Shown here piece by piece: positions 1 through 34,429 of a stretch of DNA of 34,429 nucleotides. How positions within the stretch are numbered: position 1 is the stretch's first letter; each line of letters begins with the position of its first letter. The notes below the pieces were generated by a model. It did no database searches. It worked only from the letters and a program-made list of their open reading frames with translations, and was not told the DNA's origin. A program made the position numbers and the translations under genes. This DNA is from Flavisolibacter sp. (GTDB lineage Bacteria > Bacteroidota > Bacteroidia > Chitinophagales > Chitinophagaceae), in NCBI GenBank assembly GCA_028288675.1, contig JAQBNG010000053.1:1-34429 (forward strand), written 5' to 3'.

Positions 1-1233
1 TTTCCCGGTGGCATTGATCCGCATGTACACCTTGATATGCCCTTCATGGGAACATTTTCAAGTGACAGTTATGAAACAGGTACAAGAGCAGCTTTGTATG
101 GTGGAACAACTATGGTGATTGATTTCATCTTACAAAAGCAAGGCGCTTCCTTGCAAGCTGCATTGGATGAATGGCGGTCAAGATCTGATAATAATTGTGT
201 AGGTGATTACAGCTTTCACATGGCCGTTACTGATTTCAATGAGAGCACCAAAAAAGAGATAAAGCATTTTATAGAAAAGGAAGGCATCACCTCTTTCAAA
301 ACCTTCATGGCATACAAAGGCGCCTTGATGATTGATGACCGCCAGATGATCGGCTTGATGGAAGAAGTAAAAAAGCAAGGAGGTTTAGTAACGGTTCATG
401 CGACCAATGGCGATATGATCGATTACCTGGTTGCAAAGCATAGAGAAGAAGGTAAGCTATCTCCGTTGTACCATTATCTTTCGCAACCTGAAGTAACTGA
501 AGCCGAAGCCTCGGAACGATTTGCCGACATGGCAAATTATACAGGTTGTCCTGGTTATATTGTTCATCTTACTTGCGAAGGAGCATTAAACGCAGTTCGT
601 GATGCTACAAGGAGAAACCAAACAATCTTGGTTGAAACCTGCATACAATATTTAGTGCTGGATGCATCGTTATATGAAAAAGATTTTGACGGAGCAAAAT
701 GGGTTATGAGTCCGCCGTTGCGGGAGAAAAAAGACCAGGCAACATTATGGGCAGGCATCAACCAGGGATTGGTGAAAGTTGTAGCAACAGATCATTGTCC
801 ATTTAAATGGCAGCAAAAATTGTTGGGCAAAGATGATTTTTCAAAAATTCCGAATGGCCATCCTGCTATTGAACATAGAATGGAATTATTGTACAGCGAA
901 GGTGTTCATACGGGAAGAATCTCTTTAAATAAATATGTTGAAGTAACGAGTACCAATCCTGCAAAAATCTTTGGAATGTTCCCGCAAAAAGGAACTATCG
1001 GTATTGATAGCGATGCTGACCTAGTCATTTTCGACCCAACGAAAAAGCACTCCATCTCGTCATCTACTCATCACATGAATGTTGACTATTCGGCGTATGA
1101 AGGCTGGGAGCTTACCGGTAAAATAAAAACAGTTTTATTAAGAGGCAAGGTTGCGGTTGATAATAACGAATGCAAAATTGATAAAGGCTTTGGAAAGTTT
1201 ATCAAACGCAATAAAGTAAACGGAATAATTTAA
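1..1233 (+). CDS. hydA: Dihydropyrimidinase / D-hydantoinase (5' truncated by window edge)
   Basis: Cytosolic metal-dependent cyclic amidohydrolase that hydrolyses 5,6-dihydrouracil or dihydrothymine to N-carbamoyl-beta-amino acids. The reading frame is open from base 1, so the start codon and roughly the first 60 residues lie outside the window. Visible metal-site elements in order: the H-x-H pair (codons at 22-30, GIDPHVHL), the lysine expected to be carboxylated in SFKTFMAYKG (298-300 is the first lysine), His in TVHATNGD (397-399), His in IVHLTCEGA (565-567), and Asp in VATDHCPF (790-792). The order and spacing match the hydantoinase/dihydropyrimidinase family. The next gene, 26 bp downstream, is a beta-ureidopropionase, followed by both subunits of dihydropyrimidine dehydrogenase. 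That context favours dihydropyrimidinase over a generic hydantoinase or allantoinase. The C-terminus is complete. Confidence 0.93.
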   Translation, partial: FPGGIDPHVHLDMPFMGTFSSDSYETGTRAALYGGTTMVIDFILQKQGASLQAALDEWRSRSDNNCVGDYSFHMAVTDFNESTKKEIKHFIEKEGITSFKTFMAYKGALMIDDRQMIGLMEEVKKQGGLVTVHATNGDMIDYLVAKHREEGKLSPLYHYLSQPEVTEAEASERFADMANYTGCPGYIVHLTCEGALNAVRDATRRNQTILVETCIQYLVLDASLYEKDFDGAKWVMSPPLREKKDQATLWAGINQGLVKVVATDHCPFKWQQKLLGKDDFSKIPNGHPAIEHRMELLYSEGVHTGRISLNKYVEVTSTNPAKIFGMFPQKGTIGIDSDADLVIFDPTKKHSISSSTHHMNVDYSAYEGWELTGKIKTVLLRGKVAVDNNECKIDKGFGKFIKRNKVNGII

Positions 1234-1259
1234 TACCTTACTATCTATAATTTAATTAC

Positions 1260-2126
1260 ATGCCACGAATCATCAAATCAGGCCTTATACAAATGTCGCT
1301 TCCTAAAACCGAAGGCGAAGGAACCATCGAAGAAATAAAAGAAGCGATGTTTCAAAAACATATTCCACTCATTGAAAAAGCCGGCGAACAAGGTGTTCAA
1401 ATTCTTTGTTTACAGGAGATTTTTAATACGCCCTATTTCTGTCCTGGACAAGACAGGAAGTGGTACGAGTCCGCGGAACCAGTTCCGGGTCCAACTACAA
1501 ACCGGATGGCTGAATATGCGAAGAAATACAACATGGTGATTATTGTTCCGGTGTATGAAAAAGAGCAGGCCGGTGTTTTATATAACACGGCTGCGGTGAT
1601 TGATGCTGACGGAACTTATCTTGGCAAGTACCGCAAAAACCATATTCCCCATACATCAGGCTTCTGGGAAAAGTTTTTCTTCAAGCCTGGAAACCTTGGC
1701 TATCCAGTGTTTCAAACAAAGTATGCAAAGGTTGGCGTGTACATCTGTTACGATCGTCACTTCCCTGATGGTGCAAGAGTTCTGGGTTTAAATGGTGCTG
1801 AGATCGTGTATAACCCTTCTGCAACTGTTGCAGGGTTATCACAATATTTATGGAAGCTGGAGCAACCGGCGCATGCGGCTGCCAACGGATATTTCATGGG
1901 TTGTATCAACCGCGTTGGCGAAGAAAAGCCATGGAACCTTGGTAAGTTTTATGGCTCCTCTTATTTCGTCGATCCAAGAGGACAAATCTTTGCACAGGCG
2001 TCAGAAGATAGTGACGAATTGCTGGTATCAGAATTTGATCTGGACATGATTGAAGAAGTAAGAAGTGTATGGCAGTTCTATAGAGACAGAAGACCCGAAA
2101 CGTATGAAAAACTTGTAGAGCTATGA
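1260..2126 (+). CDS. Beta-ureidopropionase (N-carbamoyl-beta-alanine amidohydrolase), nitrilase superfamily
   Basis: Carbon-nitrogen hydrolase of 288 aa. The nitrilase-superfamily catalytic triad is visible: Glu53 in CLQEIFNTPYF, Lys126 in GKYRKNHIPH, and Cys163 in VYICYDRHFPDGAR. It would convert N-carbamoyl-beta-alanine (or the beta-aminoisobutyrate analogue) to the beta-amino acid, CO2 and NH3, the third step of reductive pyrimidine catabolism. The ATG at 1260 starts 26 bp after the dihydropyrimidinase stop and no Shine-Dalgarno sequence is evident, as is usual in this phylum. N-carbamoylputrescine amidase is the closest alternative within the superfamily. The flanking hydA and preTA genes make ureidopropionase the better call. 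Confidence 0.9.
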   Translation: MPRIIKSGLIQMSLPKTEGEGTIEEIKEAMFQKHIPLIEKAGEQGVQILCLQEIFNTPYFCPGQDRKWYESAEPVPGPTTNRMAEYAKKYNMVIIVPVYEKEQAGVLYNTAAVIDADGTYLGKYRKNHIPHTSGFWEKFFFKPGNLGYPVFQTKYAKVGVYICYDRHFPDGARVLGLNGAEIVYNPSATVAGLSQYLWKLEQPAHAAANGYFMGCINRVGEEKPWNLGKFYGSSYFVDPRGQIFAQASEDSDELLVSEFDLDMIEEVRSVWQFYRDRRPETYEKLVEL

Positions 2127-2270
2127 TAAATGTTGGATAATGAATGTTGAATTTTTTGATACCCGGCAACAGTAATACTATGAATCGTCGATTGCACAGT
2201 TTATGCTGAGGCCTCCGAAGTACACTCTTCAACGTTCAGAACATTATTCGACATAACATTCAACATTCAA
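2127..2270. repeat. Inverted heptad repeats between ureidopropionase and preT genes
   Basis: Starting directly after the tga stop, 2128-2155 reads as 7-bp units TAAATGT, TGGATAA, TGAATGT, TGAATTT. The opposite strand of 2228-2269 reads as units TGAATGT, TGAATGT, TATGTCG, AATAATG, TTCTGAA, CGTTGAA. The two arms are therefore degenerate inverted copies with the same 7-bp period. They enclose about 70 bp that holds a copy of the CACTCTT intergenic repeat. The right arm runs to within a few bases of the preT start. No ORF is enclosed. Confidence 0.6.
2158..2240 (+). repeat. Intergenic repeat family with CACTCTTnnA core, copy 1
   Basis: Bases 2192-2229 match 24104-24141 with two mismatches over 38 bp, including TTGCACAGTTTATGCTGAGG and CCGAAGTACACTCTT. 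The left part, ACCCGGCaACAGTAATACTAT, resembles the left parts of the copies at 9776 and 24070. Non-coding and nested inside the inverted heptad arms. Confidence 0.6.
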
Positions 2271-2274
2271 AATA

Positions 2275-3687
2275 ATGATCTTAAACAATCGCTTATCCGC
2301 TGAAGAATACGAAGCAAACTTCAGCGATATTCATCCGCCTTTCGATAAAAAAGAAGCTGCTTTGGTGGAAGCTAACCGCTGCCTGTTTTGCTACGATGCG
2401 CCCTGCATTAAACAATGCCCAACGAGCATCAACATTCCAAAATTCATTAAGCAGATCACAACAGATAATATCAAAGGATCGGCGCATACGATTTTCGATT
2501 CTAACATTTTTGGTGGCGGTTGTTCACGGGTTTGCCCGGTAGAAAAATTATGCGAAGGAAGTTGTGTATATAATTTAATGCACGAAGACCCGATTCCAAT
2601 TGCAAAGCTTCAACGTTACTCAACCGAAAAAGCCATCAAAGAAAAATGGCAGCTGTTTAACCGCAAGCCATCAACAGGAAGGAGGGTAGCCATCATCGGC
2701 GCCGGCCCGGCAGGACTTTCCTGCGCACATGGTTTATCAAGAGAAGGCATTGATGTAACCGTTTTTGAAAAAGAAGCAAAGGGCGGTGGATTAATGACGT
2801 ATGGCATTGCAGCGTATAAAGTCACTCCGGAGTTTTGCCAGGACGAAGTTGATTTTGTTACATCGCTTGGTGGAATTAAAATAGAATACAATAAAGAGCT
2901 TGGCAAAAATATTTCATTAGGCGAATTAAAAGTTCAATACGATGCAGTGTTTCTTGGCATTGGTGTCGGGCTTGCCCGGCAACTGGAAATTCCGGGTGAA
3001 GATCTTGAAGGTGTTGTTGATGCCATTGAATTTATTTACAACCTGCGTTCAAAAACATTTAACCAAATTCCTGTTGGTGATAAAGTAGTGGTAATTGGTT
3101 TGGGCATGACGGCGATAGATGCCGCCACACAAGCTAAACGTCTTGGTGCAAAAGAAGTAACGATTGTTTATAGGCGAACGCAAGAAGAAATGCCGTGTAC
3201 CCAGGTTGAACTTGACATTGCTATGCTTGATGGTTGCACCATTAAGTGGCTGGCAGCCCCCAAGGAAGTGATTGGTGAAGAAGGAAAGGTCACAGCGCTT
3301 GTTTGCAGTGTAATGGAATTAGGCATAGCTGATACATCGGGACGAAGAGCACCTGCTGATACAGGCAAAACATTTACGCTGGAAGTGGATATGATCATCA
3401 AAGCTGCCGGGCAGACTCCTTTCAAACAATTGGTTGATCAAAATGACCTGCAAAATGCTGGCGGTAAATTAGTGGTAAAGAACAATGCAACAAATATAGA
3501 CAGTGTGTTCGCAGGTGGCGATTGTGTTAATGGGGGTAAAGAAGTTGTAGATGCAGTACAGGCAGGGAAAGACGGAGCTAAAGCTATTTTGGAATACTTA
3601 GCAATGGCGGATTCAGAAGTAAAAATGATGAATGAAATAGAGCCAAGCGCATTCAATTCGTTTCAAAACCCTGTTCCAAATTTGTAA
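2275..3687 (+). CDS. preT: NAD(P)H-dependent dihydropyrimidine dehydrogenase subunit PreT
   Basis: Flavoprotein subunit (470 aa) that takes electrons from NAD(P)H and passes them through FeS clusters to PreA, reducing uracil/thymine. The N-terminal double-cluster module has Cys36, 39, 44, 48 (CLFCYDAPCIKQCP) and Cys83, 87, 93, 97 (CSRVCPVEKLCEGSC). Gln113 in KLQRYSTE aligns with the unusual Gln cluster ligand known in mammalian DPD. An FAD dinucleotide fold follows at about 139-165 (GAGPAGLSC then VTVFE), and a second fold for NAD(P) near 265-295 (IGLGMTAIDAA, IVYRR). Near the C-terminus GGDCVNGGKEVVDAVQAG is the usual FAD-binding end of the GltD-like fold. The ATG at 2275 gives the normal N-terminus. 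A small subunit of glutamate synthase is the family alternative, but pairing with PreA decides the call. Confidence 0.93.
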   Translation: MILNNRLSAEEYEANFSDIHPPFDKKEAALVEANRCLFCYDAPCIKQCPTSINIPKFIKQITTDNIKGSAHTIFDSNIFGGGCSRVCPVEKLCEGSCVYNLMHEDPIPIAKLQRYSTEKAIKEKWQLFNRKPSTGRRVAIIGAGPAGLSCAHGLSREGIDVTVFEKEAKGGGLMTYGIAAYKVTPEFCQDEVDFVTSLGGIKIEYNKELGKNISLGELKVQYDAVFLGIGVGLARQLEIPGEDLEGVVDAIEFIYNLRSKTFNQIPVGDKVVVIGLGMTAIDAATQAKRLGAKEVTIVYRRTQEEMPCTQVELDIAMLDGCTIKWLAAPKEVIGEEGKVTALVCSVMELGIADTSGRRAPADTGKTFTLEVDMIIKAAGQTPFKQLVDQNDLQNAGGKLVVKNNATNIDSVFAGGDCVNGGKEVVDAVQAGKDGAKAILEYLAMADSEVKMMNEIEPSAFNSFQNPVPNL

Positions 3688-3696
3688 TGTTGACTA

Positions 3697-3762
3697 GAAT
3701 TACAGAATGTATAAGAGTGCGACGCAACAGTTGACGATAGTAGCACTGGAGCTTAGTACATA
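3697..3762 (-). repeat. Intergenic CACTCTTnnA repeat, copy 2 (inverted)
   Basis: Lies in the 106-bp gap between preT and preA. AAGAGTGCGACGCAAC (3713-3728) followed by GCTTAGTACATA (3751-3762) recurs with the same spacing at 24373-24423. On the minus strand it reads TTGCGTCGCACTCTTATACATTCTGTAATT, sharing CACTCTTnnACATTCTGTnAT with the copy at 24135. Confidence 0.6.
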
Positions 3763-3793
3763 AATTTTATTTCGAAAAATATAACTCATTCTC

Positions 3794-5062
3794 ATGGCTG
3801 ATATCTCCGCAAACTTTCTCGGCATCAAATCGCCTAATCCATTTTGGTTAGCGAGTGCACCCCCGACAGATAAAAAAATCAATGTGCTCCGCGCCTTTGA
3901 AGCCGGCTGGGGCGGCGTGGTTTGGAAAACTTTAGGCTCACAAGTAAAAAATGTCTCTTCACGCTATTCTGCTGTCAATTATAACGGCAGCCGTGTAATG
4001 GGGTTTAATAATATCGAACTCATTTCTGACCGTCCATTGGATACAAATCTTCGTGAGATTGAAGAGTGTATCAAACTGTTTCCAGACCGAGCCATGATCG
4101 TTTCGTTAATGGCAGATAACACAAGAGAGAGTTGGCATGAGCTAATAAAAAAAGTGGAAGATACCGGTGCACATGGAGTGGAATTAAACTTTGGTTGCCC
4201 GCATGGCATGACCGAAAGAGGCATGGGTGCAGCAGTTGGGCAAGACCCCGAGATCGCAAGAATGGTGGTGGAGTGGGTTATGGAGAAAGCGGCTATACCT
4301 GTTATTACTAAACTCACTCCCAATGTGCATTCCGTAGTTCCGACAGGAATAGCAGCAGTAGAAGGAGGCAGCAATGCTTTGTCATTGATAAACACGATAC
4401 AATCTGTAACAGGCATTGACCTGGATACGTTTGTACCTAATCCTTATGTTGCAGGTAAATCTGTTTTCGGTGGCTATTGCGGACCTGCAGTAAAACCAAT
4501 TGCTTTAAAGTTTTTAGCCACTATAAGTCAGGATGAGACAACAAGAAAAGTTCCTGTCTCAGGCATCGGTGGCATCAGCACATGGAAAGATGCCGTGGAA
4601 TTTATGTTGCTTGGCGCCTCTAATGTGCAGGTATGCACTGCTGCCATGAAGCATGGATTTCGCATTGTAGAAGATCTGTGTGAAGGCTTAAACAATTGGA
4701 TGGATGAAAAAGGGTTTGCCACTATCAACGATTTCATTGGCAAATCTGTTCCAACCCTAACTCATTGGGAAGACCTTGATATTAATTACCACCATGTAGC
4801 CAAAATTGACCAGGATAAATGTATCCATTGTGGGCTTTGCTACATTGCCTGTGAGGATACTTCGCATCAATCCATTTCTCTGGCTTACGGAAAACCTTAT
4901 AATACTTATGCAATAAAAGAGGAGGAATGTGTAGGCTGTAATTTATGCCAGCTAATTTGCCCGGTGGAGAACTGTATTACGATGGAAGTACAGCGCAAAG
5001 GCGAAGAATATCTGAATTGGAAAGATTTTCAGCGGCTGGGAATGGCCTTAAATGACCATTAA
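3794..5062 (+). CDS. preA: Dihydropyrimidine dehydrogenase subunit PreA (FMN and 2x[4Fe-4S])
   Basis: Catalytic subunit (422 aa). Residues about 1-330 form a dihydroorotate-dehydrogenase-like FMN barrel. The expected catalytic Cys is Cys135 in ELNFGCPHGMTERGMG, the counterpart of the active-site Cys of mammalian DPD. The C-terminal ferredoxin module has two CxxCxxCxxxC clusters: Cys343/346/349/353 (CIHCGLCYIAC) and Cys379/382/385/389 (CVGCNLCQLIC). It reduces uracil/thymine at the FMN site with electrons from PreT. Bacterial PreT-PreA is the split form of the single-chain animal enzyme. The gene is 106 bp downstream of preT, in the same direction, with a CACTCTT repeat in the gap. Length and start are typical of the family. 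Confidence 0.94.
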   Translation: MADISANFLGIKSPNPFWLASAPPTDKKINVLRAFEAGWGGVVWKTLGSQVKNVSSRYSAVNYNGSRVMGFNNIELISDRPLDTNLREIEECIKLFPDRAMIVSLMADNTRESWHELIKKVEDTGAHGVELNFGCPHGMTERGMGAAVGQDPEIARMVVEWVMEKAAIPVITKLTPNVHSVVPTGIAAVEGGSNALSLINTIQSVTGIDLDTFVPNPYVAGKSVFGGYCGPAVKPIALKFLATISQDETTRKVPVSGIGGISTWKDAVEFMLLGASNVQVCTAAMKHGFRIVEDLCEGLNNWMDEKGFATINDFIGKSVPTLTHWEDLDINYHHVAKIDQDKCIHCGLCYIACEDTSHQSISLAYGKPYNTYAIKEEECVGCNLCQLICPVENCITMEVQRKGEEYLNWKDFQRLGMALNDH

Positions 5063-5063
5063 A

Positions 5064-5135
5064 ATGGAAAAGGTTATTTCTTTTTTCTTTTTAACAGGGT
5101 TATTCAATTTCCTGCTGTACATTACAGGAGTATAA
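5064..5135 (+). CDS. Candidate 23-aa hydrophobic peptide directly after preA
   Basis: An ATG one base after the preA stop opens a 23-codon frame, MEKVISFFFLTGLFNFLLYI plus TGV, which is almost entirely one hydrophobic helix. The position would allow translational coupling to preA. No family is recognised and no ribosome-binding site is obvious. A random AT-rich ORF is a real possibility. Confidence 0.25.
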   Translation: MEKVISFFFLTGLFNFLLYITGV

Positions 5136-5175
5136 CGGATCATAAAACAATAACCATTTAAACAAAACAATATCT

Positions 5176-5277
5176 ATGAATTGGAGAGATGTACTGGCGG
5201 TTTTGCTTGGTATTAAAAAACCTCAACCGGTTTTGATTCCCCTTCCTAAAAGCAATAAAGGCCCTCAAAAAAAATAA
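5176..5277 (+). CDS. Candidate 33-aa small protein upstream of terminator
   Basis: ATG to TAA of 33 codons. It begins MNWRDVLAVLLGIKKPQPVL and ends in a basic tail (NKGPQKK). An amphipathic start with a basic C-terminus is common among small Bacteroidota ORFs. It ends 22 bp before a strong intrinsic terminator, so it would be the last cistron of the pyrimidine operon or a separate short transcript. No function is recognised. Confidence 0.35.
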   Translation: MNWRDVLAVLLGIKKPQPVLIPLPKSNKGPQKK

Positions 5278-5299
5278 GTTGAAATTCATTTTTTGTTAA

Positions 5300-5330
5300 C
5301 CCTCCGCCTGATGCGGGGGGTTTATTTTTT
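5300..5330 (+). terminator. Intrinsic terminator after pre operon
   Basis: Stem CCCTCCGC (5300-5307) pairs with GCGGGGGG (5313-5320) over 8 bp including one G-U pair. The loop is CTGAT and TTTATTTTTT follows. A strong plus-strand rho-independent terminator separating the pyrimidine genes from the acylase gene. Confidence 0.8.
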
Positions 5331-5354
5331 ATCTTCATCCCCATATTTCACTGT

Positions 5355-7496
5355 ATGAAAAAATATCTTTTCCTTCTGCTTTTTCCGCTTACATCAATTG
5401 CCCAAAATTTTACACCGCAGGAGATAGCCCGTTGGGAAACGCATGCTGCCCGGGTTACAGTTGTAGAAGATAATTGGGGGGTTCCGCACATTTACGGCAA
5501 AACTGATGCGGATGCAGTGTTTGGTTTACTATATGTACAGTGTGAGCAAAACTTTCAAAGAGTTGAGCTGAATAATTTGGAAATGATGGGAAGGCTTTCC
5601 GAAGTGACAGGCAAAAAAGCGCTGTATGATGATTTGAAAATGAAGATGATTTATGATAGCAGCGCCGCCATTATGGACTATAACAACAGTGCACCCTGGT
5701 TTAAAAAACTGTTAGATGCCGCTGCCGATGGTGTCAATTTCTTTTTATATAAACATCCCGAGACAAAACCGGCTGTACTTAAACGCTTCGAACCCTGGTT
5801 TACTTTATTGCGTACAAACGGGAGCATTTCTGCTACGCAAACGGGAGGGATAACCGTGGAAGAAATAAGAAAGTTGTATAAAATTGACGATGCATCCACT
5901 TCTTTCAATAAAGAGACACAATCCTATGTAGCCGATAAAACTGGCTCAAATGGTTTTGCTGTGAGTCCATTGAAAACGCAATCAAAGAATGCTATTCTGT
6001 ATATCAATCCGCATACAAGTTTTTACTACCGTACAGAAGTGCAGATGATTAGTGAAGAAGGGCTGAATGCATACGGTGGTGTTACCTGGGGAACTTTTTT
6101 TGTATTTCAGGGTTTCAATGAACACTGTGGCTGGATGCATACGTCAGGCGAAGCAGACGTTGCGGATTTGTTTATCGAAAAAATTGAAAAAAAAGGAAAT
6201 GACTTTACTTACCTCTATGATGGAAAAGTTTATCCTGTAAAGACAAAACAACTAAGCGTCAATTACAAACAAGATGGCGCTTTGCACAAAGAGACTTTCA
6301 CTACCTATGCTACAGTACACGGTCCGGTAATGGGTATTAGAAATGGCCAATGGCTTGCTCTTAGGGAGGCTAACCGATCACTGGATGCACTCATGCAATC
6401 GTGGTTGCGGACAAAAGCGGCTGGCTTTGCCGATTTTAAAAAAATAATGGAACTGCGGGCCAATGCATCTGACAATACGGTGTTTGCCGATGATAAAGGA
6501 AACATCGCCTACTGGCATGGCAATTTTATTCCAAAGCGTAATCCGAAACTTGATTACAGCCAACCCGTTGATGGCACTACTTCGGCCTCGGATTGGAAAG
6601 GCCTTCATCCGTTAGACGAAATTGTACATGTGTACAACCCAAAAACCGGGTGGATACAAAATTGCAACTCCACTCCTTTTACAGTTTCTGGACACAGCAG
6701 CCCTAAAAAGGAAGCCTATCCTACGTATATGGCACCTGATAGCGAAACGGCAAGAGCGGTAAACGCCATTCGATTGCTAGGCAATGCAAAAGATATTACA
6801 CTGGACAAGATGATCGCCATCGGCTATGACCGTTATCTTTCGGCTTTTGATGTTTTGCTGCCTCCGCTGTTTAAAGCCTATAATGGGTTAGAAAAATCAG
6901 ACCCAATAAAACAAAAATTAGAAGAGGCAGTTTACCTATTGCAATTGTGGGATAAGTATGCGTCTGCATCTTCAGTGGCCACCACATTGGCGGTTGAATG
7001 GGCTTGGAAATTAGCCGCTAAAACAGGAACAAGCCAGGCAGGTTCGATGGTAAAAAATCCGACAGCATCTGAACTGTTGGCACTTATGACGGAAGTATTG
7101 AATGATTTGGAGAGGAACTTTAAAACATGGAAAGTGGCCTGGGGGGACATCAACCGCTATCAAAGAACAAAGGATAACAAGTTTAACGATGATGAACAAA
7201 GCTGGCCGGTGGCTTTAGGTCCCGGTACGTGGGGCTCTATTCCTTCGTTCAGCACAAGTCGTGCAAATACAAAAAAAAGGTATGGTGTTCATGGAAACAG
7301 TTTTGTTGCTGCAGTCGAATTTGGCAAGAAACTAAAAGCAAAAACAATACTTGTCAGCGGGGAATCCTTTGACCCGTCATCAAAACATTTTACCGACCAG
7401 GCAACAGGTTACATAGAGGGAAAGTTTAAGGACATCAATTTTTATAAAGAAGATGTGCTGAAAAAAGCTGAACGCACTTATCACCCCGGCGAATAG
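5355..7496 (+). CDS. Secreted penicillin/AHL acylase family Ntn-hydrolase
   Basis: Precursor of 713 aa with a signal peptide (MKKYLFLLLFPLTSIAQ). The alpha-subunit signature VVEDNWGVPHIYGKTDADA is at about 36-54 and GLLYVQCEQNFQR at 57-69. Ser198 in KTGSNGFAVSP is the expected autocatalytic cleavage site and N-terminal nucleophile of the beta subunit. Downstream, INPHTSFYYR and HCGWMHTSGEADV carry further conserved family positions. The family hydrolyses amide-linked acyl groups (penicillins, acyl-homoserine lactones, other N-acyl compounds) in the periplasm or outside the cell; the substrate cannot be read from sequence. Transcribed alone, between a terminator upstream and a separate promoter for the next gene. 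Length matches the family precursor size. Confidence 0.88.
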   Translation: MKKYLFLLLFPLTSIAQNFTPQEIARWETHAARVTVVEDNWGVPHIYGKTDADAVFGLLYVQCEQNFQRVELNNLEMMGRLSEVTGKKALYDDLKMKMIYDSSAAIMDYNNSAPWFKKLLDAAADGVNFFLYKHPETKPAVLKRFEPWFTLLRTNGSISATQTGGITVEEIRKLYKIDDASTSFNKETQSYVADKTGSNGFAVSPLKTQSKNAILYINPHTSFYYRTEVQMISEEGLNAYGGVTWGTFFVFQGFNEHCGWMHTSGEADVADLFIEKIEKKGNDFTYLYDGKVYPVKTKQLSVNYKQDGALHKETFTTYATVHGPVMGIRNGQWLALREANRSLDALMQSWLRTKAAGFADFKKIMELRANASDNTVFADDKGNIAYWHGNFIPKRNPKLDYSQPVDGTTSASDWKGLHPLDEIVHVYNPKTGWIQNCNSTPFTVSGHSSPKKEAYPTYMAPDSETARAVNAIRLLGNAKDITLDKMIAIGYDRYLSAFDVLLPPLFKAYNGLEKSDPIKQKLEEAVYLLQLWDKYASASSVATTLAVEWAWKLAAKTGTSQAGSMVKNPTASELLALMTEVLNDLERNFKTWKVAWGDINRYQRTKDNKFNDDEQSWPVALGPGTWGSIPSFSTSRANTKKRYGVHGNSFVAAVEFGKKLKAKTILVSGESFDPSSKHFTDQATGYIEGKFKDINFYKEDVLKKAERTYHPGE

Positions 7497-7549
7497 TCAG
7501 TTTAAAGGCGGTGTAAAACTTTTCAAAACAAATTATTTCTTTCACCGTA

Positions 7550-7579
7550 TTTATACGACTTCAATTTGGGTTAGGTTTG
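7550..7579 (+). promoter_or_regulatory. Bacteroidota-type promoter for the SDR gene
   Basis: TAGGTTTG at 7572-7579 is a perfect match to the TAnnTTTG -7 element. TTTA (7550-7553), 18 bp upstream, approximates the TTTG -33 element. The predicted start would leave a leader of about 12 nt before the ATG at 7598. Confidence 0.55.
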
Positions 7580-7597
7580 CCGCTGTAAGACTATACT

Positions 7598-8407
7598 ATG
7601 GCGGATTTTTTTAAAGATAAAGTAGCAGTAGTTACAGGCGGAACCGATGGCATTGGAAAAGCATTGGTAGAGCTATTGTTGATGCAAGGCGCCAAAGTAG
7701 CGACTTGTGGCCGGCACCAGGATAAACTGTATCGCTTACAATCCGACTTTCCCTCCTACCCTTTGCATGCGGTTTTAGCTGATGTTAGTAACGAAAATGA
7801 TTGCCGTCATTTTATTGAATCTACCATACAAGTTTTTGGCGGGATAGATATATTAATTAATAATGCAGGGGTTTCTATGAGGGCCTTATTGAAAGACACG
7901 TCTGCCGATGTCATCAAAAAAGTTATGGAGATCAACTTCTTTGGTTCAGTGTACTGCACCAAGTTTTCGTTGAATTCCATCGTAGAAAGAAAAGGCTCTA
8001 TTGTAGGCGTATCATCTATAGCAGGCTACCGGGGATTACCGGGCCGCAGTGGTTATTCCGCATCCAAATTTGCTTTGCAGGGCTGGCTGGAAGCAATTCG
8101 TACCGAGCTGCTGGATGATGACGTTCATGTAATGTGGGTGTGTCCTGGATTCACTGCTTCTAACATTAGAAACGCGGCTTTAAATAAAGATGGTAATGCA
8201 CAGGGCGAAAGTCCGTTGGATGAAGGCAAGCTAATGCCACCGGGTGAAGTAGCTGAAGAAATTTTACAGGCAATAAGAAAACGAAAACGAACACTGGTGC
8301 TAACCTTCACCGGCAAGCAAACGGTTTTCATGAATAAATTTTTCCCTTCCTGGTCGGATAAATTAGTGAAGAACTTTTTTTTTAAGGACGGAAGGCTGAT
8401 AAAATGA
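7598..8407 (+). CDS. Short-chain dehydrogenase/reductase (classical SDR)
   Basis: NAD(P)-dependent oxidoreductase of 269 aa. The cofactor-binding TGGTDGIGKA spans residues 13-22, NNAG is at 88-91, catalytic Ser140 is in GVSSIAGYRG, and the Tyr153/Lys157 pair is in GYSASKFAL. PG at about 190 (WVCPGF) is the usual strand after the active site. The C-terminal segment (TFTGKQTVFMNKFFPSWSDKL) resembles the membrane-proximal tail of DHRS7-like or short-chain acyl-reductase SDRs, so a lipid or steroid-like substrate is possible but not shown. Own promoter; ends 14 bp before the inverted heptad element. Confidence 0.88.
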   Translation: MADFFKDKVAVVTGGTDGIGKALVELLLMQGAKVATCGRHQDKLYRLQSDFPSYPLHAVLADVSNENDCRHFIESTIQVFGGIDILINNAGVSMRALLKDTSADVIKKVMEINFFGSVYCTKFSLNSIVERKGSIVGVSSIAGYRGLPGRSGYSASKFALQGWLEAIRTELLDDDVHVMWVCPGFTASNIRNAALNKDGNAQGESPLDEGKLMPPGEVAEEILQAIRKRKRTLVLTFTGKQTVFMNKFFPSWSDKLVKNFFFKDGRLIK

Positions 8408-8420
8408 TTTCGGTTTTTGA

Positions 8421-8879
8421 GTTTCGGGTTTCGGGTTCTTTATTGTAACATTCTTTTTATGGCAACCATTACTCGCTTTGAAGATTTAGAAATTTGGTTA
8501 TCGGCCAGGGAGTTTGCAAAAGCAATATTTCAGACTTATACATCTTCTGAAAAATTCAATAAAGATTTTGAATTAAAGAATCAAATTAATTCTTCTTCAG
8601 GTTCTGTTATGGATAATATTGCCGAAGGCTTTGAAAGAGGCAGCAGAAATGAATTTGTCAATTTTTTATCCTTTGGCAAAGCATCTGCCGCAGAATCAAA
8701 ATCTCAACTTTATCGAGCCTTGGATCGTATTTACATATCGCAAAATGAATTTGAAAGTTTATATTTAAAAGCAGATACGGTTTGCAAAAAAATTGGTGCT
8801 TTCATGAAATATTTAAACAGTACAGACCACCAAGGAAGCAAGTTTAAAAACAGAACGGCCCCAACCCGAAACCCGAAAC
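8421..8879. mobile_element. Putative heptad-ended element carrying a four-helix-bundle protein gene
   Basis: A 17-bp perfect inverted repeat encloses the four-helix-bundle gene: GTTTCGGGTTTCGGGTT at 8421-8437 and its exact complement at 8863-8879. Each arm is a tandem 7-bp repeat (GTTTCGG twice on the left; CCGAAAC, CCGAAAC, CCTAAAC on the right). The right arm continues degenerately to about 8893 (CACAAAT). The stop and last residues of the protein (TRNPKP) are encoded in the right arm. Proteins of this family are known from intervening sequences in 23S rRNA, whose ends pair into a stem. This copy sits between protein genes. No target-site duplication was identified. Confidence 0.55.
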
Positions 8880-8884
8880 CCTAA
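8459..8884 (+). CDS. Four-helix-bundle protein (23S rRNA intervening-sequence protein family)
   Basis: The ATG at 8459 gives 141 aa starting MATITRFEDLEIWLSAREFA, the typical opening of the family (TIGR02436-like). The frame is open further upstream to 8417, but that extension translates the left heptad arm and is not credible as protein. The conserved core NINSSSGSVMDNIAEGFERGSRNEFVNFLSFGKASAAESKSQLYRA is visible as NIAEGFERGS at about 58-67 and FGKASAAESKSQL at about 77-89. The protein is expected to fold as four helices and assemble as a pentamer. Its function is unknown. The C-terminal tail NRTAPTRNPKP is unstructured and encoded by the inverted repeat. It lies in an independent element rather than an operon: SDR upstream, DUF62 enzyme downstream. 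Confidence 0.85.
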   Translation: MATITRFEDLEIWLSAREFAKAIFQTYTSSEKFNKDFELKNQINSSSGSVMDNIAEGFERGSRNEFVNFLSFGKASAAESKSQLYRALDRIYISQNEFESLYLKADTVCKKIGAFMKYLNSTDHQGSKFKNRTAPTRNPKP

Positions 8885-8898
8885 ACCACAAATTACTC

Positions 8899-9726
8899 AT
8901 GCCTTTAGTTACCCTAACATCAGACATCGGCGAGCAGGATTATCTTGCTGGTGCAGTAAAGGGAAGACTGTTGCGCATTAACCCGGAGTTTCAGATTATC
9001 GACATTACTCATAAACTTTCCCCCTTTAATTATCCGCAGGCATCTTATGTATGCCGCAATGCCATTAAAAATTTTCCCGAGTTTACTTATCATATCATAT
9101 TGGTAAACCTGTTTGAAACAAAGCCGGAACAACTACTGTTTGCATTTTATAAAGACCAGTATATTATCTGTGCCGACAATGGCTTGCTAAGTATGATCAT
9201 CGAAGAAAAGCCGGAAATGGTTATTGGTATTCCGCTTGAAAAAAGCGCCATCAAAAACACGCTGTATTGTATGGATGTGGCAGGCAAAGCCATTACTCAA
9301 TTAACCAATGGAGAGCCGGTACAAAATATAGGTATTCCCGATCCGCCTTACCTTGAAAAGCACCCCCTGCGGCCAACACTTGGAGAAGATTGGATAGAAG
9401 GACAGATCATTTTCATCGACAATTTCGAGAACGTGATCGTCAACATTACACAAGACCAGTTTGAACGCCAGCGCAGGGGCCGGAAATTTAAAATTATGTT
9501 TCGCCGCGATGAAATTATCGAGCGCATCAGCGGTTCTTATGCCGATGTATCGCAGGGCGAAATGCTCGTGCTGTTTAACAGCGCCGGCTACCTGGAAATT
9601 GCCATCAACAAAGGAAATGCCGCCGGCCTGTTTGGCTTAAAAGGCTACAGCGAGAGTAGCCAGGCCATGCCTACTGTTATGCAGGCCCGCTTGTTCTATC
9701 AAACGGTAAAAGTTTTTTTTGAATGA
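8899..9726 (+). CDS. SAM hydroxide adenosyltransferase family protein (DUF62), divergent
   Basis: 275 aa. Two-domain architecture of the S-adenosyl-L-methionine hydroxide adenosyltransferase/chlorinase/fluorinase superfamily. The N-terminus LTSDIGEQDYLAGAVKG corresponds to the TDFG-DxYVG motif, followed by IIDITHKLSPF and CADNGLLSMI (91-100). The C-terminal domain contains the ADNG-partner segment IIFIDNFENVIVNIT (about 169-183) and GSYADVSQGEMLVLFNSAGYLEIAINKGNAA. Family members hydrolyse SAM to adenosine and methionine. Residues 64-80 (YHIILVNLFETKPEQLL) occupy the place of the family's VDPGVGT-R motif but lack the Asp and Arg of the known Asp-Arg-His triad, so activity is uncertain. The gene starts 14 bp after the four-helix-bundle stop. 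Confidence 0.82.
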   Translation: MPLVTLTSDIGEQDYLAGAVKGRLLRINPEFQIIDITHKLSPFNYPQASYVCRNAIKNFPEFTYHIILVNLFETKPEQLLFAFYKDQYIICADNGLLSMIIEEKPEMVIGIPLEKSAIKNTLYCMDVAGKAITQLTNGEPVQNIGIPDPPYLEKHPLRPTLGEDWIEGQIIFIDNFENVIVNITQDQFERQRRGRKFKIMFRRDEIIERISGSYADVSQGEMLVLFNSAGYLEIAINKGNAAGLFGLKGYSESSQAMPTVMQARLFYQTVKVFFE

Positions 9727-9775
9727 CCACCGGAATTGATAATTAGTGAACAGGCATAAAAATGGAGTTTGTTTT

Positions 9776-9880
9776 TTGAACCCGGCGGACGGAATAACTA
9801 TTTAGCTTCTGTTGCAATCTTTGATTTGTTATTTTATTTTCTTCCTGTGGAAGAGAATAAAATAATCACTCTTGTACTTT
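9776..9880 (+). repeat. Intergenic CACTCTTnnA repeat, copy 3
   Basis: GAATAaCTATTTAGCTTcTGTTGCA (9792-9816) matches 24084-24108 with two mismatches. The core CACTCTTGTAC (9867-9877) is followed by TTTCTTATCG, like the complement of the copy at 24373. The middle differs from the other copies and holds the 17-bp hairpin described separately. Confidence 0.5.
9829..9865. terminator. Bidirectional hairpin terminator between convergent genes
   Basis: TTATTTTATTTTCTTCC (9829-9845) and GGAAGAGAATAAAATAA (9849-9865) form a 17-bp stem with one G-U pair and a TGT loop. The A- and T-rich flanks serve as U-tracts on either strand. It lies between the convergent DUF62 and GT39 genes. Confidence 0.6.
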
Positions 9881-9972
9881 CTTATCGCTATGGAACCAAA
9901 CACAAATCATTAATCTATTGTGCATCGTATAATTTGTGTAACTAGTACAAACAATCCGAGTCATCGGTTTCC

Positions 9973-11448
9973 TTATTTTTTATTTCTCTGCCAGATAACA
10001 ATTCTATTCTTCTCATCCTGCTGAAGTATTGTAAACTCTTTATTCATGGTTGTTTTAAAATAGGCATTCTCTCCGCTGTCAGGCGAAAAAAAGCTTAACT
10101 GTTCCCTTTTACTTACAACTACATCCGGCCTTATTCCTTCTAATATATATTTCAATTCTTCTATTGAATTTCTTTGAACATCAAAGTATTTAAAAAGATA
10201 TGACCGGTTGATGTTAGATGGATGCGTTGTACTCTTTGTTAACGGGTACTGATGCAAAAGCCAATACCCGATGTGATAGTCGGCAAAAAAAATCTTTTTG
10301 TTATCCAGGCCCCTGCTTTTTAGTTCATTTACAACTTGAAAGCCCGGGCGGTAATAAAATGTTGAATTCTGACTATAGCTTTTGGCCAGGCGATAATACT
10401 CCACAAGACTTTCAACGCTGATAAGGATGACAAATAAGACCAGGAACCGCCAACGCAATTTGAATTTTCGCTGAATGATTATTCCCACTGCCAACAGTAA
10501 AATAAATGGAAATACTTGTATCAGGTAATGGCCATTTACTATTCCGCTTGAAAAAAAAGTGTATATCGTTCCTAACAAAATAGCAATTGATGCAATTGCG
10601 AGCGGTTTATTTTCTTTCGTTATTTTCTTTATTGACAGGTAGGAAACCAGCAGACCTATCAAAATTATCCACCAGGTTCTTTCTATTTTTTGAAGGAAAG
10701 AATATTGCTGCGCATGGCCATACTCCAGGGGTGCAAGAAATACCGAGTCAATAAAAACGTCCGGTTTCTTCTCCACCAGAAAGGGAATGCTTATCAAAAA
10801 AAAAGGAAGTAATAACCCGAAAAGGAGTATAAGATTTGATTTAAATATTTGTTCAAAAGAATTTTTACGCCAGTTCAATAGCAGGAAACAAACCAGGAGC
10901 GCAACAATTGCATAAGCATAACTCAGCTTACATAGCAAAGCACACCCGAAGCATATTCCGGCTAATAAAGAATAAAGAAGATTTCTTTTTTCAAGAAGGC
11001 ATAACAGCCCCGGCAAAATAAAAAAAACAGCAAGGTGCTCAGACATCAAACCCTGGAGGTTACCTAATTCACTGCTTAATATTATGTAAAGCAAGGCTAC
11101 CAGGAAACCATTTTCTATACGGGTCTTTTGTGCAATTTTCATTAAAAAAAGCGCAGAAGTAAAAACGACCAGCACTCCAAAAAAACGTATCGCTATAAAA
11201 GAGTGCGGAACCACATATTCGATTGCTCCGAAAATATAGAATAGTAAGGGTGGCTTTAGATCCCACAAATGGTCGTAAGGTAAATGCCCGTCAGCAATGC
11301 TTTGCCCCATTAAAATAAAAGTGCTTTCATCAGGGTCGGTGTAATCCCTGAAAAAAAACGGCAGTCGGATAAATAAAGTGGTAAGGAACAGGAACAATAC
11401 GGCTACCCAATGAGCATGGCTGTTCGTTACAGGATTTTTAAAATTCAT
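9973..11448 (-). CDS. GT39-like polytopic membrane glycosyltransferase
   Basis: 491 aa with about ten or more hydrophobic segments, consistent with a GT-C fold (PMT_2/ArnT-like, family GT39/GT83 type). The first periplasmic loop carries the acidic signature RDYTDPDESTF (about 34-44), then HLPYDHLWDLKPPLLFYIFG (about 55-74), the region where GT-C enzymes place the catalytic Asp and lipid-phosphate contacts. The C-terminal about 110 residues are soluble. It would transfer a sugar from a polyprenyl-phosphate donor to a protein or lipid in the periplasm; donor and acceptor are not deducible. Divergent from the DUF2723 gene across a 279-bp promoter region. Confidence 0.75.
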   Translation of the reverse strand: MNFKNPVTNSHAHWVAVLFLFLTTLFIRLPFFFRDYTDPDESTFILMGQSIADGHLPYDHLWDLKPPLLFYIFGAIEYVVPHSFIAIRFFGVLVVFTSALFLMKIAQKTRIENGFLVALLYIILSSELGNLQGLMSEHLAVFFILPGLLCLLEKRNLLYSLLAGICFGCALLCKLSYAYAIVALLVCFLLLNWRKNSFEQIFKSNLILLFGLLLPFFLISIPFLVEKKPDVFIDSVFLAPLEYGHAQQYSFLQKIERTWWIILIGLLVSYLSIKKITKENKPLAIASIAILLGTIYTFFSSGIVNGHYLIQVFPFILLLAVGIIIQRKFKLRWRFLVLFVILISVESLVEYYRLAKSYSQNSTFYYRPGFQVVNELKSRGLDNKKIFFADYHIGYWLLHQYPLTKSTTHPSNINRSYLFKYFDVQRNSIEELKYILEGIRPDVVVSKREQLSFFSPDSGENAYFKTTMNKEFTILQQDEKNRIVIWQRNKK

Positions 11449-11561
11449 CAGGCAAATTTGAAGCAGGCTGCTATCCCTGCGAAGGCCGCCGAAGATAGTT
11501 TACTAAATAGTAAGCTGACGTTCTCTCTCACATCATCGTGGTATTTATAAGCAATCAAAAT

Positions 11562-11569
11562 CAAATGTA
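11562..11569 (-). promoter_or_regulatory. Putative -7 element for the GT39-like gene
   Basis: On the minus strand this reads TACATTTG, a perfect TAnnTTTG match. TTTTAG about 18 bp upstream is a weak -33. The leader to the ATG at 11448 would be about 105 nt. Confidence 0.4.
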
Positions 11570-11647
11570 AAAAAGCCCGACTGCACTAAAAACTTCAAAT
11601 ACTTAACCCAATCTTTAAACCCTTTCTCTTTAACATTTAGTGTATTC

Positions 11648-11681
11648 TTTTCCCTATAATTTAGCCGCTTCCCTATTTTTG
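11648..11681 (+). promoter_or_regulatory. Promoter for the DUF2723 gene
   Basis: TATTTTTG (11674-11681) matches TAnnTTTG, and TTTT (11648-11651) about 22 bp upstream is a weak -33. The extended string TATTTTTGCAC is identical to the promoter upstream of tRNA-Val. The leader would be about 40 nt. The rest of the 279-bp divergent region shows nothing else recognisable. Confidence 0.45.
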
Positions 11682-11727
11682 CACGTTTCCTGCCAAGGGC
11701 GGGATTTTAAAAGATCAACCACCTTTT

Positions 11728-14700
11728 ATGAACTTTAGAAAAGTCAATAACATTACCGGCTGGGTAGTGTGTGCTATCGCTTCGCTTGTTTATATTTTAA
11801 CTGCCGAAAAAAGTGGTTCCTTCTGGGATACCGGTGAGTTTGTTGCTGCTGCTTATAAAGTGCAAATGCCGCATCCACCGGGTGCACCGCTCTTTGTATT
11901 AATAGGCCGCTTTTTTATTATACTGTTTGGCGGCGGTGGCGATATTGCTGCAAAAGCTGTGAACATCATGAATGCTTTAGCCAGCGGATTCACCGTCTTA
12001 TTTCTTTTCTGGAGCATTACGCATTTTGCCCGCAAACTAACAATAGGTTTCCTCCAGGAGCCCGATAAAGGCCAACTGTTTACGATCATGGGAGCAGGCA
12101 TTATTGGCGGCCTGGCTTATACATTTTCAGATTCATTTTGGTACAGTGCTGTGGAAGGTGAGGTGTATGCGTTCTCTTCTTTTTTTACTGCACTGGCTTT
12201 TTGGGCGATATTGAAATGGGAAAGAGCTGATGAATTGGCAGGCAACGATGCAACACTCCGGGCCCGTGCCGACCGTTGGATCGTGTTTATCTTTTTCTCA
12301 ATGGGTCTCTCAATTGGTGTGCATCTTTTAGGTTTGCTAACTATTCCGGCTATTGTAATGATCTATTATTTCCGCCGGTACAATTATACCCGCTGGGGCG
12401 CTATCTGGGCTTTCCTTATCGGGTGCGTTATCACCGGTTTGGTGCAGGTAGTTATTATTCAGTGGTCAGTTAAAATAGCCGGACGTTTTGATATACTTTT
12501 CGTAAACTCTTTCGGCCTGCCTTTCTTCTCCGGATTTATTTTCTTCTTCTTATTACTGGCAGCACTTCTTTGGGGCGGCCTTTATTATGCGGGTAAAAAA
12601 AATCTGCCGCTGATGCGCCTCGGCGTTTGGTGTTTCATTTTTATGATGTTAGGCTATTCTTCTTATGTAACTCCGTTAGAGCGGTCGAATGCCAATACGG
12701 CTATAGACATGAACAATGTTGACAACCCGATGAACCTTGTGTATTATCTTGGCCGCGATCAATATGGCTCACAGCCAATTTTGATGGGGCCGCATTTTGC
12801 CGCACAGCCTACTGGTGTTACGAAAAAGACAGTGTATTCAAAAGGCAAAAATGCGGAAACAGGCAAAGGGGAGTACATTAGTTACGAAGGCCCAAGTCCT
12901 GATTATGAATATGCCAGCAAAGACATTCAACTCTTTCCAAGAATATGGGATGGCAACGATCCAAACCATGCAAATTTTTATATACAGTGGCTCAACCTGA
13001 ATACCATTGCTGCGCGAAAGCCGGCCATGGTTATGGGTGTTACCGAAGAAGGCGTTCAGGTAATGGAAGAAGGGCAGACACAATACACGTATGCGCTTTC
13101 AAATGACTATGCTGCAAGAGTACAGCGTGGCACGGTAGTACAGCCGGGTCAGCCTGTTGCGGTTCAGATTCCGAAAGTTCAGAATAACATTGAATGGTTT
13201 TTTACCTACCAAATGGGTTTTATGTACTGGCGATATTTTATGTGGAATTTTGCCGGTAAGCAAAACGATGTGCAAGGCTTTGGTAATGTACGTGATGGCA
13301 ACTGGATGACCGGCATTTCGGTTTTGGACGATCTGCGTTTAGGCGATCAGCAAAAAATGCCGGACAGTCTGAAAATAAGTAAGGCAAAAAACAACTTATT
13401 CCTGCTTCCATTTATACTTGGTATCGTCGGTTGCGTCTATCAATTTTTTAAGGCTAGAAAAGACTGGATCGTAACCTTTCTTCTCTTCTTTTTTACCGGC
13501 CTCGCTGTAGTTGTTTATCTCAACCAGGCAGGTGGCCAGCCACGTGAAAGAGATTATGCTTTTGCGGGTTCCTATTATGCCTTTGCCTTTTGGATTGGTT
13601 TATCTGTAGTGGCTTTTGTACGAATGGCCCGCGAGGTGGCTGATAAGATAAGTCTTACCAGCACATTGATCTATGGCGGCATTGCAACCTTTGTGATTTT
13701 ATTCCTGAGCGATATTAACCACTCTAACGGCGGCACATTTACCGCAGCTTTGCTGGGCGCCATTTTATTCGGAGTTGTTACGTTAGCAATCACACTTATC
13801 GTTCGTGCTTTGGGTAAAACCAATTTAAGAACAGCAGCGTTAACTGCTACGGCAATATGCGCTTTGGTTCCGGTACTTATGGCTTCGCAGGAATGGGACG
13901 ACCATGACCGCAGCCAGAAATTATTAGCACCGGATTTAGCAAAAGACTACTTGAACAGTTGTCCCAAGAATGCCATTCTATTTACTTATGGCGATAACGA
14001 TACCTACCCGCTTTGGTATGCGCAGGAAGTTGAAAATGTGCGTCCGGATATACGCATTATCAATACAAGCTTACTGGGAATTGACTGGTATGTAAACCAG
14101 CTCAGGTATAAAATAAATGAAAGCGCACCAATTGATATTCTTTGGACCGAAGACCAGGTGCGGGGACTTTCTTACATCCAGTTAGAAGACCGCCAGCCAC
14201 GGGAAGGTGTATTTGATCTACTGGACATCATGAAAAATTCCATTGGTAAGAACCAGCCAAAGATTTCTTTCTTCCCGGCAGTAAAAACAGTAAGTGTACC
14301 GGTTGATATAGCAGCAGTAAAAGCCAACGGCATTGTTACTGCAAAAGACAGCGTTTTACAACAACTTGTTTTTGACCTTCCGGCAGGAAAAAGTTATTAT
14401 ACGCTTGACCAGCTTACCATGTTAAACATTGTTGCCGCTAATGCCTGGAAGCGTCCTATCTGCTTTACCTCCCCGGATGGCAGCCTCGGTTTTGGAAGCT
14501 ATCTTCGGCAGCAAGGCATGATCTTTCAGCTTACCCCAATTGCCAACTTAACCCGTGGCCGCAGTATGGAAACAGATACTACTGTGAATTTGATGATGAA
14601 TGTTTTCCGCTCTGGAAATGCCAACATACCAGGAGTTTATTTTGATGAAGAAAATCGCAGGCATTTGTTATCTATCCGGTCGGCTTATGCAATGGCTGCG

Positions 14701-15114
14701 TCAAGCCTGGCTGATGAAGGTCGCAAGCAGGAAGCGGTAAATATTCTTGACAGGGCTGAAAAGCAAATTAGTATTAAGAATATGCCTTATGCTATGACAA
14801 GCCGCAACGGGCACAACCAGATTGGCATGTTGTACCTGGAAGCAGCCTATAAAGCAGGCTTTAAAGATTTAGCAGCAAAAGTTAAAGGTGCTCTCATAAA
14901 GGATTTTAACGATCAATTGAAATACTACAGCTACCTGCGTGAGTATAAGGATGAATACTATTATCCGTTGGCGCAGGAAGAAAAAGAAGCACAGGACTAT
15001 TTGAATTATATTAAGCAGTTTGAAGAACAGTACGAAGGGAAGAAGCCAGCACCAGTTCCGGTTCAGGAAATTCCACTGCGGACTGATTCAGCCGATACGT
15101 CACGAAAGCAGTAA
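11728..15114 (+). CDS. DUF2723 family membrane protein (TMEM260-like, putative O-mannosyltransferase)
   Basis: 1128 aa, polytopic. The N-terminal half has many transmembrane helices. Residues about 33-60 carry the family signature WDTGEFVAAAYKVQMPHPPGAPLFVLIGR, whose Asp/Glu and HPPGAP segment mark DUF2723. A large soluble region follows the last helices (from about 720: CPKNAILFTYGDNDTYPLWY, then NVRPDIRIINTSLLGIDWYV) and ends with helical repeats (about 985-1100) and a Pro/Lys-rich tail. The eukaryotic relative TMEM260 is a protein O-mannosyltransferase, so a glycosyltransferase role is likely, but the bacterial substrate is unknown. Bacteroidota members are usually about this length. Monocistronic, with promoter upstream and a strong terminator downstream. 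Confidence 0.85.
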   Translation: MNFRKVNNITGWVVCAIASLVYILTAEKSGSFWDTGEFVAAAYKVQMPHPPGAPLFVLIGRFFIILFGGGGDIAAKAVNIMNALASGFTVLFLFWSITHFARKLTIGFLQEPDKGQLFTIMGAGIIGGLAYTFSDSFWYSAVEGEVYAFSSFFTALAFWAILKWERADELAGNDATLRARADRWIVFIFFSMGLSIGVHLLGLLTIPAIVMIYYFRRYNYTRWGAIWAFLIGCVITGLVQVVIIQWSVKIAGRFDILFVNSFGLPFFSGFIFFFLLLAALLWGGLYYAGKKNLPLMRLGVWCFIFMMLGYSSYVTPLERSNANTAIDMNNVDNPMNLVYYLGRDQYGSQPILMGPHFAAQPTGVTKKTVYSKGKNAETGKGEYISYEGPSPDYEYASKDIQLFPRIWDGNDPNHANFYIQWLNLNTIAARKPAMVMGVTEEGVQVMEEGQTQYTYALSNDYAARVQRGTVVQPGQPVAVQIPKVQNNIEWFFTYQMGFMYWRYFMWNFAGKQNDVQGFGNVRDGNWMTGISVLDDLRLGDQQKMPDSLKISKAKNNLFLLPFILGIVGCVYQFFKARKDWIVTFLLFFFTGLAVVVYLNQAGGQPRERDYAFAGSYYAFAFWIGLSVVAFVRMAREVADKISLTSTLIYGGIATFVILFLSDINHSNGGTFTAALLGAILFGVVTLAITLIVRALGKTNLRTAALTATAICALVPVLMASQEWDDHDRSQKLLAPDLAKDYLNSCPKNAILFTYGDNDTYPLWYAQEVENVRPDIRIINTSLLGIDWYVNQLRYKINESAPIDILWTEDQVRGLSYIQLEDRQPREGVFDLLDIMKNSIGKNQPKISFFPAVKTVSVPVDIAAVKANGIVTAKDSVLQQLVFDLPAGKSYYTLDQLTMLNIVAANAWKRPICFTSPDGSLGFGSYLRQQGMIFQLTPIANLTRGRSMETDTTVNLMMNVFRSGNANIPGVYFDEENRRHLLSIRSAYAMAASSLADEGRKQEAVNILDRAEKQISIKNMPYAMTSRNGHNQIGMLYLEAAYKAGFKDLAAKVKGALIKDFNDQLKYYSYLREYKDEYYYPLAQEEKEAQDYLNYIKQFEEQYEGKKPAPVPVQEIPLRTDSADTSRKQ

Positions 15115-15163
15115 GCTTTCAGGTTGTAACAGGCGGTCAGACAGGCATAAGCCAGGGACTTTA

Positions 15164-15201
15164 AAAGACAAAACCTTCCTAAATGGGAAGGTTTTGTCTT
15201 T
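15164..15201 (+). terminator. Terminator after DUF2723 gene
   Basis: A perfect 16-bp inverted repeat: AAAGACAAAACCTTCC (15164-15179) and GGAAGGTTTTGTCTTT (15186-15201) with a six-base loop. The T-rich 3' arm acts as U-tract. It shows that the open frame upstream of the VWA start is not coding. Confidence 0.8.
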
Positions 15202-15264
15202 CAATCCTGCCAATGAACAAAATCGCATAATTATTGTAGATAGAATAAAACATATAAAACAAGA

Positions 15265-15284
15265 AAGTTGGCAATTGCCAACTT
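15265..15284. promoter_or_regulatory. 20-bp perfect palindrome, candidate operator of the VWA/MoxR genes
   Basis: AAGTTGGCAA followed by its exact complement TTGCCAACTT, with no spacer. It ends 29 bp before the VWA ATG, followed by the AT-rich ACTATAGGATACTTTTAATT that could be the promoter. An even perfect palindrome at this place is the form of a dimeric-repressor operator; no regulator gene is adjacent. Confidence 0.45.
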
Positions 15285-15313
15285 CATACTATAGGATACT
15301 TTTAATTCACAAC

Positions 15314-16411
15314 ATGATTGGTTTCCATTTTTCACATTATGATCCCCGCCAAAGCGGCAAATCGAAGTTTGACCAGTTGCTTGATCTATTCACACAATTG
15401 CTTACCTACACAAGTGGCGATGTGAGTGAAGCTTTGCAATGGTTAAACGAGCTGGATAAAAAATATGAACTCACCGATAACGAATATGGTATGGGTGATT
15501 TTATTGATGAATTGAAAGACAAAGGATTCATCACTGATGATGCGCAAAAAGGCGAAATAAAGATCACGCCGAAAACAGAGCAAAGCATTCGTAAACGCAG
15601 CCTTGAAGAAATTTTTGGAAAGATTAAAAAGACCAGGAGCGGCGACCATCAAACCTACAAACCTGGGTTGGGCGATGAAGTAAGCCCGGATACAAGACCA
15701 TTCCAGTTTGGCGATATGCTGGAGCAAATTGATTTTACAGAATCCATTCGCAATGCACAGATCAATCATGGACTTGATTCTTTCACCATGAACGAAGATG
15801 ATCTGCAGATACGGGAAACCGATTTTAAATCGCAGACATCGACTGTGCTGATGATTGACATTTCTCACTCCATGATCTTGTATGGAGAAGATAGAATTAC
15901 ACCGGCGAAAAAAGTGGCGATGGCTTTAAGTGAGCTGATTACAACAAAGTATCCAAAAGACACTTTAGATATAGTTGTATTTGGTAATGATGCCTGGCCG
16001 GTTGAAATTAAAGACCTCCCCTATTTGCAGGTTGGGCCTTATCATACCAATACGGTTGCAGGATTAGAATTGGCGATGGACACTTTACGACGGCGCAAAA
16101 ATCCGAATAAGCAGATTTTTATGATAACCGATGGCAAGCCGACGTGTTTAAAGATCGGCAAACGGTATTACAAAAACAGTTTCGGATTAGATAGAAAAGT
16201 TACCAGTCGTTGTATAAATCTTGCCGCCCAATGCAAGAAATTAAAAATACCTATCACCACTTTCATGATAGCAACCGACCCTTACCTTCAACGCTTCGTA
16301 CAGGAGTTTACCGAGACCAATAACGGTAAGGCTTACTTCGCATCGCTGGACAAATTAGGCGCCTTTATTTTTAAGGATTTTGAAAGCGGTAAGAGAAAAA
16401 CGGTTTATTAA
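15314..16411 (+). CDS. VWA domain protein (MoxR-associated)
   Basis: 365 aa from the ATG at 15314 (MIGFHFSHYDPRQSGKSKFD). The frame is open back to 15020, but that part crosses the DUF2723 stop and a terminator. Residues about 1-170 are helical and charged with no recognised domain. The von Willebrand A domain begins near 172. Its MIDAS motif is D182-x-S184-x-S186 (MIDISHSM), a Thr lies in GPYHTNT (about 242-248), and Asp273 is in ITDGKPT. It has no signal peptide or membrane helix, so it is probably cytosolic. VWA proteins of this type work with MoxR/Mg-chelatase-like AAA+ ATPases, one of which is encoded 600 bp downstream, in metal insertion or complex assembly. Confidence 0.87.
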   Translation: MIGFHFSHYDPRQSGKSKFDQLLDLFTQLLTYTSGDVSEALQWLNELDKKYELTDNEYGMGDFIDELKDKGFITDDAQKGEIKITPKTEQSIRKRSLEEIFGKIKKTRSGDHQTYKPGLGDEVSPDTRPFQFGDMLEQIDFTESIRNAQINHGLDSFTMNEDDLQIRETDFKSQTSTVLMIDISHSMILYGEDRITPAKKVAMALSELITTKYPKDTLDIVVFGNDAWPVEIKDLPYLQVGPYHTNTVAGLELAMDTLRRRKNPNKQIFMITDGKPTCLKIGKRYYKNSFGLDRKVTSRCINLAAQCKKLKIPITTFMIATDPYLQRFVQEFTETNNGKAYFASLDKLGAFIFKDFESGKRKTVY

Positions 16412-16433
16412 TATACAACAGCAACCTTTTTAT

Positions 16434-16886
16434 ATGCAGAATATTCTTTTTTCGCTGCTAATGTTTTTTAGTACTTGCTCCCTAAGCGAGCCCTCTACGG
16501 CGGGCGGCACAATGGAAGATAAAAATTCACTGCATTTGCTTGAACCTACTGGAAAAACCAATGATGCAAAAGAATATGATGGTATCGAAACCAAGTTAAG
16601 TTTACTGTTACTGGCTGACAATTCCATTTTTGCATACGAAGGCGCTGATGTAAGCAAAGGAGGCTTTTACACTTATAAAAACATTGCGAAAAAAATTAAG
16701 GCATCAAAAAAGAAATTTGGCGGTAAAGAGTTTGTTGTTGTCATCAAACCAACTAAAAAGGCATCCTATAAAAACGCTGTTGACATTCTTGATGAAATGA
16801 CGATTAACAGTGTTGAAAAGTTCCATCTTAATGACCCTTCTGCCGAAGAAGAATATATACTTCCAAAAAAATCAATCTTCTTTTGA
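16434..16886 (+). CDS. ExbD/TolR-like periplasmic domain protein
   Basis: 150 aa. It starts MQNILFSLLMFFSTCSLSEP, a signal peptide or possible lipoprotein signal (the Cys context FSTC is not a canonical lipobox). The C-terminal half contains EFVVVIKPTKKASYKNAVDILDEM and then INSVEKFHL. This closely resembles the ExbD/TolR periplasmic domain signature (vvIKP...YKNvVDILDEM..n.v.ryal). The N-terminal transmembrane helix with the essential Asp of true ExbD is absent, so it cannot act as a standard proton-driven stator. It sits between the VWA gene (22 bp) and the MoxR-like gene (101 bp), in the same direction, so the three are probably co-expressed. Confidence 0.65.
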   Translation: MQNILFSLLMFFSTCSLSEPSTAGGTMEDKNSLHLLEPTGKTNDAKEYDGIETKLSLLLLADNSIFAYEGADVSKGGFYTYKNIAKKIKASKKKFGGKEFVVVIKPTKKASYKNAVDILDEMTINSVEKFHLNDPSAEEEYILPKKSIFF

Positions 16887-16987
16887 GGGAATAGCGGAAT
16901 TGCAATAGTGCTTACGACTTGTTGCAGTGCAAAGCTGTCTAGTAACCGTATCTAAATATTATTTAAAAAGCTAAGTATAAAATAGAA

Positions 16988-18520
16988 ATGAACATTAAAA
17001 GAATTAACACAATCGGCGAACTTAAAGAGGCAGGTTATAAACCCAGAAGCATTAAAGAAGAAATAAGGGCAAACCTTGTCAAGAAACTTCAAGCTAAAGA
17101 AGATACGTTCAATGGAATTATCGGTTACGAAGACACCGTAATACCAGATGTTGAAAGAGCTTTACTGAGCAAACACAATATTCTTTTCCTTGGTTTGCGC
17201 GGGCAAGCTAAAACCCGTATGGCCCGCCAGATGACAGAGCTGTTAGATGAATATATCCCGGTAATTGCGGGCAGTGAAATTAATGATGACCCGCTCAGGC
17301 CCATCTCTAAATTCTCAAAAGATTTGATGATAGAAAAAGGCGATGACACACCCATTGAATGGATGCACCGCAGCCAGCGCTATGGGGAGAAATTAGCAAC
17401 GCCTGATGTAAGTGTCGCTGATTTAATTGGCGATATCGATCCTATTAAAGCAGCCAATCTTAAATTGAGTTTTGCTGATGAAAGAGTGATACATTATGGT
17501 ATCATTCCAAAAAGCAACCGCAGCATTTTTGTGATTAATGAGTTGCCTGATCTACAGGCAAGAATACAGGTTGCACTGTTCAATATATTAGAAGAAGGTG
17601 ATGTGCAGATACGAGGCTTTAAGCTTCGATTACCCTTAGATATTTTATTTGTATTTACAGCTAATCCTGAAGACTATACAAACCGCGGATCAATTGTAAC
17701 TCCGTTAAAAGATAGAATAGAAAGCCAGATTCTCACCCACTATCCAAAGTCGCTGGAGAATGCTTTAGCAATTACCGAACAGGAAGCTGATATTGAAGAA
17801 GCACAAAAAGAAAAAGTTGTTATAAGCGATTTAGTGAAACGCCTGATCGAGCAGGTAGCTTTTGAAGCAAGAGCTTCTGAGTTTGTTGACAAAAAAAGTG
17901 GTGTGAGTGCAAGGCTTACCATCTCTGCATTTGAGAATGCAGTAAGTGCTGCTGAACGCAGAGCCATCATCAATAAAGAAAAAACTACCCAGGTTTGGAT
18001 AAGCGATTTAGTAGGCATTATTCCATCTATTACCGGTAAAATAGAACTGGTGTATGAAGGCGAACAGGAAGGCCCTTACCAGGTAGCTATGAACCTGCTG
18101 GATAAATCTATCCGTTCGCAATTTGTTCAATACTTTCCAAACCCGGATACGTTAAAGAAAAGATCGCCACGCAAAGGTGAAACGCCGCAGGCAGTTGACA
18201 ATCCTTACCGATCTATCATAAGCTGGTTTGATAAAGGCAACCATATTAATTTGCTTTTTGGAACAACTGATAAGGACAAGATGAATCAATTGTATGCGAT
18301 AGATGGCTTACATGCATTGGTCAAAAAAACCTTTTCAAATGCGGCGGAAAAGGAAACTGCTTTATTGATGGAATTTGTACTGCATGGCCTGTCTTCCTTC
18401 TCATTAATCAGCAAAAAAATAATGGAAACATCCATAGAGTTTAAAGACCTGATGGGAAGTATGCTGAACATTCAGTCATCTACTGGTTTTGATGATTTGG
18501 AAGATGAAGATTTTAATTGA
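16988..18520 (+). CDS. MoxR / Mg-chelatase-like AAA+ ATPase
   Basis: 510 aa. AAA+ core: Walker A GLRGQAKT at 69-76, Walker B IFVINE at 180-185 (the usual Asp before Glu is Asn here, a substitution I believe is shared in this subfamily), and sensor-1 Asn226 in FVFTANPEDY. RGSIVTPLKDRIESQI (233-248) matches the arginine-finger region. Residues 186-210, LPDLQARIQVALFNILEEGDVQIRG, are the typical MoxR/chelatase helix-loop segment. A helical lid follows to about 370 and then a C-terminal extension of about 130 aa without a known domain. It acts as a hexameric chaperone-like ATPase with a VWA partner, here the protein at 15314. The stop is 5 bp from the convergent Uma2 gene. Confidence 0.88.
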   Translation: MNIKRINTIGELKEAGYKPRSIKEEIRANLVKKLQAKEDTFNGIIGYEDTVIPDVERALLSKHNILFLGLRGQAKTRMARQMTELLDEYIPVIAGSEINDDPLRPISKFSKDLMIEKGDDTPIEWMHRSQRYGEKLATPDVSVADLIGDIDPIKAANLKLSFADERVIHYGIIPKSNRSIFVINELPDLQARIQVALFNILEEGDVQIRGFKLRLPLDILFVFTANPEDYTNRGSIVTPLKDRIESQILTHYPKSLENALAITEQEADIEEAQKEKVVISDLVKRLIEQVAFEARASEFVDKKSGVSARLTISAFENAVSAAERRAIINKEKTTQVWISDLVGIIPSITGKIELVYEGEQEGPYQVAMNLLDKSIRSQFVQYFPNPDTLKKRSPRKGETPQAVDNPYRSIISWFDKGNHINLLFGTTDKDKMNQLYAIDGLHALVKKTFSNAAEKETALLMEFVLHGLSSFSLISKKIMETSIEFKDLMGSMLNIQSSTGFDDLEDEDFN

Positions 18521-18525
18521 TCCGT

Positions 18526-19131
18526 TTATGAGGGTTCATTAGTAACCAGCTTTGTACCCTCATAAATTTCTTTCAAAGGTATTCTCGTATCAATTGTTAG
18601 AAGGTATAAACTGTCTCCTACCGACGTATATTCTTTCAATTCCCAGTTACCGGCGGTATTAATATAAAATGCCTCAACAGAAATGGATAATGAATCCACT
18701 AAAACATATTCTTTAAGCGTTGCAATGTTTCGGTACAATTTAAACTTGTCACCACGATTGTAATTTTTAGTTGAAGGTGAGAGGACTTCGATAAGTATCG
18801 TTGGGTTCAAAGCATTAAACTCATCATCGTTCAGAGTTTTTATATCATCGCAGAAAATAGAAATATCAGGATAAGTAAACAAAGTATTAGCTGGGATATG
18901 AATTCGTAAATCACTGCCAAATGGCTGGCACGACTTATCTTTTAGTTCTTGAATCAGCTTACCATATAAATTTCTTGTAACAATATTATCCGGCAGTTTG
19001 GCGCCTGACATTGTAAATATTTCTCCCTGGTAATATTCATGCTTTTCATCTGAAGTTTCCTCCATCTCCAAGTATTCTTCTATTGTCCAGACCTTGCGGT
19101 TGTAGGCGGGTGCTGGTTCTTTTATTTCCAT
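18526..19131 (-). CDS. Uma2 family (DUF820) putative restriction-endonuclease-fold protein
   Basis: 201 aa. The PD-(D/E)xK fold signature of the family is visible: [13 protein letters not shown] (about 32-44), GSDLRIHI (72-79), Asp89 in TYPDISIF, Glu115 in [10 protein letters not shown], and D128-K129 with Tyr133 in GDKFKLYR. These correspond to the catalytic D...ExK-like residues. The family is abundant in cyanobacteria and Bacteroidota. Its biological role is unknown; nuclease activity is inferred from the fold only. It is downstream of the small secreted protein gene (31 bp) on the same strand and converges on the MoxR gene. Confidence 0.85.
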
Positions 19132-19162
19132 ATTTTAAAGTTACTTCGATTTAAGGTTGCCT

Positions 19163-19633
19163 TTAAAACTTGTAACCAAAGGACACGCCACCGTAATAAG
19201 GTATAAAGCCACCTTTTCCGAAAACCGGAGTTATGGCAGCCCTAAACATAAAACCACCTTCCTTAGGTTGCAGCCGGTATCCAAAATTCAGATGGCCAAA
19301 TGTCCCTGTGAAAGTATCGTCATCACTATAAATATAATCAGAGTTATAGTTTACAATAGTAATACCGCCACCAATTTCAAAATAGTTTCTTTGGTTTTTT
19401 GAAAGCAAATAATTGATGCCTATAGGGATTGTAAGCAGCTGTTCATCGTCAATATTGAAATAACCTATTCCTACTCGTCCGCCAATTCCACCTTCGCTTT
19501 TAGTAAACCGGGTATCAAAGTTCATAGAGGCAAGCCCGGGGCCGCCCAGTTCAAAAAACACGGATTTTGCCTGCGCAAACGCAAATTGACTAATGCAAAA
19601 AATAATCGTAAAAAGACAAATGATTTTTTTCAT
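19163..19633 (-). CDS. Small secreted, outer-membrane-beta-barrel-like protein
   Basis: 156 aa from the ATG at 19633, chosen because it starts a clear signal peptide (MKKIICLFTIIFCISQFAFA, cleavage after AFA). The frame extends 18 codons further upstream without a plausible leader. The mature part alternates hydrophobic and polar residues in short stretches rich in Gly and aromatics (GGRVGIGYFNI, NYFEIGGGITIV, HLNFGYRLQP). It ends in an aromatic residue (GGVSFGYKF), as outer-membrane barrels do. Strand count would suit an 8-stranded barrel. No named family is recognised. It lies between murB (54 bp) and the Uma2 gene. Confidence 0.7.
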   Translation of the reverse strand: MKKIICLFTIIFCISQFAFAQAKSVFFELGGPGLASMNFDTRFTKSEGGIGGRVGIGYFNIDDEQLLTIPIGINYLLSKNQRNYFEIGGGITIVNYNSDYIYSDDDTFTGTFGHLNFGYRLQPKEGGFMFRAAITPVFGKGGFIPYYGGVSFGYKF

Positions 19634-19687
19634 AAACTTAGTTTTTGGTTTCAAATTGAGACACGAACATAAACGAAAATGCTGCAA

Positions 19688-20707
19688 TTAGATAATGTTA
19701 ACTTCTCTTTCCAGCTCAATACCGAATTTGTTTTTTACTGACTGCAAAATCTCTTCGCTTAAGTTATAAATTTCACTGCCTGAAGCATTTCCATAATTCA
19801 CAAGTACCAATGCTTGCTTCGAATAACAACCGGCATCTCCCTTACGATAGCCCTTCCATCCACATTGTTCAATTAGCCAACCCGCCGGCACTTTCACATG
19901 CATACTATCAAATGGGAAGTGAGGAATATTAGGATGCTGGCTCTGCAATTGTTCAAACAGTTTTTTATCAACCTGCGGATTTTTAAAAAAGCTTCCTGCA
20001 TTTCCAATCACCCTTGGGTCAGGCAGTTTTGAAGAACGAATATTGATGACTGCCCGGGAGATAGCTTTGATACTGAGTTCTGTTACTCCCATCTTTTCCA
20101 ACTCCTGTTGAATGGCGCCATAGCTTGTATTAAAAACATGCTTTTTATGTAGCCGGTAAGTAACACTTATAATAACAAATTCACCTTTGTATTTATGTTT
20201 AAAAACACTTTCACGATAACCAAATTCACAATCATTTACTGTAAACTTCCTTGTGTGTTTGTCTTTTAAATGATAGGCTTCCGCCTCATGAAAAATGTCT
20301 TTGACTTCTACCCCATAAGCACCAATATTCTGCATGGGTGATGCACCGACGTTGCCGGGAATAAGCGATAAGTTTTCCATGCCTGCAAAACCATTCTCCA
20401 CACAATACATAACCAGGTTATGCCAGTTCTCCCCTGCCCCGGCTTTTACATAAATATGTTCTGCATCTTCATTCACTACTTCAATTCCGCCAATTTCATT
20501 TTTCAATACAAGGCCATCAAAATCCTGCGTCAGCAATATATTACTGCCACCGCCGAGGATAAATTTTGGATTTTGAATTTTGAATTTTGGATTTCCCAAT
20601 ATCTCTTCTAATTCAGCAACCGTTTTGAACGTAGCTAAGTATTTTGCCATGGCATAAATGCCGAAACTGTTATACGGTTGAAGCGAAATATTTTCACGAA
20701 TTTGCAT
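19688..20707 (-). CDS. murB: UDP-N-acetylenolpyruvoylglucosamine reductase
   Basis: 339-aa cytosolic FAD enzyme that reduces UDP-GlcNAc-enolpyruvate to UDP-MurNAc in peptidoglycan synthesis. FAD-binding domain: LGGGSNILLTQDFDG (51-65) and IPGNVGASPMQNIGAYG (116-132). The substrate-site Arg is Arg165 in FGYRESVFK, the proton-donor Ser is Ser239 in NAGSFFKNP, and the C-terminal acidic residue lies in ELEREV (331-336). The length fits the E. coli-type (type I) enzyme. Residues 39-49 (NPKFKIQNPKF) are encoded by a (TTTTGRA)n heptad array, an oddity described separately. The enzyme looks intact. Divergent from the oxidoreductase gene, with only 19 bp between start codons. Confidence 0.95.
   Translation of the reverse strand: MQIRENISLQPYNSFGIYAMAKYLATFKTVAELEEILGNPKFKIQNPKFILGGGSNILLTQDFDGLVLKNEIGGIEVVNEDAEHIYVKAGAGENWHNLVMYCVENGFAGMENLSLIPGNVGASPMQNIGAYGVEVKDIFHEAEAYHLKDKHTRKFTVNDCEFGYRESVFKHKYKGEFVIISVTYRLHKKHVFNTSYGAIQQELEKMGVTELSIKAISRAVINIRSSKLPDPRVIGNAGSFFKNPQVDKKLFEQLQSQHPNIPHFPFDSMHVKVPAGWLIEQCGWKGYRKGDAGCYSKQALVLVNYGNASGSEIYNLSEEILQSVKNKFGIELEREVNII
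20564..20598. repeat. In-frame heptad tandem array inside murB
   Basis: Plus-strand units TTTTGGA, TTTTGAA, TTTTGAA, TTTTGGA (20564-20591) followed by a degenerate TTTCCCA. On the coding strand they specify PKFKIQNPKF between the first helix and the LGGGSN flavin-binding loop, a region of variable sequence in the family. The 7-bp period is not a multiple of three, so successive units are read in shifting frames. Confidence 0.7.
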
Positions 20708-20726
20708 GGAAGCAAGAATACAACTT

Positions 20727-21401
20727 ATGGCTCAAATTACAGCCGCCGTCATTGGCTCAACCGGACTTATTGGTTCGCATATTACAGATCTTTTAATCGC
20801 TGATAACAGGTACCAAACTGTCAGGCTGATTGTAAGAAAGCCTGTTACACTTTCTCATCCTAAACTGGAAATGAAGCTGGTGAACTTTGAAGATTATGAA
20901 TCGCTCAAGTTAGCTATTGATGGCTGCGATGTTATTTTTTGCGCAGTAGGCACCACACAGAAAAAAGTAGCAGGCGATAAGCTAATTTATCGCAAGGTTG
21001 ACTACGATATCCCGGTTAACGCAGCAAGGGCTTGTTTAGAAACAGGTGTGGAGCAATACCTGCTAGTATCCTCAGTTGGCGCAGACAAGAACAGTAAAAA
21101 TTTTTATTTGCGACTGAAGGGCGAAGTGGAAGAAGCAGTACAGAAATTTCCTATCTCCTCAATATCAATTTTCCGTCCATCAATGTTGTTAGGTAACAGG
21201 AAAGAATTTCGTTTAGGTGAACGCATTGGTCAACCCATAACAAAATTATTATCTCCCCTGCTTTCAGGTAAATGGGAAAAATACAAACCTATCGAAGCCA
21301 GTGACGTAGCAGCAGGTATGATCGGGGCCGCAAAGAAAAATGAAAGAGGTTTTCATATTTATGAATATAAAGAAATGGAAAAGCTCAATCGCAAAGAATG
21401 A
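20727..21401 (+). CDS. NAD(P)-binding Rossmann-fold oxidoreductase (atypical SDR, HTATIP2/YbjT-like)
   Basis: 224 aa from the ATG at 20727 (MAQITAAVIGSTGLIGSHIT). The cofactor motif GSTGLIGSHI is at 10-19. DVIFCAVGTTQKKVAGDK is at about 70-87 and YLLVSSVGADKNSKNFYLRLKGEVE follows, with S-S and Tyr-x-x-x-Lys-like residues typical of the atypical SDR group. Then come FRPSMLLGNRKEFR and a short C-terminal segment. An in-frame ATG at 20706 would overlap the murB start; the later one is preferred because it begins immediately before the Rossmann strand. Substrate unknown. Converges on priA. Confidence 0.82.
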   Translation: MAQITAAVIGSTGLIGSHITDLLIADNRYQTVRLIVRKPVTLSHPKLEMKLVNFEDYESLKLAIDGCDVIFCAVGTTQKKVAGDKLIYRKVDYDIPVNAARACLETGVEQYLLVSSVGADKNSKNFYLRLKGEVEEAVQKFPISSISIFRPSMLLGNRKEFRLGERIGQPITKLLSPLLSGKWEKYKPIEASDVAAGMIGAAKKNERGFHIYEYKEMEKLNRKE

Positions 21402-21536
21402 TTGTGTTTGATGCTCGTAATATTCATGCTATTACTTTCAGGCCACTTAAGTAGCCTGAATGTAAAAAAAGGCAGCACCGCGAAGTGAAGTCTAAGGGTA
21501 CATTGCCTTAGCGACTAAGAAGGTCCGAATGGGCAG

Positions 21537-23978
21537 TTACTGCGCATCTACATCAGGCACGATAATCACCTTTTTGAACTGTTTATGTGCATGTAGATTC
21601 ACACACTCTTTCATAATATCATCTTTACATTTTGCAATCATTTGTGCATCACGAGGAAGTTTCAGAAGCATCTCCATTAAGAACATTCCCCGCACCCTGT
21701 TAACCACAGGTTCAGCCGGACCGACGATATATTGTTTATATAAAAAGTCCATTGCTTTAGCATAGTTATGCGCCGCATCAAAAACAACATCCCTTTCTTT
21801 GTGCCTGAAATGAACATGGATCACCCGGGAAAAAGGCGGATAGAAAAACTGTTTGCGTTTGTCTATTTCTTCGTTGTACATGCCTGTAAAATCGTGTCGG
21901 GCAACGTGTAAAAGTATTGGGTGAGTAGGGTTCATTGTTTGAATCAATACCTTGCCCTGTCCGTCCCTCCTACCGGCACGGCCGCTTACCTGCTCCATCA
22001 ACTGAAATGCCCTTTCGTTCACTCTGAAATCAGCAAAATGTAGAAGGCCATCCGCATCCAAAATGCCAACTAAGTCCACATTGTCAAAGTCTAAACCTTT
22101 AACTACCATCTGTGTTCCTACCAGCACATCAATTTTCTTTTGCTCAAACTGCTGGATCAAGACATCGTGTGCATTTTTATTTTTGACCGAGTCGAAATCC
22201 ATGCGGCTTACTTTGGCAGTGCCCAGTTCTGCATCTAATATTTCTTCAATTTTTTCTGTACCAAAACTTCGCTGCACCAATTTATCACTTCCACAAGCCA
22301 TGCAGGTAGCAACAGGTGGATAAATATTGCCGCAGTAATGGCATTTTAATTTATTGGATTGTTTATGATAAGTAAGCGATACATCGCAGTTGCGGCATTC
22401 GGCTATCCAGCCACAAACGGTGCATAACTGGTAGGGCGCATAGCCCCGACGGTTTTGAAATAAAATAACCTGCTTGTGTTTAGCAATGGTTGCCTTTATT
22501 TCATCCAGCAATTGTGGCGACAGCATTACTTTTTCGCCGCGCTTATGCGCAATAGTCCGGTTGTCAATAAATTCAATGACAGGCATTTTTACTTCGCCAA
22601 AACGTTCATGTAATTCAGCCAGTCCGTATTTATCTGTCTTTGCATTATGATAAGTTTCCAGACAAGGTGTAGCACTGCCCAACAATACTTTCGCACCAAT
22701 TAACGATGACATATAAATCGCGGCATCGCGGCCATGATAGCGTGGTGCAGGGTCTTGTTGTTTGTACGATGAATCATGTTCTTCATCGCAGATTATAAGG
22801 CCTAAATCCTGGTAAGGAAGGAATAAAGAACTTCTTGCACCCAACACAATCTTCATCTCGCCGCTTTTCACCTTGTTCCAGATCTCCACTCTTTCGTTTT
22901 GGCTGAACTTGGAATGATAGATGCCAATGTAACCACCAAAATGTTTTTGCAGCCGGCGGATAATCTGCGATGTCAATGCGATTTCCGGAAGCATATAAAG
23001 TACCTGCTGGCCCCGACGAATATATTGCTCAATCAATTTTATATATACATGCGTTTTGCCGCTTGAAGTGACACCATGCAACAAGCAAACACCTTTTGTG
23101 GTAAAACATTCCAGCACTTTTTTGTAAGCTTCTTCCTGTGCAGGCGTTAAGCTAAAATCAATGGTAACATCTTTTGGTGCGTAGTTAATGCGGTCAACGC
23201 TTCGTTTTTCTATACGCAGGATGTCTTTATCCACGAGGCCTTTTAACTGTGCATCGCTGGCAGATGCTTTCTTCAGCAAATCGGCTTTGGTTACTTCGCC
23301 CTGCGTTTTCATCAGGTGCAAATAACCAAGCAACAACTCCATTTGCTTTGGCGCCCGGCCCCAGTTATTTAACAGCCCAGATAATTTTTCTTCATCATGA
23401 TACTCGTTGGAAAGCAGGATAAAGGTTTCTTTTTTAGCCGTAAAAGTTTGCTTTAATGATTCCCAAACGAAACAAATTTTTTTTCCTATTAACCTGTTCA
23501 CAATAGGATACACATGCGGCACGCTTAATATTTGCTGCACTTCGGTCAATCGCAGTTCATGCTTTATGTGCAGCGCTTCAGCAACCAAATATTCCTCGTT
23601 GTCAAGCTCCGAAAAATCATCGCCAAATTCCTCGTTATAAATTAAGATCGTTTCGCTGGAAAGTTTAAAATGCGAGGGCAAAGAAGCCGCCATTACTTCC
23701 CCCTCTGTACACATGTAATATTTAGCCATCCACTCCCACAACTGCAATTGGTAGCGATGAATAACCGGCTCCGTGTCGAGTAAAGCGAGAATATCTTTTG
23801 CTTCAAAACTTTGTGGTTCGTCGCTATGAATGCGCTTTACAATGCCCGCATATTTTTTGTTCTTCCCCAGGTTTACTTCTACACGGCAGCCAATAGCCAG
23901 GGCATCCAGCATTTCATCGGGTATGTGCCAGGTGTAGTTTTTTGGAAGCGCAAGAGGTATAATTATTTCGGCAAACAT
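21537..23978 (-). CDS. priA: Primosomal protein N' (replication restart helicase)
   Basis: 813-aa SF2 3'-5' helicase that recognises abandoned forks and reloads the replisome. The N-terminal DNA-binding domain is at about 1-110 (AEIIIPLALPKNYTWHIP, CRVEVNLGKNKKYAGIV). Walker A GVTSSGKT is at 302-309, the DEEH box at 398-401 (LIICDEEH), and motif III GSATPCLET at about 434-442. The Zn-binding insertion has eight Cys (519, 522, 528, 531, 546, 549, 559, 562). A C-terminal motif VI QVSGRAGRRDGQGKV follows. Length is normal for Bacteroidota PriA. The upstream 446 bp (23979-24424) hold repeats only. Confidence 0.96.
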   Translation of the reverse strand: MFAEIIIPLALPKNYTWHIPDEMLDALAIGCRVEVNLGKNKKYAGIVKRIHSDEPQSFEAKDILALLDTEPVIHRYQLQLWEWMAKYYMCTEGEVMAASLPSHFKLSSETILIYNEEFGDDFSELDNEEYLVAEALHIKHELRLTEVQQILSVPHVYPIVNRLIGKKICFVWESLKQTFTAKKETFILLSNEYHDEEKLSGLLNNWGRAPKQMELLLGYLHLMKTQGEVTKADLLKKASASDAQLKGLVDKDILRIEKRSVDRINYAPKDVTIDFSLTPAQEEAYKKVLECFTTKGVCLLHGVTSSGKTHVYIKLIEQYIRRGQQVLYMLPEIALTSQIIRRLQKHFGGYIGIYHSKFSQNERVEIWNKVKSGEMKIVLGARSSLFLPYQDLGLIICDEEHDSSYKQQDPAPRYHGRDAAIYMSSLIGAKVLLGSATPCLETYHNAKTDKYGLAELHERFGEVKMPVIEFIDNRTIAHKRGEKVMLSPQLLDEIKATIAKHKQVILFQNRRGYAPYQLCTVCGWIAECRNCDVSLTYHKQSNKLKCHYCGNIYPPVATCMACGSDKLVQRSFGTEKIEEILDAELGTAKVSRMDFDSVKNKNAHDVLIQQFEQKKIDVLVGTQMVVKGLDFDNVDLVGILDADGLLHFADFRVNERAFQLMEQVSGRAGRRDGQGKVLIQTMNPTHPILLHVARHDFTGMYNEEIDKRKQFFYPPFSRVIHVHFRHKERDVVFDAAHNYAKAMDFLYKQYIVGPAEPVVNRVRGMFLMEMLLKLPRDAQMIAKCKDDIMKECVNLHAHKQFKKVIIVPDVDAQ

Positions 23979-24069
23979 GAAGCGGCTAAGATAAGAGAGT
24001 TTGAGTTTGGGGTTGTTTAGGTATTAGCGATTTATCTGATTACGATTGCATTATAATCTTTTGTTTTTA

Positions 24070-24150
24070 TGGGCCAGGGGTAAGAATACCTATTTAGCTT
24101 TTGTTGCACAGTTTATGCTGAGGCTGCCGAAGTACACTCTTGCACATTCT
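24070..24150 (+). repeat. Intergenic CACTCTTnnA repeat, copy 4
   Basis: The best-preserved copy: GAATACCTATTTAGCTTTTG (from 24084) shared with 9792, then TTGCACAGTTTATGCTGAGG to CACTCTT (24104-24141) shared with 2192, then CACTCTTGCACATTCTGTGAT shared with the complement of the copy at 3697. Confidence 0.6.
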
Positions 24151-24241
24151 GTGATCCTATTCAGCCTTATGCAGGCAACGTTCGGCAGTTGTTTAAACCA
24201 TCCGGTTAATGTCAGCCAGTTAAGGAGATTGTGCTCTGGTA

Positions 24242-24354
24242 GGAGCAGCCTGTTTATAGCGTCACCGTCTCACTGTGAAATTGGCTCCGTAGGTGCCCCG
24301 TGTTCAAAGCAATAGAACAGATGGCATCGACGGAGCCTGGTAAGGTTCTGCTCC
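24242..24354. repeat. Nested inverted repeat / structured intergenic element
   Basis: Outer arms GGAGCAGCC (24242-24250) and GGTTCTGCTCC (24344-24354). Inner arms GGCTCCGTAGGTGCC (24283-24297) and GGCATCGACGGAGCC (24323-24337), pairing over 13 of 15 positions. It resembles the REP-like palindromes built on GGCTCCnnnGGAGCC that I recall from Bacteroidota genomes. Non-coding, enclosed by two oppositely oriented CACTCTT copies. Confidence 0.45.
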
Positions 24355-24372
24355 ATAGCAATAAGAACCTCG

Positions 24373-24423
24373 AAGAGTGCGACGCAACGGAAGCCTGATA
24401 TTAGTACGTCCGCTTAGTACATA
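24373..24423 (-). repeat. Intergenic CACTCTTnnA repeat, copy 5 (inverted)
   Basis: AAGAGTGCGACGCAAC (24373-24388) and GCTTAGTACATA (24412-24423) are shared with 3713-3762. The complement continues CACTCTTCGAGGTTCTTATTG, close to the sequence at 9867. It ends at the 3' end of the plsC gene. Confidence 0.6.
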
Positions 24424-24424
24424 G

Positions 24425-25186
24425 TCACTCGTTAATCCACGAAGCTTTATATTTAATTAATGCAGCTTCCATTTGATTGAAAACAGTTGCTTTTAACGAC
24501 GCGACATCTTTTAAAGTCAAAGATTCTACGGGCACCTCTGGAAGAAAAATAGCCTTGCTTATACCAGGATTCAAGGAGAAGATAGAGTCGTAGTGCATAC
24601 GATCAAATGTGTTCAACAAAAGCACCGGCTTAACAGGCGTACCCGTTTCTATAGCAATTCTAAAAGCGCCATCGTAAAACTCTTTTAATGGCTTACCGGT
24701 TGTATTAAAAGTTCCTTCCGGGAAAACCAATACAGAAATTTCTTTACGCAAAATGGTTTTCAATGTCTGTACACTTTTGGTACGGTTGGCTATGCTGCTA
24801 CGGTCAACAGTTACCACCGCATTTTTGTAAATAGTGCCAAACACCGGGATCCTTGCCATTTCTACCTTACCCAGCGGACGAATGAAATGGCGAAAAGTTT
24901 TTGGTAAAACAGCAGAGTCAAAATAGGAAATATGATTAGCAACATAGATATATGACTGATGCTCCACCGGCTTTTGCAGGTAAATGTTTTTATGCCGGAT
25001 AAAAATGAGAAAAAACCATATATCAGCCCAAACAATACACGCAAAATATACCAGGTTGCCTCCACGGATTTTGCCAAACAGGGAAACAACAAGCGACCAT
25101 AAAAAAACGGGGATCATCAGAATAAAAAATAAGGCAAAGGCATACAAAACATAAAGCAGGTGCAGAGGCTTCAAAAGAATTCGCAT
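24425..25186 (-). CDS. 1-acyl-sn-glycerol-3-phosphate acyltransferase (PlsC family)
   Basis: 253 aa. N-terminal hydrophobic segments (about 8-35 and 45-63) anchor it in the inner membrane. Acyltransferase motif I NHISYFD has His85 and Asp90 (H-x4-D). Motif II spans GTIYKNAVVTVDRSS (about 117-131) and motif III is VFPEGTF (154-160), followed by FYDGAFRIAIETGTPVKPV (motif IV). It acylates lysophosphatidate with an acyl donor to form phosphatidate in phospholipid synthesis. A lyso-ornithine lipid acyltransferase is the family alternative. 41 bp downstream of the DUF4258 gene on the same strand, probably co-transcribed. Confidence 0.88.
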   Translation of the reverse strand: MRILLKPLHLLYVLYAFALFFILMIPVFLWSLVVSLFGKIRGGNLVYFACIVWADIWFFLIFIRHKNIYLQKPVEHQSYIYVANHISYFDSAVLPKTFRHFIRPLGKVEMARIPVFGTIYKNAVVTVDRSSIANRTKSVQTLKTILRKEISVLVFPEGTFNTTGKPLKEFYDGAFRIAIETGTPVKPVLLLNTFDRMHYDSIFSLNPGISKAIFLPEVPVESLTLKDVASLKATVFNQMEAALIKYKASWINE

Positions 25187-25227
25187 TATTAATTATGTTT
25201 TAGAGCTTGTTGTGGATTCGCTAAACG

Positions 25228-25605
25228 TCAGGGACAATGACATTCAGGATCATCTTCAAGGTTATAGCAGGTAATGACTTTGGTGAGGCTATCGCACTGC
25301 GCAAAAATTATACGGATGCTTTCACCACCTGTTGTGCGGCCCTGCACCGCAAAGGTTGGGCATGGTCGGTCACGCTTATTTGTTTTATTGAAGTTGATGA
25401 TACCTTTTTCCATGATCTCCCTAACTTCCTTGTCGTCAATGTGCCGGCAAGCCATGCGGCATATCGCATGTTTAGTATAAATAATTGATTTTGGATGCCG
25501 GTTAAAGGCTTCCCTCGCGACAGGTTCATTCCATCGCCTTATAATAAAAGCTAAGAAAAATAAAACCAGTAACGCAACAGAAATAAGTACGTTCCTATTC
25601 TTCAT
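25228..25605 (-). CDS. Membrane-anchored DUF4258 protein
   Basis: 125 aa from the ATG at 25605. The frame extends 12 codons upstream into the heptad repeat and is not preferred. A single transmembrane helix at about 5-23 is followed by RRW. The DUF4258 domain spans about 42-117: YTKHAICRMACRHIDDKEVREIM, a central GRTTGGESIRIIFAQC, and TKVITCYNLED. The domain belongs to the RelE/BrnT-like fold group, but here it is tethered to the membrane and no antitoxin gene is adjacent. A toxin role is therefore not supported. Seven Cys in the mature part would suit disulfides or metal binding outside the cytoplasm. Confidence 0.75.
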   Translation of the reverse strand: MKNRNVLISVALLVLFFLAFIIRRWNEPVAREAFNRHPKSIIYTKHAICRMACRHIDDKEVREIMEKGIINFNKTNKRDRPCPTFAVQGRTTGGESIRIIFAQCDSLTKVITCYNLEDDPECHCP

Positions 25606-25626
25606 TTCCGGATAATTACCGCCAAT

Positions 25627-25749
25627 ATAAGCAATAGGCAACAGGCAATAAGCAATTGCAAAATAAGGCAGTAGTAGCTAGTTTTCAGTTTGCAATTTAT
25701 GGGTAACAGCGAACCGTCAACTGCTTATTGCCTATTGACCATTGCCCCT
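25627..25749. repeat. Inverted heptad repeat pair without ORF
   Basis: Left arm of 7-bp units ATAAGCA, ATAGGCA, ACAGGCA, ATAAGCA, ATTGCAA (25627-25661). Right arm TGCTTAT, TGCCTAT, TGACCAT, TGCCCCT (25722-25749), the complement of the left units in order with a few changes. The 60-bp core encodes nothing visible. It lies in the divergent region between the DUF4258 gene and mtaB. Confidence 0.7.
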
Positions 25750-25779
25750 CCTTAACAATTTCCTAATACTTCAGCCCAC

Positions 25780-25811
25780 TTTTTTCGCTGAGGCACATAT
25801 GGCTACCTTTG
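25780..25811 (+). promoter_or_regulatory. Promoter of mtaB with a near-zero leader
   Basis: TACCTTTG (25804-25811) is a perfect -7 match. TTTTTC (25780-25785), 18 bp upstream, approximates the -33 element. The expected start lies at or within a base or two of the ATG at 25818. Confidence 0.5.
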
Positions 25812-25817
25812 CCCCTC

Positions 25818-27092
25818 ATGGAAAAACAGCGTTCAGTTGCCTTTCATACGCTTGGCTGCAAGCTTAATTTTTCGGAAACTTCTACTCTTTCCCGTACGCT
25901 GGAAAGCGAGGGCTTTCTGAAAAAAGACTTTGATGATGTAGCTGATGTTTATGTAATTAACACTTGTTCGGTTACCGATAATGCGGATAAAGAATGCCGC
26001 CAACTGGTGCGCCGTATTCAGCGTAAAGCACCGGAAAGTTTAGTAGTGATCACAGGCTGCTATGCGCAATTAAAGCCAAAAGAAATTTCACAAATCCCCG
26101 GTGTGAACCTGGTATTGGGCGCTGCTGAAAAATTTAATATCGCATCTCACCTCCGTGAATTAACGAAGAATGATTCCGTCAAAATAAGCAGTTGTGATAT
26201 TGAAGACGTTTCGGGGTTCAATGCGTCTTATTCACTCAACGACAGAACAAGAACTTTTTTAAAAGTACAGGACGGCTGCGATTACACCTGCACTTTTTGC
26301 ACTATACCAATGGCTCGTGGAAAGAGCAGAAGCGACAGCATTGGAAATGTTGTTCGCAACGCAGAGCAGCTAGCTGAAAAAGGCGTAAAAGAAATTGTAT
26401 TGACCGGCGTAAACCTTGGCGATTTTGGTAAGGGTGCCGATGGCGCCAGGAAAAATGAAGAGAACTTTTACCAATTAGTCCAGGCATTAGAAGGCGTTCA
26501 AGGCATCGACCGGTATCGCATTTCTTCTATTGAACCAAACTTACTTACAAGGGAAATTATTGAAGCGGTTGCAGGGAGCAAAAAATTTCTACCGCATTTT
26601 CATATTCCACTTCAAAGCGGTAGCAATGAAATTTTAGGTTTGATGCGTCGGCGGTATAAAAGAGAAGTGTATGCAGAACGCGTAGAGTTGATCAAATCTT
26701 TGATGCCGCACTGCGCTATTGGTGTAGATGTGATCGTTGGTTTTCCATCGGAAAGTGATCTGCATTTTAAAGAGACCTTTGATTTTCTGCATGCGCTGGA
26801 TATTTCTTATTTGCATGTATTTACCTATTCGGAAAGAGATGGTACTAAAGCTTTGGACATTAAGCCTGTAGTTCCTGTAAACATTCGTCACGAACGTAAT
26901 AAATCCCTGCGCAATCTTAGTTATATGAAGATGCAATGCTTCACTGAACAGCACCACGGTCAAATCAGGAAAGTATTATTTGAAGGAAAAGGCAGGGCTG
27001 ATATGATGGAAGGCTATACCGATAACTATATTCGTATTACGACCCCATTTAGGGAAGAGTGGGCAAATAAAATTGTTGACTGGAAGATTTAA
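25818..27092 (+). CDS. mtaB: tRNA (N6-L-threonylcarbamoyladenosine37-C2)-methylthiotransferase
   Basis: Radical-SAM methylthiotransferase of 424 aa that converts t6A37 to ms2t6A37 in ANN-decoding tRNAs. UPF0004 domain with auxiliary-cluster Cys14 (TLGCKLN), Cys50 (INTCSVT) and Cys81 (ITGCYAQ). The radical-SAM CxxxCxxC is at 154/158/161 (GCDYTCTFCTIPMARG), followed by EIVLTGVNLGDFG, HFHIPLQSGS and a C-terminal TRAM-like region (GRADMMEGYTDNYIRI). TLGCKxN and the TIPMARGKSRS context separate MtaB from MiaB and RimO. The ATG at 25818 is chosen over an upstream TTG because the promoter -7 element covers the TTG. Confidence 0.93.
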   Translation: MEKQRSVAFHTLGCKLNFSETSTLSRTLESEGFLKKDFDDVADVYVINTCSVTDNADKECRQLVRRIQRKAPESLVVITGCYAQLKPKEISQIPGVNLVLGAAEKFNIASHLRELTKNDSVKISSCDIEDVSGFNASYSLNDRTRTFLKVQDGCDYTCTFCTIPMARGKSRSDSIGNVVRNAEQLAEKGVKEIVLTGVNLGDFGKGADGARKNEENFYQLVQALEGVQGIDRYRISSIEPNLLTREIIEAVAGSKKFLPHFHIPLQSGSNEILGLMRRRYKREVYAERVELIKSLMPHCAIGVDVIVGFPSESDLHFKETFDFLHALDISYLHVFTYSERDGTKALDIKPVVPVNIRHERNKSLRNLSYMKMQCFTEQHHGQIRKVLFEGKGRADMMEGYTDNYIRITTPFREEWANKIVDWKI

Positions 27093-27100
27093 GCATAGCG

Positions 27101-27391
27101 ATGAAAAAATATTTAGCCATAGCCAAATTTGTATGGAGCGAGGAAATGATGGAATTGATTGCTGAACACCGTGAACACATCAACTCATTGATTGAAGAAC
27201 AGGTGATAGACCATTATGCAGTAAGCATGGAACTACAGACAGTTTGGATTACCATGAATGCTAAGAGTAAGGTAGAAATAAAGAAGCTTTTGTCTCCTTC
27301 CCCTCTGGTTAAACACTGGAAGATCCAAATAAGTGAATTGATGGTGTGGGACGGGCAGAATTACCGGTTGCCTGCAGTGCAATTGAACTGA
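27101..27391 (+). CDS. Small YCII/muconolactone-isomerase-like protein
   Basis: 96 aa: MKKYLAIAKFVWSEEMMELI, then EHREHINSLIEEQVIDHYAVSMELQTVWITMNAKSKVEIKKLL in pieces, ending MVWDGQNYRLPAVQLN. The beta-alpha-beta-beta-alpha-beta pattern with central strand ...QTVWITMNA is that of a ferredoxin-like dimeric alpha/beta barrel, as in YCII and muconolactone delta-isomerase families. No catalytic residues can be assigned. It starts 8 bp after mtaB and is surely co-transcribed, but a link to tRNA modification is not evident. Confidence 0.72.
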   Translation: MKKYLAIAKFVWSEEMMELIAEHREHINSLIEEQVIDHYAVSMELQTVWITMNAKSKVEIKKLLSPSPLVKHWKIQISELMVWDGQNYRLPAVQLN

Positions 27392-27445
27392 TGAAAAACA
27401 AAAGTATTTTTTAGAAAATATTTTTTTCAGTATAGTCGTTCCCCT

Positions 27446-27453
27446 TATTTTTG
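27446..27453 (+). promoter_or_regulatory. Promoter -7 element of tRNA-Val
   Basis: TATTTTTG matches TAnnTTTG, and the extended TATTTTTGCAC is the same as upstream of the DUF2723 gene. A T-rich stretch about 20 bp upstream replaces a clear -33. The transcript would have a 5' leader of about 55 nt. Confidence 0.5.
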
Positions 27454-27515
27454 CACTCCTTTAGCCACTTACAGCAAGCATAAGGTTGCCGGAAAAGGTC
27501 AGTTCTAATATTATC

Positions 27516-27590
27516 GGGAGTTTAGCTCAGTTGGTTCAGAGCATCTGCCTTACAAGCAGAGGGTCGGCGGTTCGAGCCCGTCAACTCCCA
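27516..27590 (+). tRNA. tRNA-Val (anticodon TAC)
   Basis: The cloverleaf can be folded by eye: acceptor GGGAGTT/AACTCCC with discriminator A at 27590, D-arm GCTC...GAGC, anticodon stem TCTGC/GCAGA with loop CTTACAA (anticodon TAC at 27551-27553), variable loop GGGTC, and T-arm GGCGG TTCGAGC CCGTC with one G-U pair. CCA is not encoded. It reads GUA and other GUN valine codons. Solitary, with its own promoter and terminator. Confidence 0.95.
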
Positions 27591-27601
27591 CGCAGTCTGG
27601 T

Positions 27602-27636
27602 AAAGGGTTTCAAGAAATTGGAACCCTTTTTTATTT
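27602..27636 (+). terminator. Terminator after tRNA-Val
   Basis: AAAGGGTTTC (27602-27611) pairs with GGAACCCTTT (27620-27629) over 10 bp with one G-U pair, and TTTATTT follows. Confidence 0.75.
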
Positions 27637-27741
27637 CTGCTGGTTTAAACAATTGTAGCTGTGTTTCCACTTCCGGCACCTTGCAAGTGCACAATCTATT
27701 TTTATCAAAGCGCTTTATTTTTCGTTTTAAAACCTTTTTTT

Positions 27742-28961
27742 ATGCAAAAGAAAAAGTATGACACAGCTGTAATCCTGCCATTTCTTCCTGGCAAAAACAG
27801 GTTACAGTAGTTATGAAGGCCACCGGCTTCGCTTCTTATTCGACGAGGATTGGGACTGCATTAAACAGAAGTATTGGCGCAAAAAAATAGAAAAGCAGCT
27901 TCGGTACATAGCAAAAGCTTGGCTCTCGTTTTCGCAGCATCGGGCATGTGCCGATAAAGGAAGCTTGTAGGGATCCTTTTCTTCAAAACAAAATCTTGCA
28001 ATCCATTCTATTCTTGCGTACAGAATTTGGACTGGGCAAAACCTTTAAGCTACTGGGTTTAAGAGCGTCGCTCTACCGGGAATGGACAAGTAGAGAAAAA
28101 ACTAGATGCCCAGTGTCCAAGAATGCTCTTTGCCTGAAGCGGTATCCGAACCAATTGAGAGAGGAAGAAATCCAGAAGATAAAAGCCCTGCTTATCTCTC
28201 CTACCTACCGACGTTGGCCTATTAGTTCTATTGCTGCATTTGGACTGCGCAAAAGCTGGTCGTAGTCAGTCTCAAGTCTTGGTATAAGTATGCACGGCTT
28301 ATGGACTTAAAACATCCACCAGATAAGTGGGGTAAAAAGAAAGTTGGATTAAGAGCCACTAAGTGCAATGAATATCTGCATATCGACACCACCTACTTCT
28401 TTCAACGGGCAAGAAGGTTTGCATTATGTGGTTATGGACAACTTCTATAAAATGATTCTTGGATTTCATGTAGAGGAAGCCATATGTTTTAACCTAATCA
28501 AAGGTGCGTTGCAAAATGCGCCGCTCTTAACAATAAGCACCTATCCCGATCAAAGTGAATGTTTTTTGGTGGCAGATGGCGGAAGGGAAAACCACAATCA
28601 AAGGCTTGATGAATTTATCGCTTCTCTTATGGATTTTAAGATGACTAAAATAAAGGCGAAAGACATCCAATTTTCCAACTCTCCAATTGAAGCCATTCAT
28701 AGAATACTCAAAGGACGCTATCTTCAAAAACAAAAGTTTAAAAGCATCGAAACGCCAAAAGAAGTGTATTTTAATGTTCCTTTGAAATTTGATGCAGGAC
28801 AACGAATGAAAAAGGCCATAACGGCAAGAATCATTAAAAACAAAACATCTTCATGTAGCGCTTGCACTACCTGGCAAGTCTCTACCCCACTTTCGGCTGC
28901 ACAGCCTCTTCTAAAGTGTTCTGCTCTTCCCCCGACAAAATCTATCTACGATACACCGTAG
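27742..28961 (+). pseudogene. Degraded DDE (rve-type) transposase
   Basis: Transposase relic in at least three pieces. MQKKKYDTAV at 27742 resembles an IS transposase N-terminus but stops after 22 codons. The helix-turn-helix-like part is open at 27948-28265 (...QLREEEIQKIKALLISPTYRRWPISSIA). The frame shifts near 28250-28262 (LVVVSLKSWYKYARLMDLKHPP continues in another frame). A one-base insertion near 28395 (ttcttt for ttctt) returns to the first frame as NGQEGLHYVVMDNFYKM. The DDE triad is present: Asp at 28385 (HIDTTYF), Asp at 28575 (VADGGREN) and Glu at 28689 (SNSPIEAIHRILK), about 37 residues between the last two. The rve core of IS3/IS481-like elements is the best match. Terminal inverted repeats were not found, so the boundaries are approximate. 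Not functional. Confidence 0.8.
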
Positions 28962-29124
28962 GTCGATGCCCGATTCACTAATAAAGTATACAAGCGGTTT
29001 GATTTTAGTCTCAGGCACGATACCCCGCCGACTAAAGATGACATAATCGAAACAATTTAACCTCTCTATTGCGGAAATTATTTGATAAGCTTTGACCCTT
29101 AGCGGATTTTTGATTTAGCTATGA

Positions 29125-29346
29125 TTATTCCAAATGCTTATCCACTTTTTTGTAACCCCATAAACCGAAATCTGTTCCTTCAAATTGTAATTTGCTGTGT
29201 AACCGGCAGATCATGCTAAATATTTCTTCATTATCCTTATCATCAAAGCCAGTTCCATCAGTCAACACTTTTTGATTTTTAAGTTCAAAAAATTCTCGTC
29301 TAACGTTGTTGCCACCTGCAACCGCTGTGCTCATAACCTTTTCCAT
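29125..29346 (-). CDS. Small hypothetical protein
   Basis: 73 aa: MEKVMSTAVAGGNNVRREFF, then charged residues, ending LWGYKKVDKHLE. No family, signal or membrane segment is recognised. A second in-frame ATG at codon 5 is an equally good start. It is divergent from the histidine kinase gene, 62 bp apart, and about 160 bp of featureless sequence separates it from the transposase relic. Composition looks protein-like but a chance ORF cannot be excluded. Confidence 0.45.
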   Translation of the reverse strand: MEKVMSTAVAGGNNVRREFFELKNQKVLTDGTGFDDKDNEEIFSMICRLHSKLQFEGTDFGLWGYKKVDKHLE

Positions 29347-29408
29347 AGGTTGGGCGACATTGGCATGCGATTTAGATTACACTTTTAATCGCTAAATGTA
29401 TTGCAGAT

Positions 29409-30590
29409 ATGAGTGACAAGCCACTAGAATCATATTTTCCGGATATAGTAGCAGAAGTAAAAGGATTTGCCATTTTTATGATGGATACTGATGGTGTAAT
29501 ACAAACATGGAATATAGGGTGCGAATTAATGAAAGGTTTTAAAGCAGAGGATGCAATAGGAGAGAATTTTAGGATTCTTTTCCCTGACTTTTTAAGAGAT
29601 CAGCACCTGCCTGAAAAAGAAAGACAAATAGCAAAAGACACAGGCAGATTTGAAGGCGAAAACTGGCGGGTAAAAAAGAACGGAGATCTATTTTGGGCAT
29701 TTGTAGTATTGACACGAGTTACCGATGAAGAAGGGAACCATATCGGTTATGTAAAAATTACCCAGGATCAAACTGACAAGAAAAAATATCTAGACCAGTT
29801 AAATAGTAAGATTGAAGATATCAGGAAGATCAACCAAAAACTCGATACCGTCAATAATGAACTGCTTAAATCAAATTCTAATCTCGAAGAATTCGCATAC
29901 GCATCATCGCATGACCTGCAGGCGCCTTTAAGAAATATGATTTATTATGTAGGACGTTTAAAGGATGAATTAGAAACACAGCTAAATGAGAAACAGCTCG
30001 AATTTTTTAAACGGATCGAAAATTCGGGCAGCCGAATGGTAAGCCTCATAGAAGATTTATTATCCTTCTCCTATATTAGTAAGGGTACAGCCCAAAAATC
30101 TGAAATTGATTTAAACCAGCAGGTGAAAGATGTATTAGAAGACCTGGAACTCGACGTATTGCAAAAAGGGGCAAAAATTACCGTTGAAAAACTACCTAAG
30201 GTCCGGGGAGACCGTCGCCAGTTTCAGCAATTTTTCCAAAATTTAATCGGCAATGCGATTAAGTACGCAAAGCCAAATGTGGTACCGGAGATACAAATTT
30301 CTTCAAACGAAGTGACAGGACGTGAAGCAAAGGCAAGCCTTCCAACTGAAGAGGCGGATAGAAAGTATTATTTTATCCAGTTGAAAGATAACGGAATTGG
30401 TTTTGAGCCGGAGTATGCCGAAGATATTTTTAAAGTATTCACCCGCTTGCATGGGGCTTCAGATTATTCGGGCTCAGGTGTAGGGCTTAGCATTGTGCAA
30501 AAAGTTGTAGAAAATCATAACGGCTATATTTGGGCGGAAAGTAAACCTGGAGAAGGGGCAAGTTTTAAAATACTTCTCCCGGTAGATTAA
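29409..30590 (+). CDS. Soluble PAS-domain sensor histidine kinase
   Basis: 393 aa without membrane helices. A PAS domain spans about 8-125: FAIFMMDTDGVIQTWNIGCE, GENFRILFP, and the PAC-like NWRVKKNGDLFWAFVVLTRVTDEEGN. A coiled coil follows at about 124-160. The HisKA domain has phospho-acceptor His168 in YASSHDLQAPLRNM. The HATPase domain has N-box Asn282 (NLIGNAIKYAKP), G1 box DNGIGFEPEYAEDIFKVFTRLH (327-348) and G2 box GSGVGLSIVQ (355-364). The H-box and G-box wording is that of phytochrome-like kinases common in Bacteroidota, but no GAF/PHY domain or chromophore Cys is present. No response regulator gene is in the window, so the partner is unknown. Confidence 0.92.
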   Translation: MSDKPLESYFPDIVAEVKGFAIFMMDTDGVIQTWNIGCELMKGFKAEDAIGENFRILFPDFLRDQHLPEKERQIAKDTGRFEGENWRVKKNGDLFWAFVVLTRVTDEEGNHIGYVKITQDQTDKKKYLDQLNSKIEDIRKINQKLDTVNNELLKSNSNLEEFAYASSHDLQAPLRNMIYYVGRLKDELETQLNEKQLEFFKRIENSGSRMVSLIEDLLSFSYISKGTAQKSEIDLNQQVKDVLEDLELDVLQKGAKITVEKLPKVRGDRRQFQQFFQNLIGNAIKYAKPNVVPEIQISSNEVTGREAKASLPTEEADRKYYFIQLKDNGIGFEPEYAEDIFKVFTRLHGASDYSGSGVGLSIVQKVVENHNGYIWAESKPGEGASFKILLPVD

Positions 30591-30618
30591 ACACCGTAAA
30601 GCGGTGTTGTTTTGTTCT
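30590..30618 (+). terminator. Terminator after histidine kinase gene
   Basis: AACACCG (30590-30596) pairs with CGGTGTT (30602-30608), with loop TAAAG, followed by GTTTTGTTCT. A 7-bp stem beginning at the last base of the kinase stop codon. Confidence 0.6.
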
Positions 30619-30639
30619 AAACTGATGTGCTATTAAACA

Positions 30640-31108
30640 ACCGTAAAGGTGCACTCTTATACTTATTTCCTTAGAAGTTACTCACACATAAAAACTTTAG
30701 CGGGTAGCACTCATACTACGCCTTTGTGTTATGCGGTAAAACTTTTCAATTAGTTTACTTACCGGCAATTTTCAATCAATTAGTGTTGATGATGAAGCAG
30801 ACTTAATTACAAGCTATTGTTAATGGGAAACCAGCCACGGGTTACGCCATTACGCTGCCCGGTTACTTTCGTTATCTCTATGATAGGGAGAAATATCTGT
30901 CAGGAAAAAGATGATTTTACCGGTAGCAATAAGGATTACCAGGTTACACTATCTAAGTATTAATGAGCTCATAAACCAGGGTTGGCAACCAAAAGAAAAA
31001 TCGCATTATTTGTTTCTTTTCAAACGTCAATTTAGCAATTTCTCCATGGTGTAGCGAAGGTTAGAATTCGCAGATCTACTCACCTTATCCAAGTGCTTTT
31101 ATCACTTT
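30640..31108. other. Intergenic stretch with CACTCTT repeat copy 6
   Basis: CACTCTTATACTTATTTCC at 30652-30670 is a short copy of the intergenic repeat family. A 47-codon frame at 30911-31054 (ending INELINQGWQPKEKSHYLFL, then FKRQFSNFSMV) has no recognised relatives and may be a gene remnant. AAGTG/CACTT followed by TTTTATTTT at 31091-31115 could be a weak plus-strand terminator. Otherwise nothing is seen. Confidence 0.4.
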
Positions 31109-31558
31109 TTATTTTGGCTTATAAACGTGTATGGATTGTCCAACCAACTTCCATTTACCCTTACTCTTTTCCAAAATTCTAAATTCGTAGGTATAGCTCT
31201 TACTACCATCTTTTGCCGTTGACTCTTCATCATGACTCACCCAGGCATTATTGCCACTCACCCTCATTTTGTAATTTGTATTAATTGAAGATCCCCCTTG
31301 GCCAACCATGGTGGCGGGTGGGTTAATCATCAGATCAGGCGATAAATCAAGTGTCGTACCATCACCAGTTGAAATTAAGATCCTGCTGTAAGGCTTGATG
31401 AGCCAACACGCTGCGTGGCCTTTAATATCACCCGATCGCCAGGTTGCCGATTCCCTTTGGAGCAATGTTTTAATGGCAAGCTCTTCGCCATTTTGACCGT
31501 AAGCGTGGCTTAATGAACTGGCAACAATAAGGAGTAGAAGCAGGTGCATTTTTTTCAT
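31109..31558 (-). CDS. Secreted NTF2-like (SnoaL/DUF4440-type) protein
   Basis: 149 aa. Signal peptide MKKMHLLLLLIVASSLSHAYG, cleaved near AYG-Q. The mature part begins EELAIKTLLQRESATWRSGD, the usual first helix of NTF2-like domains. It continues CWLIKPYSRILIST and ends with strand pairs KSYTYEFRILEKSKGKWKLVG and HVYKPK, a typical NTF2-like close. Such proteins bind small ligands or act as simple enzymes; no active site can be assigned. Stands alone. Confidence 0.7.
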   Translation of the reverse strand: MKKMHLLLLLIVASSLSHAYGQNGEELAIKTLLQRESATWRSGDIKGHAACWLIKPYSRILISTGDGTTLDLSPDLMINPPATMVGQGGSSINTNYKMRVSGNNAWVSHDEESTAKDGSKSYTYEFRILEKSKGKWKLVGQSIHVYKPK

Positions 31559-32163
31559 AATAATTTGTAGCTATTCATGTATAGCCTATTTAAAGATACG
31601 TTGGATGCTGCTCGTCGACGATAGAATGCAACGTAGGTTCGTTAACCATTTTTGCCGAGTGGATGGTAGCTTAAACAAGCTTCTATATGTTTCTTTATTT
31701 CGAAAAAAGAAAATCAAATGATGTTAGCTGGTTTAGCGGTAGAGTACCCAGGGAATGGAGTAATATGCAGGAAAACTTTTTACACATTTAAGTTAAGCTA
31801 TCGTGTTCCCAGAGATAATTTTACCGAGGACTTAGAAAAAGCAGACTTACTATGGCTGGATAAGAGTACCACAACTACAGTGATGTCAAACAGTAAGCGC
31901 CCTAAGTAAAAGGGCCTTCTTTCACCGCAGGTTTCCACGTGTATTTTCTACCTTTTAATAAGTTGAATCTATCAATATATCAGGGAAAATGCAGCCTGCA
32001 TCACGTAGTCATTCAGGGCTTTTACCCGCGCTATATTAAATCACTCAAGTGGTTCTAAAGTAATCCCTTAGTGAAGCAAATAAGAATGTACTTCTGAAGG
32101 AAAACTTACTACGTTTATCATTGAACCCCGGTTCAATTCTGATCCAAACCAAAATAATTGCCT
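31559..32163. other. 605-bp intergenic region
   Basis: No convincing gene. A 63-codon frame at 31718-31909 has no protein-like pattern. A short GCCCT/AGGGC hairpin near 31897-31913 is followed by CTTCTTT and could be a weak terminator. The AT-rich stretch before 32164 should hold the promoter of the next gene, but no clear TAnnTTTG was identified. Confidence 0.35.
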
Positions 32164-34429
32164 ATGAAAAACTTTACCCTTTTTAGTCGGCTTCTGTTAC
32201 CTGCACGCCTCCGGAAATTTTTCACTGTATGTATGCTGGGCTGCTGTATAACGGCCATGGCAAACCCTGATAGTGATTCATTACAAGGAGCTATAACAGG
32301 CCAGCATCTTTTTGCTGTTGTATTTACTCAACAACCCTCGCCGGCCACTATTTGCGAAGGCGGTAGTGCAGACTTTAGCGTTGTTGCTACAGGCAGCGCC
32401 TTACTAAGCTACCGATGGCAGGTAAGTACAGAGGGCGGCGCCACCTGGATTAACTTAAGTAACGATGCAATTTACAGTGGTGTATCAACTCCCAACCTTG
32501 CGGCAAGTGGCATTGCAGCTGTAATGAATGGCTATCAGTACCGCTGTGTTGTGTCAGATGGTAGTTCTGCTAATTCGGCTTCAGCCTTACTTACAGTGAA
32601 TCCCGCGCCTGCTGTTCAATCGGCTAACATTGGCGTGCAGGTTTGTATCAATGGTTCGGCTACTGTTACAGCATCTTCTTATGCAGGAGTAGCTTATCAA
32701 TGGCAGGTAAATACAGGTTCCGGTTTTATCAATGTAGCAAATGGTGGCATTTATGCAGGTGCTACTACTTCCATGCTAAATATCACCGGCGTTCCCGCTG
32801 CTATGGAAGGCTATTTATATCGTTACATAGCTACAAATACTACAACTGGTTGCTCAGCCACCAGTGCACTTGATACACTTCATGTGTTGCCTTACGCTGC
32901 TATTTCGCAACAGCCTGTGGCTGCAACGGTCTGCCCTGGTGCTAACGCCAGTTTTACAATTACAGCGACCGGGGCCTCAGCCATTAAATGGCAGGTAAGC
33001 ACCAATGGCTCAACCTGGACAGATGTGCCCAACAATGCAATGTACTCAGGTGCCTCAGGCACTACACTAAGTATTAGCGGCGCTAACTTATCAATGAACA
33101 ATTACAGGTACCGCGTCATTTTATACAATGCTTTGGCCTGCCTGGTCTCTTCAAATACTGTTTTTCTTTTTGTGCGACCCTTTACCAATATTACCGTGCA
33201 ACCGGCTAATACAACGGTTTGTGCTACCAATACAGCAAGCTTCAGCGTAACCGCTACGGGCAATACCCTTACTTACCAATGGCAAACAGACAATGGAAGC
33301 AACGGCGTTTCATGGACCAATATCACTCCGGGTGGTACATCCTCTACGCTTAACCGCACTAACGTATCCATGTCAATGAATGGTCACCGGTTCCGGGTAA
33401 TTGTTACCGGCTTTTGCGGAAGTTTAATATCTGCCGAGGCTACGCTTCAAACTAAGAGAGGTACCTGGCTGGGTGTTACAAGCACCGACTGGCATACAGC
33501 CAGTAACTGGTGCGGTGGTGTGCCTGATAATACAACTGATGTCCTCATCCCGGAAGGAGCACCGAACATGCCTGATATTCTTTCCGGCATTGGCTATTCC
33601 AGAAGCGTTACTATAGAGCCTGCCGCAAGCCTTACAATTAGTGGCGGCGTAACACAAATGAGCGGACCATTTTCTCTTGATGGGACGGTGGCGTATACCG
33701 GCTTTGCCAACCAACAGGTGCTTCCGGCTTCACACGGATCGCTGAAGGTTGATGGAAGTGGTAACAAATACCTGCAGACCTCCACAGATGTTTATCATGA
33801 CCTTGTACTCGGTGGAGTAGCCAAACTCGTTACCGCTAACTATATAGTAACGATGAAAGCGGGGAGTAATCCAATCAGCGGATTGGACCTTGCCGGTGCT
33901 TCCACAAGTTGGATCGTAACCGGTAATGGCACTGCTGGTGCAGCCAATACAGGACTGGGTGGAATGCAGTATGAAGAAGTGCGGCCGCAGGATGGGAATG
34001 TGATCTTCCCGGTAGGTCCAACTGACAATACCTATAATCCTTTATTCCTCCAAAACAAAGGTGTGACGGATCGCTTTACGGTGGCAGTAAATGATCAGCG
34101 CATTCCCGGCAGTTTCGATGGGCGAAGCATTAACCGTACCTGGAAAGTAACAGAAGGCATAGCAGGTGGAAGCAAGGTGTCGCTTGATCTTAAATGGAAT
34201 AAGCCAGAGGAACAGTCGATGTTTGATAGCGCTGATGTACTCATGGTCCGTTCAGAAGGTTCTATGATAGTGGAAACCAGGATGGTTAATACTCCAACTA
34301 ACCGCCCATTTGCCAGGGTTAGCGCCAGTGATTTTTTGTCACTAACCGAATTTAGTGTGCAAACTTTTAAAGCAGAGGACCTGGTGCCGTTACCTGTAAA
34401 ACTCATATCATTCACAGCTGAAAAGAAAA
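32164..34429 (+). CDS. Secreted multi-Ig-module protein, probable T9SS cargo (3' truncated)
   Basis: The frame is open from the ATG at 32164 through the window end (755 codons seen). A long signal peptide ends near ITAMANPDSDS. Four tandem modules of about 90 aa follow, at about 32326-32600, 32601-32888, 32889-33176 and 33177-33450. Each opens with QQP-like text and a Cys (TICEGG, QVCINGS, TVCPGAN, TVCATNT), contains Y-x-WQV or KWQV in mid-module, and ends in YRxxV before a second Cys or strand. This is the Ig/PKD-like pattern of gliding-type Bacteroidota adhesins. From about 33460, GTWLGVTSTDWHTASNWCGG and VPDNTTDVLIP start a beta-rich region. The last residues, LVPLPVKLISFTAE, are the usual linker just before a type IX secretion C-terminal sorting domain, which would lie beyond the window. 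Surface adhesion or matrix role is inferred. Confidence 0.85.
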   Translation, partial: MKNFTLFSRLLLPARLRKFFTVCMLGCCITAMANPDSDSLQGAITGQHLFAVVFTQQPSPATICEGGSADFSVVATGSALLSYRWQVSTEGGATWINLSNDAIYSGVSTPNLAASGIAAVMNGYQYRCVVSDGSSANSASALLTVNPAPAVQSANIGVQVCINGSATVTASSYAGVAYQWQVNTGSGFINVANGGIYAGATTSMLNITGVPAAMEGYLYRYIATNTTTGCSATSALDTLHVLPYAAISQQPVAATVCPGANASFTITATGASAIKWQVSTNGSTWTDVPNNAMYSGASGTTLSISGANLSMNNYRYRVILYNALACLVSSNTVFLFVRPFTNITVQPANTTVCATNTASFSVTATGNTLTYQWQTDNGSNGVSWTNITPGGTSSTLNRTNVSMSMNGHRFRVIVTGFCGSLISAEATLQTKRGTWLGVTSTDWHTASNWCGGVPDNTTDVLIPEGAPNMPDILSGIGYSRSVTIEPAASLTISGGVTQMSGPFSLDGTVAYTGFANQQVLPASHGSLKVDGSGNKYLQTSTDVYHDLVLGGVAKLVTANYIVTMKAGSNPISGLDLAGASTSWIVTGNGTAGAANTGLGGMQYEEVRPQDGNVIFPVGPTDNTYNPLFLQNKGVTDRFTVAVNDQRIPGSFDGRSINRTWKVTEGIAGGSKVSLDLKWNKPEEQSMFDSADVLMVRSEGSMIVETRMVNTPTNRPFARVSASDFLSLTEFSVQTFKAEDLVPLPVKLISFTAEKK

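Follow-up and report, generated by a model that had tools for sequence, protein, structure and literature searches.

A PF05635 (S23p) gene between inverted heptad arrays in Flavisolibacter sp. points to a candidate family of mobile elements with repeat-array ends

The DNA analysed here, which we refer to as the window, is a stretch of 34,429 nucleotides of a Flavisolibacter sp. genome (assembly GCA_028288675.1, contig JAQBNG010000053.1). Between two protein genes of the window, encoding an SDR and a SAM_HAT protein and lying outside rRNA, we found a small gene enclosed by inverted arrays of a 7-nt word (Table 1). Its product, a four-helix-bundle protein of the S23/IVP type, matched the PF05635 profile with an E value of 1.2e-28 and 99.9 bits, above the curated cut-off of 33.8, and no other Pfam family was matched at E values up to 0.001. 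A possible alternative start codon, TTG, is present at 8417. Over 31 nt the two arms (8407-8437 and 8863-8893) are 84% complementary, with a perfect 17-bp core in which 8421-8437, GTTTCGGGTTTCGGGTT, pairs with 8863-8879, and TRF found a period of 7 at the left and right flank alike. The first base of the left arm (8407) is the last base of the SDR stop codon, and the right arm ends about 5-6 nt before the ATG of the SAM_HAT gene. The codons for the C-terminal residues of S23p (..TRNPKP and the stop) lie inside the right arm. The initial annotation, made from the letters alone, had described both a perfect 17-bp inverted repeat around the gene and a protein whose last residues are encoded in the right arm; each could be read directly from the DNA, and the presence of a PF05635 gene between inverted arms of 7-nt units is confirmed. 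Elsewhere in the window a one-sided heptad array, AATTTTG in 4.7 copies, occupies 20562-20594 within the ORF 19688-20707 on the minus strand.

Table 1. Features of the window that are discussed in the text
Feature	Coordinates	Strand	Remarks
SDR gene, upstream neighbour	7598..8407	+	ORF list, profile match
Left arm	8407..8437	+	five 7-nt steps, GTT in the inner three
S23p gene, PF05635	8459..8884	+	profile match; ATG at 8459
Right arm, inverted copy	8863..8893	-	read inward, GTT in the inner four of five steps
SAM_HAT gene, downstream neighbour	8899..9726	+	ORF list, profile match; anchor of the empty-site test
Mini-hairpin, GCAATAGG-type arms, 59-nt loop	25631..25745		word matched in the own genome by S23 locus L017 (score 20)
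Weaker mini-hairpin, TGAATGTTGAAT arms, between two ORFs	2141..2269		7-nt periodic arms

Inverted arms were found at most PF05635 loci. For 42 family loci the inverted-flank score averaged 21.3, compared with 10.5 for 1720 mismatched flank pairs, and 36 of the 42 lay above the 95% point and 24 above the 99% point of this null. In a larger set of 101 loci with both flanks, 91 exceeded the 95% point and 48 the 99% point of mismatched pairs. Self-similarity of the arms was greatest at lags 7 (0.46) and 14 (0.42), with 0.33 at lag 8 and 0.26-0.28 at the rest. Arms were then called with fixed thresholds, an inverted score of at least 14 together with a periodicity of at least 0.45. By this measure inverted arms with a period of 6-9 nt were present at 156 of 183 scored PF05635 loci, a number in which L174, L216 and L236 are the same places as L034, L100 and L099 and are counted twice. 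Arms were called at 83 of 100 loci in the genus and order (60 further places of the genus sample being added from among the matches listed), at 4 of 5 loci on cyanobacterial plasmids (6 of 10 plasmid matches were taken, including 5 of the 6 cyanobacterial ones), and at 69 of 78 loci, of which 77 came from a further sample that retained the best 80 of 575 relatives and one from a Riemerella plasmid. A planctomycete-centred set held 37 loci among the matches listed; of these 30 could be scored, 5 being cut and 2 having short flanks, and 25 of the 30 had arms. The arm counts exclude L033 (at a palindromic contig end), L011 (one half of L017, a split gene) and loci with short flanks. The armed loci are spread over phyla. 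None of 30 other genes of the same loci was called with arms, and in 400 kb of genome G003 a single ORF of 286 was called, itself a PF05635 gene. The window's own genome has 18 PF05635 matches, and the family is present in at least 33 of 38 genomes in a set of relatives that includes the own genome; a search of the phage collection gave no match for it. The proposal that this family marks units with inverted short-period ends outside rRNA was thus upheld by the flanks of its other members. The accompanying claim of a fixed 7-bp period was not, since the period was 7 at 134 of the 156 armed loci and 8, 9 or 6 at the remaining 22 (17, 4 and 1, respectively).

An S23 unit whose arms are of the TTAGC type (L168, 1492-1851) lies between cas6 and cas4 on a Pseudanabaena plasmid; in the available text of a CRISPR survey, a figure legend that deals with CRISPR association names a 23S rRNA IVP (PMC10910872). 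The word of the S23 gene on a Nostoc edaphicum plasmid (L167 record), AGGGAAC, recurs as an array about 14 kb away, and is also found on a second Nostoc plasmid whose sampled S23 unit has a different word.

We found that word and period cluster with protein clade in a tree of 100 proteins, which is built on few columns, has many weak forks and gives meaningless positions to its two longest branches, L047 and L098. The words of 7-nt clades are GTGAAAC, GTTTGGG, AGCTNNG, GGTGAAT and GGCAGTA, and those of 8-nt clades are GTTGATAA, GTTCACAA and GATTAGCT. The heptad had initially been described as variable, which is true between protein clades but not within a clade, where it is nearly constant. 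When clades were defined by us from the tree and the words, left arms matched their own right arms with a mean of 21.8, the right arms of clade mates with 19.8 and those of other clades with 10.2. The advantage of the own partner over clade mates was significant overall (p 2.5e-5) and absent in 2 of 10 clades, the exceptions being GTTTGGG (26.0 versus 27.2) and AGCTNNG (19.1 versus 21.7). Shuffling the order of the units lowered the mean arm match from 21.5 to 18.0, with p<0.05 in 25 of 79 elements, a comparison that is biased because the segment was preselected as the best match.

Two paralogues of G003 at different sites, L107 and L109, are similar from arm to arm and the similarity stops there; their left arms are identical at 28 of 29 positions, with synonymous sites near saturation (pS 0.74). 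Such strong conservation suggests a function for the arms. S23p itself is under purifying selection, with pN/pS of 0.13-0.29 in 16 pairs, mostly with saturated dS. The clade pattern is accounted for by arm and gene descending together as a single unit, and the match of word to clade would equally follow from plain co-inheritance. Words of S23 clades were also observed in other settings. In L010 an anmK-like ORF beside an S23 unit contains in-frame TTGGCAA-type and then CCCCAAA-type heptads (2700-2768), which are the words of two other S23 clades, and contig G015:C1 has one-directional arrays of the 8-nt GTTCAC word near 1854733-1855218 and 5158785-5159022, with about 60 and about 30 units.

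Consecutive units were counted in 155 elements, a unit being accepted when it had at least 3 of 4 core matches. Five units were present in 120 of 310 arms, four in 86 and six in 31. Five was the mode at every period, with 100 of 268 arms at period 7, 14 of 34 at period 8 and 6 of 8 at period 9. The closest solved relatives of the window protein, 2GSC and 2RLD, have five chains in each entry, and the match of five units to five subunits is suggestive. Arms with four units count against a five-fold reading, as do the arms of the gene-less hairpins described below, whose mode is four (26 of 64). The strand read inward is G-rich, G exceeding C in 125 and falling short of it in 10 of 139 left arrays; a single heptad position is G in 90%, in a phase picked for maximal G.

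The window also contains two mini-hairpins that have periodic arms and no gene (Table 1). The best S23 match of the weaker one scored 15 in another genome and 10 in its own. The site of the hairpin at 25631-25745 varies among relatives, several of which have other heptad arrays there. In the stretches scanned, mini-hairpins reach 35 per Mb for G003, 36 for G006, 50 for G014 and 29 for G008, and block shuffles yield 0 or 1 per stretch. They are scarce in the S23-bearing stretches of G015 (0 in 120 kb), G012 (0 in 140 kb) and G013 (1 in 120 kb), and 280 kb of G005, a genome without an S23 match, yielded 2 doubtful and marginal ones; a rise of mini-hairpin density with S23 number is therefore not clean. 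The word of an S23 arm was present in 30 of 34 mini-hairpins from G003, G006, G014 and the window, compared with 0 of 170 shuffled arms, and in 19 of the 34 it was an S23 word of the same genome.

Thirteen GTGAAAC hairpins at separate places of G003 align into a single family, about 80 nt long, that has a common loop. This alignment takes in 13 of 18 hairpins, omitting one of 96 nt, one of 59 nt and three of a 160-nt type that encloses a terminator-like hairpin, and 7 of the 20 places sampled had no hairpin call. The left part of the shared loop resembled the inside end of cognate S23 units with a mean local score of 5.77, compared with 4.72 for shuffles (highest shuffle mean 5.00) and 5.25 for other clades, the last with a cruder window. 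Tandem GTGARAC was found in 9 of 18 genus genomes, namely in 6 of 6 with the cognate gene among the matches listed and 3 of 12 without it, and the GTTCAC word in 5 of 18, in 3 of 3 with the cognate gene among the matches listed and 2 of 15 without it. Genomes that hold a word without a cognate gene among the matches listed count against the proposal made below.

The site of the window unit is empty in relatives. A SAM_HAT protein match was found in 17 of 18 genus genomes, own genome included, and the SDR-SAM_HAT junction could be read in 16 relatives. All 16 lacked an S23 gene and had only a short spacer. The initial annotation had raised the case of syntenic relatives that share the gene without the arms; none of the 16 has the gene at this site, armed or armless. 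The spacer before SAM_HAT in L064, which has no S23 gene at the window's site, holds a one-sided array, CCTAAATTCGAAATTCGAAATT. No target-site duplication was seen by eye at the examined junctions, the compared empty sites not being near-identical, and the unit contains no known transposase or recombinase, S23p being its sole gene. Contig ends of the own genome carry near-identical S23 copies with the GGCAGTA word (L006, L007 and L013), as expected of recent copies breaking an assembly. Many hairpins occupy orthologous sites in G006 and G014, which indicates that movement is not frequent.

Some sites hold different elements in different genomes. At three orthologous sites of G006 and G014 (29949 of G006; 103477 and 109200 of G014) both arms have a different word, and at 109200 two unrelated S23 elements have near-identical left flanks. 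L079 and L102 are one site with two different S23 genes, the arms of L102 falling below threshold, and at 33141 of the G014 stretch a mini-hairpin stands opposite a full S23 element at one site. Elements inverted relative to shared flanks were found in L026 as compared with L096, L031 and L072, and in L005 as compared with L099 and L123. Two further apparent inversions, L068/L108 and L083/L098, were rejected, the strands of L098 and L108 having been misassigned. Word switches could possibly come from repeated use of the same sites or from replacement via existing hairpins. An intergenic site in two related species, L099/L101, likewise has different words or S23 genes.

We consider it probable that 8407-8893 is one copy of a family of DNA mobile elements. 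A full copy would carry S23p as its only gene, with inverted arrays of a short word on its two sides, and a pentameric S23p ring would read the array at either end. Each subunit would take one word, hence about five words per arm, and this reading would mark and pair the ends of the element. The substrate bound by S23p would be the words as DNA, perhaps single-stranded or hairpin, and S23p may itself move the unit. Since the only gene of the unit encodes no known nuclease, cutting and joining would be carried out by a host enzyme. Mini-hairpins with the same word would be non-autonomous, MITE-like derivatives.

The initial annotation had allowed for an RNA unit as well as a DNA unit. In an RNA-level element the arms would pair in the transcript, RNase III would cut the stem, S23p would bind RNA and the unit would spread via RNA. 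We regard this as unlikely, although several observations speak for it. The available text of PMC4990558 describes a Coxiella 23S rRNA intervening sequence (IVS) in which GACAGAT heptads are repeated in tandem ahead of the S23p ORF, the ends form a 28-bp stem and RNase III performs the excision. PF05635 resembles Avd, a protein of diversity-generating retroelements, by sequence and structure according to the available text of PMC10053308, and the predicted RNA of the window unit is closed by its arms (z -4.26). However, G-U wobbles are no commoner on the sense than on the antisense strand: in 175 elements with 5804 paired columns, counted without the duplicate places L174, L216 and L236, wobbles numbered 222 on the sense and 219 on the antisense strand once strands had been corrected (p 0.92), and 223 and 218 before that. 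The strand was corrected for L047, L098, L108, L312, L320, L324 and L325, and the arm counts are strand-independent. Selection on the arms as an RNA stem is thus unsupported by the wobble counts. In addition, the RVT_1 profile found no match in the own genome despite its 18 PF05635 matches, which also sets the unit apart from diversity-generating retroelements. RVT_1 matches were present in only 6 of 18 genus genomes, which argues against a reverse transcriptase as an obligatory partner. Because there is no sense-strand G-U bias and no RVT_1 match in the own genome, DNA is favoured over RNA.

It is also quite unlikely, in our view, that a host HUH transposase (Y1/RAYT-type) moves the hairpins with S23p as its end-binder or passenger, the unit being REPIN-like and non-autonomous. 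In outline, hairpins that accompany a gene of their own do recall REPINs, and PF01797 is found in 14 of 18 genus genomes, but it had no match in G004, G007 and G010, which have at least 3, 5 and 12 PF05635 matches, although these genomes are only 79, 84 and 62% complete, and the complete genome G015, with at least 16 PF05635 matches, has only weak partial PF01797 matches. Host regulation, in which S23p would be a resident regulator acting on intergenic heptad hairpins (as terminators, on RNA stability or on the nucleoid) and nothing moves, would fit the many hairpins kept at orthologous sites, the terminator-like hairpins inside some of them and the purifying selection on the proteins. We hold it to be very unlikely given the site that is empty in 16 of 16 relatives, the near-identical copies L006, L007 and L013 at several places of the own genome, the one mini family at 13 places and the many word systems within one genome. 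Heptamer simple repeats are over-represented in some bacteria according to the available text of PMC4692102, yet that the arrays are slippage microsatellites or chance is next to inconceivable. They occur specifically at the gene (PF05635 loci, 156 of 183; other genes, 0 of 30; ORFs of the 400-kb stretch, 1 of 286), with inverted matched arms, clade-specific words and shared mini loops, and the mismatched-pair, unrelated-gene and whole-stretch controls rule slippage or chance out.

In REPIN/RAYT systems, hairpin units of several word types are dispersed, and the same sequences flank a single dedicated gene. The DNA element family that we favour resembles them in that its gene is flanked by a word dispersed as hairpins (30 of 34, with 19 of 34 in the same genome), and differs in that the gene is PF05635 and not a Y1 (PF01797) transposase and that the arms are tandem short words of element-specific sequence. 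MITEs and their parent transposons have inverted termini and internally shortened, gene-less copies. Both features recur in the window family; unlike MITE and IS-type elements, its full copy is without a known transposase and its termini are periodic arrays. The 23S rRNA IVS of Coxiella, as given in the available text of PMC4990558, shares the protein family, the inverted termini and the tandem heptads. In contrast, the window unit lies between protein genes and not inside an rRNA gene, and its family has dispersed gene-less derivatives and no sense-strand wobble bias.

Heptameric repeats that are mostly intergenic have been described in Xanthomonas (GGGAATC), Nostoc (GGGGA(T/C)T) and Beggiatoaceae (TAACTGA) (PMC4692102, PMC4679880). 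Rehm et al. count 70-75 inverted pairs of GGGAATC heptads in each Xanthomonas genome and give no known role for them (PMC4692102). These repeats share the 7-nt period with the window family; the available text of the two papers draws no link to an S23p gene and leaves their role open. The protein of 2GSC is XCC0516, and the reference list of PMC10053308 gives Xanthomonas campestris as the source of XCC0516. In the literature, of which our coverage was partial, we recognised no tie of intergenic PF05635 genes to heptad arms.

A wider reading, which we advance tentatively and see as close to evenly balanced, is that these units may represent a new class of DNA element, with counted ends of about five copies read by a five-fold ring at one word per subunit. 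In such a class word and protein would drift together, so that a genome would contain many coexisting word systems and each system would have minis of its own. The 23S rRNA IVS and the heptamers of Bacteroidota, Nostoc and Xanthomonas would then be its traces.

Our data indicate that the association of PF05635 genes with inverted short-word arrays is real and general, and it is undescribed as far as a partial literature search reached. Judged from sequence, it is best read as a family of mobile elements, with MITE-like derivatives, whose repeat ends are roughly counted and matched to the protein; by analogy, the family may work in outline like REPIN/RAYT with a different protein. Any word specificity of S23p would be open to simple binding assays. 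If this reading is true, it would provide a role for a widespread protein family that has been named only for rRNA insertions, and an origin for the 23S rRNA insertions that joins them to hitherto unexplained heptameric repeats. If a ring protein recognises the ends by reading a counted word array, this would be a new mode of end definition for an element.
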